Of a stretch of DNA of 64,000 bases, positions 1 through 64,000 are shown in pieces; the stretch's first letter is position 1; each line of letters begins with the position of its first letter. The notes under the pieces are model-generated. The model had not been told where the DNA came from and made no database searches. It saw nothing but the letters and a program-made list of their open reading frames with translations. The stretch covers positions 744,001 to 808,000 of the forward strand of contig NC_019942.1 in NCBI RefSeq assembly GCF_000327505.1. The letters are read 5' to 3'. A program made the position numbers and the translations under genes. The DNA is from Aciduliprofundum sp. MAR08-339. Lineage in GTDB: Archaea; Thermoplasmatota; Thermoplasmata; Thermoplasmatales; Aciduliprofundaceae.

Positions 1-102
1 GGGTACTGGGACCTTGCAAAGCAGCCCTACATTGGCATGGAGTATGAGGATGGGTACAACCTGGTTAGGGAGGTACCGGGTCTTGGCATAGAGGTCAGGT
101 AA
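1..102 (+). CDS. Dipeptide epimerase-like enzyme, C-terminal end only
   Basis: Frame 1 is open from the window edge to a TAA at 100-102 and gives 33 residues ending in PGLGIEVR. Enolase-superfamily dipeptide epimerases (L-Ala-D/L-Glu type) commonly end with a PGLG[IV]E-like tail, so this is probably the last strand of such an enzyme. The catalytic barrel lies outside the window and cannot be checked. The DUF1611 gene at 924 supports the call, because DUF1611 genes often sit near these epimerases. Other muconate-lactonizing-enzyme relatives are possible. It is convergent with, and overlaps by 8 bases, the membrane-protein gene on the other strand. Confidence 0.45.
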   Translation, partial: GYWDLAKQPYIGMEYEDGYNLVREVPGLGIEVR

Positions 103-844
103 TTTTTCTTCTCTTCATATGGTAGGAGTGGGGAATGAGCGGATTGGTTTTTGCCTCGTAGATGAATATGTGGGGGTGCCTTCCCTTGAGGTATTCCACG
201 TAGGCCACCCATTCGTAAATGAGCAGGCGGTACAGTTTTTCAATGTCTCCTTTTATATCTTCGTAATCCTCTCGGGATAGATTTTCAAAATTTGAAATTC
301 TACGAAGTTCTTCTGTTACGTGCAGAAGATTCCATAGAAGTTCGGTGAAGGTCTCGTGCTCAATTATTGCTGGATTATCCAGAAGGTTTATGGCAAAATC
401 CTTGTTTTCCAGCAGAAATTTCCTTAGTTCGTAAAGGTTTATTTTCTCCAGTGCAATCTCAAATCTCTTATTTTCAAGTTTTTGTCTGATCCTATCAAAA
501 TCTTCGTTTCCGAAATTTTCAAGGTTCATCATCTCCCTGGCGATGCTCTCTATGCATTCATCGTACTTTGAGAGGTATCTCAGCAGATCTTTTCCTATTT
601 CCGCAAAGAAACTTCCAACCACAATGTTGAGTTTTTCAATCCTCTCCGTTCTCTCTCTACGAACCATCAATTTGTTCAGTACCAGGGTGACCAGCAAAAC
701 GGATATGGGCAGGAATCCTAGTTGGGCCAGAAGGTACCTCTCTATGAAATTCAGATCCCTAAAAAGAAAATAGTTTAGCACGTAGAATCCAAGTGCACTT
801 ATGATCAGCAGAATGCCCAGTTTCGCTTCAAAACTCAAACGCAT
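95..844 (-). CDS. Two-TM membrane protein with long helical cytosolic region, unknown function
   Basis: 249 residues. Two hydrophobic helices (about residues 8-28 and 38-57) are followed by a basic segment (RRERTER) and about 180 residues of charged, helix-rich sequence without cysteine clusters or a known catalytic motif. The topology suggests a membrane-anchored protein with a helical, possibly coiled-coil, cytosolic domain. I do not recognise the family. A TATA-like element at 865-875 (ACTATAAAAAC on the minus strand) lies about 26 bases before the ATG, so the message is probably leaderless. Its 3' end overlaps the preceding epimerase-like gene tail to tail. Confidence 0.7.
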   Translation of the reverse strand: MRLSFEAKLGILLIISALGFYVLNYFLFRDLNFIERYLLAQLGFLPISVLLVTLVLNKLMVRRERTERIEKLNIVVGSFFAEIGKDLLRYLSKYDECIESIAREMMNLENFGNEDFDRIRQKLENKRFEIALEKINLYELRKFLLENKDFAINLLDNPAIIEHETFTELLWNLLHVTEELRRISNFENLSREDYEDIKGDIEKLYRLLIYEWVAYVEYLKGRHPHIFIYEAKTNPLIPHSYHMKRRKIT

Positions 845-864
845 CCATGGACCATATTCAACCT

Positions 865-903
865 TGTTTTTATAGTTTGCGAATGGGCAAATTCATTATA
901 TAC
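865..903. promoter_or_regulatory. Divergent leaderless promoters for 844(-) and 924(+)
   Basis: Two separate TATA-like elements lie between the divergent genes. One on the minus strand at 865-875 is centred about 26 bases from the ATG at 844. The other, ATTATATA on the plus strand around 895-902, is about 26 bases from the ATG at 924. Archaeal transcription starts about 25 bases after the TATA centre, so both mRNAs should begin at or next to the start codon. Confidence 0.5.
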
Positions 904-923
904 CCGATACCCGATTATCCACC

Positions 924-1940
924 ATGAGGCTGGCAATACTGGCCCACGATACCTTTGTGGGATATGGAGGGAAAACAGCGAGGGGTGTGTATTTTTACTC
1001 GCCCAATGAGATTGTTGCCATAGTTGACAGGAGCCATGCTGGTATGGATGCTGCCCAGTTGTTCCCTGGGAGAAGGCACGTGCCCATATACGCGAGTTTG
1101 AAGGAAGTTAAGGATGATTTTGACGTTCTCATCGTTGGCTACTCTCCCATCGGGGGCAAACTTCCAGAGTTTTTCAGGGAGGAGATAAGGATAGCTCTTG
1201 TGAGGGGCAAGACGGTGATTTCCGGGCTTCACGATTTCCTGAGCGAGGATCGGGAGTTTAGTAAACTTGCTGAGGAGTATGGGGCAAGGATATGGGACGT
1301 GCGCAAGCCCCCAGAGAATTTGCGTGTTGCAGATGGAAGTGGAAGAGGAGCACCAACGGTGCTCGTGGCGGGTACAGATTGCAGTGTGGGAAAAATGATA
1401 ACCACCGTTGAACTATACAAGGAATCCAAGTTGCGAGGGTTGAACTCTGCCTTCGTTGCCACGGGTCAGACCGGCATAATGGTCGGCTGTGATGAAGGTG
1501 TTGTTATTGACAGGGTTCCCGGAGATTTTATGGCGGGTGCCGTGGAGGACATGGTGAACAGGCTACGTGATAGAGATTTGATATTCGTTGAGGGTCAGGC
1601 AGATTTGACCCATCCCGCTTACAGTGGAGTGACACTGGCAATACTGCATGGTTCCTATGCCAAGAAGATTATACTTGCCCATGACCCTACCAGAAGGGAT
1701 CATCACCACTATGATGGATATCCAATCCAGCCCCTTGAGAGGAGCATAGAACTCTATGAGAAACTGGCAGAACCCATATCGGGGGGCAAGGTGATAGGGA
1801 TAGCCATCGATGGGGAGCACATGAGTGATGAGGAGATTGAGACATACAAGGAGAAGGTTGAGAGCGAACTGGGTCTGCCTGCTGAAGACGTGCTGCGTTT
1901 TGGGGCAGGCGAGTTCTTTGATAAGATGTTCAAATTTTAA
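924..1940 (+). CDS. DUF1611 P-loop protein (DgcN-like)
   Basis: 338 residues, usual family length. A Rossmann-like N-terminal half is followed by a P-loop, GTDCSVGK, at about residues 150-157, then an acidic C-terminal nucleotide-binding half. The motif and length match DUF1611, whose members were long annotated as NAD-dependent epimerase or GTPase-like proteins. Some bacterial members (DgcN) are reported to N-acetylate D-glutamate in a D-glutamate degradation pathway with the epimerase/racemase DgcA. The epimerase-like gene end at 1-102 is consistent with such a pair, but an opposite-strand gene separates them. The ATG is favoured because a TATA element lies 26 bases upstream. Family assignment is firm; the substrate is inferred. 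Confidence 0.85.
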   Translation: MRLAILAHDTFVGYGGKTARGVYFYSPNEIVAIVDRSHAGMDAAQLFPGRRHVPIYASLKEVKDDFDVLIVGYSPIGGKLPEFFREEIRIALVRGKTVISGLHDFLSEDREFSKLAEEYGARIWDVRKPPENLRVADGSGRGAPTVLVAGTDCSVGKMITTVELYKESKLRGLNSAFVATGQTGIMVGCDEGVVIDRVPGDFMAGAVEDMVNRLRDRDLIFVEGQADLTHPAYSGVTLAILHGSYAKKIILAHDPTRRDHHHYDGYPIQPLERSIELYEKLAEPISGGKVIGIAIDGEHMSDEEIETYKEKVESELGLPAEDVLRFGAGEFFDKMFKF

Positions 1941-2052
1941 TTCTTCTCCATTTTATGCCTGAAATGGGCGTAAAGGGCATCAAACTGTGCATTCTGCCCC
2001 CTATGCTCTGTTTTTGGAAAAATATTTTAAATTGAAGGTTCATAACCCCCAT

Positions 2053-2913
2053 ATGAAGGTTGTTGCAGGCAGTGCATCCCTGGGTCTTGGGGAAAAGGTT
2101 GCCCGTGAACTGGGTTTTGATTTTGTGAGACCCCACGTTGAGAGATTTCCTGATGGGGAGCTGTACGTGCGTATAGATGATGATCTTGATGATGAGGTTT
2201 TGCTGATACAAACAACACATCCAAATAAGAAAATAATAGAGTTATTTTTACTGCAGGATGCACTGAGGGAGATGGGAGTAAAGAGGATCATAACTGTAGT
2301 TCCATATTTTGGTTACTCTCGGCAGGACAAAATCTTCAGGCCTGGAGAGGCTATAAGTGCCCGGGTTATGGCAAGGCACATAGGTATGAATTCGGATTAT
2401 TTCATAGGAATGGATCTTCACTCCGAGAACGTTTTGCAGTGGTTTGATATTCCCACCATGCACCTGCATGCAACCAAGCCAATTGCAGAGTGGCTCAAGT
2501 CAAAGGGTGTTGATATGGTCATATCCCCTGATAAGGGAGGATACAAGAGGGCCCGATACGTGGCCAATGAAATGGATGTGGAATTTGATTATCTTGAAAA
2601 AACACGATTGAGTGGCACGGAGGTTATCATAAAGCCTAAGAACTTGGATGCTGATGGAAAGACGGTGGGCATAGTGGATGACATAATATCTACGGGAGGC
2701 ACCATAGCAAGGGCAGCCGAGCAACTTCGTGAGCAGGGGGCAAAGAGAATATACGCCGTCTGCACCCACGGGCTTTTCATAGGCCGTGCCATGGAGAATA
2801 TGAAGAGAGTGAACGACTTTGCAGCCACGGATACAATTGAAAGTGTGCATAGTAAAATAACCGTTGCGAGTGTGATAGCAAAAGCCATTGGAAAACTCTC
2901 TTCAATGCAATAA
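2053..2913 (+). CDS. prs: Ribose-phosphate pyrophosphokinase
   Basis: 286 residues. It makes PRPP from ribose 5-phosphate and ATP for nucleotide, histidine and tryptophan synthesis. Visible features are the N-terminal MKVVAGSAS start typical of archaeal enzymes, the FPDGE motif, the ATP-binding YFGYSRQDK flexible-loop region, and the PRPP-binding loop VGIVDDIISTGGT near residue 210. An upstream in-frame ATG at 1987 would add 22 residues, but the conserved N-terminus and the TATA-like AAAATATTTTAAATT about 25 bases before 2053 favour the shorter start. It is convergent with the membrane-protein gene that follows. Confidence 0.95.
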   Translation: MKVVAGSASLGLGEKVARELGFDFVRPHVERFPDGELYVRIDDDLDDEVLLIQTTHPNKKIIELFLLQDALREMGVKRIITVVPYFGYSRQDKIFRPGEAISARVMARHIGMNSDYFIGMDLHSENVLQWFDIPTMHLHATKPIAEWLKSKGVDMVISPDKGGYKRARYVANEMDVEFDYLEKTRLSGTEVIIKPKNLDADGKTVGIVDDIISTGGTIARAAEQLREQGAKRIYAVCTHGLFIGRAMENMKRVNDFAATDTIESVHSKITVASVIAKAIGKLSSMQ

Positions 2914-2916
2914 ACT

Positions 2917-3615
2917 CTATCCGAGTACGTCCACAAGTTTCATGATTTTCCTTACCTTATCCGCATTGGATTTTGTTATGCCCATAATTTTTACTGTGCC
3001 GGCTGTGCTGCGATAATTGGAGTTTGTTATTTTAATTTTTAATTGGCCCATTTCAACCATGCCCCTTCCCACCTGAGCATCTGGAAATTTGCTCTCCAAT
3101 CTCCGTATGACCTCCCCTCTCAGATCAGGGATATCGTATATCCTTTTCACTCCCTTTTCAATGGTATAACCTCTGATTCTAAGGTGGAGAACGTAAAATC
3201 CAAATATAATTGAGCCCACTCCCGTGAAGTACAGGAAGATTTTTAAGCCCAGATAATTCATACCAGAAGCCCTATGGATGATCATTACTCCTAAAGCCAT
3301 AAATTCTGCAGAGATGAAGTATGACAGGTACACTATGGCGTTTGTATGGTTGTCCGGTTTCCATCCCTCCAGTTTTCTCTCTTTAAAATATGGGTAGAGT
3401 AGGAGTAAATAGTAGAGGAGAAGAATTGCCCAGAAAGAATAATACTCCAAGGAGAGAGATGTGATGTATTCATCTGTTGTGATAAATAGCATAACGTAAG
3501 GAAACAGGAGGGCAAGGATAGCAGCGAAGAGTATCACCCTGAATTTCCAGGTGAAGTACCATAAATCCCTGTTTTCAATGGGCAGAGAATCCAGTAGCTC
3601 ACCGTATGAATTCAT
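2917..3615 (-). CDS. Four-TM membrane protein with C-terminal cytosolic domain, unknown
   Basis: 232 residues. Four hydrophobic stretches (about 28-46, 59-76, 93-114, 122-147) are followed by about 80 soluble residues carrying the alternating hydrophobic pattern of an alpha/beta domain. No catalytic motif is visible and I do not recognise the family. A Shine-Dalgarno-like GGTGAGGG precedes the ATG, and a TATA-like AAATTATAAACG lies further upstream. It starts back to back with the serine dehydratase operon, but nothing ties it to that pathway. Confidence 0.7.
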   Translation of the reverse strand: MNSYGELLDSLPIENRDLWYFTWKFRVILFAAILALLFPYVMLFITTDEYITSLSLEYYSFWAILLLYYLLLLYPYFKERKLEGWKPDNHTNAIVYLSYFISAEFMALGVMIIHRASGMNYLGLKIFLYFTGVGSIIFGFYVLHLRIRGYTIEKGVKRIYDIPDLRGEVIRRLESKFPDAQVGRGMVEMGQLKIKITNSNYRSTAGTVKIMGITKSNADKVRKIMKLVDVLG

Positions 3616-3689
3616 CCCTCACCAATCTCCCTGATCGTTTATAATTTTTTTGGAAATAATTTTAATAGCCGGAAACCCTATGCACCCAT

Positions 3690-4352
3690 ATGTCCCTGCT
3701 GGATGTTGTGGGTCCCGTGATGGTTGGACCCTCAAGTTCCCACACCCTTGGAGCACTTCGCATTGCTAGATTTGTGCACAAGTTCGTGGGAGGTGTTCCC
3801 GATAGGGTCATCTTTCACCTTCACGGCTCCTTTGCAGATACCGGATTTGGACACGGAACCGATAAGGCCCTAATTGCTGGTATTATGGGTATGCGTCCAG
3901 ACGATGAGAGGATAAGGAATGCCCTGGATATTGCAAGATCCATCGGTCTCAGGTATGAATTTGAGAGCAGCGACTTGGGTGATGTGCATCCAAACACCAT
4001 TCTCATAACAACATTCAAGGATGGACATACGTGGGAGATAATGGGCTCATCCATAGGCGGTGGAGAAATAAGAATAACCAGGATAAATGATTGTGAGTGC
4101 TCCCTGTCTTGGGAGTACCACACCATGGTGATGGTCATAAGGGATCTCCCAGGAACAGTGGGGGGAATTCTGGAGGATTTGAAGGTCAATATTTCAAATC
4201 TTTACGTTAAGAGAACTGATGCCCTTCACAGGATCGCTGTGGCTATAATTGAAACAGATGAGGAACCATCTGAAAGGTGCAGGAGGGAGATTATGAGCAA
4301 TCCGTATGTGCTTGAATTTTACTACATAGGTCGTGATGAAGATGCGTTTTGA
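3690..4352 (+). CDS. sdaAB: L-serine dehydratase beta subunit
   Basis: 220 residues. With the alpha subunit it forms the iron-sulfur L-serine dehydratase that deaminates L-serine to pyruvate and ammonia. The N-terminal MSLLDVVGPVMVGPSSSHT is the family signature (VGPSSSHT binds substrate carboxylate). The C-terminal about 75 residues (from MVMVIRDLPGTVGGIL) form an ACT-like domain. TTTTAATAG lies about 25-30 bases upstream of the ATG, suggesting a leaderless message. The gene overlaps sdaAA by about 17 bases, so the two are probably translationally coupled. Serine breakdown fits a peptide-fermenting heterotroph. Confidence 0.93.
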   Translation: MSLLDVVGPVMVGPSSSHTLGALRIARFVHKFVGGVPDRVIFHLHGSFADTGFGHGTDKALIAGIMGMRPDDERIRNALDIARSIGLRYEFESSDLGDVHPNTILITTFKDGHTWEIMGSSIGGGEIRITRINDCECSLSWEYHTMVMVIRDLPGTVGGILEDLKVNISNLYVKRTDALHRIAVAIIETDEEPSERCRREIMSNPYVLEFYYIGRDEDAF

Positions 4353-5199
4353 AGATTTTGTGAAAAAATGGAAGGATGGCAGGGCCTTACCCGATGTAAT
4401 ACTTGAGCAGGAAATGATAGAGACCGGTGTGCCTGTGGAACTTCTGAGGGAGGAGATGAGGAAGCTTCTCAATGTGATGCTCGAGGAGGCTGAGAAGCAG
4501 TATGGTAAGAAGCAGAAAACCCTTGCAGGGCTAACGGGAGAGAACGGATTTAAGTTATCCCTTAGTTCTCCAAGGTTTGTGAGTGAATTTTCCCACACGG
4601 CGATGGTTGTTGCCCTGTCTCTGGCGGAAAGCAACGCCTCCATGGGCCGGGTTGTTGCCTGCCCCACAGGTGGTGCTTGTGGTGTTGTTCCTGGTATTCT
4701 CTATGCACTCAAAAAGCATCTTGGAGCCAGAGAAGAAGCCCTGTTAAATGCATTTATAGTGGGAGGGGGCGTTGGTTGGGTAATTGAAAAGAATGCCACC
4801 ATCTCTGGTGCAGAGGGTGGATGCCAGGCGGAGATAGGGACCGCAGCGGCCATGGCATCCTCTGCTCTAACTTATTTTGTATCTCAGGATGCTGTGAAAT
4901 GCTCCCATGCAGCCGCGTTAAGCATAAAATCCCTAATGGGATTGGTATGCGATCCGGTTGGGGGATTTGTTGAGGTACCCTGTGTAAAGCGCAATGGGGT
5001 TGCTGTTAATGTGGCAATATCCACCGCCGAGATGGCAATTGCAGGTATAGAAAGCGTGATTCCCTTTGATGAGGTTGTGGAAGCAATGCATCGTGTTGGA
5101 AAGAATCTTCCTGAGAGTTTGAGAGAAACGGGTATGGGAGGTATAGCCGCAACTCCAACCGCTAGGAGAATAATCAGGGAACTCAGTAAAAATCAGTAG
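4336..5199 (+). CDS. sdaAA: L-serine dehydratase alpha subunit
   Basis: 287 residues from the ATG at 4336; a GTG at 4333 is equally in frame. This is the 4Fe-4S catalytic subunit. Visible features are the TGGACGVVPG loop, the VGGGVGW and GAEGGCQAEIGTAAAM segments, and cysteines in CSHAA, VCDPVGG and VPCVKRN that match cluster-ligand regions of the family. It starts inside the end of sdaAB, the two-gene arrangement of Bacillus and many anaerobes. Its 3' end converges on the proton ATPase with a few bases of overlap. Confidence 0.93.
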   Translation: MKMRFEDFVKKWKDGRALPDVILEQEMIETGVPVELLREEMRKLLNVMLEEAEKQYGKKQKTLAGLTGENGFKLSLSSPRFVSEFSHTAMVVALSLAESNASMGRVVACPTGGACGVVPGILYALKKHLGAREEALLNAFIVGGGVGWVIEKNATISGAEGGCQAEIGTAAAMASSALTYFVSQDAVKCSHAAALSIKSLMGLVCDPVGGFVEVPCVKRNGVAVNVAISTAEMAIAGIESVIPFDEVVEAMHRVGKNLPESLRETGMGGIAATPTARRIIRELSKNQ

Positions 5200-7607
5200 A
5201 GGGTGTGAATGTATTTCAGGGTCCAGGCCTTAACCTGATCAAGAATGAACATCCACAGGAGGGCATAGCCCCATACGAGTCCTATGAGCCACCAGTTTAT
5301 GGGCGTTATGAAGATGCCGAAGGCCGCAATGAGGGTGGCTATTGCCTTTGTGGCAACCGCTGACCAGAAAAGCAATCCTCCGGGATATGGTTTGCTCCAC
5401 AGAAATTTCTCACTTCTCGTGATGAATATTGTGAGATGTCCAGCCACGGCTAATTTGAGAAATATGAACGTTTGAATTGCTCCCAACCCAAGCATAAGAA
5501 CATCCTTGGCTATGTAAAATAGCAGGAATGAACTGATCACCCCTGTGAATCCTAGTACGGAGGAGAGGAATATGACCTTGTGCATATCCCATTTAACCGG
5601 CCTATTGTGCACATTCACGTTGTCGTAGGCAATTGCCAAAATGGGCACATCGTTTAGAAGGGCTATCAGAACTATCATAACTGCAGTTATTGGATAAAAA
5701 TTGAAGACAAGGATGGATAGGGCTATGAAAAATAGAACTCGAACTGTCTCCGTTATTCTGTATACCACATAACTCTCCATCCTTGCGAATATCCTTCTTG
5801 CTTCCTTTATGGCATCTGCTATTACCATCAATCCCGGTTCGAGAAGTGCAACCGCCGCTGCCGCTCTTGCAGCGTCCGTTGCCCCAGAAACCGCTATACC
5901 GCAATCGGCCTTTTTTAGTGCAGGTGCATCATTAACACCATCTCCCGTCATCGCTACCAGGTGCCCCTCCTTTTGCAGGGCATTAACAATATCGTACTTG
6001 TCCTCCGGAAAAACCTCTGCAAATATGTCTGCCTTTTCTATGATGTGCCCTATCTCTCGTCCCTCCATCTTTTTCTTTCTGAGTTCCTCCATGGATATGG
6101 CATTTTTACCTATTCCAAGCATCTCCCCTATGTGTTTGGCTATGGAGGCATGGTCTCCCGTTACCATCTTCACCTTCACACCCAGAGCTTTTATGGTTTT
6201 TATTGCCCTGGGAGCATCGGGTCTCGGCGGGTCAAAGAGGGGTATTATTCCCACAAAATCCCAATGATCATTGAAATTTACAGCGACGCCCAGTGTTCTG
6301 AACCCGTGCTTTGCATAACCCTCAACTATTTTTTCCACCCTTTTCTTGTCCTCCTCATCCATTTTGCACAGGGAAATTATAACCTGGGGCGCACCTTTGG
6401 ATACCTTGAAGTTTTTAACCCCTGAGATTTCAGCCTCGGTTCTCTTACTTACAGGGTCAAAGGGAACAAAGTTGCTCTGTCTGTAATCTTTGAACTTTTC
6501 TTCCAGTTTGTAATCCTTAAGAGCCTTGAGAATGGCAAGATCTATTGGATCCTGATCCTCCTCCCTGGAGGCCAGCGCTCCGTAAAATATGACATCCTCC
6601 CTTGAGTAATTTCCAAAGGCCACAGCCTTACCTGTGGTGAGGTTGTTCTTTGTTAGCGTGCCCGTTTTGTCTGAGCAGAGGATATCCACTCCAGCAAGTT
6701 CATCAATGGCTGTGAGTTTCCTTACGATGGCATGCTTTTTGGCCAGATTAAAAGCACCAACGGCCATGGTTATTGATAGTACGGCGGGCAACGCTGCGGG
6801 AATTGCCGCCACAGTGAGCACGAGGCTGAATCTTAGGGTATCCAGTATACTCTCCTGTCTGTAGAGTGCAACGAAGAATACAATGGACACCAGAATTATG
6901 GCGAGAAGTATGAGGTAGTTTCCAACGCGCAGTACCATTTTCTGGAAAGTGCTAACAGTCTTTGCCTCCTCAACGAGTTTTACGGTTTTACCAAAATAGG
7001 TGTGAAGCCCCGTGGCAACCACAATGCCCGTCATTTCTCCCTTTTTCACGAGGGAACTTGAAAATATTATGTCTCCCTTTTTCTTGGTTACGGGCAAAGA
7101 TTCGCCTGTCAGGGCAGATTGGTCCACCGAGAGAAATGAACCTTCAATGAGCTTTATGTCTGCAGGTACTATATCACCCATCCTTATGCGCACCATGTCT
7201 CCGGGAACAAGGTACTTCCCGGGTATGACCTTCCACCTCCCATCCCGTAGTACGCGGGCTCTAACGGCCATTTTGTTCTGTAGGTACTTGATCACGTCTT
7301 CTGCCTTCTTCTCCTCCCAGAACCCCACAATAGCGTTCAGGATGAGCAGGGAAAAGATTATCCAGAAATCTTCCCAGTGATGCACCAAAATGGACAGGGC
7401 AGCCGCAATTTCAATCATCCAAGGAATCGGGCCCCAGAAGTACGAGAGAAATTTGATAATCGGGTTAACCCTTTTTTCCGGTATTTCGTTGAGTCCATAT
7501 CTTTTTAACCTTCTCCTTGCCTCCTCCTCTGACAGTCCATTTTTTGATGTTTTCAATACATCCATTACCTTCTCAACATCCATTGATTTGTAATTAACAT
7601 CGTGCAT
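5193..7607 (-). CDS. Plasma-membrane type P-type H+-ATPase (P3A)
   Basis: 804 residues. Pumps cations, most likely protons, across the cytoplasmic membrane using ATP. In order: actuator TGES at 167-170, membrane PAALP at 270-274, phosphorylation site DKTGTLT with Asp313, KGAPQ nucleotide-binding loop near 404, hinge TGDGVNDAP at 554-562, and about ten membrane helices. The short N-terminus and length match the archaeal relatives of fungal and plant H+-ATPases rather than Ca2+ or heavy-metal pumps. An AGGTGAG ribosome site precedes the ATG. Such pumps are known in Thermoplasma and Methanocaldococcus; in an acidophile it could help keep the cytoplasm near neutral. Ion specificity is inferred. 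Confidence 0.93.
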   Translation of the reverse strand: MHDVNYKSMDVEKVMDVLKTSKNGLSEEEARRRLKRYGLNEIPEKRVNPIIKFLSYFWGPIPWMIEIAAALSILVHHWEDFWIIFSLLILNAIVGFWEEKKAEDVIKYLQNKMAVRARVLRDGRWKVIPGKYLVPGDMVRIRMGDIVPADIKLIEGSFLSVDQSALTGESLPVTKKKGDIIFSSSLVKKGEMTGIVVATGLHTYFGKTVKLVEEAKTVSTFQKMVLRVGNYLILLAIILVSIVFFVALYRQESILDTLRFSLVLTVAAIPAALPAVLSITMAVGAFNLAKKHAIVRKLTAIDELAGVDILCSDKTGTLTKNNLTTGKAVAFGNYSREDVIFYGALASREEDQDPIDLAILKALKDYKLEEKFKDYRQSNFVPFDPVSKRTEAEISGVKNFKVSKGAPQVIISLCKMDEEDKKRVEKIVEGYAKHGFRTLGVAVNFNDHWDFVGIIPLFDPPRPDAPRAIKTIKALGVKVKMVTGDHASIAKHIGEMLGIGKNAISMEELRKKKMEGREIGHIIEKADIFAEVFPEDKYDIVNALQKEGHLVAMTGDGVNDAPALKKADCGIAVSGATDAARAAAAVALLEPGLMVIADAIKEARRIFARMESYVVYRITETVRVLFFIALSILVFNFYPITAVMIVLIALLNDVPILAIAYDNVNVHNRPVKWDMHKVIFLSSVLGFTGVISSFLLFYIAKDVLMLGLGAIQTFIFLKLAVAGHLTIFITRSEKFLWSKPYPGGLLFWSAVATKAIATLIAAFGIFITPINWWLIGLVWGYALLWMFILDQVKAWTLKYIHTLY

Positions 7608-7640
7608 CCGCTCACCTTCCTAAATGCAATGTTCTCAAGG

Positions 7641-7653
7641 TTAATATTTTTAA
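7641..7653. promoter_or_regulatory. Near-palindromic TATA region between H+-ATPase and sirtuin genes
   Basis: TTAATATTTTTAA is nearly self-complementary and is the only AT-rich core in the 67-base space between the two divergent ATGs. On the plus strand it is centred 28 bases from the sirtuin ATG at 7675. On the minus strand it would start transcription near 7620, leaving a short leader with the AGGTGA site of the ATPase gene. One element may serve both directions. Confidence 0.45.
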
Positions 7654-7674
7654 CGTTTGTGGAGATAGGGAATT

Positions 7675-8412
7675 ATGTGTCACCAAGGGTTAATAGAGAT
7701 TCTTCTGGATGCTAAAAAAATAGTTGCTCTGACAGGAGCGGGCATAAGTGCTGAGAGTGGCATACCAACCTTCCGTGGCTCTGGAGGGCTGTGGGAGGGC
7801 TATCCCGTGGAGAAGGTTGCAACGGTGGAGGGATTTGAGAGAGATCCTGAACTTGTTTGGAGATTCTACGATGAGATGAGGATCAACATAGCAAGGGCTG
7901 AGCCCAACGAGGCCCATATGGTTCTGGCAAAGATGGAGAATCACTACGATTTATGGGTCATAACTCAGAACATAGATGGTCTGCATACGAGGGCAGGAAG
8001 CAGAAATGTGATTGAACTGCATGGAAACATATGGCGCACAAAATGCACGGAGTGTGGGAGGGTTGATTACAATTATGATGTGCCTTTAAGGGAGATACCT
8101 CCAAAATGCGGGAAATGTGGAGGTTTATTGAGGCCTGATGTTGTTTGGTTCGGTGAGCCAGTCTACGATGCGGATAAAGCGTACAAACTATCGGAGGAGT
8201 GCGACGTGATGTTTGTCATAGGCACCTCCGCTCAGGTTTATCCGGCGGCTTACCTGCCACGGGTGGCCTGGAGTCATGGAGCCAAAATTGTTGAGATAAA
8301 CTTAGAGAAAACACCCGTGAGCAGATACGCAGATTTTGTGATCCGCAAGCCTGCAACCGTGGCTATGAGGGAGATCTATCAAGGGCTACTAGGAGCATTC
8401 CAAGGAGAATGA
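7675..8412 (+). CDS. cobB: NAD-dependent protein deacylase, Sir2 family
   Basis: 245 residues, standard length. Removes acyl groups from lysines using NAD+; archaeal targets include Alba and acetyl-CoA synthetase. Visible: NAD-binding GAGIS at 21-25 and PTFRG, the TQNIDGLH motif at 97-104, catalytic His116 in ELHG, four zinc cysteines (124, 127, 145, 148), and GTSAQVYPA. The last 50 bases overlap the oppositely oriented EamA gene. Confidence 0.95.
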   Translation: MCHQGLIEILLDAKKIVALTGAGISAESGIPTFRGSGGLWEGYPVEKVATVEGFERDPELVWRFYDEMRINIARAEPNEAHMVLAKMENHYDLWVITQNIDGLHTRAGSRNVIELHGNIWRTKCTECGRVDYNYDVPLREIPPKCGKCGGLLRPDVVWFGEPVYDADKAYKLSEECDVMFVIGTSAQVYPAAYLPRVAWSHGAKIVEINLEKTPVSRYADFVIRKPATVAMREIYQGLLGAFQGE

Positions 8413-9208
8413 GAATAGCTCCGACCATTCCCCGCGTTGTGAGTCCCTCCCCCAGTAAAATGTATGAAAAGATACCAGCAAAAACGGGCTCTGTTGTGTA
8501 TATTATCGCAGCCTGGGATGAGGGTAAAACCCTCTGGGAGTGTGTTTGTGCCAGAATCGCAATGCCTGTTGCAAATATGCCCGTGAATATCACACCAAAG
8601 AGCATCAGTGGGCTCCACTCAATCTGAAATCCCTCAAGGCCCCACCCTCCCGCGGAAAACAGGGCCACAAATCCCAGTTCTATTATGGTCAGTTCCGTGG
8701 GATCGTGTAGTCTGCTGTACTTTGCAACCAGGACCACTTGCACGGCATAGGCGATGGCGCATAGGAGTGTCAGGAAATCCCCAAAGTTCATTCCACCACT
8801 CATGTTTGATAGCAGATAGAGTCCCAACAAAGAAAGAAGTATGGCCGCGGCAACCTTCAGTGATATTTTTTCCTTCAGCAGGAATATGGCAAAAATGGGT
8901 GTGAACACCACGTACAGACCCGTGATGAACCCGGAGTGGGATGAGGATGTGTACTTAAGCCCTATGGTTTGGAACATATAACCCAGAAAAAGGAATATGG
9001 AGAGTACTAATCCTGGGAGCAGTTCCTCCCTTTTTACCCTCAAATTCTTCAAAAGGAAAAGGGCAAGAAGCGCAAATCCCAAGAGAAATCTGAGGGTGAT
9101 GAAACCCATTGGTGTTATGTATTCCAGGGAAGCCTTTACAAGGGGAAATGTGGCACCCCACACCACAGATACGAGGAAGAGAGATATTATGGCAGTGACT
9201 CTACGCAT
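8363..9208 (-). CDS. EamA/DMT-superfamily transporter
   Basis: 281 residues with about ten hydrophobic helices in two homologous halves, typical of drug/metabolite transporters. The FLVSVVWGATFPLVK start and the TEPVFAGIFSYILLGE segment near the end are classic EamA features. The ATG at 9208 is preferred over an in-frame start eight codons upstream because it sits in ATGCGTAG, overlapping the stop of the upstream gene, which suggests translational coupling. Substrate unknown; relatives export amino acids or metabolites. Its 3' end overlaps the sirtuin gene. Confidence 0.9.
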   Translation of the reverse strand: MRRVTAIISLFLVSVVWGATFPLVKASLEYITPMGFITLRFLLGFALLALFLLKNLRVKREELLPGLVLSIFLFLGYMFQTIGLKYTSSSHSGFITGLYVVFTPIFAIFLLKEKISLKVAAAILLSLLGLYLLSNMSGGMNFGDFLTLLCAIAYAVQVVLVAKYSRLHDPTELTIIELGFVALFSAGGWGLEGFQIEWSPLMLFGVIFTGIFATGIAILAQTHSQRVLPSSQAAIIYTTEPVFAGIFSYILLGEGLTTRGMVGAILILLGMLLVALDRSPS

Positions 9209-9731
9209 TTTCCAACCGCTTTCCGTACTCAAATATTCCTCCAGCGTCGTATATGTCCAGGGCCACCTTTGACATGGGTTTTGCCTTGAAAACGAGTTTT
9301 CCGTCCCTGAGTATCTCCCCCGTTTCCAGGTTTATCTCAACCGTATCTCCTGAGCTTAGACCCGAGTTGAATATTCCTGGGGCCTCTATGAGTGGCAGGC
9401 CTGAGTTTATCACGTTTCTCTTGTATATGGCTCCAAATGACTCTCCTATTATTGCCGATATTCCGAGGGCTATGAAACAATCCACAGCCTGCTGCCTTGA
9501 AGAGCCGGCTCCAAAATTGCGTCCAACCACTAGAATATCCCCCGGCTTCGCCTTCTTTGGAAAATCCTCCCATCCAGGTAGGTTTGAGAATGCGTAATTG
9601 CCCATCTCCTTCATGTCGGTGATGTAGAGATACCTGTTGTGGAAAATCATATCCGTGTCAATATTGTCAATCCTTTTTCCATCCTTGTCGGTGATGAGCC
9701 AGATTCTCCCTTTTATTTTTCTTGGTTTCAT
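9201..9731 (-). CDS. leuD: 3-isopropylmalate dehydratase / homoaconitase small subunit
   Basis: 176 residues from the internal ATG at 9731; an in-frame ATG at 9749 adds six. This is the swivelling small domain of an aconitase-type hydro-lyase. Signature features are NIDTDMI near the start and VGRNFGAGSSRQQA in the middle (the usual NFG-x-GSSR). The large iron-sulfur subunit is not in this window, nor is any other leucine gene except the dehydrogenase-family gene at 37952, so leucine, lysine or another 2-oxoacid extension pathway cannot be told apart. It is coupled to the downstream transporter by an 8-base overlap. Confidence 0.88.
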   Translation of the reverse strand: MKPRKIKGRIWLITDKDGKRIDNIDTDMIFHNRYLYITDMKEMGNYAFSNLPGWEDFPKKAKPGDILVVGRNFGAGSSRQQAVDCFIALGISAIIGESFGAIYKRNVINSGLPLIEAPGIFNSGLSSGDTVEINLETGEILRDGKLVFKAKPMSKVALDIYDAGGIFEYGKRLENA

Positions 9732-9895
9732 GGATAAGCAAATTCCCATCTTCTAAATAAATTTTCCTCAACCGAGATTTTTATTCCCATCATCAATCCA
9801 GTGCTCTCCCGGGACGATGGTTGCACCTCTTATTTCTTCCAACGGCAAAACTTATATGCCTTTATACGCTAATCCTAAAATTCTGAGGGTATCAT

Positions 9896-12800
9896 ATGCA
9901 CAGGGCAGTTAAACAGTACAGTATGGAGGAGGTACTATCGCTTTTTGATCCCATTATTCGGGAGTGGTTCAGTTCAAAGTACACAACACTCACGGAGCCC
10001 CAGAGTTATGCAATACCTCTCATACACAGCGGTAAGAATGTTCTCGTATCAAGCCCCACTGGAAGCGGAAAAACCTTAACCGCGTTCATATCGGTAATCA
10101 ACGAACTTTTTTTGCTTGCTAAGGATGATAAACTTGAGGATAAGGTCTACTGCGTGTACATATCACCACTGAAAGCCCTTGCAAACGACATACACAGAAA
10201 TCTGGAAATTCCTCTTGCCGAGATAAATTCCCTTGCGAAGAGTAAGGGAATGAAGATTCCAAAGATTCGCGTTGCAGTGCGTTCAGGTGACACGAGCACA
10301 TCAGAGAGGCAGAAGATGCTTCGCAAGCCACCCCACATATTCATCACCACTCCAGAATCCCTGGCTCTGGTTCTCACGGCTCCCAAATTCAGGGAGAGGT
10401 TCAGGGATGTGCGCTATGTGATTGTGGACGAGATTCACGAGCTGGCCAACAACAAAAGGGGGGTAATGCTCTCCCTAAACCTTGAGCGTCTGGGTTATCT
10501 CGCAGGAGAGTTTCAGCGCATAGGGTTGAGTGCAACTCAGGCACCAATTGAGGAGATTGCAAAGTTTCTGGGTGGCTATGCTGGAGATAAGCCAAGGGAC
10601 GTGCATATTGTTGAAGTTGAGGCCAGAAAAAAACTGGATTTGAAGGTTCTCACTCCCGTGGAGGACCTGACCATGGTTCCCTACGAGGTTGCCAACGAGA
10701 AAATGTACGATATGCTTGTGGATATAATCAACAGGCATCGCACAACACTCATATTCACAAACACCAGGAGCGGCACAGAGCATGTTGCCTATAAACTGAA
10801 GGAGAGGGGGGTGGATAAACTTGAGGCACATCATGGCTCCCTGAGCAAGGAGACGAGACTGCGGGTCGAGAGGGCCCTTAAAAATGGGGAGTTGAAGGCG
10901 GTGATATCCTCCACATCTCTTGAACTGGGAATAGATATTGGCTACATTGATGTGGTTGTGCAAATAGGCTCGCCCAAGAGCATAGCCAAGGGACTGCAGA
11001 GAATCGGGCGCAGTGGTCATGCCTATGGAGCCACCGCCAAGGGCAGATTTCTCGTGTTTGACAATGATGATTTGATTGAATGCACTACCCTTGTAAAATG
11101 CGCCTACGATGGAAAGATTGACAGGGTTAGCATTCCGAAGAACTCACTTGATGTTCTGGCTCAGACCATTGTTGGAATGAGCATAGAGAAAAGGTGGAGT
11201 GTGGATGAAGCGTATCGACTAATCAGGGGCTCATACTGCTATCATGATTTATCCCTTGAGAAGTTTCTGGATGTGCTCAGGTACCTTGGGGGACATGTGC
11301 TTGGCGATACCGTTTACTCCAAGATCTGGTTTGATGAGGAGGACATGGTATTTGGACGCAAGAGGAGCAGTCGCATGATTTACTTCATGAACATGGGTAC
11401 AATCCCCGATGAGGCGGATTACCTTGTTATGGATAATACCTCAAAGAGGTTGGGCACCCTCAGTGAGAAATTTGTGGAGCGCCTCAGAAAGGGTGATGTC
11501 TTTGTCCTCGGTGCGAGAAGTTATGAGGTTTTGAGCATACGCACGGGAAAGGTCATAGTCAAGGATGCAACCGGAAAGCGCCCAACGGTACCCTCCTGGG
11601 TGGGAGAGATGCTGCCCAGATCCTTTGATTTGAGCATTGAGGTTGGGAAATTCAGGGAGTTTGTGGAGAGGAGCATAAGGGATAATGGTGAGAGAAAAAC
11701 CATTGAGATCCTTATGAAGGATTACTACCTCGATTACAAGGGTGCGAGAAGCGTGGTATCGTATATAAAGCAGGGTATGCACCACATCGTTCCCACCCAT
11801 AGGAGGGTGGTCATAGAGGGTTATGTTGGCCTCTCAGGAAAGCACAACATAATATTTCATTATCCCTTTGGAAGGAGGGTTAACGATGCCCTCTCAAGGG
11901 CATACGCCTACAAACTCACGGAGAAATACGGGGTAAATGTGGGAATAAGCATAACGGACGATGCATTTATGCTGACCCTGAAGAGAAGGGTGAAACTTGA
12001 TGAAATGAAGAGCATTTTGTCCTCCGATGAACTTGAGGATACCCTTCGCCGGGCTATATTCAACACGGAACTTTTCAAGCAGAGGTTCAGGCATGTGGCA
12101 TCCCGTTCGTTTATGGTTCTTCGCCGTTACAAGGGCCGGGATATATCGGTGGCAAGGCAGCAGTTGAGAAGTGACAAAATTCTAAAACTTCTAAGCGAGA
12201 TTGAGAAGTTCCCCGTGATGGAGGAAACATTTAACGAGATATTCAATATAGTCATGGATCTACCCAACGCTCTCAAAGTTCTGAAAGATATTGAAAATGG
12301 AAAAATTGAATTGGAGGTCATACCTTACAGTGATGCACCCAGTGTATTTGCCCATTCAATTATCCTGTCGGGTATCTCTGACATTGTGCTTATGGAGGAT
12401 AGGAGCGCTCTGCTCAAGGAGCTGCACATGAAATTACTTGAAAGGGTCATTCCAAAGGAAGAACTTGCCTCCATGTTTGATGAGGCACAGGTGATGGCTC
12501 ATTTTCAGAACAAGTTCAAGATCCGGACACCGGAAGATATCATTGAGTTCCTCAAACTTGCCCCAGGTGCGGATGTGCTGCGCCGCAGGGGCATCAATGT
12601 GTTTGAGTTCTCCGAAATGCAGGTTGATGAGTTGAGGAGTAAAATTGAAGAGTACATTTGGGATGGGAGCATTGTCTCAGTTTACACGACCCGTCTTCTC
12701 TGGACCACCGAGGAAAACTATCCTATATTTTCAACCCTTTACGCCAGGGAACCAAGGAGTACAATTGAGTTTGAGGGGATAAAAAGGGCCGAGGATATAT

Positions 12801-14962
12801 CCAAGGAAAAAGGTCTCCGGGTACAGGAAGTTCTTGAGGTTTTGCACGATATGGAAAAGGCCTATTTGGTGGGAAGGAGAGTCCGTGGTAAGGAGACATG
12901 GTGGTACATGAGAGAGCCCCTGCAAATAAATAGAGAATACGCCCTTGAAATGCTTATAAAAAAACTCCTGTACTTCCGTGCGCCGCTCACATTTGAGGAG
13001 ATTGTATACTCCTTGCACATCTCGGAGGATGAAGTTCAAAAGGCCTTGAAGTACCTTGTTGAGGAGGGTGAGGTTGTCAGGGGCAATTTCTTGATAGGCT
13101 ATGGAGAGCAGTACATGCTTCGTGACGATTATGAGTCCCTTAGGAAAGAATCTGGAATGTGCAGAGAGGCTCTGCAATCATACAGATTTGGTAAAATTGT
13201 GAGGGATATGAGCCTTGATGAATTTTTTGACAGATTCTTGGTTGCATTTAGCGAAGATTCACTCAGAGCCCGGGGCTGCTATGATGATTTTCAGAATACC
13301 CTGCGTGAGGGAAAGGTGATTTATGGGAGATTCATGGGTGGCAAACTCTGCTATACGAATTTAAAGAATGCTCCTCTTTTGATCTCTGTTTACAGAAGGG
13401 AAAAATTGAGTGAAAATGAGGAGAAGGTGCTTTCCCAAATTGCATTGCTTGGAAGCAGGGCCACCTACGCCAAGATAAAGGAGATGAGCAATCTTTATCC
13501 CCACGAGGTTAAGAGGATAATTGAAAAATTGGAAAACAACCTTTACATTTACAGAAAGGTGGTCTTCAACAAGGCTCCCCAGTCCTATCCCTTTGGAATA
13601 ATGAAAATGGATCCTCGGGGTGATGAATCCGAGTTCTTCCAGAGAATTGTGAGGGGATATGGGCCCTTGACTAAAAAGGATATTGAGAATCTCACCTTCC
13701 TGGATCCCAAGGACCATCTGGGCATGTTCAAGAAGGTAAGTTCGGATGGAAAACTGTACTACCATATGGATGATGATTTCTCGCTCCGGGGCAAAGGCTC
13801 TTGTATTTTACCTTCAACGGATCCCTACGTTTACACTAGATTGAACGAGATATACGATAGGTTCGGTGAGGTTTTGAGCAATGTTTACGTAAAGGATGGA
13901 AAAATACTATCAATTTTGGATATGAAGAGGCATGCCGATTTTATCCTTGTCAAGGAGACCTATGGGGATAAGGAACTTTACGAAAAATTGAGGGATGAGG
14001 GAATAGTGCTAACTTCTGAGAATCCTGAGAGCAGTGGGTACAGAAAGATAGGTGATTATTACATTTCAGGTGATGTTGATGCGCGGGTAATTGAACCTGA
14101 GAAGATGCTGAGGTACCTCCTCTGGAAGAATCGTGTTATTGCGGGAAGAAAATTGAAAACCACGCTGGACGTATCAAAACTACTTATGGGGCTTCACAAC
14201 GATTTTGAAACAATTCGCGCCTACAGACCCATTTCCATTGATAAATATTTCCGCTCGGAATTGTTGTATGAGTCTGTGGATTTAATGGGGCATACAATTT
14301 ATGCGGTTCCCGAGCATATATCCATATTTCAGGCCATAAGGCAGGAGGAGATCGATGAGGATATGCGCGTTGTTCTGAGCATATTGCAGAAGTTCAAGAA
14401 GATGAATTTCCAGAGTTTACTGGAGGAATCTCCCCTAGGGAGGGAGAGAACATCTAGAGCCGTTGACTCCCTCTACCATGCCAATTATGTGGCAAAATAT
14501 CCTGGTGGTTATATTCTTGTGGAATCAAAATACTCAAGGGAGTATGCCATTGAGAAGTTCATAGATAACCTTATCAAGGCCTTTGGTCTAATAAGTCCAG
14601 AAATCGTTGAAATATTGAGTGCGAATCATATTTCCCCATGGGAGGCTGTTAAAGTTCTCGATAATCGCCCACTGGTAAAGGGTGCGTATCTCAACGATGG
14701 AAAGATCTACAGATTACCGGGCAACGATCTCCAGGAAATGGATTTTGTGGAGATATACGATAGCACAATAATTCTTGAGCCGAGGGATCCCCTGGTGCAT
14801 ATCCTGCAGCTGTTTCTTCCCATAGAATTTTCAGGATTCGTTGTCATAAAGGAGGGTAAATTTGCTGGGGTGGTTAAGGCAATTATGAGAAAAAAAGGCC
14901 CAAGGATTCAGAAATTCAGCAGTGATGATGCCAGAGATGCATTTTTGAGATTTTTCTCATAG
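9896..14962 (+). CDS. lhr: Very long Lhr-family superfamily 2 helicase
   Basis: 1688 residues. RecA1 carries SSPTGSGKT at 52-60, DEIH at 178-181 and SAT at 212-214; RecA2 carries QRIGRSGH at 368-375. The first roughly 870 residues match the Lhr core (two RecA domains, winged helix, beta-bundle). About 800 more residues contain repeated winged-helix-like segments and an AlkZ/YcaQ-like tail, the layout of long bacterial Lhr (core plus CTD) rather than the usual roughly 900-residue archaeal protein. Lhr proteins are 3'-5' translocases implicated in repair of recombination or alkylation damage. The ATG follows GAGGGTATCAT and an upstream TATA (CTTATATGCC). No internal stop or frameshift is seen. 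Confidence 0.9.
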   Translation: MHRAVKQYSMEEVLSLFDPIIREWFSSKYTTLTEPQSYAIPLIHSGKNVLVSSPTGSGKTLTAFISVINELFLLAKDDKLEDKVYCVYISPLKALANDIHRNLEIPLAEINSLAKSKGMKIPKIRVAVRSGDTSTSERQKMLRKPPHIFITTPESLALVLTAPKFRERFRDVRYVIVDEIHELANNKRGVMLSLNLERLGYLAGEFQRIGLSATQAPIEEIAKFLGGYAGDKPRDVHIVEVEARKKLDLKVLTPVEDLTMVPYEVANEKMYDMLVDIINRHRTTLIFTNTRSGTEHVAYKLKERGVDKLEAHHGSLSKETRLRVERALKNGELKAVISSTSLELGIDIGYIDVVVQIGSPKSIAKGLQRIGRSGHAYGATAKGRFLVFDNDDLIECTTLVKCAYDGKIDRVSIPKNSLDVLAQTIVGMSIEKRWSVDEAYRLIRGSYCYHDLSLEKFLDVLRYLGGHVLGDTVYSKIWFDEEDMVFGRKRSSRMIYFMNMGTIPDEADYLVMDNTSKRLGTLSEKFVERLRKGDVFVLGARSYEVLSIRTGKVIVKDATGKRPTVPSWVGEMLPRSFDLSIEVGKFREFVERSIRDNGERKTIEILMKDYYLDYKGARSVVSYIKQGMHHIVPTHRRVVIEGYVGLSGKHNIIFHYPFGRRVNDALSRAYAYKLTEKYGVNVGISITDDAFMLTLKRRVKLDEMKSILSSDELEDTLRRAIFNTELFKQRFRHVASRSFMVLRRYKGRDISVARQQLRSDKILKLLSEIEKFPVMEETFNEIFNIVMDLPNALKVLKDIENGKIELEVIPYSDAPSVFAHSIILSGISDIVLMEDRSALLKELHMKLLERVIPKEELASMFDEAQVMAHFQNKFKIRTPEDIIEFLKLAPGADVLRRRGINVFEFSEMQVDELRSKIEEYIWDGSIVSVYTTRLLWTTEENYPIFSTLYAREPRSTIEFEGIKRAEDISKEKGLRVQEVLEVLHDMEKAYLVGRRVRGKETWWYMREPLQINREYALEMLIKKLLYFRAPLTFEEIVYSLHISEDEVQKALKYLVEEGEVVRGNFLIGYGEQYMLRDDYESLRKESGMCREALQSYRFGKIVRDMSLDEFFDRFLVAFSEDSLRARGCYDDFQNTLREGKVIYGRFMGGKLCYTNLKNAPLLISVYRREKLSENEEKVLSQIALLGSRATYAKIKEMSNLYPHEVKRIIEKLENNLYIYRKVVFNKAPQSYPFGIMKMDPRGDESEFFQRIVRGYGPLTKKDIENLTFLDPKDHLGMFKKVSSDGKLYYHMDDDFSLRGKGSCILPSTDPYVYTRLNEIYDRFGEVLSNVYVKDGKILSILDMKRHADFILVKETYGDKELYEKLRDEGIVLTSENPESSGYRKIGDYYISGDVDARVIEPEKMLRYLLWKNRVIAGRKLKTTLDVSKLLMGLHNDFETIRAYRPISIDKYFRSELLYESVDLMGHTIYAVPEHISIFQAIRQEEIDEDMRVVLSILQKFKKMNFQSLLEESPLGRERTSRAVDSLYHANYVAKYPGGYILVESKYSREYAIEKFIDNLIKAFGLISPEIVEILSANHISPWEAVKVLDNRPLVKGAYLNDGKIYRLPGNDLQEMDFVEIYDSTIILEPRDPLVHILQLFLPIEFSGFVVIKEGKFAGVVKAIMRKKGPRIQKFSSDDARDAFLRFFS

Positions 14963-15012
14963 CTGGGAAATTGTGAAAATAACGGCATTTGTTATCAAAT
15001 AGCACGGCGAAT

Positions 15013-15063
15013 GTTTTAAATACAACATACGCATATCCATTTACAGGTATACGAATTGTATAC
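15013..15063 (+). promoter_or_regulatory. Orphan promoter-like element with palindrome
   Basis: A BRE/TATA-like GTTTTAAATA at 15013-15022 is followed about 25 bases later by the inverted repeat GTATACGAATTGTATAC at 15047-15063 (GTATAC on both sides of a 5-base spacer). This looks like a promoter with an operator at the start site. The next 40 bases hold only a 10-codon ORF before the convergent helicase gene ends. A small RNA or a relic of a lost gene are both possible. Confidence 0.3.
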
Positions 15064-15106
15064 ACTCATCAATCACATATCACGATGACGCCCCTCCTCC
15101 CCTTTT

Positions 15107-16930
15107 TCATTTCCTGAAAAAATTCTCAATTTCCTCTTTTATGTTCTCTGCCTTTTGCATGGGTATCTCCCTTCTGAAAGAGGCCGCTCTCTTATCCAGG
15201 ATTATTGCGATTCCCCTGTCCTTTGGACCTCTTATTAAACGGCCAATTGCCTGTCTCATCTTTATCAAAGCAGGTGTTCTAAATGTGTATTCCCATCCGT
15301 TTCCAAATTTCGAATCGTAGTACATTTCAAGGGTCCTGAGTTTGGGGGTTGGTTTTGGATAGGGAATTCCCACTATTGCCACGATTTCAAGCTGCTCCCC
15401 TGGAAAATCGAGTCCCTCAAATACCCGTCCACCAATCACTGATAAAAGTGTTCCTCCCTCGCTCCTGAATTTCTCAATCATACCGTGCAATCTGTACGTT
15501 TTCATTCCCCTCTCTTCGGCCATAACCTCCATACCTATCAGTTCCCTTATCTTTGAGAGAATTGAATAGGAGGGGAAGAATATGGCGGTGTTTCTTCCCA
15601 TGGATATTATTTCCTCAATGTATTCCGCGTACCTCTCGATGTGTTTTTCAACCTCTCCGTACTTTGTGGTCACGTCGTCCACATAAAGCACCTTTAAATT
15701 CTCCCTTGGAAAGGGCCAGGGGTACCTCTTAACCATGGTTTTCTCAGGAAGCCCCACAAGATTTCTGTACTCTTCAAGTTGCAGGGTGCCCGAAAGGTGA
15801 ATGGAGGAATGCACCCCCAACAGAACCTCGGTAACCAGGCTAGGATCCATTGAATAAATTTCAAGGGAAGGATTGCTACTCCATCTAACGAGCCTTACGT
15901 ATTCGTAGGAATAGCTTCTCTTCCAGAGGTGTAGAAATGAGCCTGCGTGGTGAATGTGGGATCTTGGAAGTTTCCTTTTTTTGATTCTCTCTTCCCTTAC
16001 CATCTCTCCATAATAAATGAGGTTTTTTGCAAGTTCTTCAATACTGTTTATGCCCGTTCCAAGAAGCAGGGATAGCGAATCTTCAAATGCATAATCTGGT
16101 ATTATCCCCTCCTCATCCTGCACGAATTTCTCCATGCTGTATATTGCCTCTTTCAAAAACTCGGCCAAGTCGGCGAGATTATGCCCAAGTACCTGGGGAT
16201 TTCCGAACTCAAGGGCTTCCCTTTCCATACTCTCCAGCGATTTAACTGATAGTTCCATGCTCTGGAGTTCCCTTGCAAATTCAGGGATGTTGTGGGCCTC
16301 GTCCACGATCAGTATCATCTCCTGAAGGGAGACTCCCATCTTATCCAGTATGCTTCTTCTTATGAATGGGTAAAAAAAGTAGATGTAGGGAAAAACCACA
16401 ACAGTGGCCTCCTGAATGGAATCCTTAAGGGCCTCATAGGGGCATATTTCCATCTCCTTTCCAATGAGGAAAATTTCCTCCGCAGGGTGCCCCTCCATTA
16501 TTATTTTTCTAAGTTTTTCACCCCGCTCAATGTAGTTACTGAAATATGGGCATGCCTCATCTTTTCCGCTGAGAACATCCTTTTTAAGTTTGCCGCATAG
16601 TAAGGCGAGTTCCTCTGGAGTGCCGTCCTTCATATCTTCTCTTTCTCTTGATAGGGGGCATAGGTGGGATCTTCCCTGCATTGCCACAACACTAACTCCG
16701 AGTTTCTTTGCCTCTTTTATCACCTGCTGCTCCTGAGAATTTGTATGCACGAGATACAGTATCTTCATACCGTGTTTAAGGGCATATTTTACAGAGGGAT
16801 ATAGGGTTGCTATGGTTTTTCCGGAGCCTGTTGGAGCCTCGAAAACCATGTGAAAAGAATTCTCCAGTGCGTTTTCAATGTCCCTTACAATTGTGCGCTG
16901 CACTTTCCTGAACTCATATGGGAATTCCAC
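15107..16930 (-). CDS. XPD/Rad3-family iron-sulfur DNA helicase
   Basis: 607 residues from the GTG at 16930. A 5'-3' SF2 helicase of DNA repair. With this start, Walker A (APTGSGKT) is at about 32-39, four cluster cysteines at 91, 112, 127 and 163, DEAH at 210-213, and the Q-x2-GR-x2-R motif (RQAIGRLIRGPKDRG) near the end. A longer reading from TTG at 16972 is open, but TTTTATAA lies within it at 16953-16960, 27 bases before the GTG, so the mRNA should start at the GTG. The N-terminus FPYEFRKVQ matches other XPDs. Distinction between XPD and DinG-type relatives was by eye. Confidence 0.9.
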   Translation of the reverse strand: MEFPYEFRKVQRTIVRDIENALENSFHMVFEAPTGSGKTIATLYPSVKYALKHGMKILYLVHTNSQEQQVIKEAKKLGVSVVAMQGRSHLCPLSREREDMKDGTPEELALLCGKLKKDVLSGKDEACPYFSNYIERGEKLRKIIMEGHPAEEIFLIGKEMEICPYEALKDSIQEATVVVFPYIYFFYPFIRRSILDKMGVSLQEMILIVDEAHNIPEFARELQSMELSVKSLESMEREALEFGNPQVLGHNLADLAEFLKEAIYSMEKFVQDEEGIIPDYAFEDSLSLLLGTGINSIEELAKNLIYYGEMVREERIKKRKLPRSHIHHAGSFLHLWKRSYSYEYVRLVRWSSNPSLEIYSMDPSLVTEVLLGVHSSIHLSGTLQLEEYRNLVGLPEKTMVKRYPWPFPRENLKVLYVDDVTTKYGEVEKHIERYAEYIEEIISMGRNTAIFFPSYSILSKIRELIGMEVMAEERGMKTYRLHGMIEKFRSEGGTLLSVIGGRVFEGLDFPGEQLEIVAIVGIPYPKPTPKLRTLEMYYDSKFGNGWEYTFRTPALIKMRQAIGRLIRGPKDRGIAIILDKRAASFRREIPMQKAENIKEEIENFFRK

Positions 16931-16952
16931 AGAAAGAATAAAAAGATGGCGC

Positions 16953-16960
16953 TTATAAAA
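16953..16960 (-). promoter_or_regulatory. TATA box of the XPD-like helicase gene
   Basis: On the minus strand GGGAAG (BRE-like) precedes TTTTATAA, centred 27 bases from the GTG at 16930. It fixes the start codon and implies a leaderless transcript. Confidence 0.6.
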
Positions 16961-17004
16961 CTTCCCCAGCAATACTTTTTTATGGGATTAGGTGATGTAT
17001 CTTC

Positions 17005-17754
17005 ATGGAGCAATGGGAAGAGGACGTTCAAAAATACCTTCAGATGGGGCTTTATCAGCCAGCGCTTGAACTCATAGAGGAAGTTCTGAAAAAGGGGCGG
17101 GATAAAAAGGCCCTCACCTACAAGGCCTATATATTAAGGTCCATGGACGATGACGAAGGGGCCCTTGAGATTGTGGATGAACTGCTTAAAGAGGGCGAGG
17201 ATGAGGATCTCCTGCTTTTAAAGGGAATGATTCTCTTTGATAATGAGAACTACAAAGATGCGGCCAAGTACTTCCGCAGGGTGACTGAAATGGACCCTGA
17301 AAATATAGATGCATGGTACAATCTCGCATCCTGCTATGATGCCCAGGAAAAATATGACATTTCTGAGAAGTACTACTCAAAATTGGTGGAGATCAATCCG
17401 GAGGATGCCGAGGCATGGAACAACCTCGCGGTTTCCCAGCTCTTTCAGGAGAAGTACGAGAAAGCCCTTGAATCCGCAGAGCATGCGCTCCAAATTGAAG
17501 ATGATTACGATAACGCTTGGTACAACAAGGGTCTGGCGTTACACTATCTTGAAAGGTATAAGGAGGCAATAAAAGCTTTTAAAAAATGCATAGATATTTC
17601 GGACGACCCGGATGCCTGGTACGCCATGGGTATTTCCTATGCCAATATGGATATGATTGAAGAGGCAAAGCGTGCCCTGAGGGAGGCGCTGAGAAGAAGT
17701 CCTGATGATGATGAGATTCGAGAAGCCCTAGAGGGTCTGGAGAATGGACAGTAA
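17005..17754 (+). CDS. Tetratricopeptide repeat protein
   Basis: 249 residues made almost entirely of TPR helix pairs, about six or seven 34-residue units, with canonical W-x2-L-G-x2-Y-like patterns (for example AWNNLAVSQLFQEKYEKALE and AWYNKGLALHYLERYKEAIK). No signal peptide, so a cytosolic scaffold. Its first eleven codons carry an AGGTGATG ribosome site upstream. It overlaps the following GtrA-like gene by 11 bases, so the two are probably made together. Partners are unknown. Confidence 0.88.
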   Translation: MEQWEEDVQKYLQMGLYQPALELIEEVLKKGRDKKALTYKAYILRSMDDDEGALEIVDELLKEGEDEDLLLLKGMILFDNENYKDAAKYFRRVTEMDPENIDAWYNLASCYDAQEKYDISEKYYSKLVEINPEDAEAWNNLAVSQLFQEKYEKALESAEHALQIEDDYDNAWYNKGLALHYLERYKEAIKAFKKCIDISDDPDAWYAMGISYANMDMIEEAKRALREALRRSPDDDEIREALEGLENGQ

Positions 17755-18232
17755 AAATGAATTGATCACCTTCATAAAATTTACCCTTGTGGGAATTTTA
17801 GGTGCAGGGGTTGGCTCGCTGATTATAATGGAGGCAACTCATAGATTACCTCCAGAGGCCAGTCCATACGCATTTATACTGCCTTATCTCCTGTCCGTGG
17901 AGGCCGGAATTTTGGTAACATTCTATCCCAATGATGTTTGGGTTTTCAGGAAAGAGAAATATAAACTGACCATGTGGCAGAGGTTGGTGGCATATCATAT
18001 TGCACTTTTCGGCGGTTTTGTTGTTCAGACCCTTGTGTTTGGCGTATTGTTGATTCTATCCTTACCCATTAAAATTGCCTATTTTGGTGGAGTTGGTGGT
18101 GCAGCCCTGTGGAACTATCTGGTGAGCAGGAAGGCCGTGTTCGCTGAGGAGGGAGGTAGGGATGAAAATAGCGGTATTCGGAGCAGGATCTCTGGGAAGC
18201 GTCTTGGGAGCAATACTCTCCAGAAAAAATGA
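17744..18232 (+). CDS. GtrA-like membrane protein
   Basis: 162 residues with four membrane helices. The LVGILGAGVGSLI start and the NDVWVFR and LWNYLVSRKAVF motifs are typical of GtrA/DPMS-type proteins, thought to move lipid-linked sugars across membranes or to anchor glycosyltransferases. The family's usual end (RKAVF plus a few residues) is followed here by about 28 residues that simply read through the start of the next gene in another frame, giving a 71-base overlap. Either a real overlap or a lost stop codon. A second GtrA-like gene lies at 19047. Confidence 0.82.
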   Translation: MDSKNELITFIKFTLVGILGAGVGSLIIMEATHRLPPEASPYAFILPYLLSVEAGILVTFYPNDVWVFRKEKYKLTMWQRLVAYHIALFGGFVVQTLVFGVLLILSLPIKIAYFGGVGGAALWNYLVSRKAVFAEEGGRDENSGIRSRISGKRLGSNTLQKK

Positions 18233-19010
18233 TGTTCTTCTCATAACAAGAGGAGAGCATTTAAGGGCCATACAGGAGAATGGATTGCGGGTTGAGGGCA
18301 TGGTCAATGATTTATTTCACATTGATGCACTGGACCATTACCCTGGTGGTTTTGATCTCCTCATTTTGACGGTAAAGGCCTACCAAACAGAGAGTGCGGC
18401 GGAGGAGATAAAAAAGCAGTATGATGGAGAGCCAGTGATAACATTTCAGAATGGTGTTGGTGTTGTTGATATTCTAAAAAAATATGGTTTTGATGTAATA
18501 CCTGGAGTTACGACCATGGGCGCAACCAGAACCCTGCCAGGTGTGGTTATGTATGCCGGATACGGCGATACTTTTATTGGAGAGGAAAATGGAAGGTTTA
18601 GTGAGAGAGTTATTCATTTTGCTGAAAATTTTACAGAATGTGGGTTGAGGGTTGAGGTTGTTAACGATATAATGGAAAGAAGGTGGGTTAAAGCAGCCAT
18701 AAACGCCTGTATAAATCCTTTAACCGCCATAATGCGTGTTCCCAACGGAAAACTTGCTGATAAAGAGCTTGTTGAGATAGTAAAATGCGTGGCTGATGAG
18801 TGCTCCGCAGTTCTTTCCGATATGGGCATTTATGCGGATGTGTTCTCGCTCGCCATGGATGTAATTGAAAAAACCGCTAAAAATCGGTCCAGTATGCTGC
18901 AGGATATTGAGATGGGTAGAAAGACGGAGATAGATTTTATCACCGGACCATTTATTCAGGGTATGTGCAATAAAATGCTTTACCACATGGTCAAATTTAT
19001 GGAAAAATGA
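18162..19010 (+). CDS. panE: 2-dehydropantoate 2-reductase
   Basis: 282 residues. Reduces ketopantoate to pantoate with NADPH in CoA synthesis. N-terminal Rossmann loop GAGSLGSVLG at residues 7-16, LTVKAYQT with the catalytic-region lysine, FQNGVG near residue 88, and a helical C-terminal domain with KAAINACINPLTA and the later E-x-D-x2-TG motif (EIDFITGP). It starts inside the upstream GtrA-like gene and ends 36 bases before another GtrA-like gene, an odd setting for a CoA enzyme. Confidence 0.9.
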   Translation: MKIAVFGAGSLGSVLGAILSRKNDVLLITRGEHLRAIQENGLRVEGMVNDLFHIDALDHYPGGFDLLILTVKAYQTESAAEEIKKQYDGEPVITFQNGVGVVDILKKYGFDVIPGVTTMGATRTLPGVVMYAGYGDTFIGEENGRFSERVIHFAENFTECGLRVEVVNDIMERRWVKAAINACINPLTAIMRVPNGKLADKELVEIVKCVADECSAVLSDMGIYADVFSLAMDVIEKTAKNRSSMLQDIEMGRKTEIDFITGPFIQGMCNKMLYHMVKFMEK

Positions 19011-19046
19011 TAAAAAATTATAAACCAAGGATCAATGTGGGATTAG

Positions 19047-19745
19047 ATGGATATTGAAGATAAGGTCAGAAAAAAACTGGAAAATTGCGATCTTGTTCTG
19101 GTTTACAGGGAGAGTATCAAGAGCAGAATCATTATGATGCTCGTTAAAACAATTTTTCCAGGGATCCAGTACAATCCCCTATCTCCTGTCTTTGGGTATC
19201 ACGGCGAGGTTTATGGCACCGAGAAGGATGAAAATCTAACAAAAATTTTGCTGGACGGGAAATTCAAAAATGTATGTGTGATTGATGAGAATGTAAAGGG
19301 AAACAAAAGGCGTGTGCGGGATTTTCTCAGGATGATGAGAGAGTATGGGGCATTTTTTGTGTTCGTAAAGTACGGTTTAACGGGAGTTTCAGGCGTTCTG
19401 ATAAACATGGTGTTTTTCTTTTTGTTCTTCAAAATTTTGGATTTTCCCGATATACCCTCATTGGTCTTGGCCATTGAATTAAGCATCATAATTACCTTTC
19501 TTATGAACAATTACTGGGTATTTTCCAGCAGGATTTACTCGCGCTCTGTCTGGTGGAGGATGGCCGCCTACCATTTCACGCTTATTATGGGCATAATCAT
19601 AAATGTGGGGACCTACTGGCTTCTCAAGACGATGGGCATACATTACATGCTCGCCGATTTTGTTGGCATAGTACTTGCAAGTTTGTGGAACTTCTATTTA
19701 ACCAACGCCCATGTGTTCTTTGCAAAGTATCAGAAACAAAAGTGA
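19047..19745 (+). CDS. GtrA-like membrane protein with extra N-terminal domain
   Basis: 232 residues. The last about 125 residues are a four-helix GtrA domain (KYGLTGVSGVLINM, NNYWVFSS, ASLWNFYLTNAHVFF). The first about 105 residues are a soluble, mixed alpha/beta region (CDLVLVYRESIKSR...) that GtrA proteins normally lack and that I do not recognise. GtrA proteins assist polyprenyl-phosphate sugar transfer; the extra domain could be a remnant or regulator of a glycosyltransferase. TATAAACC lies at about 19020, so the ATG at 19047 may be leaderless. It ends two bases before tRNA-Ser on the other strand. Confidence 0.83.
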   Translation: MDIEDKVRKKLENCDLVLVYRESIKSRIIMMLVKTIFPGIQYNPLSPVFGYHGEVYGTEKDENLTKILLDGKFKNVCVIDENVKGNKRRVRDFLRMMREYGAFFVFVKYGLTGVSGVLINMVFFFLFFKILDFPDIPSLVLAIELSIIITFLMNNYWVFSSRIYSRSVWWRMAAYHFTLIMGIIINVGTYWLLKTMGIHYMLADFVGIVLASLWNFYLTNAHVFFAKYQKQK

Positions 19746-19747
19746 TG

Positions 19748-19829
19748 CGCGGGGAGGGGGATTCGAACCCCCGCGGGCAACAGCCCAATGGCTTAGCAGG
19801 CCATCGCCGTACCGCTCGGCCATCCCCGC
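19748..19829 (-). tRNA. tRNA-Ser(GCT)
   Basis: Minus-strand cloverleaf: acceptor GCGGGGA/TCCCCGC, long variable arm typical of serine, T arm with GGTTCGAATCC, anticodon stem ATGGC/GCCAT with loop CTGCTAA giving anticodon GCT. No intron. CCA is not encoded. Confidence 0.95.
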
Positions 19830-19861
19830 CTGAGGGTAAATGTGGAATTTGGTATATTAAA

Positions 19862-20138
19862 TTATTCTTTTCTTCTTCTTGCAAGGATTCTCATCTCACT
19901 TGCATACATTCCAAAATTTAAGGCAATGTGGATGAATATCAGAGCACTCATTATAAAGGCGGTGTATGTGTATAAGAGTGAGAGCATCCCTGGTTAATCC
20001 AAAAAATGACCACGAAGTCTCCCTTGCCAGCCTTCCGCTCGGAGAGATGTAAAGACCCACACCTGTGAAAAAGACAACAAAAAATGAAATGAAGAGGAAG
20101 GTGGATGTTGTTGCCCTCGCGTATACAATTTTTCCCAT
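19862..20138 (-). pseudogene. DUF4405-like small heme-type membrane protein, frameshifted
   Basis: The start at 20138 encodes MGKIVYARATTS, a membrane helix, then TGVGLYISPSGRLA and FGLTRDALTLIHIH, the typical DUF4405 order (helix, Gly-Pro-Gly-Arg turn, GLTR, histidine). The frame then runs into unrelated sequence and stops at 19896. Removing one base at the GG pair 19961-19962 restores a good match: HAFIMSALIFIHIALNFGMY and a basic tail to a TAA at 19862. The restored protein would have about 91 residues, with two histidine-bearing helices that could hold heme as in cytochrome-b-like proteins. Either a real frameshift mutation or a sequencing error. It lies nine bases after the DUF2202 gene. 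Confidence 0.72.
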
Positions 20139-20147
20139 ACTACCACC

Positions 20148-20843
20148 TCACGGATTTTCACCGCTAATTATTCTGTCGTACTCTTCCTTGCCCAGGTACA
20201 CAGGTTGATACTCGTAGTTATACATCCTTTTCAATGTGGAAACGAACGCTCTCAGATGGTTCCCTGAGCCGTTGGTGAGGTTTGTGTAAACATATTTTAT
20301 GTCCTGATTGTCCGTTTTATTGAGCCAGTGCTGTATATCCACTATATCAAGTTCTTCAATATTGGCACCCACTATAAGTGCACTCTTTTCAGATTCGTTT
20401 ACCCTTTCCACAAGTTTCCAGTAGAGTGCCTGTATCGTTGAGTTTTTAAATACACCTTCTGGCTCGTTTTTTGCAGGATCAGTTATGTTGTACTTCTCAA
20501 GGAGCACAGAGACCATATATGTGTGAGTGCTCTCAGATTTGGCAATGTTCTTAAATATTCTCGTTCCATACTTGTGGTATGCATAAATGTACACATCATG
20601 GGCCATTTTTTCCTCTTCTCGCATGTACTGCAATCCCTGGATCTCCTCCTTGCTGAGATTCTGGTAAGGCAGGGAATATACATATTCTTTTATTGAGGTC
20701 CATTTATGCTCAGGAGTACCTCCGGAAGGATTGCTTTCCTGCGTATTCTCTGCACCAGGCTGTGAGATTACGTAGTATGCACCTGCCCCCACAGCAACTA
20801 TTGCCAGAACAATGGCAATTCCGTACATCAAAGCCTTTTTCAT
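20148..20843 (-). CDS. DUF2202 ferritin-like lipoprotein/secreted protein
   Basis: 231 residues from the ATG at 20843; a longer in-frame reading to 20918 exists, but the short start follows AGGTGATCGA and begins with a proper signal/anchor helix (residues 5-25). The soluble part has DUF2202 features: REEEKMAHDVY, KSESTHTYMV, ELDIVDIQHWL, GSGNHLRAF. These Glu/His positions resemble a four-helix, ferritin-like diiron site. A low-complexity Ser/Gly/Pro linker follows the helix. It acts outside the membrane; its role is unknown, and metal or oxygen chemistry is inferred. Co-directional and nine bases from the DUF4405-like gene. Confidence 0.82.
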   Translation of the reverse strand: MKKALMYGIAIVLAIVAVGAGAYYVISQPGAENTQESNPSGGTPEHKWTSIKEYVYSLPYQNLSKEEIQGLQYMREEEKMAHDVYIYAYHKYGTRIFKNIAKSESTHTYMVSVLLEKYNITDPAKNEPEGVFKNSTIQALYWKLVERVNESEKSALIVGANIEELDIVDIQHWLNKTDNQDIKYVYTNLTNGSGNHLRAFVSTLKRMYNYEYQPVYLGKEEYDRIISGENP

Positions 20844-20929
20844 TCGATCACCTGACAGAAAATCCAGAGGTATATATATGTCCTTTATGGTACAACAGTC
20901 GAAGAGTAGTACAATCATCGAATAATAAG

Positions 20930-21057
20930 AGCCACCGGGGGGATTCGAACCCCCGACCTGCTGATTTCCCGGTGCCCTCTCTTTCCGATGAAGCGCTTTC
21001 TCTTTAGAGAAAGGGCTCTTACAAGTCAGCCGCTCTTCCGGGCTAAGCTACGGTGGC
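20930..21057 (-). tRNA. tRNA-Thr(TGT) with 54-base intron
   Basis: Minus strand: acceptor GCCACCG/CGGTGGC, D arm GCTTAGCCCGGAAGAGC, anticodon stem GCTGA/TCAGC, T arm GGGGGTTCGAATCCCCC. The loop reads CT-TGT-A, then about 54 extra bases, then A-TCAGC, so an intron sits at the canonical position 37/38. CCA is not encoded. It would need the archaeal splicing endonuclease. Confidence 0.93.
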
Positions 21058-21145
21058 ACTGGGATAGGAGATATTTTTCTCATATTAAATTTTTCTTTTA
21101 CACACTCCAGAAAAAATAAAATAAGGGAAGCGGATTTACCACGGG

Positions 21146-21230
21146 GCCGGGGTTGCCGAGTGGTAAGGCGCAGGCCTGGAGAGCCTGTACTCCGTTAAGG
21201 GGTGCGAGGGTTCAAATCCCTCCCCCGGCG
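21146..21230 (+). tRNA. tRNA-Ser(GGA)
   Basis: Acceptor GCCGGGG/CCCCGGC, anticodon stem CAGGC/GCCTG with loop CTGGAGA giving GGA, long variable arm, T arm GAGGGTTCAAATCCCTC, discriminator G. No intron and no encoded CCA. It ends about 50 bases before the RFC gene. Confidence 0.95.
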
Positions 21231-21282
21231 TTTTTTGAACAACGGGCAAAATTATTTAATTTCCCAACCCATAACGGCAAAT

Positions 21283-22245
21283 ATGGAAGATGTTTGGGTT
21301 GAGAAGTACAGGCCCAAAAACCTTGATGAGGTTGTGGGGCAGAAGGAGATTGTAGAGCGTCTCAAATCCTATGTGAAGGCAAAGAGTATGCCCCATCTTC
21401 TTTTTGCAGGTCCTGCAGGAACGGGAAAAACTACGTGTGCAATAGCCCTCGCAAGGGAGTTGTTTGGGGATAACTGGAGGTCCAGTTTTCACGAGTTGAA
21501 TGCAAGTGACGAGCGAGGCATAGGGATTGTCCGAACAAAGATAAAGGAGTACGCGAGAACTGCCGCGCCCAACGATGTTGGCTTTAAAATAATTTTTCTC
21601 GATGAGGCGGATGCCCTGACTCCTGACGCTCAGGCAGCCCTAAGGCGTACCATGGAAATGTACTCTCGCACCTGCCGTTTCATTCTCTCTTGCAATTACT
21701 CCTCAAAAATAATCGAGCCCATTCAATCCCGATGTGCCGTTTTCAGGTTCACACCTCTGAAGGCTGAGGATATAAAAAAGAGGTTGAGATACATAGCGGA
21801 GAACGAAGGCAAGGAAATCACGGATGATGCCCTTGATGCCATAGTTTACATTTCATCTGGGGATATGCGCAAGGCCATAAACATTCTCCAGATGTCCGCG
21901 GCCATATCGGATACCATCGATGAGGGTACAGTTTACAAGGCTACAGGCATTGCAAAGAGGGAGGATGTTGAGGAAGTGGTAAAAAAGGCATTGGGTGGGG
22001 ATTTCATATCTGCCAGAAACAAGTTGAACAAACTCCTTGTGGAGCTGGGCCTCTCTGGAGAGGATGTAATAAAGCAGATTCACCGTGTGATTTACGATTT
22101 GCCCATTGATGACAGGCTCAAGGTTGAACTACTTGATAGAACGGGAGAGATAGAGTTCAGAATGGTTGAGGGGGCCAACGAGCGTATCCAGCTTGATGCT
22201 CTCCTGGCCTATTTCACCCTTGCAGGGAGAAGAGAAAATCTCTGA
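21283..22245 (+). CDS. rfcS: Replication factor C small subunit
   Basis: 320 residues. AAA+ clamp-loader subunit that places the PCNA clamp on DNA. MEDVWVEKYRPKNLDEVVGQ is the family start; Walker A GPAGTGKT at 43-50, Walker B DEAD at 107-110, sensor loop SCNYSSKIIEPIQSRC with the arginine finger. An open frame runs upstream into tRNA-Ser, but the conserved N-terminus and a TATA-like ATTATTTAAT upstream fix the ATG at 21283. The large RFC subunit is not in the window. Its end overlaps the next gene tail to tail by 32 bases. Confidence 0.96.
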   Translation: MEDVWVEKYRPKNLDEVVGQKEIVERLKSYVKAKSMPHLLFAGPAGTGKTTCAIALARELFGDNWRSSFHELNASDERGIGIVRTKIKEYARTAAPNDVGFKIIFLDEADALTPDAQAALRRTMEMYSRTCRFILSCNYSSKIIEPIQSRCAVFRFTPLKAEDIKKRLRYIAENEGKEITDDALDAIVYISSGDMRKAINILQMSAAISDTIDEGTVYKATGIAKREDVEEVVKKALGGDFISARNKLNKLLVELGLSGEDVIKQIHRVIYDLPIDDRLKVELLDRTGEIEFRMVEGANERIQLDALLAYFTLAGRRENL

Positions 22246-23548
22246 CCAAGCGAAGCCCAAAGTTCACAAGTTCCCTTGCCCTCTCCTCTGATGAGGCATC
22301 GGAGAAAACCCGTATCACATCCTCAGTGCCTGATGCCCTTATGAGGAGCCAGGAATCTTCGTAAATAAGTTTAACTCCATCGATCCTTAGTATTTTTTCC
22401 ACACCTATTGGCGGGTTCTTTTCAAGAAAATCACCTATTCTCTCAACGACTTTTCTCTTCATCTCCCTTTCAACTGGGAATTTTTCCTTTATCTGGTAAT
22501 ATCTCGGAAATTCCTGTAGAAGTGAATCCAGAGTTGAACCTGTTGAGTTCATAATCCTGAGAATCTTCAGGGTGGTCAGTACCGAATCACCCCATAGGGT
22601 TGAGGGAGGGAATATATATTTCCCGGTCTCCTCGTAGCCAAAATCTGCGTTGTATTGCAGTATGTGCTCTGCGATCTCAGGAGGCCCCACCGGGCAGTAT
22701 ATTACCTTAAAGCCTCTATCATTGGCCACTTTTTCAATGAGTTTGGATGAATTTATTGGAGTGACAATTTTTTTTCTTGCATAGTGCGAAGCCAGTAGTG
22801 CACCTATTGAATCCTCAGAATAAACATTACCTGAGGAGGCGAAGAGAACACGGTCTGCATCCACATCAGTTCCGATTGCCAGGTCAAAGTCATTGGATAA
22901 TTTTGCCAACTCTACAAGATTTTCCCTTCTGGGCTCCGATGGTCTGTTGGGTACGGGCCTTCTATCGCAGTTTATGCATCTCACAGCAAAGCCCAGGTCC
23001 TCAAAAATTCTGTTTATGATACCAGCCCCCGCACCGTTGGCAGGATCAATAAGTATTTTGTATCCATCAAGCCCCCTTGCCTCCCCTTCCACGAACTTCA
23101 TATAATTTTCAAGGGCATCATCGTAAATTGGCTCCTTTATCCTGTCCCACGGCACAAGTTTGTAATCCTTTCTTTCGTATATTTCTTCAATTTTTTTCGA
23201 TTTGTCCCAGTACATATCTCTTCCAAGTTCGTCCACAGCCACAATTCCTATTATATGGGGTGGTGTGTGTGAGCCCGTGACTATGATTCCCCCGTCCATA
23301 AAATCTGCCACGTATCTTGCAAAGATGGGAAGGGGTATGATCCCAAGGAGGTGCACTTCCGCTCCTGCTCCAAGCAAACCAGATACCAGGGCGTCTTCAA
23401 TCATCTTTGCTCCATAACGATTATCCCGGGCCACGGCAATCTTTCCCGAAAATGAAGAGCCATAGGCCAGCCCTATCTCAGCTGCCAGTTGTGGAGTTAT
23501 GTCTTTATTTGTGACACCCCTTATCCCGGCAGTGCCGAAGAGTTTCAT
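22214..23548 (-). CDS. glmM: Phosphoglucosamine mutase / phosphomannomutase family
   Basis: 444 residues. Alpha-D-phosphohexomutase that moves phosphate between C1 and C6 of a hexose or hexosamine, feeding cell-surface sugar synthesis. Start FGTAGIRG, active serine in VTGSHTPP (Ser93), metal loop GTDVDADRV, sugar loop YEETGKY, phosphate loop RASGTED. TGSH replaces the commoner TASHNP. That this is GlmM rather than ManB is a guess. Leaderless, from a shared TATA element with pheS. Confidence 0.9.
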   Translation of the reverse strand: MKLFGTAGIRGVTNKDITPQLAAEIGLAYGSSFSGKIAVARDNRYGAKMIEDALVSGLLGAGAEVHLLGIIPLPIFARYVADFMDGGIIVTGSHTPPHIIGIVAVDELGRDMYWDKSKKIEEIYERKDYKLVPWDRIKEPIYDDALENYMKFVEGEARGLDGYKILIDPANGAGAGIINRIFEDLGFAVRCINCDRRPVPNRPSEPRRENLVELAKLSNDFDLAIGTDVDADRVLFASSGNVYSEDSIGALLASHYARKKIVTPINSSKLIEKVANDRGFKVIYCPVGPPEIAEHILQYNADFGYEETGKYIFPPSTLWGDSVLTTLKILRIMNSTGSTLDSLLQEFPRYYQIKEKFPVEREMKRKVVERIGDFLEKNPPIGVEKILRIDGVKLIYEDSWLLIRASGTEDVIRVFSDASSEERARELVNFGLRLVRDFLFSLQG

Positions 23549-23562
23549 AGGTGGAGTATTGC

Positions 23563-23574
23563 AAATTATTTAAA
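23563..23574. promoter_or_regulatory. Single TATA element apparently shared by glmM and pheS
   Basis: Only 46 bases separate the divergent ATGs at 23548 and 23595. AAATTATTTAAA is the only TATA-like core there. It is centred about 26 bases from the pheS ATG, and read on the minus strand (TTTAAATAATTT) about 21 bases from the glmM ATG. Both transcripts would be leaderless. Confidence 0.55.
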
Positions 23575-23594
23575 GAAGTTGCCCATGCACTAGT

Positions 23595-25055
23595 ATGGAA
23601 CTCAGTAACCTCGAAAAGCGTGTTCTCCTTGCCATCAAAGAAGCGGGCAAAGATGAGGTAAGCACCGATGAAATATTGGAAATCGGAAAATTCTCGCAGA
23701 TGGTTGAGGTTATGAACGCGCTCTCCTGGCTCAGGGTAAAGGGACTCGTTAAAATAAGGGAGAAGATGGATGTGGAGTACTGCCTCAACAGGGATGAGGA
23801 ATTGCCAGAGGTTCAGATATATGAAATTCTGAAGGAGAGGAGGGAGTTAGAAATAAGGGAACTGTTCAAGATCCTTCCCAAGAACGTTGTGACCGTTGGA
23901 ATGGGGCATCTAAGGAAAATGGGGATCCCTCTTGAAAATGGAAAACTCAAGTTTGTGAATGTTGATGATGAGATTGAGAAAAGGAAAAACCTTTTGAGCT
24001 TGCTGAGGGAGCGGTGCTTGAAGGAGGGTGAGGTTGACCTTGAGATAATTAAGGATCTTCTTCGCAGAAAGGGGCTTATAAAGAAGAAGGAGCGCATAAT
24101 AAGGTACGTCTCTCTGACGAATCTCGGAAGGAAGATTCTGGATGAGGGAATTGAGATAAAGGAGGAAATCACGCAACTCACTCCTGAATTGATTCAGACG
24201 GGAAAATGGAGAGATTACGAGTTGAAGCGTTATGATGTGGGCCTATTCGCCCCGAGGATGTACTCTGCCAAGCCACATCCCCTAACGCAAATAATAGAGA
24301 AGATTCGCAGGATATTCCTTATGATGGGCTTTGACGAGGTTCAGGGTGAGTATGTGGTCAGTGCCTTCTGGGATATGGATGCCCTTTTCATTCCGCAGGA
24401 CCATCCTGCCAGGGAGATGCAGGACACCTTCTACCTTAAGAAGCCTGCAAGGATTCCAATTGAGGATCGTGGATATATGCTCAAGGTAAAGGATATGCAC
24501 GAAAATGGGGGAGGTATAAGCCGTGGCTGGCGGTATGAATGGAGTGAGGAAATTGCAGAGAGGGCAATGCTCCGTACCCATACAACGGTGAATTCCATAA
24601 GGTATCTTTACGAGCATCGCAAGCCTCCTGTGCGTATGTTCTCCATCGGACGGGTATTCCGAAGGGAGAATATGGACTCCACACATCTTCCCGAGTTCAC
24701 CCAGATAGAGGGCATATACATGGACGAGGATGCCAATTTTCAGGTCCTTCTGGGCATTCTCAAGGAATTCTACTCCCTCATGGGCTTTCCAACCATAAGA
24801 TTTCGTCCCTCCTATTTTCCCTATACGGAGCCCAGCCTTGAGGTGGAGGTGTATTACAACGACCAGTGGCTAGAACTGGGGGGTGCGGGCATATTTCGCC
24901 CGGAGGTCACAGAGCCCCTGGGCATAGAGTATCCTGTACTTGCATGGGGCCTCGGATTGGAGAGGCTGGCAATGATAATCCTTGGTCTCAAGGACATAAG
25001 GGACCTTTACATAAGTGACATTGACTGGCTACGCAATCAGCCCTTGCTAAGATAA
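23595..25055 (+). CDS. pheS: Phenylalanyl-tRNA synthetase alpha subunit
   Basis: 486 residues. Catalytic subunit of the (alpha-beta)2 enzyme charging tRNA-Phe. The N-terminal about 150 residues are winged-helix/coiled segments as in archaeal and eukaryotic PheS. Class II motifs: HPLTQIIEKIR and the MGF region of motif 1, FSIGRVFRRENMDSTHLPEF of motif 2, WGLGLERLAM of motif 3. The beta subunit gene is not adjacent, unlike in many bacteria. Confidence 0.96.
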   Translation: MELSNLEKRVLLAIKEAGKDEVSTDEILEIGKFSQMVEVMNALSWLRVKGLVKIREKMDVEYCLNRDEELPEVQIYEILKERRELEIRELFKILPKNVVTVGMGHLRKMGIPLENGKLKFVNVDDEIEKRKNLLSLLRERCLKEGEVDLEIIKDLLRRKGLIKKKERIIRYVSLTNLGRKILDEGIEIKEEITQLTPELIQTGKWRDYELKRYDVGLFAPRMYSAKPHPLTQIIEKIRRIFLMMGFDEVQGEYVVSAFWDMDALFIPQDHPAREMQDTFYLKKPARIPIEDRGYMLKVKDMHENGGGISRGWRYEWSEEIAERAMLRTHTTVNSIRYLYEHRKPPVRMFSIGRVFRRENMDSTHLPEFTQIEGIYMDEDANFQVLLGILKEFYSLMGFPTIRFRPSYFPYTEPSLEVEVYYNDQWLELGGAGIFRPEVTEPLGIEYPVLAWGLGLERLAMIILGLKDIRDLYISDIDWLRNQPLLR

Positions 25056-25090
25056 AATCTTAAATACCCCTTTTTATTTCTCCCATTTGA

Positions 25091-25209
25091 CCCGGCTTAG
25101 CTCAGTCTGGCTAGAGCGGCGGACTGTAGTTGGGATGCATCCGAGGGCGGATGCAAAACGCCGCTCAGCAGAGATCCGCAGGTCCCCGGTTCGAATCCGG
25201 GAGCCGGGA
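25091..25209 (+). tRNA. tRNA-Tyr(GTA) with 44-base intron
   Basis: Acceptor CCCGGCT/AGCCGGG with the C1-G72 pair typical of archaeal tyrosine tRNA, D arm GCTCAGTCTGGCTAGAGC, anticodon stem GCGGA/TCCGC, T arm CCCGGTTCGAATCCGGG. The loop CT-GTA-G is interrupted by about 44 bases before A-TCCGC, the canonical intron site. CCA is not encoded. Confidence 0.93.
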
Positions 25210-25228
25210 CTTATATTTGGGCATAAAG

Positions 25229-25236
25229 TTTTATAA
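25229..25236 (+). promoter_or_regulatory. Promoter of the proteasome/exosome superoperon
   Basis: TTTTATAA, preceded by GCATAAAG, lies about 45 bases before the psmA ATG. A start near 25258 would leave a short leader carrying GAGAGGTGATAG. No strong promoter-like spacing is seen inside the seven-gene operon that follows. Confidence 0.5.
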
Positions 25237-25277
25237 TGAGTGCGTATATTCCATTCAAAGTTGAGAGGTGATAGAAG

Positions 25278-26015
25278 ATGCAACCAGCGCAGATGGCGTA
25301 TGATAGGGCAATAACAGTGTTTAGTCCCGATGGAAGATTGTTTCAGGTTGAGTATGCTCGAGCAGCCGTTAAGAGGGGTACCACCACTGTGGGATTGAAG
25401 TTCAAGGATGGGGTTATCCTGATGGCGGATAAGAGGATAAGAAGCAGACTGCTTGAGCCCAAGAGCATGGAGAAGATATTTGTGATTGATGACCATATCG
25501 GGTGTGCCACCTCCGGCTTGGTAGGGGATGCCAGAGTTCTCGTGGATTATGCCCGTTTAGTTGCTCAGATCGAGCGTGTAACCTATGGGGAGGGTATATC
25601 CGTTGAACACCTGGTAAAGCGCGTAAGTGATTACAAGCAGCAGTACACCCAATATGGTGGTGTGAGACCCTTCGGGGCATCCCTCCTGATAGCCGGTGTT
25701 GATGATAGGGGGATTTACCTTATGGAGACGGATCCAAGCGGCACCATAATGGGTTATAAGGCCGACTGTATTGGAGGAGGTCGCGAAACGGTGATGGAGT
25801 TATTTGAAAATGAGTATCGTGAGGATATGGATTTCCATGAAGCACTGATGCTCGGTCTTAAGGCCATAGACATGGTCAACGAGGAGGAGGTCAATCCCAT
25901 AACGCTTGAAATCGGTTACATAAAGAAGGGTGAGAATTTTACTTTGATGAGCGATGATGAAGTTGCCAAATATGTTGAAGAGTATAAGAAGAGCAAGGAA
26001 AGTAAAGAGGAGTGA
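25278..26015 (+). CDS. psmA: Proteasome subunit alpha
   Basis: 245 residues. Forms the outer rings and gate of the 20S proteasome. [20 protein letters not shown] is the family start; the AYDR gate motif, [16 protein letters not shown] helix H0/H1 and a lysine/glutamate-rich tail are clear. The sequence is strikingly like the Thermoplasma acidophilum alpha subunit. First gene of the exosome superoperon; it ends three bases before the SBDS ATG. Confidence 0.97.
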
Positions 26016-26017
26016 AA

Positions 26018-26716
26018 ATGGTAAGGCTTGAGGATGCCATCATTGCACGTTACGAGCATGCCGGCCACAGATTTGAGATTCTTGTTGACCCGGATGCCAT
26101 AGACGACATAAAATCGGGGAAGATAACAAACATCGTGGATTACATGGTCATAGATGAGATTTTTAAGGATGCGCATAAAGGAGATAGGGCAAGTGAGGAA
26201 CTTGTGAAGGAGGTATTTGGCACCACCGATGTGAATGAGGTTGCAAGGCAGATAATACTAAAGGGTCAGGTGCAATTAACCACAGAGCAGAGACGCAAGA
26301 TGCTTGAGGATAAGAAAAGGAGAATAATAATGGAAATTGCGAGAAATGCCATAAATCCGCAAACTGGAGCACCGCATCCTCCACAGCGTATTGAATTGGC
26401 CATGGAGGAGGCCAAGGTACATATAGATCCCCTCAAGTCTGTGGAAGCCCAAGTTCCTATTGTGTTGAAGGCCCTAAGGCCCATAATTCCAATTCGGTTT
26501 GAAAAATTAAAAATAGCCGTCAAGGTTAGTGGAGATATGTACGGAAAGATTTACGGTGAATTGAGCAAGATGGGTACCCTACTTCAAGAGGAGTGGCAGA
26601 AGGATGGTTCCTGGATAGGTGTGGTTGAGATACCCGCCGGCATGCAAGGAGAGTTTCTTGATATGCTTAATAAGAAAACCCATGGTAACGTTCAGACCAA
26701 GATTTTAAGGAGGTAA
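26018..26716 (+). CDS. sdo1: Ribosome maturation protein SBDS
   Basis: 232 residues. SBDS-family factor that in eukaryotes helps remove eIF6 from the 60S subunit. Three domains in order: N-terminal FYSH-like domain (1-90, including [21 protein letters not shown]), helical linker domain (about 95-165), and C-terminal ferredoxin-like domain. The ATG at 26018 follows AGAGGAG by a good spacing; GTG at 26012 is also in frame. It overlaps rrp4 if that gene starts at 26716. Confidence 0.95.
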
Positions 26717-26721
26717 TGAAT

Positions 26722-27414
26722 ATGGAAGGAAAGGTTGGAATACGAAAAATTGTTGTTCCGGGAGAGGAAATTGATGAGAATGGTAAGCCCGGCAACGGGG
26801 TTTTTGTGGAGAATGGCAAGATGTACTCTGCCTATCTGGGCATTGTGGATCTCCGTGCCGGGTATGTTAATGTTATACCTCTCTCTGGATGCTACATACC
26901 GAAAAAAGGAGACAAAGTGATAGGAAAGATAATAGACCTTGCGCCTATGAACTGGGTTGTGGATATAAACGCGCCCTACTACGCGCCTCTGCATGTTAAT
27001 GATGTGCCGTGGCGTGTTGATTTTGGAGATACAGGGAGATACCTCAGCATAGGTGACGTTGTACTTGCAAAGGTCAGCAATGTGAACGAACTTGGACAGG
27101 TGTGGATAACCCTGAAAGAACCCGGATTGCGCAAACTGGAGGGGGGACACATAATAAAGATCTCTCCATTCAAGGTGCCTCGGGTGATAGGTAAGGGTGG
27201 TTCAATGATTCAGATGTTGAAGGAGTACACAGGGTGCCGCATATATGTTGGACAGAACGGAGTTATATGGATCTCCGGCTCTCCCGAGGGAATTGTAACA
27301 GTGATAAAGGCAATACGAATGATAGAGAGTGAAGCCCACACATACGGACTGACAGATCGTGTTAAAGAATTTTTGGAGGAAAATAGAGGTGATAATGATG
27401 GGAATGAAGAGTGA
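26722..27414 (+). CDS. rrp4: Exosome RNA-binding subunit Rrp4
   Basis: 230 residues. Cap subunit of the archaeal exosome. N-terminal domain starting [11 protein letters not shown]1 domain (about 65-135, [20 protein letters not shown]), then KH domain with [17 protein letters not shown]. The ATG at 26722 has AAGGAGGT seven bases upstream; the ATG at 26716, overlapping the SBDS stop, is too close. It overlaps rrp41 by about 17 bases. Confidence 0.96.
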
Positions 27415-28138
27415 TATCAGGCTCATAGATGATAATGGACTTCGCATAGATGGCAGACTACCCAATCAACTGCGCCCGATAAAGATGGAAGTTGGTGTGC
27501 TTGAAAGGGCTGATGGCTCCGCTTATATAGAGTGGGGTGGAAACAAGATAATGGCTGCCGTGTACGGGCCCCACGAGGCCTATCCAAAGCATGTTCAGGA
27601 GGCTGACAGAGCGATTGTGCGCGCAAGGTACAGTATGGCTCCATTTAGTGTGGACGAACGCAAGAGGCCGGGCCCTGACAGGAGGAGCATAGAATTAAGC
27701 AAGGTCATAAGTGAGGCACTTACAAGCGTAATCTTTGTGGAGAAATATCCGAGAACAAGCATAGATGTGTACATTGAAGTTCTTCAGGCGGACGCTGGTA
27801 CGAGGGTCGCAGGCATAACTGTTGCCTCTCTTGCACTTGCAGATGCGGGCATTCCTATGCGAGATTTGATTGTTGGATGTGCTGCTGGCAAGGTGGATGA
27901 TGTGGTTGTTCTTGATCTAAACAAGGAAGAGGACAATTACGGCCAGGCTGACGTTCCAATGGCCATTCTACCACGCACAGGAGAGATAGCACTTCTTCAG
28001 ATGGATGGAGATCTGACATACGAGGAACTCACAACAGCCATGGAGATGGCAATGGATGCAGCCAAGAAGATACATGAGATGCAGGTTGAAGCGCTCAAGA
28101 GGAAGTATATAAACGAGGAGGTGAGTGATGATGAGTAA
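27398..28138 (+). CDS. rrp41: Exosome catalytic subunit Rrp41
   Basis: 246 residues. RNase PH-fold subunit that performs phosphorolytic 3'-5' RNA decay within the Rrp41-Rrp42 hexamer. [16 protein letters not shown] start, the [13 protein letters not shown] substrate-binding arginines, and the acidic active-site region around [15 protein letters not shown]. Three in-frame ATGs (27395, 27398, 27404); GAGGTGAT spacing favours 27398. Coupled to both neighbours by overlap. Confidence 0.96.
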
Positions 28139-28943
28139 CTCAAAATTCACCGCTGGTGTTGTGCCAGAGATGCAGAGAAAGTACATACACAAACTGGCAT
28201 CACAGGGTACCCGTGTTGATGGGCGGAATTTTGACGAGATCAGAGAGTTAAAAATAGTTAGGGGTAAAATACCAAGAGCCGAAGGTTCAGCTCTTGTTGA
28301 GCTGGGACGTACCAAGGTTCTTGTTGGTGTTAAAATAGAGCCAGGTACTCCTTTTCCGGACACTCCTGCTCAGGGGATTCTCACGACCAATGCAGAACTT
28401 TCACCAATGGCCTCTCCCACATTTGAGCCGGGTCCCCCTGGAGAGGAGGCAATAGAACTCGCCCGTGTGGTGGATCGCGGTATTCGTGAGGGCCATGCCA
28501 TTGATCTTGAGAAACTGGTTATAGAGGAAGGAGAGCAAGTATGGGTGGTGTTTATCGACATTCATGTGCTTGACTATGATGGAAATCTCTTTGATGCCTC
28601 AGGGTATGGAGCTTTAGCAGCACTTACCGAGGCCACAGTTCCAGCCGCGAAACACGAATTGGGTGAGGATTTCAAGTTGCCCGTGCAGCATTACCCCGTG
28701 CCGGTTACATTTGCAAAGATTGGAAACTGGCTTGTGGCGGATCCAAATCTGGATGAGGAGAGCATAGCATCCGCGAGATTGACAGTAACCACAAATGAAG
28801 AGGGCAAGATAAACGCCATGCAAAAGGGCCTGAGTGGGACATTCACCTACGAGGAGGTGCAGAAAGCTATAAATATGAGCATGGATATCGGCCGAAAGGT
28901 CAGGGATATAATTCTGGGTGATTCAAATGGCCAAGAGGACTAA
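28131..28943 (+). CDS. rrp42: Exosome structural subunit Rrp42
   Basis: 270 residues. Second RNase PH-fold subunit of the archaeal exosome ring; it lacks activity alone but completes the RNA site. [19 protein letters not shown] start, [20 protein letters not shown], and [20 protein letters not shown] are typical of Rrp42/Rrp45. The ATG at 28131 lies six bases after GGAGGTGA. Starts inside rrp41 and overlaps rpl37ae by 17 bases. Confidence 0.96.
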
Positions 28944-29181
28944 GAAGGTTGGCATCGCGGGGCGCTTCGGCCCCAGGTACGGCATATCTTTGCGTTATAG
29001 ATGGGCAGACATAATGAAGGAGAAGGAGAAAAAGCATCTATGCCCAAGATGTCATCGCTATTCAGTCAAGAGGCTCTCCACCGGAATATGGGTATGCACC
29101 CATTGTGGCTTGAAATTTGCTGGAGGTGCCTATACCCCTGATGTCTATAAGGAATGGAGAAGGGTGAGGGTTAATGTATAG
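28927..29181 (+). CDS. rpl37ae: Ribosomal protein L37Ae (eL43)
   Basis: 84 residues. Large-subunit protein with a zinc ribbon formed by Cys39, Cys42, Cys57 and Cys60. [19 protein letters not shown] is the family N-terminus. The ATG at 28927 follows GGTGAT; the GTG at 28918 would add three residues. Starts inside rrp42 and overlaps rpoP by 8 bases, as in the known archaeal superoperon. Confidence 0.96.
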
Positions 29182-29305
29182 GTGCATAAGATGTGGAAAG
29201 CCATTAACCAGCGAGTTGGGAGTGCAACAGCTGGAGTGTGAATGTGGAAGCAGGATGTTCTACAAAGAGCGCCCAAATATGAAAAAGGTTGTGTACGCTA
29301 TTTAA
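29174..29305 (+). CDS. rpoP: RNA polymerase subunit P (Rpb12 homologue)
   Basis: 43 residues: [12 protein letters not shown], then [15 protein letters not shown], ending KKVVYAI. Zinc ligands Cys4, Cys7, Cys22 and Cys24 fit the RpoP/Rpb12 C-x2-C...C-x-C pattern, and the size is normal. It is the last gene of the superoperon, starting eight bases before the L37Ae stop. Its 3' end overlaps the convergent acetyltransferase gene by 8 bases. The RNase P or prefoldin genes that often follow in other archaea are absent here. Confidence 0.93.
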
Positions 29306-29741
29306 CCATTCTCACCCACTTTTCAGCTTTTTCTTTTCTTTTAAATCCCAATTTCTCGTAAAATTTTATCGCCTTCTCGTTCCCTTCTCCAACCCACAGT
29401 TCAATCCTTGAAGGTTTAAGTTCCTCCATTGCTCTCTCAATCAATTTTTTTCCTATGCCCTCATGTCTGTGTGTTGGAAGCACAACTATCTCGTGTATTG
29501 CCCCCACATGAGAATGCTCAAACTTGCTGTACCAGAACCTATTGCAGAAGATGAAGCCCACAATTTTATCATTATCCTCAGCTACGAAGAAGCATTCTGG
29601 ATCCTCTTCGTACAGATCTTCAATGTACTTTCTGGCCCTATCTATGTCCCTCTCCCCGTATTCTTCAAGACCTTTGTAGGCTTCCATAAGTATTTGCGGC
29701 AGATACTGCAAATCTTCCCTCTTACCCTTCCTTATCTTCAT
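29298..29741 (-). CDS. GNAT-family N-acetyltransferase
   Basis: 147 residues. Transfers an acetyl group from acetyl-CoA to an amine. Acetyl-CoA loop RHEGIGKKLIERA in the middle, ELWVGEGNEKAIKFYEKLGF near the end (beta6-alpha4 typical of RimI-like enzymes). The substrate cannot be told. It overlaps the upstream regulator gene by 20 bases, so the two are co-transcribed. Confidence 0.88.
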   Translation of the reverse strand: MKIRKGKREDLQYLPQILMEAYKGLEEYGERDIDRARKYIEDLYEEDPECFFVAEDNDKIVGFIFCNRFWYSKFEHSHVGAIHEIVVLPTHRHEGIGKKLIERAMEELKPSRIELWVGEGNEKAIKFYEKLGFKRKEKAEKWVRMVK

Positions 29742-30141
29742 TTTCGATCACCCAGGAGAACCTTTTCTCCATATCTTTTCTGGCTCTCAAGTACTCATTT
29801 TCAGTTATCTTTCCATCCACCAGCATCCTATCCAGGGTAAGCAACTCCTCCTTATATCTGTTTTTTATTGCCAATATGTGGTTCTCCACCAACTCTTCAA
29901 AATTTTGAAAGAAATCCTCCCCCTCTGAGGTGATGCGATAAAAAACCATGGGCCTTCTACCCATCTTTATTCTTTTGTCCACCATCCCGTATAGGTATAG
30001 TATTGAAAGATGCTTATCCACACCCTGCCTAGTTATACTCAACTTTTCTGCAATTTCCTCAGGATGCTTTTCCTCCCTTAACATTCTCAGAATCTTTATG
30101 CGCACTGGAGTGAGTACATCGGTAAATTGCTCCGTATTCAT
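29722..30141 (-). CDS. Winged-helix regulator with C-terminal SHOCT-like motif
   Basis: 139 residues from the ATG at 30141; an in-frame extension to 30171 has no support. Winged-helix DNA-binding domain at about 5-75 (EEIAEKLSITRQGVDKHLSI recognition region; wing RIKMGRRPMVFYRIT), ArsR/MarR-like. After a helical stretch, residues about 105-130 read LLTLDRMLVDGKITENEYLR, an L-x5-GKIT-x-x-EY pattern like the SHOCT oligomerisation motif. The same pattern opens the divergent protein at 30262. It probably regulates that gene and itself. Confidence 0.82.
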   Translation of the reverse strand: MNTEQFTDVLTPVRIKILRMLREEKHPEEIAEKLSITRQGVDKHLSILYLYGMVDKRIKMGRRPMVFYRITSEGEDFFQNFEELVENHILAIKNRYKEELLTLDRMLVDGKITENEYLRARKDMEKRFSWVIENEDKEG

Positions 30142-30261
30142 AGTTTTCCATAGGACAAAATCATATATCAACTTTTAAGTTGAAAAATCAAATACAAGGT
30201 GGAAGTTTTAACAAAAAACTTTTATAAAAATTATTAAATATCCTGAATTCATGGAGGTCTT
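30142..30261. promoter_or_regulatory. Divergent promoter region of the regulator and bactofilin-like genes
   Basis: Very AT-rich. Plus strand: CTTTTATAAAAATTATTAAATA at about 30220-30240, a strong TATA region 25-30 bases before the ATG at 30262 with GGAGGT next to it. Minus strand: TTAAAAGTTGATATATGA at about 30160-30178 precedes the regulator. The TCAACTTTTAAGTTGA inverted repeat at about 30168-30183 overlaps the regulator promoter and is a likely operator. Confidence 0.5.
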
Positions 30262-31149
30262 ATGGAAGATGAATTCATAAGAAAACTGAGGGAAAAATAC
30301 GAGAGGGGCGAGATAAGCCGTGAGACCTATGAGGATATTTTGGCCAGATACGAGGAAGAGAGCGGAAAGGAGGAAGGGCCTGAAGAATCGCGCATCTTTT
30401 CTGAAGAGAGTGTGGCCGATATTGTGGACAGGGCCATGGAGACGGCAATGAAGGGCGTTGAATCTGCGATGAAAGATTTGGAAATGGATATGGAAAAAAC
30501 TTCTTCTAGGAAAAAGGGAAACAGGAGTTATAAATGTGCAGGCTCCTGCGTTCTTGGTCCTGGTAGGTACGATTACATATCCGCTGCAGGGAGTTTGAAA
30601 ATAACAGGAGATGTAATTGCCGAAAGGATCTCTGTATCTGGAGCGCTCAAGTCTGAGGGGAATATAGAGGCAGAGATGCTAAGGTGCTCTGGATCTGCAA
30701 ATATAGAAGGATATGTTATCTCAGAAAATTTAAACGCTGCCGGTGTTTTTAAGGCAAAGGATTTATCGGGAGAGAATATAAAGATTTCAGGTAGTGTATC
30801 TTCTGGCAAATTAAAGGGCGAGAGCATTCGTATTGGGGGAGTCATAGATGCAGAACAGTTAGAGGGAGAGGAAATAAAGATAAAACTCAGTAAAAAGAAG
30901 AGTAGGATAGGAGAAATTTATGGAGAAGAGATAAGGATTGAATGCGAGCGCGGGTTCTTTAGAAAATGGTCCGGTAAGCTGGAAGTGAGAAAAATTGAAG
31001 GAGAAGAGATACACATTGAAAGTGTTGTGGCAGACCTTGTGAAAGGTGAGGAGGTTATTGTGGATGATGGCTGCGTCATTGAAACACTGGAAGCAAAGGA
31101 AATGAAGATAAGCAAGAACGCCAGGGTTAAAAATGTGGTGAGAAAATGA
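30262..31149 (+). CDS. SHOCT-like plus bactofilin-like beta-helix protein
   Basis: 295 residues. Residues 5-35 (FIRKLREKYERGEISRETYE) resemble a SHOCT motif. A charged linker with a helix follows (55-80), then about 200 residues of short repeats alternating Gly, Ser and hydrophobic residues (SAAGSLKITGDVIAERISVS, SGALKSEGNIEAE, GSANIEGYVISENL), the pattern of bactofilin or polymer-forming right-handed beta-helices. No signal peptide. It may polymerise at the membrane with the small membrane protein encoded next (ATGA overlap). Function unknown; a membrane-stress role is inferred from similar gene neighbourhoods. Confidence 0.75.
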   Translation: MEDEFIRKLREKYERGEISRETYEDILARYEEESGKEEGPEESRIFSEESVADIVDRAMETAMKGVESAMKDLEMDMEKTSSRKKGNRSYKCAGSCVLGPGRYDYISAAGSLKITGDVIAERISVSGALKSEGNIEAEMLRCSGSANIEGYVISENLNAAGVFKAKDLSGENIKISGSVSSGKLKGESIRIGGVIDAEQLEGEEIKIKLSKKKSRIGEIYGEEIRIECERGFFRKWSGKLEVRKIEGEEIHIESVVADLVKGEEVIVDDGCVIETLEAKEMKISKNARVKNVVRK

Positions 31150-31322
31150 TGCATGGCATTGATACGGGGAGAATAATTGGAGGAATTTTTCTGATTTTGA
31201 TAGGTGTGCTCTGGCTTCTGGATATGCTCGGGTTTATCAAATTCAACATCTGCATAATCGGGCCATTGCTTCTAATCGCCTCAGGATTTGCCCTGCTTAT
31301 CAAGAGAGATGATTGGTGGTGA
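31146..31322 (+). CDS. Small two-helix membrane protein, LiaI/LiaF-TM-like (DUF5668-like)
   Basis: 58 residues. Start MMHGIDTGRIIGGIFLILIG, then GVLWLLDMLGFI, then a second helix CIIGPLLLIASGFALLI and a short RDDWW tail. The GG-x-FLILIGVLWLLD pattern is that of the LiaI/LiaF-like membrane region found in bacterial envelope-stress proteins. The ATG overlaps the stop of the beta-helix gene (ATGA), so they are coupled. Missed by length filters. Confidence 0.7.
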   Translation: MMHGIDTGRIIGGIFLILIGVLWLLDMLGFIKFNICIIGPLLLIASGFALLIKRDDWW

Positions 31323-31477
31323 GCATGAGCGTGGTTGCGAAAAATGTGGGATTTCACCGCAGATGATGCGGGTTATAATCGGAATAATCAGGTTCACCAA
31401 GACGATGAAATTGGGAATGGAGTGATGCACCATTTATGTCCAGAAATAATTAAATAAGAAGAAAAGAATGCGGTTTC

Positions 31478-32461
31478 ATGCTGGAAATTCTGCTCCACAT
31501 AAAGAAGCGACTTTACCTCTACGTTACCCTGATTTTTATTCTCGCCCTGATTGCAGGGCAGTTATGGGATTTCGAGCACATGAACATCATGCCCATAAGC
31601 ATCCTGGCAGTTTTCATGATGCTCTACCCCATGCTCACGGGTATGGAGATAGAGAAGGTGAAAAAGGCGGGGAGAAATTATAAGTTGATAATCACCACGC
31701 TCATATTTGCATACTTCATAGCATCTCTAACCGCATTCTTTCTCTCCCGTACCGCGCTTGTTAATTATCCTGATTTAGCTCTTGCGCTGGTGCTGGTTGG
31801 CGCCATTCCATGCTCCAACATGCTGATAGGATGGAGCGGCATAGCGGATGCCAGCGTTCCAGACGCTCTCGTAATAGCTGTGGCAGGGCTTCTTCTCATT
31901 CCTTTCATCTCTCCCCTACTCATCTATATAAGCGGAGGAATCTTCGCAGAAATAAATCTCATGCAGCTCATAGTGATTCTCCTCCTCTACATACTCGTAC
32001 CTCTCTTCTTTGGAGCATTTACGAGAAGGACAATAATAAAAAAACGTGGCAGGGAGTACTTCATGTCAATAAAAAAGTATCTTCCCGGGGTCTCTGCGCT
32101 TGGAATACTTCTCATCGTTTTCTTCTCAGTGGCAAAGGTTTCTCAGAAGGTCCTTGGGGAGCCACAGGTCTTTCTCCTTGTTTTAGGCACCCTGGTACTT
32201 TATTACATCATCCAGACAGCGCTTTCTGTGCTCGCAGCCAAGATGCTTCATCTCCATTATTCCCAGGGAATGATCCTTATTCTGGGTGCCACGGCGAGCT
32301 CGCAGGCCATCTCTCTCTCCCTCGCCGCAACGGTGTTTCCCTCGTTAACGGTATTTGCCCTTTCATTTAAGCCAATCATACAGGTATTTTACATTATGCT
32401 CCTGATATATGGATTGGGTCCATGGCTTCGTAGATTTTTGGGAGAAAAGGTTAAAGAATAG
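31478..32461 (+). CDS. ACR3/BASS-superfamily transporter
   Basis: 327 residues with about ten membrane helices. The AIPCSNMLIGWSG segment near residue 110 resembles the conserved Cys region of Acr3 arsenite carriers (PC-x-AMVFVWS), and the second half repeats the fold with ATASSQAISLSLAA. It could export arsenite or carry an organic anion like bile-acid symporters. No arsenic regulator or reductase lies nearby, so arsenite is not assured. TATA-like AATAATTAAATAAG lies 25-30 bases upstream. The peptidase gene follows 17 bases later. Confidence 0.78.
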   Translation: MLEILLHIKKRLYLYVTLIFILALIAGQLWDFEHMNIMPISILAVFMMLYPMLTGMEIEKVKKAGRNYKLIITTLIFAYFIASLTAFFLSRTALVNYPDLALALVLVGAIPCSNMLIGWSGIADASVPDALVIAVAGLLLIPFISPLLIYISGGIFAEINLMQLIVILLLYILVPLFFGAFTRRTIIKKRGREYFMSIKKYLPGVSALGILLIVFFSVAKVSQKVLGEPQVFLLVLGTLVLYYIIQTALSVLAAKMLHLHYSQGMILILGATASSQAISLSLAATVFPSLTVFALSFKPIIQVFYIMLLIYGLGPWLRRFLGEKVKE

Positions 32462-32478
32462 GATGGAGATACACACCT

Positions 32479-33504
32479 ATGGATCTCAAAATTGAGGAAC
32501 TCGTTGAGCTTGCAAAAATCAGAAGTGAGACGGGATACGAATCTAAAATTCTTGGGTTTATTGAGGAGAGACTGGATGCTATGGGCATGGAGTACGAGCG
32601 CATGCCCGTGGATGAGGAGAGGTACAACATAATAGTGAATCCTGAGGAAAAATTCATGGTGAATGCGCATGTTGATACTGTGGGCGATTACTTCCCGCCA
32701 GAGGTTGAAGGCACGATTCTATGGGGTAGAGGAGTTATGGATGACAAGGCAGGAGTTTTAATAATGCTCAAGCTAATTGAAGAATTCAGAGATAAGCTCC
32801 CAGTTTCTTACGTGTTCTTCGTGGACGAGGAAGAGGAGGGAAAGGGCTCAAAGAAATACGCTGAGAAGTACGCGCATGATTTCGCCATAACAATGGAGCC
32901 CACATCCCTGCGGGTTTGCACCGCTGAAGCGGGAAGCCTTGAGCTTGAGTTTGAGTTCTGGGGTGAGGCCATGCACGGCTCATGCGCGGAGGAGGATAAA
33001 AATGCAATATGGCACGGGGTGAATTTCCTCTCGTCTCTTCGGAGAATGAAGTTTTTGAAGGCGGAGCACACTCTTCTTGGCTCTCCCGCCATAAATGTTG
33101 AGATGTTCGATGGGGGTGATTATCTTTTAGCAGTGCCGGAAAGCGCCAAGGCACTGGTGGATTTCGTGTATCTTCCTGGTCAAACGGCGGTGGAGATAAT
33201 TGACGAGGTGAACCGCCTGAGCAGGAAGTACAATGTGAATCACATGATTTACGATCTTTCGCCTCCATTTGAGATATCGTATAGGAACAGGAGAGTGAAA
33301 GAGTTTATGAAGTATGCTGAACTCGGGGGATTCAGGAGCTGGAGCGACGCTCAGAATTTAGTGGAGAAGGGCACGCCCACTGTGGTCTTTGGCCCGGGAG
33401 AGCTGAGAAACGCTCACACACAGAATGAGCATGTGGATATGAAAGATGTGGAGAAAGCGTATGAAATATTGGCGAAGGTGCTGAAAGATTGGAGCAGAGG
33501 ATGA
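32479..33504 (+). CDS. M20-family metallopeptidase
   Basis: 341 residues. Zinc-dependent amidase/peptidase of the ArgE/DapE/CPG2 group. Zinc and catalytic residues: His64 and Asp66 (NAHVD), Asp88 (GVMDDK), the EEEEGKGS cluster near 117-122, Glu140 (TMEP), and the late His in QNEHVD. A dimerisation domain lies between. Could deacetylate an amino acid, cut a dipeptide, or remove a LysW-type carrier; no carrier gene is seen. Its codons are much richer in G and C than those of the two genes that follow. Confidence 0.88.
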   Translation: MDLKIEELVELAKIRSETGYESKILGFIEERLDAMGMEYERMPVDEERYNIIVNPEEKFMVNAHVDTVGDYFPPEVEGTILWGRGVMDDKAGVLIMLKLIEEFRDKLPVSYVFFVDEEEEGKGSKKYAEKYAHDFAITMEPTSLRVCTAEAGSLELEFEFWGEAMHGSCAEEDKNAIWHGVNFLSSLRRMKFLKAEHTLLGSPAINVEMFDGGDYLLAVPESAKALVDFVYLPGQTAVEIIDEVNRLSRKYNVNHMIYDLSPPFEISYRNRRVKEFMKYAELGGFRSWSDAQNLVEKGTPTVVFGPGELRNAHTQNEHVDMKDVEKAYEILAKVLKDWSRG

Positions 33505-34010
33505 GCATGAATATTCAGGGAAATATCCTTCACGAGGAACGCATTCATTTTTATCTTGTGTCCCTTATTTTCATACCTTTGATTTTCATTTTCTCTGCAA
33601 TTCTGCTCTATCAAATCTTTGTGGCTCCTATTGGTTCAAAGCCTGCTCCTAACTGGTTCTTTTTGCTAATGATAATAATTTTTCTCATATTTGAGCTAGG
33701 TTTTCATTCTTATTATTTGATAATCACATCAGATCAACTTATTGTAGGATTTCCTATGTATAAAAAATATATTCCATGGAATAAAATCAAAGATGCAAAA
33801 ATAGACACAAAAAATGCATGGAGATATGGAGGTTATGGAATAAGGGTTGTGAGCAAAAAAGGTAAAAAAACCTTAGTAATAATTATACCCGGTACAAAAA
33901 AATTGACTCTCAAGTTAAAAGATTTAAAATGGGATTCCATAGTTGTCTCTGTGAAAAATGTAGATAATGCTCTTAATTATATAAGACAGGAGATTGAAAT
34001 TCATAAATAA
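33501..34010 (+). CDS. Membrane protein with PH-like (bPH) domain, AT-rich gene
   Basis: 169 residues. Two membrane helices (about 20-45 and 55-75), then a beta-rich region: LIITSDQLIVGFPMY, IPWNKIKDAKI, GIRVVSKKGKKTLVIIIPG, and a C-terminal helix. This is the layout of bacterial PH-domain membrane proteins (YdbT/bPH2-like). Role unknown. The ATG overlaps the peptidase stop (ATGA), yet base composition drops sharply to about 30 percent G+C here, suggesting a different origin. Confidence 0.72.
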   Translation: MSMNIQGNILHEERIHFYLVSLIFIPLIFIFSAILLYQIFVAPIGSKPAPNWFFLLMIIIFLIFELGFHSYYLIITSDQLIVGFPMYKKYIPWNKIKDAKIDTKNAWRYGGYGIRVVSKKGKKTLVIIIPGTKKLTLKLKDLKWDSIVVSVKNVDNALNYIRQEIEIHK

Positions 34011-34029
34011 AAAAGGGTGTAAAACAGAA

Positions 34030-34575
34030 ATGAATAAAGATGAGCTACTTGAAAAAATAGTAAAATTAGAATATCAAATGTTTGAGCAACTAAAAACTAA
34101 TAATGAGGAATGCAAAAGAAAAAATACATTTTTTCTTATGAGAAAGGCTAGGTTTTATCCACTCTCTGAAAAAACTTTAAATATGTACCTTGAGGATTTG
34201 AAAGAGGCTGAAGTGAGGGGCGAGAATCCCTTACTTATGAAGTATAGGTGCATGGAGATGGGAATATTCAGAGCAGGAGAGATGATTGAAGATATTGTAA
34301 AAATTGAGAGTGAATGGATGGCGGAATTAATGAAAAAATATCCGCATGTATTTGCCAAAAGAATAGAGGATTTTGAGAGGTATCTTAGATGCGAACTTCT
34401 CACATTTTCCGTTGAAACCCTTAAGGGTTATTATGGAGATGTCAGAAATATGAAAAGGATGGGAGTGAACATGGCCGAATTGTCCTACGAATATCTTTTC
34501 AGAAAGATGGGATACGGGAGCATAAGGGAGGTGAATGAATCCAGAGAAAAAGGATTAAATAGTGGAGTTATATGA
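34030..34575 (+). CDS. DUF4125 family protein
   Basis: 181 residues from the ATG at 34030; an in-frame TTG at 33994 would overlap the upstream gene. The pattern LLEKIVKLEYQMFEQLKTNN, then a conserved FFLMRKARFYPLS, DLKEAEVRGENPLLMKY and a KYPHVFAKR segment, match DUF4125, all-helical proteins of unknown function known mainly from anaerobes. Cys residues are few. It lies 25 bases upstream of the glycyl radical enzyme gene, so a link to that enzyme is likely, but its role is unknown. Very AT-rich. Confidence 0.75.
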   Translation: MNKDELLEKIVKLEYQMFEQLKTNNEECKRKNTFFLMRKARFYPLSEKTLNMYLEDLKEAEVRGENPLLMKYRCMEMGIFRAGEMIEDIVKIESEWMAELMKKYPHVFAKRIEDFERYLRCELLTFSVETLKGYYGDVRNMKRMGVNMAELSYEYLFRKMGYGSIREVNESREKGLNSGVI

Positions 34576-34600
34576 GATTTCTATATAAGGAGGTGTAGAT

Positions 34601-37042
34601 TTGACAGAGGCAATAATGCAAGCATCGCCCCTTGCGAGGAGGGAAATGGAGAAAAGGAGGAAGGTTATAAAGCCCGTGAATGAGAGAATTGCAAGGCTGA
34701 GGGAGGAAAGTGTGAATTCGGAGGTAAGGATTTCCTCCGAGAGGGGCAGGTTAATAACAGAGTTTTATAAGAGGGGTATGGGTAAGGGGAAATCAATACC
34801 TGTTCAGCGGGCCATGGCATTTAGATACATTATGGAGAATGTGAGTTTGCCGGTGGAGGATGGGCAGCTAATTGTAGGTATTAGGGGCACGGGTCCCAAT
34901 GAGGTGCCAACTTATCCTGAGATAAATGTGCATACCCTTGAGGATCTTGAAATTCTGGATAAGAGAGAAAATATGCCATATAAGGTTGATGAAAAAACTA
35001 AGAAATTGTACAAAGAAGAAATTATACCCTTCTGGAATGGAAGGGCCATGAGGGATATCATTTTTGATAATTTACCTGAAGAATGGATTGATGCATATGA
35101 ATCTGGCATATGGACTGAGTTTATGGAGCAGCGCTCACCTGGGCATACAGCCGGGGGAGACAGGATATTCAAAATGGGTATTGAGGATATAAAGAGAGAG
35201 ATAAAGGAAGTTATGGAGAATCTTGATCCCCATGCACCGGATTATTATGAGATGAGGGAAGAACTCAAGGCCATGGAAATAGTGGCTGATGCCATTGTTA
35301 TTTATGCCCATCGCTATGCTGAGAAATTAGAGGATATGGCAAAGAAGGAGAAAAATGAGGAGAGAAAAAAAGAACTGGAGCGGATAGCGGAGATATGCAG
35401 ATGGGTTCCTGAGCATGCTCCCAGGGATTTCTGGGAGGCTCTGCAACATTACTGGTTCATTCATGTTGGCATAACCTATGAGACAAACCCCTGGGATTCC
35501 TTCAGCCCTGGTAGGATAGATCAGAATCTCTATCCATTTTACAGTAAGGATTTGAAGGAGGGAAAGATAACAAGGGAGAGGGCCAAGGAACTTTTAGAGG
35601 CCCTATGGCTAAAATTCAACAACCAACCCGCGGTTCCCAAGGTTGGGGTAACGGCAGAGGAGAGTTTCACCTATAACGACTTCTCAAAATGGAACATTGG
35701 GGGCCTAAGGGAGGATGGCTCCGATGGCGTAAATGAACTATCCTATCTAATTCTGGAGATTCTCAACGAGATGAGAACCCTCCAACCAAATACATCGGTG
35801 CTCATAAGTGACAAAAATCCAGATAGGTTTCTTATTGAGGCCCTTAAGGTTGTGGGTCCTGGGTTTGGAGAGCCGCCCCTTTTCAATTACGATGAACTCA
35901 TAGTGAGGCTTCTAAGACAGGGGAAGAGCCTGGAGGATGCTAGAAATGGAGGTGTTAGTGGATGCGTTGAAAGTGGTGCCTTTGGTAAGGAAGCCTACAT
36001 TTTAACGGGTTATTTCAACCTTCCAAAGATATTAGAAATCACGCTTAACAACGGGTATGACCCGAGAACTGGAAAGAAGATAGGAATGGAAACTGGTGAT
36101 CTAAAGAACTTCAGAACCTTTGAGGAACTATGGAATGCTTTCTTGAAGCAGATCAAATATTTCCTGGACATAAAGATGAGGGGTAACGATATTATAGAGA
36201 GCCTCTATGCAAGATATTTACCCGTGCCATTTTTATCTTTATGGATAGAGGACTGTGTGAAAAATGCCAGGGACTACAATGCAGGGGGGGCAAGATACAA
36301 CACCCAGTACATCCAAGTTGTTGGTCTGGGCACAGTCACAGATTCCCTTGCATCCCTGAAGTACAATGTTTTTGATAATAGAATCTTCAATATGGATTCT
36401 GTTTTGAAAGCCTTAAAAAATAATTACGAGGGGTATGAGATAATGCGCCAGAGATTCCTGCATCGCACTCCCAAATATGGAAATGATGATGATTACGCCG
36501 ATGAGATTGCAAAGAGAATAGTGGATGTTGTGGTTGATATGATAGAGAGTTATCCCCTTTCCCCTGTGAGAAAGGCATCTAGGAGAGCGTATTTTCTACC
36601 AACAACTGTCCATGTGTATTTTGGAAAGGTAACAGGAGCAACTCCAGATGGAAGATTGGCAGGTTACCCAGTTTCGGAGGGCATCTCTCCCGTACAGGGT
36701 ATGGATAAGAAGGGCATAGTGGCAGTTTTCAGATCCGTTATCAAGTGTGATTGGGCTAAAACGGGAGGGGCACTTCTCAATCAAAAATTAACTGGAGACC
36801 TGCTCGAAAATGAGGAGAACATAAGGAAACTTGCCTATCTGATAAGAAACTTTTTCCGATGGGGAGGTCATCATGTTCAGTTCAATGTTGTGAGTAGTGA
36901 GGTGCTAAAAGAGGCTCAAGAAAGGCCAGTGGATTTTCAGGATCTGATGGTGAGGGTTGCAGGATACAGCGATTATTTTGTAAATCTCCCCGAAGGATTA
37001 CAGGATGAAATAATAAAAAGGACGGAGCACGAGGATGTATGA
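34601..37042 (+). CDS. Glycyl radical enzyme, Cys-x-Glu type (not classical PFL)
   Basis: 813 residues. The thiyl-radical cysteine is Cys455 in GGVSGCVESGAFGKEAY with Glu457 two residues on; the glycyl radical is Gly788 in RVAGYSDYF, 25 residues from the end. Pyruvate formate-lyase has a Cys-Cys pair instead, so this belongs to the GCVE group of eliminases and decarboxylases. The GAFGKEAYILTGYFNLPK stretch recalls arylacetate decarboxylases (hydroxyphenylacetate, phenylacetate, indoleacetate types) and archaeal PflD, but no small decarboxylase subunit is present. It starts at TTG six bases after GGAGGTG. Cytosolic, strictly anaerobic. Substrate unknown. Confidence 0.9.
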   Translation: MTEAIMQASPLARREMEKRRKVIKPVNERIARLREESVNSEVRISSERGRLITEFYKRGMGKGKSIPVQRAMAFRYIMENVSLPVEDGQLIVGIRGTGPNEVPTYPEINVHTLEDLEILDKRENMPYKVDEKTKKLYKEEIIPFWNGRAMRDIIFDNLPEEWIDAYESGIWTEFMEQRSPGHTAGGDRIFKMGIEDIKREIKEVMENLDPHAPDYYEMREELKAMEIVADAIVIYAHRYAEKLEDMAKKEKNEERKKELERIAEICRWVPEHAPRDFWEALQHYWFIHVGITYETNPWDSFSPGRIDQNLYPFYSKDLKEGKITRERAKELLEALWLKFNNQPAVPKVGVTAEESFTYNDFSKWNIGGLREDGSDGVNELSYLILEILNEMRTLQPNTSVLISDKNPDRFLIEALKVVGPGFGEPPLFNYDELIVRLLRQGKSLEDARNGGVSGCVESGAFGKEAYILTGYFNLPKILEITLNNGYDPRTGKKIGMETGDLKNFRTFEELWNAFLKQIKYFLDIKMRGNDIIESLYARYLPVPFLSLWIEDCVKNARDYNAGGARYNTQYIQVVGLGTVTDSLASLKYNVFDNRIFNMDSVLKALKNNYEGYEIMRQRFLHRTPKYGNDDDYADEIAKRIVDVVVDMIESYPLSPVRKASRRAYFLPTTVHVYFGKVTGATPDGRLAGYPVSEGISPVQGMDKKGIVAVFRSVIKCDWAKTGGALLNQKLTGDLLENEENIRKLAYLIRNFFRWGGHHVQFNVVSSEVLKEAQERPVDFQDLMVRVAGYSDYFVNLPEGLQDEIIKRTEHEDV

Positions 37043-37950
37043 AGAGCGTTGAGGGAATAATCTTTGATATTAAGAGATACGCCATTCATGATGGTCCAGG
37101 AATAAGAACAACGGTATTTATGAAGGGATGCCCGCTGAGATGCATATGGTGTCACAATCCTGAGAGTCAGAAAAAAGATTTTGAGATCATGTACTTTGAA
37201 TACAAATGTATCCATTGTCATACCTGTCAGATGGTTTGCCCTGAAAGGGTCATATATTTTGATGAGAATGAGGTGCAACATTTTGACAGGGGAAAATGCA
37301 CATACTGTGGCATATGTACTGATAACTGCCCCACCGGAGCACTTGAGTTTGTGGGAAGAATAATTACGGTTGATGAATTGATGATGGAAATTGAAAAGGA
37401 TCTCACCATATTTGATTCATCAGGTGGAGGGGTGACATTTTCTGGAGGGGAACCCCTTATGCAGCCCGTATTCTTAAGAGAATCGCTTAAAAGGTTGAAG
37501 GAGATGCATGTGCATACCGCTTTAGATACCTCAGGGTATGCCTCCAGAGATATAATAGAATCCATAATGGATTATGTTGATGTTTTTCTCTACGATATCA
37601 AATTGTATCAGGATGAAGAGCACATAAAGTATACGAGCGTATCAAATAAAATAATAAAGGAAAACCTCAAATTCTTAGCCGAATCTGGAAAGAATGTAGT
37701 TCTCAGGTTTCCCGTAATTCCAACAATCACCGACAGGGAGGAGAATGTAGATGCCTGGATTGAGTTCATAAAGAATCTTCGAAGTATAAAGGAAATAGAT
37801 CTTTTACCGTATCACGATGTTGCTGAAAAATTCAAAAGGCTTGGGAGGAAATATGAAATGGATGTCCATAATTCTCCTTCCCAAGAAACCATGGAGAAAA
37901 TAAAAGAAAAATTTGAGGAAATTGGTTTATTTGTGAAGATAGGGGGATGA
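37039..37950 (+). CDS. Glycyl radical enzyme activating protein
   Basis: 303 residues. Radical SAM enzyme that abstracts hydrogen from the partner glycine. GCPLRCIWCHNPE carries the C-x3-C-x2-C cluster at Cys31, 35 and 38. An inserted ferredoxin domain holds two further 4Fe-4S sets (Cys57, 60, 63, 67 and Cys87, 90, 93, 97), as in activases of non-PFL glycyl radical enzymes. SAM contacts SGGEPLMQP and DTSGYA follow. Its ATG overlaps the enzyme's stop by four bases. Confidence 0.94.
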   Translation: MKSVEGIIFDIKRYAIHDGPGIRTTVFMKGCPLRCIWCHNPESQKKDFEIMYFEYKCIHCHTCQMVCPERVIYFDENEVQHFDRGKCTYCGICTDNCPTGALEFVGRIITVDELMMEIEKDLTIFDSSGGGVTFSGGEPLMQPVFLRESLKRLKEMHVHTALDTSGYASRDIIESIMDYVDVFLYDIKLYQDEEHIKYTSVSNKIIKENLKFLAESGKNVVLRFPVIPTITDREENVDAWIEFIKNLRSIKEIDLLPYHDVAEKFKRLGRKYEMDVHNSPSQETMEKIKEKFEEIGLFVKIGG

Positions 37951-37951
37951 G

Positions 37952-39064
37952 TTACTGTTCTGCGTACTTCTTTGCTATCTCCCTTGCCATATCTAGGGTA
38001 GATGCATTTCCACCCATATCGTATGTCCTTACCTTTCCTTCTTCAACCACAATTTCAATCGCTCTTTCCAGCCGGGCGGCTTTTTCTTTCTCTCCGAGAT
38101 AATCCAGCATCATTCGCACTGCTCGAATCGTGGCAATGGGATTCACCTTGTAAAGACCCGCGTATTTAGGCGCTGAGCCGTGCACAGGCTCAAACACTGC
38201 ATAATTGTCTCCTATGTTGCCGGATGCAGCGAATCCTAAGCCCCCTACGAGCTGAGATGCCAGATCGGAGAGAACATCTCCGAATAGATTTGAGGTCACG
38301 ATTACATCGTACTTCTCTGGATTCTTTATGAGCCACATGGCCTGCGCATCTATGTTAGTTTCCCACATTTCAATTTCAGGATACTCTTTATGTATTTCCC
38401 TTGCCACTCTCACAAACAGCCCGCTGGTCTCACGCAGCACATTCGGCTTCTCAGCCACGGTGACATTTTTCAGATTGTTCTCCTTTGCAAACTCAAATGC
38501 CGCTCTTATTATTCTCTCCGCTCCCTTTCTTGAGATTATGCGAAGGGATATCGCCTTATCCACGCCGATGAACTTCTGGTAGCGGGGATGCGTCTTGAAT
38601 GCATTTTCAATCTCTTCAGGCACGGGATAGTACTCCACGCCGCTGTAAAGCCCCTCGGTGTTTTCCCTGAATACGGTAATATTTATCCCTTCTCTGTAAT
38701 TGAGAGGATTGCCCTTGTACGCCTTTGCAGGACGCACATTGGCGTAGAGGTCAAACATCTGCCTCAGTTTCACAATGGGGCTGTAGTACTGCAATCCCTT
38801 GCCCTGCAACTCAGGTGCCAGTTCTTTTTGCGCCTCCTCTTTGGGTTTTGAGGTTATCGCTCCAAACAATGCGCAGTCAGTCTGCTTTAAAAGCTCCACG
38901 GTTCTATCAGGCAGTGGATTTCCCTCCCTGCGCCAGAACTCCCAGCCTATGTCTCCGTATAGATACTCTGCATCCAGAGCTATTTCATCAAGCACTATCA
39001 TCGCCGCCTCAATAACTTCCTTTCCAACACCATCTCCGGGCAAAACGGCAATTTTGTAACTCAT
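37952..39064 (-). CDS. leuB: Isocitrate/isopropylmalate dehydrogenase family enzyme
   Basis: 370 residues from the ATG at 39064, which has GGAGG upstream; a GTG at 39079 is also open. NAD(P)-dependent beta-decarboxylating dehydrogenase. IAVLPGDGVGKEV start, RENTEGLYSG, EKPNVLRE region with the catalytic lysine, SNLFGDVLSDLASQLVGGLG metal site, and the PVHGSAPKYAG cofactor loop. 3-isopropylmalate is likely because a leuD-type subunit occurs at 9201, but isocitrate, homoisocitrate or 3-methylmalate cannot be excluded. Symbol is provisional. G+C-richer than the convergent activase gene. Confidence 0.8.
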   Translation of the reverse strand: MSYKIAVLPGDGVGKEVIEAAMIVLDEIALDAEYLYGDIGWEFWRREGNPLPDRTVELLKQTDCALFGAITSKPKEEAQKELAPELQGKGLQYYSPIVKLRQMFDLYANVRPAKAYKGNPLNYREGINITVFRENTEGLYSGVEYYPVPEEIENAFKTHPRYQKFIGVDKAISLRIISRKGAERIIRAAFEFAKENNLKNVTVAEKPNVLRETSGLFVRVAREIHKEYPEIEMWETNIDAQAMWLIKNPEKYDVIVTSNLFGDVLSDLASQLVGGLGFAASGNIGDNYAVFEPVHGSAPKYAGLYKVNPIATIRAVRMMLDYLGEKEKAARLERAIEIVVEEGKVRTYDMGGNASTLDMAREIAKKYAEQ

Positions 39065-39112
39065 TTTTTCATCCTCCACCTAGTAATCGCAATGAAATAT
39101 TTAAAGGGTATC

Positions 39113-40432
39113 TCATATCCTTCTGAACTCCTTAACGAAAATCTCCGTGGTGAACTCATCAAAGTAAATGTTCCTTCTTTTGTTCTCTATCTCTCCCCTC
39201 TGATTATCCACAGGATCAGATCTCCAGAAGTTCTTTTCAGGTGTGAACTCAACCATAAAATCATCGTTGGCAATCATACGAAATGCATCTAAATTTCCAA
39301 AGTAGAATTTGTTTCTCTTTCTACCATGTCTCCTGAAATTGCCAAAGGATGCATCCACAGGAAGCCAGGTATTATTCACATATACCTGAGCCCAATCATG
39401 GGGACTTGCGAATTTTGGAGTTATAAACCATCCACTCTGCCATTTTGCCGGGATTCCTACCGCTCTGCACAGGGTGATAAAAAGAAGGGCAAACATACCA
39501 CAATCTCCACGCAGAGATGTGGCCACATATTCACCTATGTTATCATACATACAGTACTCTCTTACATAGGTGTAGTTGGTGTTTTTGGTAATCCACTCAT
39601 ATATTTTCAGTGCCTTCTCATAATCATCCTTGCACCCATCCACTATTTTCCATACAAGATCCCTTATGTACGGGGTAAATACCACATGTGGCAATTTTTC
39701 ATTTTTATTCTTATCAATATTGGCATATCCTTCAATTCCCCCTTTCACTTCAGAAATTGTATATTCAAACTCCACAAAGAACTCTTTTTCATATCCTTCA
39801 AGGTATATGGTTCTCTGGGCTGCATCATTTTCCGCCAAATAATATTTTGGATGGGATGTCTTGATCAATCTCACCCTCTCTATTTGAAAATTCTCCTTGG
39901 GAAATGGGAGCCATACCCTGTAATTTCCTTTTCTTTTTACCTTGACCTTTATACCACCAACAATCTTGTATTTTCTCAAATCCCCATTCAAAATTCTTCC
40001 CATAGCTTCATCTATTATCATCCTTGCATATTTACTTGCATCATCCTTTATAATTCCTCTTCTGGCAATTTTGGGATTTAAGAAAAACAGGTTCTCCACG
40101 AATCTTTCATAGAACCTCTCTTCACCCTCCACATACGCTCTATCCACAATCCCCTCGCTTATCCATTCATCCAGCTCCTCCTCCCGGAACTCTTTAATTT
40201 TCTCACCCAAAATCTTCAGGGCATCCCCCCTATTCCATGGATAATCCTTTCTCATTCTTCTCATTCTCTCCAGTTCATATTCTAGGCGGAGTTTTAAGAT
40301 GGGATGAATATCCCTTTTTTCGATTTCTCTTATTATCTTCTCAGCACCTTCATAATTACCAAGGGTAATTTCCTTTTTCACCTCCACTGGCAGGGGTACC
40401 ACCAAAAAGGATAGGTCATTCATGAATAGCAT
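39113..40432 (-). CDS. Transglutaminase-like superfamily protein
   Basis: 439 residues, no signal peptide. The N-terminal about 165 residues are charged helices, followed by a beta-rich domain (VKVKRKGNYRVWLPFPK) and then a transglutaminase/cysteine-protease fold: Cys near 311 in RGDCGMFALLF, His in SPHDWAQVYV, Asp in LPVDASFGN, the Cys-His-Asp triad. A bacterial and archaeal group of such proteins acts as proteases or amidases. Exact substrate unknown; likely cytosolic. AT-rich. Confidence 0.82.
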   Translation of the reverse strand: MLFMNDLSFLVVPLPVEVKKEITLGNYEGAEKIIREIEKRDIHPILKLRLEYELERMRRMRKDYPWNRGDALKILGEKIKEFREEELDEWISEGIVDRAYVEGEERFYERFVENLFFLNPKIARRGIIKDDASKYARMIIDEAMGRILNGDLRKYKIVGGIKVKVKRKGNYRVWLPFPKENFQIERVRLIKTSHPKYYLAENDAAQRTIYLEGYEKEFFVEFEYTISEVKGGIEGYANIDKNKNEKLPHVVFTPYIRDLVWKIVDGCKDDYEKALKIYEWITKNTNYTYVREYCMYDNIGEYVATSLRGDCGMFALLFITLCRAVGIPAKWQSGWFITPKFASPHDWAQVYVNNTWLPVDASFGNFRRHGRKRNKFYFGNLDAFRMIANDDFMVEFTPEKNFWRSDPVDNQRGEIENKRRNIYFDEFTTEIFVKEFRRI

Positions 40433-40493
40433 ATTCCATCATTCCTTTTTAACTCTTCCGCCAAATTTAATATGTGGAATGGCATGCCCATCC

Positions 40494-41348
40494 ATGCGAC
40501 CTCAGCCGGAATGCCTCGCCTGTATATTTCGCCGTGCAGTTTTTGAGGCAAATCTCGTGGATTCAGAGAAGGCCATGCCACTTGTCAAGTCTCTCCTAAA
40601 TCTCCTATGCGAGGAATTTGATGAGAACAAGCCATCCATCAAGGTTTGGACCAAGGTGCATAAAAGGGTAAACGAAGTTCTCGGCACGGATGATCCCTAT
40701 GGGGACCTGAAAAAAAGGGCAAATGAAATTGCCATGCAGCTTTTTCCCAGGGCCCTTGAATATTATGAAAACTCGGAGGATAAATTGAGAGCCGCAGAAC
40801 TTCTGGCCATAATAGGCAATGTGCTTGATTTTGGAGTTGGTATAAACTCCCCGGAGGAATTCGAGGATGTGTTTAACAGATTAATTGAGGAAGGAATAGG
40901 ATACGATAATACCGATGAACTTCGCAAATATCTTAAGGGACATGTGGTTTACATCACTGATAATTGTGGAGAAATTGTGTTTGACAAGATCCTCATAAGG
41001 GAGATAAGAAAATATGTGGATAAAATTACCCTCCTCGTTCGTGGCAAACCAATTCTATCGGATGCCACAAGGGAGGATGCCATTACCGTTGGATTGGATA
41101 AGGAAGTGGATGAAATCCGTGATACTGGGATGTTCGCTGTGGGTGTCGATATGGATCGAGCCTCAGACGAATTGAAGAATCTACTTTATTCTGCAGATTT
41201 GATAATAGCCAAGGGTATGGGAAATTATGAAGCTTTGAGCGAGAGCGATTTGAAGCCAATTGCATATTTGCTCCGCACAAAATGCGAACCGGTGGCGAGG
41301 GATATCGGTGTGCCCAAAGGGACGAATGTGGTAAAGGTTAAAGTGTGA
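40494..41348 (+). CDS. DUF89 (ARMT1-like) protein
   Basis: 284 residues. MRPQPECLACIFRRA start with C-x2-C, then the DUF89 core: ITDNCGEIVFDKILIREI, RGKPILSDATREDA, ADLIIAKGMGNYEAL. DUF89 proteins are metal-dependent phosphatases acting on damaged or unwanted phosphometabolites; archaeal members with the N-terminal cysteine pair are less studied. TATA-like AATTTAATATG about 25 bases upstream favours the ATG at 40494 (leaderless) over 40479 or longer forms. Confidence 0.87.
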   Translation: MRPQPECLACIFRRAVFEANLVDSEKAMPLVKSLLNLLCEEFDENKPSIKVWTKVHKRVNEVLGTDDPYGDLKKRANEIAMQLFPRALEYYENSEDKLRAAELLAIIGNVLDFGVGINSPEEFEDVFNRLIEEGIGYDNTDELRKYLKGHVVYITDNCGEIVFDKILIREIRKYVDKITLLVRGKPILSDATREDAITVGLDKEVDEIRDTGMFAVGVDMDRASDELKNLLYSADLIIAKGMGNYEALSESDLKPIAYLLRTKCEPVARDIGVPKGTNVVKVKV

Positions 41349-41414
41349 ATGCATTGGAATGCAATGAAATCTATAAATATGTTGAAAACCATAATCCTTT
41401 GGTGAGGTGAGTAT

Positions 41415-42779
41415 ATGAGGGGATTAAGATCGCCGGAAGGTTTTGTTGGAAATTCAAGAAGATGGGAAGGGAAAAAGGGCTCCAAGAAAATGTTTCTGAC
41501 TGTTGCAGTTATTTCCATACTGCTCTTTGGATCTCTTGTGGTGTTTCTTGGAAGCTCTCTGTCCACAGCGAATAATGCGGGGTATGTGCCATTGAAGAAT
41601 AGCGAGAAAATGCTTGGAAATGGAGGTTCTACTCCATACATATGCTATGGAAACGGAACCTTCGTAACTCTATGGTTTGGGAAGGATTCTTCGGGTAACT
41701 GGATGCTCAATGCTACTCAGATGGATGTTTATGGAAATATATTGAAAACCACAACGATCACCTCCGATATAGCGCTCTACAATAGCAAGCCAAGTGGCAT
41801 GGGGCCGAGGATGGCCTATGATCCATATTATAAGATATTCTTTATGATATGGTACAGCAGCAACAAATCCTTGGATGGGTTGGTTTTGAATGATACACTG
41901 GTCCCGCAGGGCTCTCCAGTTGTGCTCAATTCTACTGTGAGTGTTAATTATCATGGCTTCGGTCTCACGTATATCGGGGAATCAAAGTTTCTGGTCTCTT
42001 GGAGCGATAACAAGTATGACAATTACTATAGGATTGTTGAGTATGTAAATGACTCTCTTGTTCTTGGAAACATAGAAAAAGTATCCTCGGATGCTCAGCA
42101 TTCCCATTTAAACAACATGGTTGCCTATGATCCTCTAACGGGGAATATAATGGTCATCTGGAGAAATTCCACAGGGAAGAGTGGGGTTTACAACATAACT
42201 GGAAAGATATTCAATGGCAGTATGGATATAGTTAAAAATGATTTTACAATAGCCAATGGATACAAGGAAGGCATGAGCTATGACATGCCAAATATTGCAG
42301 CGGGTGATGGAAGATTTATGGTGATATATGGAAACAGGAGTTCTCCTTACGATGTGTATGGTGTAATAATAAATGCCTCCAATGGAGAAATAATGAAAAC
42401 CTTCCTTATAGGTCAGTCCTATGTTGGTTTGAAGTACTACGGAATGGGTATTGCTTACAATGGCAGTGGGGGATTCATGGTTGCATGGCCCAATAGCAAT
42501 AAGAACATTGAGGCGACACTCTATTCTTGCAACGGTACCAAGGTGGCGGATATGTTGGTAACAAACACATCCCACAGTGAAGAGGCACCCATGGTTGCTG
42601 CCGGATTCATACCAACAAGAGCAAGTAACGTTGTGTACCAGTTTGTATGGTATGATTATACATCCAGTACTGTGAACACGGCCAACTATTCAGAATCTGC
42701 GCTTGTTCCAGAGTTCACAGCTCTTGTACCCGTGCTTGCAGTTCTCATAGTTGCTATTGCGGTGAGAAGAAGACATTAA
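41415..42779 (+). CDS. Secreted beta-propeller-like surface protein with PEF-type C-terminal anchor
   Basis: 454 residues. A basic start and a hydrophobic helix (about 26-48) form a signal/anchor. The middle is beta-rich with repeated Trp/Tyr-ended strands (FVTLWFGKD, FFMIWYSS, FLVSWSDN, IMVIWRN, FMVIYGN, FMVAWPN), about six blades, with many N-x-S/T sites. The end VPEF, hydrophobic stretch, RRRH resembles PEF-CTERM-like sorting signals. No archaeosortase gene is in view. GAGGTGAG lies before the ATG. Related in design to the 966-residue protein at 60545. Confidence 0.8.
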   Translation: MRGLRSPEGFVGNSRRWEGKKGSKKMFLTVAVISILLFGSLVVFLGSSLSTANNAGYVPLKNSEKMLGNGGSTPYICYGNGTFVTLWFGKDSSGNWMLNATQMDVYGNILKTTTITSDIALYNSKPSGMGPRMAYDPYYKIFFMIWYSSNKSLDGLVLNDTLVPQGSPVVLNSTVSVNYHGFGLTYIGESKFLVSWSDNKYDNYYRIVEYVNDSLVLGNIEKVSSDAQHSHLNNMVAYDPLTGNIMVIWRNSTGKSGVYNITGKIFNGSMDIVKNDFTIANGYKEGMSYDMPNIAAGDGRFMVIYGNRSSPYDVYGVIINASNGEIMKTFLIGQSYVGLKYYGMGIAYNGSGGFMVAWPNSNKNIEATLYSCNGTKVADMLVTNTSHSEEAPMVAAGFIPTRASNVVYQFVWYDYTSSTVNTANYSESALVPEFTALVPVLAVLIVAIAVRRRH

Positions 42780-43489
42780 ACCTCAAAATTCTCTTTTATT
42801 ATTTTTAAGAGTTCTTCCAGAATGATATTGTTGAGTTTCTCTCCAAGTTCTTTGCTTGCACCTTGCGGGTTGCTGAATGTTGCGTATGGCACAAACTCCC
42901 TGTAATCGGGAGTGACCATGTATTTGCCCACGGGCATTTTTTCAAATTTGTAATTCTCCTTGACCAACTCTGGGCGAATTGCCATAACACGCGAGGTTTC
43001 TAATACACCCGCGTGGCCATCGTCCTCAGGAACTAATTTTCCGCGGTACTGGTAGGCTATGTAATAATCTGATAGGAGCATGATCTTCACTCCATTTCCT
43101 GCCATTTCCTCACATGCAAGTCTCAGTGCGGCCATATGATTTGTGCTCGCATGCCCAGAGAGCACGATGATTTTTCTACCACCGTGTTTTACAACCTCCT
43201 TCAGTATATCAAGGACCAGGTTTTTGAGCGTTTCAAACCCTACTGAAATTGTTCCCGGAAATGAGCTCAGTCCCTTAGTCCAGCCGTAGTGAATGGGTGG
43301 AAGAATTATGGCGTTCATTCTTTTTGCAATCTCCTCTGCAAGCCAGAGGGGCTGAATCATATCCGTGTTTAGGGGAAGATGGTATCCATGGGCCTCCACA
43401 CTTCCAATTGGAAGTATTATCACAGGTTCAGATTTGAGCAATTCCTCAATTTCTGGATATGTGTATTCATCCCAGTACAGCCTCTTCAC
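42776..43489 (-). CDS. Creatininase-family amidohydrolase
   Basis: 237 residues starting with GTG at 43489. Zinc/Mn-binding motif GSVEAHGYHLPLNTD (Glu32, His34, His37, Asp43), a SGHASTNH loop, and DGHAGVLETS. The family includes creatinine amidohydrolase, MftE of mycofactocin and the archaeal FAPy deformylase ArfB of riboflavin/F420 synthesis. No neighbouring pathway gene settles which. Its start lies inside the tiny zinc-protein gene upstream, so the two are coupled. It overlaps the surface protein tail to tail. Confidence 0.85.
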   Translation of the reverse strand: MKRLYWDEYTYPEIEELLKSEPVIILPIGSVEAHGYHLPLNTDMIQPLWLAEEIAKRMNAIILPPIHYGWTKGLSSFPGTISVGFETLKNLVLDILKEVVKHGGRKIIVLSGHASTNHMAALRLACEEMAGNGVKIMLLSDYYIAYQYRGKLVPEDDGHAGVLETSRVMAIRPELVKENYKFEKMPVGKYMVTPDYREFVPYATFSNPQGASKELGEKLNNIILEELLKIIKENFEV

Positions 43490-43625
43490 CTACCTTCACC
43501 TCTTGAATATGCATCTCCTGGTTTACGGGCTCCTCTATCCATGTTGTTAGTCCATGCTCCTCGCAGTAGTATATGTTCAATTTTTCGTTGTACTTCGCCT
43601 TTTTTCCACATATAACGCATATCAT
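43467..43625 (-). CDS. Tiny zinc-finger protein coupled to creatininase
   Basis: 52 residues: MICVICGKKAKYN, then YYCEEHGLTTWIEEP, and an acidic end. Cys3, Cys6, Cys21 and His24 would bind one zinc. GAGGTGAT sits six bases before the ATG. Its last 23 bases overlap the start of the creatininase gene, which suggests translational coupling. It may help the enzyme or bind RNA/protein. Family not recognised. It is read in a different frame from a longer but less plausible ORF in the same place. Confidence 0.68.
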   Translation of the reverse strand: MICVICGKKAKYNEKLNIYYCEEHGLTTWIEEPVNQEMHIQEVKVGEEAVLG

Positions 43626-43683
43626 TTTTATCACCTCTTGAACCTGAGGCCAGGGATAAACCCTGGCCAGCGCATCCCATCCC

Positions 43684-44019
43684 CTAAATTAGTGATGATT
43701 CGTCCAGTGCGTTTATTAATTCCTCTTTCCAATTTCTGCGATACTCCATCTTCTTTACTCTAAGCCATAGGGATACGGACTCGCTTATCACATGCTCCCT
43801 ATCCAGGGCATAGCCCTTCTCCACAAACAGGTCCACCTGATTTAGGAGATTTCTCGGTATGCGAATGCACACACGCACTCTATGCCACTCCTCCTCCTTT
43901 TCCCTCACGTAATCTTCCAGCAACTGGCGCATAATCTCAGATACCGTCTTTCCTTCCCTCTCCGCAAGGTCCTCGATCTTGACCTTAAGTTCGTCGGGTA
44001 CTCTGGCTGCTATAATCAT
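43684..44019 (-). CDS. Tandem ribbon-helix-helix regulator
   Basis: 111 residues from the ATG at 44019; an in-frame ATG at 44064 is less likely. First RHH: MIIAARVPDELKVKIEDLAE...VSEIMRQLLEDYV. Second: VRVCIRIPRNLLNQVDLFVE...ISESVSLWLRVK, which resembles CopG/NikR N-terminal domains. Two RHH units in one chain could make a pseudo-dimer and bind asymmetric sites. No ligand domain. Its target is unknown; the genes around it are candidates. Confidence 0.78.
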   Translation of the reverse strand: MIIAARVPDELKVKIEDLAEREGKTVSEIMRQLLEDYVREKEEEWHRVRVCIRIPRNLLNQVDLFVEKGYALDREHVISESVSLWLRVKKMEYRRNWKEELINALDESSLI

Positions 44020-44192
44020 ATTCCTCACGTTTGACAATTGTTTAACAAGATGTAATGCAATCACCCATATATTTTACTTTTGGTAAAACACATGATAAAA
44101 TCAATTTACGTTTTAATATCTTTGTAAACAGCGAGAATTTATGCATTTGATGTGTGGGAAATTGTTATATAGAATGCTCCGGTTTTACAGGT

Positions 44193-44636
44193 ATGGAAGG
44201 CTTTGTGGTACGGGATTTCAGACTTGAGGATTACGATGCGGTCATAAATATATGGCGTGAAACAAGCCTCTACAGTGAGGAGCGGGGAGATGACCTAAAC
44301 ACCATACAAAGAACCATAGCTCATGGTGGAAAGTTGCTTGTTTTGGAGAAAGCGGGTGAGGTTCTGGGCACCTCTTGGCTTACCACCGATGGAAGGAGGT
44401 TATTCATTCAGTACTTTGCCATCCGCCCGGATTATCAGGGTTTTGGGCTTTCCCATCTTCTTATGAGGGCCTCCCTTGACTATGCAAGGCGGCTGGGTTT
44501 GCAGGTTAAACTTGAGGTTCACAGGAACAATAAAGTGGCGAGGGCGCTTTACGAGGGATACGGATTCAAACCTTTGGGGGATTACGATGTTTACATTCTC
44601 CGTGATCCCGCTTCACTCGGAAATGGAAAACATTAA
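44193..44636 (+). CDS. GNAT-family N-acetyltransferase (RimI-like)
   Basis: 147 residues. CoA loop RPDYQGFGLSHLLM and LEVHRNNKVARALYEGYGFK near the end are standard. A TATA (TGTTATATAG) at about 44162-44171 lies 25-27 bases before the ATG at 44193, giving a leaderless start and excluding the ATG at 44154. Likely acetylates a small molecule or a protein N-terminus. SRP RNA follows at once. Confidence 0.88.
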   Translation: MEGFVVRDFRLEDYDAVINIWRETSLYSEERGDDLNTIQRTIAHGGKLLVLEKAGEVLGTSWLTTDGRRLFIQYFAIRPDYQGFGLSHLLMRASLDYARRLGLQVKLEVHRNNKVARALYEGYGFKPLGDYDVYILRDPASLGNGKH

Positions 44637-44641
44637 TATAC
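44633..44641 (+). promoter_or_regulatory. Promoter of SRP RNA
   Basis: ATTAATATA with BRE-like GGAAAAC before it is centred 26 bases from G44663, where the first stem of the SRP RNA begins. It overlaps the last codons of the acetyltransferase gene. Confidence 0.6.
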
Positions 44642-44662
44642 CCGTGGAGATTAATCGGAACT

Positions 44663-44978
44663 GGTGCCAGGCTAGGCCGGGGGGTTAGGCGTCCCCTGTT
44701 ACCCGAAATCGTCTATATGCGGGGGCGACAGCCGGGGGCGGTGTAACCAGGTCCGCCTCAGACCATGCGGTCCTGTTGAAGTCCTGTCCTCCGGGGTCGC
44801 GGGTGTGCCGCGAGCTTTCGGAGGAAAGCTGCGCGGCACTTTGCCACGGGAACCCCGCCAGGCCCGGAAGGGAGCAGCGGTACCGTGGACCGTTGGCGCT
44901 CGGAGGGTAGCGGGGCGGAGGGACCGTATGGGCCCCTGGGTCGGATTCTGGGCATCCACCCCGGTGTGCCTGGCACCC
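44663..44978 (+). ncRNA. ffs: Signal recognition particle 7S RNA
   Basis: About 316 nt. The 5' GGTGCCAGGC pairs with the 3' GCCTGGCACC, closing the molecule. The conserved helix 8 sequence CAGGCCCGGAAGGGAGCAGC near 44858-44877 is the SRP54-binding signature, and the GAGCTTTCGGAGGAAAGC arm matches helix 6 for SRP19. G+C is far above the surrounding DNA. Open reading frames through it are not genes. Confidence 0.95.
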
Positions 44979-45037
44979 TATGCTTAATTTTAAATATTCA
45001 TATGAGTTATAGCAATTGTTCTCTTGAGGTGAGCCCT

Positions 45038-45958
45038 ATGAAGAAGGATCTGATTTCAATAGTTGACATAAAAGATGAACTGGAAGAGATAATAGACCTG
45101 GCCATAGAAATGAAGCGTCGTCACAGGATGGTTGAAGTTTATGAACCTTTGAAGGACAAGAGTATGGCCATGATTTTTGAAAAGCCATCAACAAGGACAA
45201 GGGTATCCTTCGAGGTTGCCATGACCCAGCTTGGAGGTCATGCGCTGTACCTCTCTCCCCGCGATATGCAATTGGGGCGTGGGGAGACGATTGCGGATAC
45301 AGCTAAGGTACTTTCAAGGTATGTGGATGCAATAGTTTATCGCGCTTACAAGCACGAGATGATGCTGGAACTTGCTGAGAATGCAAGCGTGCCTGTGATA
45401 AACGCCCTGGATGATCTTGAACATCCCTGTCAGATTGTTGCCGATTTGATGACTATCAAAGAGAAGAAGGGAGGATTTAGGGGTTTGAAGCTTGCCTATG
45501 TTGGTGATGGCAACAATGTGGCCCACTCTCTAATGCTGGGTGCTGCCATAGTGGGCATGGATTTCTACATTGCCTGTCCTGAGGGATACGAGCCCCATAA
45601 GGAAATTGTTGGAGAGGCAAGGAAAATAGCCAACGAGACTGGAGCAAGGATTGTGGTCACCCATGATCCAGTTGAGGCCGTTAAAGATGCCGATGTTGTT
45701 TACACAGATGTGTGGGTGAGCATGGGAGATGAGGCGGAGAAGGAGATTCGTCTTAAGGTGTTTAGGCCCTATCAGGTGAATGAAGATCTCGTGAAGCATG
45801 CAAAGAGCAACTACATATTCATGCACTGCCTACCTGCACATCGCGGATATGAGGTTACCGATGAAGTCATTGATTCCCGCAACAGCGTGGTATTTGACGA
45901 GGCAGAGAACAGACTGCACGCTCAGAAGGCAATTCTCGTACGTCTCATCAAACCATAA
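45038..45958 (+). CDS. argF: Ornithine carbamoyltransferase
   Basis: 306 residues. Makes citrulline from ornithine and carbamoyl phosphate, or runs backward in arginine fermentation. Carbamoyl-phosphate motif STRTR at 51-55, LEHPCQ near 126, VWVSMG for ornithine, and HCLPAHRG near the end. The ATG at 45038 follows GAGGTGAG; a longer open frame passes through SRP RNA and is not used. Other arginine genes are not in the window, so direction of use is open. Confidence 0.95.
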   Translation: MKKDLISIVDIKDELEEIIDLAIEMKRRHRMVEVYEPLKDKSMAMIFEKPSTRTRVSFEVAMTQLGGHALYLSPRDMQLGRGETIADTAKVLSRYVDAIVYRAYKHEMMLELAENASVPVINALDDLEHPCQIVADLMTIKEKKGGFRGLKLAYVGDGNNVAHSLMLGAAIVGMDFYIACPEGYEPHKEIVGEARKIANETGARIVVTHDPVEAVKDADVVYTDVWVSMGDEAEKEIRLKVFRPYQVNEDLVKHAKSNYIFMHCLPAHRGYEVTDEVIDSRNSVVFDEAENRLHAQKAILVRLIKP

Positions 45959-47638
45959 TCACTCCTTCCTTTTGAACATTTTTTCAAGGTCTTCATTTTT
46001 GAATTTTATTATTGTGGGTCTTCCGTGGGGACACGTGTACGGGTTTTCACATCTGAAAAGTTCGCTTATGAGTTTTTCCATCTCAAAAATTGAAAGTTCC
46101 TGATGCGCTTTTATTGCACCCTTGCAGGATATGAGCTTTAGTATCTCATCTCTCCTTTTGTCAATGGCTACTGGGCCCATGGCTGCAATTTCAAGGATGG
46201 CCTCCTTGGCATCTTCACTTGTGAGTATGGGTGGTACTGCTCGAACGATAATTGACTCATCTCCGAAATTTTCTATTTCAAACCCGTATTCTCTCAGGGC
46301 ATCTTTCATCTCAAGTAGAGCATCGTGGTCCTTGCGCTCCAGATGCAGAACTATGGGCTCAAGCAATTCCTGCATTTTTCCCCTTTGGACGTCCTTCAAA
46401 AACCTCTCGTAGCGGATCCTTTCATGGGCCGCATGCTGGTCCACTATGAGCAATCCCTCTTGGGATTTCAGGATTATGTACGTTCCATCCACCTGACCTA
46501 GGACCTCCACCGGCAGGGTTCTCATCTCAAGAAGATAATCTTCTATGCGCTTTGCCTTCTTTGGCTCTTCCACATCAAAGATCAGCTGTCTCTGGGGCTG
46601 AACCTTCAGATTCACTTGAACATTCCTCATCTCATGCTGTTCGGTTGGTATGTGCTCCACGCCTGTTAGGGCCTCCCATATCATGGAGGAAATTTCTTTC
46701 TTGACTTTTTTCTCATCTTTGAATTTTACAAAGAGTTTTGCCGGATGTACATTCACATCCACATCTTCAGGAGGTACTTGTATTTTCAAAACCGCATGTG
46801 GGTAGGAATCCCGGAATAGCATTGTTCCGTAACCCTCAATTATGGCATCTTCCAGCATTTTGCTTTTCACGTACCTCCCATTGATGAACGTTATTATTTT
46901 GCCCTTGTCCCTTCTTGTATGGTAGGGCTGCGATATTAGACCGATGATTCTCATATTTCCATCCTTGCGTATCTCAATCATGTCCCTCGCTATCTCCCTA
47001 TCCCACAGGTGAGATATGCGAGCCCTTAAATCGCTTGGGGGTAGGTTCAAAATCTCCCTCCCATCCTTTGTGAGTTTGAACTGCACATTCTCGTACGCTA
47101 GGGCATACCTCTCCACAACGCTGTATATGCTTCTTGACTCTGCCCCCTCACTTTTCAGAAACTTTCTTCTTGCAGGTGTGTTGAAGAACAGATTCTGGAC
47201 GAGTACGGTTGTTCCCTGAGGTGCTCCTGTGTCCTCTACGTATTTCAGCTCTCCCCCCTTCACATATAGTTTTGTTCCCACAATTTCGTCTTTTCTTCTT
47301 GTGATTATTGTCATTTTTGAAACAGCGGCTATGCTAGGTAGAGCCTCTCCCCTGAATCCGAGGGTGCTTATCCTGTTCAGATCCTCCTCGCTTGAGATTT
47401 TGCTTGTAGCGTGCCTCTTTATTGCCAGGAGTGCATCCTCTCTGCTCATTCCCTCCCCGTTGTCCGTTACACGAATCTCCTCTATCCCCCCTCCCCTGAT
47501 CTGCACCGCTATTCTATTTGCTCCGGCATCTATGCTGTTTTCAATCAATTCCTTGACCACGCTGGCTGGGCGCTCAACAACCTCACCTGCTGCGATTTTC
47601 TCCACCAGGGGTTGGGGGAGAACCTTGATCCTTGGCAC
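45959..47638 (-). CDS. mutL: DNA mismatch repair protein MutL (endonuclease type)
   Basis: 559 residues. N-terminal GHKL ATPase: IAAGEVVERPASVVKELIEN, DNGEGM, GFRGEAL. Then a linker and a C-terminal nuclease domain with DQHAAHERIRYE near residues 398-411 (the DQHA-x2-E-x4-E metal motif), SCKGAIKAH, and CPHGRP. This is the nicking form found in bacteria without MutH and in eukaryotes. MutL is sporadic in archaea; no MutS gene is in the window. Acts with MutS on mispaired DNA. Confidence 0.95.
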   Translation of the reverse strand: MPRIKVLPQPLVEKIAAGEVVERPASVVKELIENSIDAGANRIAVQIRGGGIEEIRVTDNGEGMSREDALLAIKRHATSKISSEEDLNRISTLGFRGEALPSIAAVSKMTIITRRKDEIVGTKLYVKGGELKYVEDTGAPQGTTVLVQNLFFNTPARRKFLKSEGAESRSIYSVVERYALAYENVQFKLTKDGREILNLPPSDLRARISHLWDREIARDMIEIRKDGNMRIIGLISQPYHTRRDKGKIITFINGRYVKSKMLEDAIIEGYGTMLFRDSYPHAVLKIQVPPEDVDVNVHPAKLFVKFKDEKKVKKEISSMIWEALTGVEHIPTEQHEMRNVQVNLKVQPQRQLIFDVEEPKKAKRIEDYLLEMRTLPVEVLGQVDGTYIILKSQEGLLIVDQHAAHERIRYERFLKDVQRGKMQELLEPIVLHLERKDHDALLEMKDALREYGFEIENFGDESIIVRAVPPILTSEDAKEAILEIAAMGPVAIDKRRDEILKLISCKGAIKAHQELSIFEMEKLISELFRCENPYTCPHGRPTIIKFKNEDLEKMFKRKE

Positions 47639-47714
47639 GAAAAATGCATGGGTTAATGGGATAAAAATTATTGGGATGCGAAAAACTTTAATTTGAAATA
47701 CAGATATTCTCTGT

Positions 47715-48380
47715 ATGGAGCGTCAAGAACTGGCAAAATATATTGATCACACAAATCTCAAGGCATTTGCCACCAGGGAGGATATAAAGAAACTGTGTGG
47801 TGAGGCAAAAAAATACGGGTTCTATGCCGTGTGTGTGAATCCTTACCGGGTTAAGGATGCCAGGGAATTTTTGAGGAACACGGATATAAAGGTTGCCAGC
47901 GTGGTCGGCTTTCCGTTGGGTGCCACGTTCACCGAGACCAAGGTTCAGGAGGCACTGATGGCCGTGCACAACGGGGCTGATGAGATTGATATGGTCATGA
48001 ACATAGGTGCAATGAAGGATGGCGATTACGACACCGTTGAACGTGATATAAGGGAGGTTGTTGAGGCGGTACATCCCATGGGTGTGAAGGTCAAGGTTAT
48101 AATTGAGACGTGCTATCTTACAGACGAGGAAAAAAGGAAGGCATGTGAACTTGCCAAGAGTGCGGGGGCAGATTTTGTCAAGACCTCCACTGGATTTGGA
48201 AGCGCAGGCGCAAGGGTTGAAGATGTTCGTCTCATGCGCAGCGTGGTTGGTTCTGACATGGGTGTGAAGGCAGCAGGCGGAATACACAGTGCCAGGGAGG
48301 CTGTTGCAATGATTGAGGCCGGAGCCTCTAGGATCGGAGCGAGCAGAAGTGTGGATATAATTGAAACGCTGGAGGAATGA
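47715..48380 (+). CDS. deoC: Deoxyribose-phosphate aldolase
   Basis: 221 residues. Splits 2-deoxyribose 5-phosphate into glyceraldehyde 3-phosphate and acetaldehyde. Schiff-base lysine Lys156 in [16 protein letters not shown] near 63, DMVMNIGA near 92, and VKAAGGI. Short archaeal form. TATA-like AACTTTAATTTGAAATA lies upstream. Ends two bases before the next gene. Confidence 0.95.
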
Positions 48381-48381
48381 T

Positions 48382-48873
48382 ATGAAAGCAAAGATCATTG
48401 GAGGTCTCGCACTCATTCTTCTCTCCCTATTCCTTTTCGTGCTTGATTTTTCCAGAATGGGTGCGATCATTCTTCAGTTGTTTGCCATTTTGAATATTGT
48501 TTCACCCTTCCTCTCCGGCAAGAAAATTGCGGGGTATGTTCATGATTTTCAAATTGTCAGGAGGGAGGGTAGAAGAACCAGTCCCATGGTATTGGTGTAC
48601 CTCTGGCTCTTTGTATGGCTTGTCTTTTTAATGCTCTACATAATCTCAACAATCATGCTCTCTTACGCGATAAAATACATCATAGCCTCAGCCCGCGCAG
48701 ATTACATGGGTATTTTCTACTCTCTATTTATGCTCATCGGCACCTACCTGTTTTTCTTGGGACGCCACGCAAATTCGGGGATGGTGACCAGATGGGGCAG
48801 GATGGTGGAGAGAACTGAGAATCTTGGAAAATCCCACATTGAAAGGGTGAAACGCAGAATACCGCGGTTTTAG
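48382..48873 (+). CDS. Four-TM membrane protein, unknown
   Basis: 163 residues from the ATG at 48382, one base after the deoC stop. Four hydrophobic helices (about 5-21, 24-44, 69-98, 108-131) and a basic C-terminal tail (ERVKRRIPRF). No motif recognised. Likely co-transcribed with deoC, though no functional link is evident. Confidence 0.68.
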   Translation: MKAKIIGGLALILLSLFLFVLDFSRMGAIILQLFAILNIVSPFLSGKKIAGYVHDFQIVRREGRRTSPMVLVYLWLFVWLVFLMLYIISTIMLSYAIKYIIASARADYMGIFYSLFMLIGTYLFFLGRHANSGMVTRWGRMVERTENLGKSHIERVKRRIPRF

Positions 48874-48907
48874 AAATATTTATAATGTTTTCCTCAATCC
48901 CACCCAT

Positions 48908-51900
48908 ATGGAGATAAAGAGCATCAGGGATTTTCCAAAACTTGAAGAGCGCATATTGGATGATTGGGAGCGAAACAATATTTTTGAGAAGTTGAGAATG
49001 AAAAATAGGGGAAATGAACGGTTCATATTTCTTGAAGGGCCACCAACGGCCAACGGCATGCCCCACATAGGGCATGCTTTAACACGTGCTGTGAAGGATC
49101 TCATCTTGCGTTACAAAGCCATGAACGGATACGATGTTGAACCCTGGATAGGGGGGTGGGACTGCCATGGCCTGCCTGTGGAGATTGAGGTTGAGAAGAA
49201 ACTGGGCATAAATTCAAAGAAGGAGATTGAAAAGTACGGAATTAAGAGGTTCAATAAACTGTGCAAGGAAAGCGTGTTCAAGTACAGGGATGAATGGATC
49301 AAGATGACAAAGCGCATAGGGTTCTGGATTGATATGGATAACGCATATGTGACCATGGAAAATTATTACATTGAGAGTGTTTGGTGGGCTCTGAAAAAAA
49401 TATACGAGAAGGGGTTGCTTGTGAAGGATTACAAAGTTGTGCCCTACTGTCCGAGGTGCGGAACGCCTCTGAGTAGTCACGAGGTTGCCCAGGGATACAA
49501 GGAAACTAAGGATCCATCCGTTTATGTGAAATTCAAGGTTGCGGATGAGGATGCCTATTTCCTGGTATGGACCACAACACCTTGGACCCTGCCATCAAAT
49601 CTCCTTCTTGCGGTGGGAAAGGATATTGATTACGCTCTGGTTGAGTATGAGGGTGAGAAATACTACATTGCAAAGGCTCGGATTCCTGCAGTGCTTGGGG
49701 AGGCAAGGATAATAAGGGAGATGAAAGGCTCTGAGCTGATTGGTAAGAGATATGAGCGTCTCATACCCTTTGTGCCTGTTGATTTTGATGCCTTCTATGT
49801 CACATGGGGAGATTTTGTTAGCACGGAGGATGGTACTGGGATAGTTCACATTGCTCCCGCATTCGGCGAGGATGATTATTTGGTCTGCAAGAGGGAGGGC
49901 GTGCCTTTAATCAAGCCCGTGAATGAAGAGGGCCGGTTCACAGATACCCCGTGGAAGGGAAAATTTGTTAAGGATGCAGATCCGGAGATAATGGCATGGC
50001 TGAAGGAGCAGGGTAAACTGTTCAAAAAGGGCACTGTAAAGCACACGTACCCATTTTGCTGGAGATGTGGCACACCACTTCTTTACTATGCCCTGGACAC
50101 ATGGTACATAAAAATGAGCAATCTTCGGGAAGAACTTTTGAAGAATAATGAGAAGGTGAACTGGAAACCCGGGCATCTCAAGTATGGAAGGTTTGGGAAT
50201 TTCCTGAATGATGTTAAGGACTGGGCTCTCTCTAGGAACAGGTACTGGGGCACACCTCTGCCAGTGTGGAGGTGTGAGGATGGTCATATCTACATGCCCG
50301 AGAGCATTGAGGATCTCCTCAACCATGCGGATCCCAGTTCAGTGCCCGATGACTTTGAACCGCACCGCCCATGGGTTGATGAAATAGAGGTTAAATGTCC
50401 AGTTTGTGGAAAGCCAATGAAAAGGGAGCCCTATCTTATTGATGTGTGGTTTGATTCTGGAAGTGCATTCTTTGCACAGTTCCATTACCCTTACGAGAAC
50501 CGGGATGAATTCAAAAAATCGTATCCTGTGGATTTCATAACCGAGGCACTTGATCAGACCCGTGGCTGGTTCTACACACTGATGGCCATATCCACCGCTG
50601 TTTTTGGAGATGCCCCGTATCGTAATGTGCTCACCCTTGGCCTTATCCTTGATGAGGATGGAGAGAAAATGAGTAAGAGCAAAGGGAACGCGGTTGATCC
50701 GATGCAGATCATGGAAAGTGTGGGTGCAGATGCGGTGCGTTTTTATTTCTATTCCACTCCTGTGTGGAAGAGCCGTCGCTTCTCTGAGAATTTGGTACGC
50801 GAATACGCTCAGAAGACCTTAATGACCCTCTGGAACGTGTACGTATTCTTCAAGAACAATGCGGAACTGGATGGTTTCAATCCTGATAAAATTGGGAAAG
50901 TATCCTTTGAACTTGACAGGTGGCTCATATCACGTTTGAACTCAACAATCGGGGAGGTCAGGAAAAGCCTTGATTCCCTTGAGATTCACAAGGCTACCAA
51001 GGCTCTGGAAAGGTTCATAGACGAACTCAGCAACTGGTACCTACGGCGCTCCAGACGCCGTTTCTGGAAGGAGGAGATGGGAGAGGATAAGATTTCAGCG
51101 TATACTGCCCTTTACAACACCTTGAAGAGCATATCAAGGGTTATGGCTCCGTTCACCCCGTTCTTTGCCGATTTTATGTACAAGAATCTATGGGGCGAAA
51201 AGGAGAGCGTGCACCTTGAACCCTATCCGGAGGTGGATCCTCGGGCACTTGATTTGAAACTTGAGGAGGAGATGAACATAGCCATAAAAGTTGCAGAGGC
51301 TGGAAGAAGGGCTAGGCAGCTGAGCAACATAAAACTCAGGCAACCTCTAGCATCAATGACCGTGGTTGCAGATGAAAAATATGGAAATGTGGTGAGGAAG
51401 TTCAGGGAAGTTCTTATGGAAGAGGTCAATGTGAAGGATGTGAGAATCCTGTCATCGGCGGAAGGAATGGTGAATGTTGAAATCAGGCCCAATTACCGTG
51501 TGCTCGGCCCGAAATTGAAGGGAGATATGAAGAAGGTTATTGCATCTCTAAAATCCATGCCCGTGGAAGATGTGGTGAGGAAGATAAAAGGTGGTGGCAT
51601 TGAGATAATGGGATACTTACTCACATCCGAAGATGTGGAGATTGTGGAAAAACCTACAGAGGGTATTCTGGCAGTGGAGGTTGAGGGTCTGCCCATGGCC
51701 GTTTATCTTGATACCCATGTGACCAGAGAACTTCGCCTAGAGGGGCTGGCGAGAGAGGTTGTACGTAGGATACAGTCAATGCGCAAGGATATGGATCTGG
51801 AGTATGCCCAGAAGATAAGGACGTTCTACGTTGCGGATGGTGAATTGAAGGATGCTATTGAAATGCACAGGGATTACATAATGAGGGAGACCCAAAGTAC

Positions 51901-51985
51901 ATCTCTTGAAGAGGGAGAGGTGGAGGGTTATAGGAAGGATTGGAAGATAGAGGGTATGAAGATAACCCTAACAATTCTCCCATAA
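48908..51985 (+). CDS. ileS: Isoleucyl-tRNA synthetase
   Basis: 1025 residues. Class I enzyme charging tRNA-Ile. HIGH motif in MPHIGH at 51-56, editing domain (TTTPWTLPSN, DGTGIVHIAPAFGEDD), KMSKS at 587-591, and the C-terminal anticodon region. Archaeal/eukaryotic type length. TATTTATAATG lies about 26-30 bases before the ATG, so leaderless. A poly-T tract follows the stop. Confidence 0.97.
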   Translation: MEIKSIRDFPKLEERILDDWERNNIFEKLRMKNRGNERFIFLEGPPTANGMPHIGHALTRAVKDLILRYKAMNGYDVEPWIGGWDCHGLPVEIEVEKKLGINSKKEIEKYGIKRFNKLCKESVFKYRDEWIKMTKRIGFWIDMDNAYVTMENYYIESVWWALKKIYEKGLLVKDYKVVPYCPRCGTPLSSHEVAQGYKETKDPSVYVKFKVADEDAYFLVWTTTPWTLPSNLLLAVGKDIDYALVEYEGEKYYIAKARIPAVLGEARIIREMKGSELIGKRYERLIPFVPVDFDAFYVTWGDFVSTEDGTGIVHIAPAFGEDDYLVCKREGVPLIKPVNEEGRFTDTPWKGKFVKDADPEIMAWLKEQGKLFKKGTVKHTYPFCWRCGTPLLYYALDTWYIKMSNLREELLKNNEKVNWKPGHLKYGRFGNFLNDVKDWALSRNRYWGTPLPVWRCEDGHIYMPESIEDLLNHADPSSVPDDFEPHRPWVDEIEVKCPVCGKPMKREPYLIDVWFDSGSAFFAQFHYPYENRDEFKKSYPVDFITEALDQTRGWFYTLMAISTAVFGDAPYRNVLTLGLILDEDGEKMSKSKGNAVDPMQIMESVGADAVRFYFYSTPVWKSRRFSENLVREYAQKTLMTLWNVYVFFKNNAELDGFNPDKIGKVSFELDRWLISRLNSTIGEVRKSLDSLEIHKATKALERFIDELSNWYLRRSRRRFWKEEMGEDKISAYTALYNTLKSISRVMAPFTPFFADFMYKNLWGEKESVHLEPYPEVDPRALDLKLEEEMNIAIKVAEAGRRARQLSNIKLRQPLASMTVVADEKYGNVVRKFREVLMEEVNVKDVRILSSAEGMVNVEIRPNYRVLGPKLKGDMKKVIASLKSMPVEDVVRKIKGGGIEIMGYLLTSEDVEIVEKPTEGILAVEVEGLPMAVYLDTHVTRELRLEGLAREVVRRIQSMRKDMDLEYAQKIRTFYVADGELKDAIEMHRDYIMRETQSTSLEEGEVEGYRKDWKIEGMKITLTILP

Positions 51986-51993
51986 TTTTAGAA

Positions 51994-52000
51994 TTTTTTT
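51994..52000 (+). terminator. Poly-T terminator after ileS
   Basis: TTTTTTT on the non-template strand just after the stop, the usual archaeal termination signal. Not proven. Confidence 0.4.
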
Positions 52001-52084
52001 GAAACATCTCGTATTGTCAAAAATATTCAAAAATCGGCAATATTAATATAAGTCCTTATCATGTGGGATATGAGGTGATTGAAA

Positions 52085-53416
52085 ATGGTGAAGAGAAAGG
52101 TTCTGATTCTGGGAGCGGCAGGCAGGGATTTCCACAATTTCAACGTGTTTTTCAGGAACAATCCGGATTATGAGGTTGTTGCATTTACTGCCACGCAGAT
52201 ACCTGACATTGAGGGAAGGGTTTATCCACCGGAGCTTGCAGGAGAACTTTATCCGAATGGTATACCAATCCTTGCGGAGGAGGATATGGAGAAAATAATA
52301 AAGGAAAAGGGTGTGGATGTGGTTGTATTTGCATACTCCGATGTGCCTCATGAGCATGTTATGCATCTTGCCTCAAGGGCCCACGCGGCAGGTGCAGATT
52401 TCTGGCTTCTCGGACCTGAGAGTACAATGATAAAATCAAGCAAGCCTGTCATTGCGGTAACAGCCGTACGCACTGGTAGTGGTAAGAGCCAGACCTCACG
52501 CAGGGTTTTCAAACTACTTTGTGATCGCGGGCTGAAGGTTGTGTCCATAAGACATCCCATGCCATACGGGGATCTTGTGAAGCAGCGCGTTCAGAGATTT
52601 GCATCCTACGAGGATCTTGACAAGTATGAATGCACAATAGAGGAGAGGGAGGAGTACGAGCCCTACATAGATATGGGTGGAGTTGTGTATGCAGGCGTTG
52701 ATTACGAGGCAATTCTTCGGGAGGCTGAAAAGGAGGCAGATGTGATAATATGGGATGGCGGAAACAACGATTTCCCGTTTTATAAGCCAGATCTGTGGAT
52801 TGTCGTGGCTGATCCCCACAGACCGGGGCACGAGATGAAGTATCACCCCGGTGAGACCAATTTCAGAGCTGCAGATGTTATTATAATTAACAAGATGGAA
52901 ACTGCAAACAGGGATGATATACAGAAGGTCATAGATGATATAAGGATTGCAAATCCAAATGCCACGGTCATTGAGGCAGCCTCTCCACTCTTTGTGGATA
53001 ATCCTGAATTGATAAAGGGTAAAAAGGTGCTCGTGGTTGAGGATGGCCCCACATTGACCCATGGAGGAATGCGCTACGGAGCAGGATACGTGGCTGCAAA
53101 GAGGTTCGGAGCAAAGGAGATAATAGATCCAAGACCATACGCAGTGGGCTCAATAATTGACACATATAAGAAGTATACTCATCTTGATGTTATACTGCCT
53201 GCCATGGGCTACGGGGAGAAGCAGATGAAGGAACTGGAGGAGACAATAAACAACGCCGATGCAGATGTCGTGGTAAGTGGCACACCCATTGATCTCAATC
53301 GCGTGGTTAAGGTTAATAAGCCCATAGTGCGTGTTCGCTATGAACTGGACGAGATAGGCAAGCCAGATCTGGAGGATATAATAAACGATTTTCTCAAGAA
53401 ACATAACCTCTCCTAA
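52085..53416 (+). CDS. P-loop protein of the cyclic 2,3-diphosphoglycerate synthetase type
   Basis: 443 residues from the ATG at 52085, six bases after GAGGTGA; TTG at 52079 is also open. A Rossmann-like N-terminal domain (VLILGAAGRDFHNFN) is followed by a P-loop, VRTGSGKS at 128-135, then DVIIWDGGNNDFPF, VVADPHRPGHE and a NKMET base motif. Matches the COG2403 family, which includes cDPG synthetase of thermophilic methanogens. Whether this member makes cDPG is unknown. TATA AATATTAATATAAG precedes it. Confidence 0.82.
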   Translation: MVKRKVLILGAAGRDFHNFNVFFRNNPDYEVVAFTATQIPDIEGRVYPPELAGELYPNGIPILAEEDMEKIIKEKGVDVVVFAYSDVPHEHVMHLASRAHAAGADFWLLGPESTMIKSSKPVIAVTAVRTGSGKSQTSRRVFKLLCDRGLKVVSIRHPMPYGDLVKQRVQRFASYEDLDKYECTIEEREEYEPYIDMGGVVYAGVDYEAILREAEKEADVIIWDGGNNDFPFYKPDLWIVVADPHRPGHEMKYHPGETNFRAADVIIINKMETANRDDIQKVIDDIRIANPNATVIEAASPLFVDNPELIKGKKVLVVEDGPTLTHGGMRYGAGYVAAKRFGAKEIIDPRPYAVGSIIDTYKKYTHLDVILPAMGYGEKQMKELEETINNADADVVVSGTPIDLNRVVKVNKPIVRVRYELDEIGKPDLEDIINDFLKKHNLS

Positions 53417-53420
53417 TTTT

Positions 53421-54491
53421 TTATATTTTGAATCTGTAAATTTTAGTGTGCAAATCTCCGTACATGATCTCCCTTTTCTCCAGCACATCAAAATACACTT
53501 CAAATTTTTTGTATGGAATGATGAGCGTTAAAATTGCGCCTGAAAAATGTTCCTCCAACTCTCTGGCAAAATTTTCATACAATCTGAATATCTTTTTTTT
53601 GGAACCTATTCTCAATCCGAATGGCGGGTTTGTGATTATATGTTCTGTTCCTCTCACATACTCGTGCAGTTTTTCAGCATCACCCAAAATGCAATTTGCC
53701 TTAACAGCAGAGTGCTCTAGATTCTTTATGCAGCCCCTCACATGTTTTTCGAATCTTTCCACTCCAATTAGATTCAACTTTTTATTCTTCATTTCCCTAT
53801 CCACAGAATGCTTTATTTCTTTCCACCTTTCCTCATCGTAAATTGGAAGTTTTTTGAACGAGAAGTCTCTCCACTTATTTGGAATTCCATTGTAATTGTG
53901 ATAAGCCTCTATAAGAATTGTCCCAGAGCCGCAGAATGGATCCACAAGCCTCTCTCCACTCCATCCTGCGAATCTGAGCATCAGAGATGCCAGCACTGGA
54001 TTTATGGGTGCAGGATGCTGATACACGCGATATCCTCGTCTGTGCAAACTCTCTCCCGTGGTATCCATGGTGAAGAAAAAATCCTCATCTTCAAGCCAGG
54101 TGAGGAATGTTACATCTGGGTCATCTAGATTCACCTTCGCCTCTGGGCATTTCTTCAGTATCTCCTCTCCAACAACAGCGTTTATGTCCATACTTGTGAA
54201 CTCATGCTTTCCTTTCCTTTTACTCCTTACAGCGAATGTCCTTTTTATGCAGAAATCTGAGTTTTTTATTATTTCCCTTATGTCATTGAGATTCTCAATC
54301 CGACCCATGCCTAGGAGCAATGTAATTCTAAAAACTCCCTTGGAGACGTAGTTTAACTTATAGATCAAATCTTCATCCCCGACGAAAAGAACTTTTCCTC
54401 TTTCAGCCTTTTTAATTTCTCCACCAAATTTTTTAATTTCTTTGGATGCGATATCTTCCAAGCCCATTACAGTTGTGGATAGGTAAATCAC
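53421..54491 (-). CDS. THUMP-domain RNA N2-guanine methyltransferase (Trm14/RlmL-like)
   Basis: 356 residues. N-terminal ferredoxin-like and THUMP domain (1-155), then a SAM methyltransferase domain with DPFCGSGT at 184-191 and catalytic NPPF at 288-291 (TNPPFGLRIG). Archaeal Trm14 modifies G6 of tRNA; related Trm11 modifies G10. The length and arrangement favour Trm14. AT-rich. Convergent with the P-loop gene. Confidence 0.9.
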   Translation of the reverse strand: MIYLSTTVMGLEDIASKEIKKFGGEIKKAERGKVLFVGDEDLIYKLNYVSKGVFRITLLLGMGRIENLNDIREIIKNSDFCIKRTFAVRSKRKGKHEFTSMDINAVVGEEILKKCPEAKVNLDDPDVTFLTWLEDEDFFFTMDTTGESLHRRGYRVYQHPAPINPVLASLMLRFAGWSGERLVDPFCGSGTILIEAYHNYNGIPNKWRDFSFKKLPIYDEERWKEIKHSVDREMKNKKLNLIGVERFEKHVRGCIKNLEHSAVKANCILGDAEKLHEYVRGTEHIITNPPFGLRIGSKKKIFRLYENFARELEEHFSGAILTLIIPYKKFEVYFDVLEKREIMYGDLHTKIYRFKI

Positions 54492-54906
54492 GGGTAAAGA
54501 AGGTAATACTGCATAAAAATCTTATGATTTTTGGAATATTCACTTGGATATATGCTCACTGAAATATTTGCATACTTTTTCCCATACAAAAATTCTTATG
54601 TTAAGTTGAGGTAGTTTTGGTTCTTCCACAATTTTTCCCAGTACAGAATACACCCATCATAACTCTGATTTGAGATGATGCACATATGGCAGTTCTTGAT
54701 AAACCACAGTTCTCTCTCCTACCGAAACATCTTCAACAGGAATAGCATGATACCTCTTATGCGGCGGGAAACTTATGACATAATACCAGCCCCATATCCC
54801 GTTTAAAAGAAAAAAATACGATTAGAAATGTTGTTACAATCACCATCTCCCCATTCTACTCTTTGTGCCTTCGGTGATTAGAAGTCTTATTTAATAAAAA
54901 CTGCTC
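54492..54906. other. 415-base AT-rich gap with only a gene fragment
   Basis: No complete gene, RNA gene or repeat array is seen. TATA-like stretches occur near 54540 and 54895. It contains the coding-like fragment described at 54657-54818. Confidence 0.5.
54657..54818 (-). pseudogene. Coding-like fragment, no start codon
   Basis: A minus-strand frame of about 54 codons has no start, but reads like real protein (GIWGWYYVISFPPHKRYHA, EDVSVGERTVVYQELPY) and ends in TGA. It may be the tail of a decayed gene. Family not recognised. Confidence 0.25.
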
Positions 54907-55056
54907 TCATTCTTTTTCAACTTCAACCTTTTCTATTTTGACAATTTTGTTTTCTTTGAGCCATTTAACATAGATTTCTATGAATCTTAACGTGTCCTCA
55001 AAGTTACGCTTTTTTATTTCCTCCAACTCCTTCATATCTATTTCTGGAAGTTCCAT
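54907..55056 (-). CDS. Small helical protein next to the nucleotidyltransferase
   Basis: 49 residues: MELPEIDMKELEEIKKRNFE, then LRFIEIYVKWLKENKIVKIEK, charged and helical. AAGGAGGT lies before the ATG, with good spacing. Similar short acidic-helical proteins occur beside nucleotidyltransferase genes in other archaea, likely as toxin-antitoxin-like partners; this is from memory. It is 25 bases downstream of the truncated nucleotidyltransferase. Confidence 0.6.
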   Translation of the reverse strand: MELPEIDMKELEEIKKRNFEDTLRFIEIYVKWLKENKIVKIEKVEVEKE

Positions 55057-55081
55057 TCCAGATACCTCCTTACGGCATTTA

Positions 55082-55471
55082 CTATATTAAATTTTCAATT
55101 TCACTTTTTGGAAATTTCATTTCGACATTTGGTATTATTTTATTTTTCAATGAGAATCTCAGAGCATATCCTGAAATCAAATAGTCTTGATAGGCATTTT
55201 TAGGATTATCTGTTATTATGCACCAAAAATCTTTATTCAATTCTTTCCACATATCTAGGAATTTCTCATACTCAAATCTCTCCACGATCACATCAGTATC
55301 TTCAGATAAACGGCTTCTGCCAAAAAGTATTGCCACATAGACAGATACAACAACATATTTTATTCCAAGTTTATTTAAAATTTTTGTGAATTGCAGAATG
55401 AGATCATCAAGTTCTCCGCGTTCCTTGGTGAAGGAATAACGATAACCTCCGAGAACCACATTTACATTCAT
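55082..55471 (-). CDS. Nucleotidyltransferase-like protein, probably truncated and inactive
   Basis: 129 residues. The archaeal nucleotidyltransferase pattern LGIKYVVVS-x-YVAILFGRSRLSEDTDVIVE is clear, but the usual Gly of the SG loop is Val (residue 44), and the protein stops after MKFPKSEIENLI where relatives that I recall carry about 60 more residues. Asp58 and Asp60 of the metal motif remain. Likely a damaged member of a minimal nucleotidyltransferase/partner module. Confidence 0.65.
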   Translation of the reverse strand: MNVNVVLGGYRYSFTKERGELDDLILQFTKILNKLGIKYVVVSVYVAILFGRSRLSEDTDVIVERFEYEKFLDMWKELNKDFWCIITDNPKNAYQDYLISGYALRFSLKNKIIPNVEMKFPKSEIENLI

Positions 55472-55542
55472 ATTTCCAATATACCATGTTTTTTGCTATA
55501 TAAATAATGGTGCTTCCGGCATAAGGGTAAAATTTCTTCAAC

Positions 55543-56379
55543 TCACGCACCTCCTTCAGGCACGATATAAATCACAACCGATGTGCTCAATCTGTGCACA
55601 TCCTGCCAGCCAGAACCAAGCCATCCCTGCACATACTTTCCGTATTCAAGGATGGCCGTGAATGTGATACTGTGATTTTTTCCACTATTTGTGGAATCAT
55701 AAAGCGAGATCTGAAAACTGTTTGAGAAGCCACCATCTTTTATATCCTTAGCATCTTTATTTATTCCTCTTATCTGGTGCAGTGTCCACAGTTCATAGTC
55801 CATTCTGTCGTAAACGGGACCGTATGGAGTGGGATAAGTGCCCACATCCGCCGTGAAATAGAGATTCTTCGCAGCGAAGTAATGATCATCAAAACTCGGA
55901 GTGCGAACATCATCATCGCTTGGCTCGTATTTGAATATCAATTCTTTCACTCTGTAATCTCCACCTAACTTCGTGAAAGAGAGATAAAACATTGTATGTA
56001 CTTCGTCCGCACCATGTGGATAGTAAGAATAATCCTTAACAACCACCGCAATCTCCACCCTGAAATCCCCGTTGCTTTTCTCGCTGCCTATCGTCTGGTT
56101 TATTGGGAGATAATAAGTCTCGGTTATTTTCCTATGTAAAGTATAAGTTGAGTTTAGATTCAATATATCCACTTCAGACATGGTGAACTCCTTCTGCGGT
56201 TTCCAGTACTTCTCTGGCGGTGGAGCAGTCAAAAGCAGTGCCACATACACACCAATGAGAATCGCAATCACAACGAGAGTTGCCACGATTGCAATCTTTC
56301 CTCTCCTTCCTATTTTCCTCTTTGGTGATTTTGTTCCTGCTTCCTTTATTTGCTCCTTTATTTCCTCAATCTCACTCAT
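55543..56379 (-). CDS. Single-TM extracytoplasmic protein, unknown
   Basis: 278 residues from the ATG at 56379 with GGGGGTGA upstream. A charged, Lys-rich N-terminus of about 27 residues, one membrane helix (about 29-52), then about 220 residues outside the cell, beta-rich with many Tyr/Trp and N-x-S/T sites. No domain recognised. It ends in IVPEGGA. The small ORF at 56384 lies just upstream. Confidence 0.68.
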   Translation of the reverse strand: MSEIEEIKEQIKEAGTKSPKRKIGRRGKIAIVATLVVIAILIGVYVALLLTAPPPEKYWKPQKEFTMSEVDILNLNSTYTLHRKITETYYLPINQTIGSEKSNGDFRVEIAVVVKDYSYYPHGADEVHTMFYLSFTKLGGDYRVKELIFKYEPSDDDVRTPSFDDHYFAAKNLYFTADVGTYPTPYGPVYDRMDYELWTLHQIRGINKDAKDIKDGGFSNSFQISLYDSTNSGKNHSITFTAILEYGKYVQGWLGSGWQDVHRLSTSVVIYIVPEGGA

Positions 56380-56383
56380 CCTT

Positions 56384-56560
56384 TCACCCCCATACGAGAT
56401 CTCCAAAACCACCGGTGTTTACAGTTCCATGCACATTCCACAATCCAGCCATATTGGTATCTCCACAATATGCCATAACAGTGAAGATTATAGTGTGGGA
56501 TTGGATGTGGGAATAGGAAATAATCAAGCAAGAGTCAGGATAATTCCTTTTCCTACTCAT
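56384..56560 (-). CDS. Small possible ORF upstream of the extracytoplasmic protein
   Basis: 58 residues (MSRKRNYPDSCLII..., ...WNVHGTVNTGGFGDLVWG), with AGGAGG ten bases before the ATG. It ends four bases before the next ATG, and the TGA overlaps that gene's ribosome site. No similarity recognised. Could be a real coupled gene or a remnant. The region 56561-56744 after it holds nothing that I recognise. Confidence 0.35.
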   Translation of the reverse strand: MSRKRNYPDSCLIISYSHIQSHTIIFTVMAYCGDTNMAGLWNVHGTVNTGGFGDLVWG

Positions 56561-56744
56561 TCACATTTTTCCTCCTGTATTTTTCCAAACTCTTAGATGA
56601 ATTTAAATATAAAAATCTTTTCTGTATGTTGTTCTGCCGCATAAATGGAGAGTTCCATGGATGTATTCTCAAATTTGCGAGAAGATGGAAATTCACCAAA
56701 TGTAAGGAGATGGCTTGTCCTCTCTCAACCCTCTTAAGCTCGCA

Positions 56745-57305
56745 TCACCCTTTTCTCACGCCAATAATGTTGAATTCCCCGTGCACGATAATTGCAGGAA
56801 TTATGGAATTGGAGTATGCTCTTAACCATCCAGCAATGATGCCCAGGATTAATGAGGAGAGCAGTATGGAGATTATGACATTTTTGGGTGCATTTTTGAA
56901 TGGTGCGTAATGAATGATGGAGAATAAAACTGCGGGAACGAGGATCGCAATGAGGGATGATGTGTGCAATATCAAATATCCTTCAAGAAGGCCCCTGTAG
57001 AGAATCTCCTCGCTTATAGGAGCGAGTATGATGAAGAGCAAGATCCTCAACCACAGTTTTTCAGGAACGAAGTTCTCAGGCGGCTTGTAGGATACCCTCT
57101 CACCCTCCAAATTTGTTAAATAAGGTACCAGAATGGCCAGAGGAGTGAATAACAGTGCAAGGCCCAAGGCCTTCAATGAGGGTACTGAACCAAATACATT
57201 CACCTGCACCATATATGCCAGTATCAGTGTGGTTGCTAGGGATATTACCTGCATTATCGCGCCCGAGATCCAGATTTTATTGATTTTTTTTCTTGGAAGA
57301 TACAA
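56745..57305 (-). CDS. CPBP-family intramembrane protease (start uncertain)
   Basis: 186 residues from a TTG. Metal/catalytic motifs: APISEEILYRGLLEG (Glu99, Glu100, Arg104), FSIIHYAP, and IVHGEFN near the end, so the fold is complete. CAAX-protease/bacteriocin-processing relatives sit in the membrane. Upstream DNA to 57391 encodes an additional membrane helix (VLWAVPLFFSSIIASFV) in another frame, joined if one A is removed from the eight-A run at 57283-57290; the true N-terminus is therefore in doubt. Confidence 0.8.
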   Translation of the reverse strand: MYLPRKKINKIWISGAIMQVISLATTLILAYMVQVNVFGSVPSLKALGLALLFTPLAILVPYLTNLEGERVSYKPPENFVPEKLWLRILLFIILAPISEEILYRGLLEGYLILHTSSLIAILVPAVLFSIIHYAPFKNAPKNVIISILLSSLILGIIAGWLRAYSNSIIPAIIVHGEFNIIGVRKG

Positions 57306-57460
57306 ATGAGGCTATGATGGAGGAGAAAAAGAGTGGCACTGCCCACAGGACTGAGAAAATAAGAATGCATTACCAATCCATAAATGTCCATATTAAAATC
57401 TTCTATAAAAATTCCTGGGAAAGAGGGAAGTATTATATATGTTCTTGAGATAATTTGCCT

Positions 57461-58096
57461 ATGCGGAAGTCCAGATACCCAGGGGTTTACACCGATGGAA
57501 GGCATTTCTATACACGCTCCAAGTACGGAGAGAGCGTTTACGGTGAGAAAATATTGGAGGAAGGGGGCAGATATTTCAGGAGATGGGAGCCTATGAGAAG
57601 CAAGTTGAGCGCGGCAATGCACCTTCATCTTGAGAATTTTCCCTTCAAAGATTCAAAAATACTTTATCTCGGGGCGGCCACGGGCACTACGGTGAGTCAC
57701 CTTTCGGACATTGCGGATATGATCTGGGCTGTGGAGATATCTCCCATGGCTATGAACAAATTGGTGCACCTCGCTGAGAGAAGGGATAATATTGTGCCCC
57801 TGCTCAACGATGCTCGCTACCCCGAGAAATATGCAATGTTCGTTGAGAGACCCGAGGTGCTTTATCAGGATATATCCCAGAGGGATCAGGTGAACATATT
57901 TATCAAGAATATGGATTACTTCGCCCCTAAATACGGGTTTTTGATGCTCAAAACAAGGACCATTGACATAAGAAAAAAGCCCAAGGAAATTCTGCAAGAT
58001 ACTGTAAAGAAGGTGGGTAAATTCTTCAGTGTTGAAGAGATACTTAACATTTCCAGATATCAGAAGGACCACTACGCACTGGTGCTCAGGAAGTGA
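57461..58096 (+). CDS. flpA: Fibrillarin-like rRNA/tRNA 2'-O-methyltransferase
   Basis: 211 residues. Catalytic subunit of box C/D sRNPs. YPGVYTDGRHFYTRS start, SAM loop YLGAATGTTVSH at 69-80, VEISPMAM, and a C-terminal IDIRKKP segment. A TATA (TATTATATATG) 25-30 bases upstream favours the ATG at 57461 over TTG at 57455. The Nop5 gene, often next to it, is absent here. Overlaps the next gene by 4 bases. Confidence 0.95.
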   Translation: MRKSRYPGVYTDGRHFYTRSKYGESVYGEKILEEGGRYFRRWEPMRSKLSAAMHLHLENFPFKDSKILYLGAATGTTVSHLSDIADMIWAVEISPMAMNKLVHLAERRDNIVPLLNDARYPEKYAMFVERPEVLYQDISQRDQVNIFIKNMDYFAPKYGFLMLKTRTIDIRKKPKEILQDTVKKVGKFFSVEEILNISRYQKDHYALVLRK

Positions 58097-58815
58097 GTGC
58101 CTTGAATACTGATAAAATGGGAAAACTTGTTGTTCGTCTTTACCATTTTCTATTTCCAATATATGGTGGTACTCTCTTCGTTATAACTCTCTATTTTCTC
58201 ATTCCCTCTCTATTCATAAAGGTGGGTACGATTCTATTTCTTTATCTCGTACCTCCCGCCGGAAAGGAGAGCATGGTTCCAGCCCTTGTTGTCGTTTTTT
58301 CTCCACTTTACGGTGCATGGAGCATCCTCATAGCGGCTGCGCTCATAACAATAATAGATTCCCTTGTGGCCTGGTGGACCATCTGGAACTGGGATTTGCT
58401 CAAGTACATACCCCTGGTGGGTACCTATGTGAAGAAGATTGAGAAAATAGGAGAGAAAAAATGGAGAAACCATCCGGTGATGAGAAAATTTGCCTATGCT
58501 GGTCTGGCGGCCTTTGTTGCCATACCGTTTCAAGGTTCGGGGGGCTTCACGGCCGCGATAATTGGAAGGTTGCTGGGTATGCACGAGTACAGGGTTCTTC
58601 TCTCAATTGTTGTTGGTTCTTTTGCGGGAAGTTCTATAATCGGGATACTTGCATTTTTCTCCATTCTGAGTTTCAGGCACTGGGGAATATTTGCCATAGG
58701 GGGAATAATTATATTTGTGGCCGTAATTATCATTGTGTACCTTTGGTTGAGAGGTGAAAAGAATGAAGATAATGGTGACTGGTGGAGCAGGATTCATAGG
58801 AAGTCACATCGTTGA
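58093..58815 (+). CDS. Small-multidrug-export-like membrane protein (COG2426)
   Basis: 240 residues with about six helices. VPPAGKESMVPALVVVFSP, the gly-rich FQGSGGFTAAIIGRLLG and a repeated half-pattern match the COG2426 putative small multi-drug export family. Function is not well established. Its last 53 bases run through the start of the epimerase gene in another frame; a similar long overlap occurs at 18162. Confidence 0.82.
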   Translation: MSALNTDKMGKLVVRLYHFLFPIYGGTLFVITLYFLIPSLFIKVGTILFLYLVPPAGKESMVPALVVVFSPLYGAWSILIAAALITIIDSLVAWWTIWNWDLLKYIPLVGTYVKKIEKIGEKKWRNHPVMRKFAYAGLAAFVAIPFQGSGGFTAAIIGRLLGMHEYRVLLSIVVGSFAGSSIIGILAFFSILSFRHWGIFAIGGIIIFVAVIIIVYLWLRGEKNEDNGDWWSRIHRKSHR

Positions 58816-59722
58816 TAGACTTGTGAATAGTGGGGAGTATGTGGTTGTTTACGACAACCTGAGTTCTGGAAAGATGGAGTTTATAGAGCAGCACATCGGT
58901 AAAGAGAATTTCAAATTTGTGAAGGCAGATCTTCTGGATTTTGATACCCTGAAAAAGGAAATGCACGGTGTGGACTTGGTATACCATGTGGCGGCCAATC
59001 CCGATGTGCGTCTCGGTTCAAGCGATACTCATGTGCATATTGAGCAGAATGTTATGGCCACCTACAATGTTCTGGAAGCAATGCGTCTCAATGGTGTGAG
59101 GGACATAGTATTCACCTCCACCTCCACAGTATACGGCGAGGCATCAGTTATTCCCACCCCTGAAGATTACGGTCCTCTGATACCAATTTCTCTGTATGGG
59201 GCATCAAAACTCGGGGCGGAGGCCTTCATAACTTCCTATGCGCACACTTTTGATATGCGTGCAGTTATCTATAGATTTGCGAACATTGTTGGTCCAAGGA
59301 GCACTCATGGTGTGATTTACGATTTCATAATGAAACTGAGCAGAAATCCAGAAGAACTGGAGATACTGGGTGATGGTATCCAGACAAAATCGTACCTGTA
59401 CATAGAGGATTGTGTGGACGCAATACTGTTTGGCTATAAGAACAGGAAAAATGATGTTGAAATCTTTAACATTGGGAGCGAAGACTGGGTCAATGTGCGT
59501 AAGATTGCTGACATAATTGTGGAGGAAATGTGCCTCAAAGATGTCAAATACAGGTTTACGGGAGGCAAAAGAGGATGGAAGGGAGATGTTCCAAAGATGC
59601 TTTTATCCATAGAGAAAATAAAATCCTACGGCTGGAAACCAAAATACAACAGCGAGGAAAGTGTGAGGCTTACCGCAAGGAGTTTGATAAAAGAGTTGAA
59701 TGGATCAGATGGCGGGTGTTAG
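58763..59722 (+). CDS. NAD-dependent sugar epimerase/dehydratase (GalE-like)
   Basis: 319 residues. Extended SDR: GGAGFIGSH at 6-14, TSTSTVYGEA with the catalytic Ser/Thr, and YGASKLGAEAF with Tyr-x3-Lys. Likely UDP-glucose 4-epimerase or a related nucleotide-sugar enzyme feeding glycoprotein sugars. The ATG follows GAGAGGTGA. Its end overlaps the convergent regulator by 18 bases. Confidence 0.9.
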   Translation: MKIMVTGGAGFIGSHIVDRLVNSGEYVVVYDNLSSGKMEFIEQHIGKENFKFVKADLLDFDTLKKEMHGVDLVYHVAANPDVRLGSSDTHVHIEQNVMATYNVLEAMRLNGVRDIVFTSTSTVYGEASVIPTPEDYGPLIPISLYGASKLGAEAFITSYAHTFDMRAVIYRFANIVGPRSTHGVIYDFIMKLSRNPEELEILGDGIQTKSYLYIEDCVDAILFGYKNRKNDVEIFNIGSEDWVNVRKIADIIVEEMCLKDVKYRFTGGKRGWKGDVPKMLLSIEKIKSYGWKPKYNSEESVRLTARSLIKELNGSDGGC

Positions 59723-60079
59723 TATATCCTTCTCTATTATTTCTGGTTCCTGCCACTTTATGTGCAGTTTGATCTTCAATTTATCTCTGTGATAACTTAC
59801 TTCAAAATTCTCAACCTGAGAGCGGTAAAGTTTGTATCTCTTTCCATCCGAAGTGAGCCTTGTCTCCTCAACCTTTATCAGACCCATGCTTTCAAGCTCT
59901 TTGATCTTCCTGTACGCGCTGGCCAGAGGAATGTCAAATCTGTATGCGATTTCCCTAACCGATACCGGTTTGATCGCCGAAGCCGCTAGGATTTTAAGGT
60001 TATATTCATCCATCAACACCATAGTTAATGCATGCTTATCCACCATATGCATCCCCAAAGCAAACAACCCTGCAACCAT
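59705..60079 (-). CDS. Winged-helix regulator A, archaellum-flanking pair
   Basis: 124 residues. ArsR-like winged helix: VSVREIAYRFDIPLASAYRK, then KELESMGLIKVE and a wing (TRLTSDGKRYKLYRS), followed by a beta-rich end. Paralogue of the divergent gene at 60241 (IRELSREYNIPVTVCYRR; MLLEMGLLKEE). It could control the surface-protein and archaellin genes downstream. Confidence 0.78.
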   Translation of the reverse strand: MVAGLFALGMHMVDKHALTMVLMDEYNLKILAASAIKPVSVREIAYRFDIPLASAYRKIKELESMGLIKVEETRLTSDGKRYKLYRSQVENFEVSYHRDKLKIKLHIKWQEPEIIEKDILTPAI

Positions 60080-60240
60080 TTAAAAAATTTTCGGATCCAT
60101 TTTCTCTTTGGATAATTATCAGAGAGTAATTACTTCTGCTAATATCCCATGAGAATATTTTTTGAGAATAAAGGCCGATAAGTATGGCTGATAACAAAGA
60201 ATAAGTATTAATTTATAAAAATTTTTCCAAAAATTTAATA
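60080..60240. promoter_or_regulatory. Divergent promoter region between the two paralogous regulators
   Basis: 161 bases, very AT-rich. Plus strand TATA TTTATAAAAATTTTTCC around 60212-60228 precedes the ATG at 60241 by about 25 bases. For the minus gene, the TTAAAAAATTTTCGG area near 60078-60092 is the best TATA candidate. AAATTTTTATAAATT lies near 60212. No clear long inverted repeat. Confidence 0.4.
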
Positions 60241-60582
60241 ATGGAGTTGTGGAATTTTGAGACCATGAACTTGGAGGCCAAGAGCATGGTATCGGTGTTC
60301 ATGGACAAGTATTCTTCGCAGATTCTCCTGGGTACATCAACTTCATCAAAGGGGATAAGGGAACTGAGCAGAGAGTACAATATACCCGTTACAGTGTGTT
60401 ACAGGCGTATAAAAATGCTATTGGAGATGGGGCTTTTAAAGGAGGAAAGGGTGGGTAAGAGACTGAAGTACAGATCGAAAATAAACGATTTCAGTGCAGT
60501 TCTTGATTTTGAATCCAATAGGTTGAAAATAAACATGAGCGCAGATGGCGAGGAGTATGAGGTTGAGACCACTATCCTCTGA
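60241..60582 (+). CDS. Winged-helix regulator B, archaellum-flanking pair
   Basis: 113 residues. Same layout as regulator A: helix-turn-helix at about 38-62 (KGIRELSREYNIPVTVCYRR), wing VGKRLKYRSKI, then a beta-rich dimer or ligand region. It overlaps the surface-protein gene at 60545 by 38 bases, so they are likely co-transcribed. Target inferred. Confidence 0.78.
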   Translation: MELWNFETMNLEAKSMVSVFMDKYSSQILLGTSTSSKGIRELSREYNIPVTVCYRRIKMLLEMGLLKEERVGKRLKYRSKINDFSAVLDFESNRLKINMSADGEEYEVETTIL

Positions 60583-63445
60583 ATTCAGCCGTTTTATCGC
60601 TCTATCTCTTATAATCCTCCTATTCTCACCCCTACTGAGTAGTGGCTCTGGCTCCCAAATTACAGGAATGGACAATACAGGGGCAACACTTATGAACGAT
60701 ATTGTTTGGAGATCCACAGCGAGGCTCACGTGGCTTGGAAATTCCACGCATCCAGATATAATGAGGAGTAGTGATGGAAATTACAACATTGTATGGCAGG
60801 ACCACAGGAATGGTAACTGGGAGATATACTATTTGCGTGTTCGCCCAGATGGTTTCAAATTGGTTAATGATTCACGCATAACATATTTTTCAGGTGATGA
60901 TATAAATCCGGTTCTGGGAGTATATGGTTCTCATATCTATATTGTGTGGCAGAGATACGTGGGAGGTCACTGGACAATCTATTTTTCAAGGCTATTATAC
61001 AGTAACAGGAACATACTCATAGAAATTCATCCGGTTCCTATTACCAAGGTCAGCACCAATTGTATAAATCCAAGAATCGCTGTTGATTCAAAGGGTTACA
61101 TTCATGTGGTCTGGCAGGAGTGGAACAACTCCAACTGGGAAGTTATGTACGATGAACTGAACCCGTACGGGCAGCCCGTGTTCCCGCCAGTGGATGTATC
61201 AAATACGGTGACTCCATCTCTACGGCCTCAGATAGTGGTTGATAACGATGATAATGTCCACGTATTCTGGATCGAGTACACTCCAACCCCTGGATACAGC
61301 GTATTCTACAGAAAGATAGGTTCAAATGGCAAGTTCCTTACAGAGTCCAGGAGGATAAGTGTTGTTTCTCCCAACAGTACAATTGATTCCTATTTTTACA
61401 ATGATTCCCTTTACACCGTTTTCTCCTGCTCAAGAGAGCGCCTTGCCTACGAGGTTATATTTACCCGTCTTAGTTCTTCTGGATACACGGAGGTGGACGA
61501 TACAAATCTGACTGTGGCTGACAGGATAGATTCAATAGATCCCCATGTGGCTGTAATACACAATCGCATGTTTGTTGTCTGGGATGATTATCCCCGAGGT
61601 GTGATAAGATTCTCCATATTCGATGAAAACGGGAATCCTATCGGGCAGGTTATGAACATAAGTTCCAGTGCCTCATTCTACCCATCAATATCGGTTAATG
61701 ATAAAACCATCGGTATTGTATGGCAGAAGAAGGTTGGAAATGAAACATTTCTGTATTTCAGAAGTGCGGAGTTTCCGGATCTCAAGGTAAACAGTTTGAG
61801 TCTTAATGCACAGGGTGCAAATATAACAATTGAATCTCAACTCTCTTCAACAGTGCCTCTCAGAACAGAGTGCGGAATTTATCTTGATGGGAAGCTGGTC
61901 ATTAATTCAACAGTATATGTAAGTGAAAGTACCATGATAAGGGAAACCTTAAAAGCCACTCCGGGATGGCATCAGGTCGAGGTTTACATAGACCCATTCA
62001 ATAGGATAATTGAAAGCAATGAAAGCAACAATTTCATGGTTGGGAGAGTTTATGTAAAGCACTACTCTTTTAATTTGACAGTAAATCCCGTTTATGAGGC
62101 TCCTGCTGGAAGGTGGATAAATTTAAGTGCACTCGTCGAAAATACTGGAAACTGGCAGGATAATTACACGCTCAGATTGAGGTACAACCGCACACTTTTC
62201 AGGGTATCTCCCTCAATGCTTGTTTTGCATCTTGAAAGCGGGGAGAGCGAAATTGTGAATTTCACACTTTACACATTCAGGACGACAATAGTTGGAAATT
62301 ATACCCTTAATTTAAGTGCCACATCCCTCACCACAGGGTGCGTTGAATACAGAAACGTGACGGTAAAGGTACTTCCCTACGTGAATTTCAAACTTGAGTA
62401 TGTGCCCGTTTACTATGTTGTCCCGGGAAACAAAATTTCAATGGATTTTATAATTCAGAATACTGGCAACTGCAATGATACGTACATTATTCGGGTGGAT
62501 GAGAGTAAGAACTGGCCAATGGTTTATGGTAATATGCAGGTTAATGTGAGTTATCGCTCTTCAGGGCATCTCAATTTGACTCTTCTTGTACCCAATGGAA
62601 CCTATGGCTACACAAGGAACTTTGTGAATCTAACTGTAAAATCATCCAAATTGAACATAAGTATGAACGCCTCGGTGCTTGTGGTTGTTAAGCCTGTGCA
62701 CAAGGCATCCGCCTACGTTGTTAGTATGGTGAGAAATGGAACCTATTACTACAGCATAAGGATAAAGGTTGTCAATACGGGCAATATGAAGGATTTATTC
62801 AACATAGTGCTTGGAGGCCAGGCATCCAAGAGAGCGTATGCATCACCCTCATCTCTGCTTCTGGCCCCTATGGAGAGTGCCATTGTTACAGTCAATTCCT
62901 ATCTGCCCCCATATATGCCTGCGGGAAGCTATAAACTACTGGTACAGGTTTACTATCAAAACAGGTCCCTCGCGTCTGTGCCCATTCTCCTCACAGTTGA
63001 AGGGAACCATCAGTTTATAGTGAAGGTTCAGAAACTCTCAGAAGGTAAGAAAGTTGTCCTCTTTGCTACGGTTAGAAACGTTGGAAACACTCCGGAACTT
63101 GTGGAGATATTACCTCAACTGATGAAGAAAATAAATGCAACATGGGTGCTTGAGTACAAGGGTAAGAATTATACCAACATCACCACGGTCTACGTACCCC
63201 AAAATGCCACGGTGAATGTTACAATAACCCTGCATACGAAACTTCCAAATGGTATTTACAGGGTTGAGATCATATTCAGGTCTGCTTCCCATATAACCAA
63301 GAACGTCACCGTTGAATTCAGGGTTGGGGAGAAAAGTATCTGGGAAAAGATGAGTGATTTCATTATGGAGTACCTCACATACATAGTAATCGCAGTTGTG
63401 GTCATCGTGGGCATTGTGGTTTATATGATCAAGTTCCGTGAATGA
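60545..63445 (+). CDS. Large surface protein: beta-propeller plus four CARDB-like repeats
   Basis: 966 residues. Basic start, signal helix (about 15-35), then about 350 residues of propeller-like repeats (IVWQDHRNGNWEIYY, IVWQRYVGGHWTIYF, VVWQEWNNSNWEVMY, VFWIEYTPTPGYSVFY, with Asp/Trp blades). Four CARDB/NTGN repeats follow (VENTGNWQDNY, IQNTGNCNDTY, VVNTGNMKDLF, VRNVGNTPELV), many N-x-S/T sites, then a C-terminal membrane helix (YIVIAVVVIVGIVVYMI) and KFRE. Extracellular, membrane-anchored. ATG at 60557 is a second possible start. Adhesin or S-layer-associated role inferred. Confidence 0.85.
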   Translation: MARSMRLRPLSSEFSRFIALSLIILLFSPLLSSGSGSQITGMDNTGATLMNDIVWRSTARLTWLGNSTHPDIMRSSDGNYNIVWQDHRNGNWEIYYLRVRPDGFKLVNDSRITYFSGDDINPVLGVYGSHIYIVWQRYVGGHWTIYFSRLLYSNRNILIEIHPVPITKVSTNCINPRIAVDSKGYIHVVWQEWNNSNWEVMYDELNPYGQPVFPPVDVSNTVTPSLRPQIVVDNDDNVHVFWIEYTPTPGYSVFYRKIGSNGKFLTESRRISVVSPNSTIDSYFYNDSLYTVFSCSRERLAYEVIFTRLSSSGYTEVDDTNLTVADRIDSIDPHVAVIHNRMFVVWDDYPRGVIRFSIFDENGNPIGQVMNISSSASFYPSISVNDKTIGIVWQKKVGNETFLYFRSAEFPDLKVNSLSLNAQGANITIESQLSSTVPLRTECGIYLDGKLVINSTVYVSESTMIRETLKATPGWHQVEVYIDPFNRIIESNESNNFMVGRVYVKHYSFNLTVNPVYEAPAGRWINLSALVENTGNWQDNYTLRLRYNRTLFRVSPSMLVLHLESGESEIVNFTLYTFRTTIVGNYTLNLSATSLTTGCVEYRNVTVKVLPYVNFKLEYVPVYYVVPGNKISMDFIIQNTGNCNDTYIIRVDESKNWPMVYGNMQVNVSYRSSGHLNLTLLVPNGTYGYTRNFVNLTVKSSKLNISMNASVLVVVKPVHKASAYVVSMVRNGTYYYSIRIKVVNTGNMKDLFNIVLGGQASKRAYASPSSLLLAPMESAIVTVNSYLPPYMPAGSYKLLVQVYYQNRSLASVPILLTVEGNHQFIVKVQKLSEGKKVVLFATVRNVGNTPELVEILPQLMKKINATWVLEYKGKNYTNITTVYVPQNATVNVTITLHTKLPNGIYRVEIIFRSASHITKNVTVEFRVGEKSIWEKMSDFIMEYLTYIVIAVVVIVGIVVYMIKFRE

Positions 63446-63510
63446 TCCTCCTATGATTTTCTTGGGTGAGAATTAAAAATTTTAATCATTTTTATAGAAT
63501 TACAACTAAA

Positions 63511-63520
63511 TATTTTTAAA
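63511..63520 (+). promoter_or_regulatory. Archaellin promoter
   Basis: TATTTTTAAA, with AACTAAA before it, predicts a start near 63543, right where the leader hairpin begins. A second AT-rich TATA-like TTTTATAGAAT lies at about 63489-63499. Confidence 0.5.
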
Positions 63521-63541
63521 CCCCTTGAGGCATGTTTTCCC

Positions 63542-63563
63542 TGGAGCCTAAAAAAGGGCTCCA
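63542..63563 (+). promoter_or_regulatory. Leader hairpin of archaellin mRNA
   Basis: TGGAGCC at 63542-63548 pairs perfectly with GGCTCCA at 63557-63563 around an eight-base loop (TAAAAAAG). It would lie at the extreme 5' end of the transcript, 20 bases before GAGGTGAT of the archaellin gene. Confidence 0.5.
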
Positions 63564-63594
63564 CCGAAGAATAAGAGACCCGAGGTGATGGAGA

Positions 63595-64000
63595 ATGAAG
63601 AAGGTATGGAATAAGAAAGAAAAAGGAGAAATGGGCATCGGCACCCTGATAATCTTCATAGCGATGATTATCGTGGCTGCCGTTGCCGCAACCGTACTCA
63701 TACAGACAGCGTACCAGCTGCAGCAGCAGGCAGAGGAGACGGGCAACATAGCCATTCAGGATGTTGCCACAGGATTCAAGATAATACACATGGGCGGACA
63801 GGTTAATCTGAACTCAAACCCACCAAAGCTGAGTACTATTGAGATAAAGGTAGGCCTACTGGCAGGTAGTCCAGCGATAGACATGAAGAACGTGCTGATT
63901 GAAATAACCGATGGAAGCACGGATGTGACCTTGAATTACACGGCAAGAGATGTTCTTGTTGCCAATGCTACCTATGCTGCAACAGAATTCACAGCCAAAG
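63595..64000 (+). CDS. flaB: Archaellin (flagellin), N-terminal part, cut by window end
   Basis: 135 codons are present. [17 protein letters not shown] is a class III signal peptide: a basic, Gly-ended leader cut by prearchaellin peptidase before the hydrophobic helix [20 protein letters not shown], which forms the filament core. Then the start of the beta-sandwich with N-linked glycosylation sites (NYT, NAT). GAGGTGAT is seven bases before the ATG. This marks the start of an archaellum region that continues beyond the window. Confidence 0.93.

Follow-up and report, generated by a model that had tools for sequence, protein, structure and literature searches.

The window (the whole stretch of DNA analysed, 64,000 bases) contains a DUF4405 gene whose reading frame is broken, with the two parts of the domain lying in two overlapping frames of the reverse strand (Table 1). 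With a probability that we put at about 0.6, this is an ordinary frameshifted gene of a known family, disrupted by a true small indel mutation and involving no new mechanism.

Table 1. Coordinates of the DUF4405 locus and its neighbours; positions are those of the window unless stated otherwise.
Feature	Position	Strand	Remarks
Window	744001-808000 (genome)		single-contig archaeal genome, 1,437,090 bases
First-frame ORF, 80 aa	19896-20138	−	first helix and first conserved histidine of DUF4405, then unrelated tail
Second-frame segment, including stop codon	19862-19993	−	remaining DUF4405: second helix, second conserved histidine
Frame-change stretch	~19958-19996	−	from breakpoint scan and MAFFT gap
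DUF2202 gene	20148-20918	−	PF09968, 168.4 bits
tRNA-Ser (gct)	19747-19829	−	ARAGORN; immediately downstream of the DUF4405 locus

The DUF4405 domain is divided between two frames

The 80-residue ORF matches the Pfam profile of DUF4405 (PF14358) with 37.3 bits, above the gathering cut-off of 26.7 and in agreement with the family assignment of the earlier note, and the match covers profile positions 2-48 of 66 only. What remains of the domain past position 48 is in the other frame, and of the two conserved histidines, which stand at a fixed spacing, only the first is in the frame of the 80-residue product. Against a profile built from four relatives (G011, G010, G004 and G003), this ORF scores 54.7 bits and its tail −1.7 bits. 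The second frame is open from 19865 to 19993 (−), where an ORF of 41 aa starts at an ATG (19862-19987), and contains FIMSALIFIHIALNFGMY; the 41-residue piece has no Pfam match by itself and reaches 36.4 bits against the four-relative profile (36.6 bits for the entire open segment), which bears out the proposal that a second histidine-bearing helix lies in the other frame. In a six-frame scan of the window, comprising 1836 segments of at least 20 codons, the two pieces were the sole clear matches (54.7 and 36.6 bits, with the third at 6.9), and the frame break, likewise proposed earlier, is real.

The frames share an overlap of 95 bases (19899-19993), across which homology is continuous. By itself an open shifted frame is weaker evidence, because a +1 frame with 43 stop-free codons was present at 52 of 1380 places sampled in long ORFs; nor do codon statistics alone show the break, because the coding-potential ranking picked neither piece and preferred an antisense ORF of 51 aa (19842-19997, +). 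At the level of sequence comparison, the break is demonstrated by homology and not by openness of the frame.

Relatives keep the domain in one frame

Across the taxonomic family, 7 of 18 genomes have PF14358 matches over the cut-off, eight altogether, of which seven reach profile position 65 or 66 and that of the window ends at 48. A class-level search yielded matches at 1e-6 in 8/150 genomes, the window genome and that of a congener (G003) among them. The best matches to the window copy come from other genera (48%, 46% and 46% identity), and the G003 copy is 38% identical to that of the window over the N-terminal part. All ten aligned relatives carry the domain to its very end in a single frame, and none is shortened like the window ORF. 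The comparison with intact copies that the earlier note had suggested thus upholds the break; the contrary observation that it had named, relatives with an intact protein that ends at 19896, was made in none of the ten. H66, H80, G70 and N84 (numbering of the intact relative L012) are invariant throughout the alignment, as is the His-x3-Gly spacing between the first histidine and the glycine. Left unaligned were three larger proteins (L039-L041, with open frames of 459, 274 and 245 aa) and family matches below the cut-off, and, since the start of the G003 copy is not in the domain frame, its row begins only at the first ATG/GTG/TTG codon of that frame, which is a TTG. Among the three congeners searched, G003 alone exceeds the cut-off for DUF4405; the match in G002 lies below it and concerns another frame, of 162 codons, and that in G001 is weak and contains a stop.

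Size and position of the frame change

The same frame results whether one base was gained or two were lost. In a breakpoint scan of 86 read-through versions (43 places with two shifts each), the best −2 reading scored 97.3 bits versus 92.0 for the best +1 reading with the four-relative profile, and 97.4 versus 90.3 bits with a profile of seven relatives, a preference of 5.3 and 7.1 bits that rests on one residue of spacing. The 12 best readings with each profile all break between codons 49 and 60, and all carry a net shift of −2. Moreover, a DNA alignment made with MAFFT (five rows only, the window and four relatives) places a two-base internal gap in the window at the upstream edge of the 19958-19996 stretch. 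A net loss of two bases fits these sequences better than a gain of one and is the most likely event.

The best-scoring break falls in the codon of the first conserved histidine (19968-19970), within ACACATACAC; with a break at the upstream place, the position of this histidine would read tyrosine. From the loop start up to the first histidine the spacing agrees with that of the relatives; the three residues between this histidine and Gly/Ala-Phe are kept only in the −2 version. Removal of one G is disfavoured because it brings the conserved histidine one residue too near Gly/Ala-Phe. One extra G at 19961-19962, which the earlier note had proposed as the event, is accordingly probably wrong, being 5-7 bits worse than the two-base loss and shortening an invariant spacing, and the place of the change is defined only to about 19958-19996. 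Instead of a homopolymer the site has a short AC repeat, and no run of more than two equal bases adjoins the likely place.

The copy of a congener also seems out of frame

In the G003 genome (1,486,778 bases), an ATG that sits behind a strong ribosome site and follows GGAGGTGA opens the DUF4405 copy (L019:1442-1746) with seven codons followed by TGA (MADKKKN, then stop). The domain is in the −1 frame relative to this ATG, and the first ATG/GTG/TTG of that frame is a TTG 56 bases downstream of it; homology to the relatives extends upstream of the TTG, which suggests that the natural start is not in the domain frame. The junction carries an A-rich run, AAAAAGAAAAAC, and the fold of the 60 bases downstream is not unusual, being matched by 29 of 300 mononucleotide shuffles. 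As far as these features can be read, the frame of the G003 copy seems interrupted as well, close to the start and with another place and shift than in the window, which argues against one conserved programmed shift; this break may be an error, or translation may begin at a rare start codon. With two breaks of different place and size in a single genus, repeated decay is a better fit than a programmed shift that is conserved.

Predicted structure and haem context of the intact protein

As modelled, the intact relative L012 (mean pLDDT 81.4, pTM 0.62) has helices at residues 10-40 and 59-101, with both conserved histidines in the second, most of which the 80-residue product of the window would lose. 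Compared with PDB structures, the model has no match at E ≤0.001; the top one, cytochrome b6, has an E of 1.2, a likeness that is suggestive at most, and the one PDB match obtained by sequence (E 0.63) is meaningless. Binding of haem b is described for a bacterial DUF4405 protein and for FezC, the latter modelled as a homodimer (PMC11334425, cited from part of the paper). The most likely role of intact copies is that of a small cytochrome, perhaps a dimer, which transfers electrons in the membrane.

Neither of two haem-synthesis families, PF00490 (ALAD) and PF17805 (siroheme decarboxylase), has a match in any of ten genomes (G000-G006 and G010-G012), with controls positive in 11/14 and 4/14. 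From these searches the lineage seems unable to make haem, and a cytochrome would, given the absence of both families, depend on outside haem. A lack of haem synthesis is only a possible reason for the loss and by itself leaves it unexplained, because the genomes with intact DUF4405 copies (G004, G005, G010, G011 and G012) likewise lack the same two families.

Genomic neighbourhood

The stop codon of the DUF2202 gene is separated by 9 bases from the start ATG of the DUF4405 gene at 20138 on the same strand. The two genes do not form a conserved pair: among the ten DUF2202 loci found in the genome contigs, some with flanks shortened by contig ends, only L002 has a DUF4405-like gene in its flanks, G012 being a second view of that locus (both contigs of 15215) and the G005 locus (L035) having none that was seen. 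At the L002 locus, a 120-aa ORF (L027:1100-1462) without a Pfam match at E 0.1 lies between DUF2202 and the DUF4405-like gene. In the paper collection searched, nothing on DUF2202 was found.

The DUF2202-DUF4405 pair of the window is flanked by the tRNA-Ser gene listed in Table 1 and by a tRNA-Ser (gga) at 21146-21230 (+), about 1.3 kb apart on opposite strands and the only tRNAs that ARAGORN found in the window. Two membrane proteins of the GtrA family (PF04138) are encoded at 17744-18232 and 19047-19745 (+), with an ORF at 18162-19010 between them. Elsewhere in the window, the longest gaps between chosen ORFs are 54492-54906 and 56413-56744, near which the short ORFs 54907-55056 and 55082-55471 have no Pfam match.

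Explanations of the frame break

We suggest that a small indel put the DUF4405 gene, encoding a small two-helix membrane protein of the haem-b cytochrome type, out of frame, and that this mutation is true and recent. Its likeliest form is slippage in the short AC-rich repeat that covers the codon of the first conserved histidine, with a net loss of two bases. The product would end at residue 80, lacking both the second helix and the second histidine, and so could not make the usual haem site, a loss that would be tolerated through relaxed selection in a lineage seemingly unable to make haem. Besides the break, both pieces are clean and uninterrupted, which is expected for a very recent mutation and equally for an error of sequencing or assembly, in which case the living strain has an intact gene. 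Such an error is possible, if rather doubtful: in addition to the good conservation of both otherwise uninterrupted halves (54.7 and 36.6 bits), it is favoured by the part cited here of a frame-transition survey (PMC3711429), in which BLAST-validated singletons are expected to be errors more than genuine indels, frame breaks near the 3′ end being more likely indels. Against it stand the want of any run of more than two equal bases beside the likely place, the state of the genome (one contig, rated 99.42% complete) and the window genes, otherwise long and closely packed (64 ORFs chosen by the coding-potential ranking, 33 with at least 250 codons). Ten ORFs picked as possibly split or odd also included no pair with a common Pfam family, 3/10 having no Pfam match, as a weak control within the window and not a genome-wide count. 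Of the three causes that the earlier note had left side by side, true mutation is thus the most likely, error possible and a programmed shift unlikely.

It is improbable that the 80-residue product is a working shortened protein, either alone or with a 41-residue piece started separately at the ATG at 19987; the first helix and first histidine are kept and the downstream piece has an ATG of its own, but the second conserved histidine and second helix are absent from the 80-residue product, no aligned relative (0/10) is shortened likewise, and no well-spaced ribosome site was seen by eye before that ATG. Programmed recoding, with a ribosome or RNA polymerase slipping by +1 or −2 to give the full protein, would account for homology across the 95-base overlap and for the G003 copy being out of frame too, and has an archaeal precedent in the −1 programmed frameshifting documented for fucA1 of Saccharolobus (PMC8211752, which in the part cited here counts few cellular recoding cases documented in archaea). 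It is nevertheless highly improbable, since the shift needed is +1/−2 in the window versus −1 in G003, at different places, and none in the other relatives: the frame change is not conserved, all ten aligned relatives having the domain in one frame and G003 its break elsewhere and of another size. No in-frame slippery X-XXY-YYZ heptamer was seen by eye in ACTCTTATACACATACACCGCCTTTATAATGAG, and folds are ordinary both in G003 and in the window (121 bases around the site, −24.7 kcal/mol, z −0.71, 45/200 shuffles as stable); the CGC codon adjoining the break occurs 6.33 times per 1000 codons in 33 long ORFs, ranking third among the six Arg codons, and is not very rare. An exact search of the site in viral contigs gave 0 matches. 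Least likely of all is that the genus keeps the gene out of frame on purpose, slippage in short repeats (the AC repeat in the window and the A-rich run before the stop codon in G003) supplying a cytochrome on demand in an archaeon without haem synthesis.

The main consequence is for annotation, in which a frame-disrupted DUF4405 gene should be entered at this locus in place of an intact 80-aa protein; beyond this the import is small. If two related species truly both carry broken copies, they would be a small example of membrane cytochrome decay in a group apparently without haem synthesis; a bearing on archaeal recoding would arise only if protein evidence showed a full-length product.

Comparison with known systems

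Like fucA1 of Saccharolobus solfataricus, the window locus is an archaeal gene in two overlapping frames; in the part of PMC8211752 cited, fucA1 combines a −1 shift with a slippery heptamer, A-AAA-AAT, and a putative stem-loop; neither element was found at the window locus, which also requires a shift other than −1. The locus resembles DUF4405/FezC proteins in its over-cut-off Pfam match and conserved histidines, and its relatives are modelled as two helices; for the bacterial DUF4405 protein, the cited part of PMC11334425 gives a model of six transmembrane helices and four histidines, and the archaeal relatives have about 80-105 residues and two conserved histidines. Unlike these proteins, the window copy is divided over two frames. 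From the frameshifted genes surveyed with GeneTack, as far as the cited part of PMC3711429 describes them, it shows no notable difference: with no recoding signal seen, it shares with their indel genes and pseudogenes the arrangement of one family in two overlapping frames.
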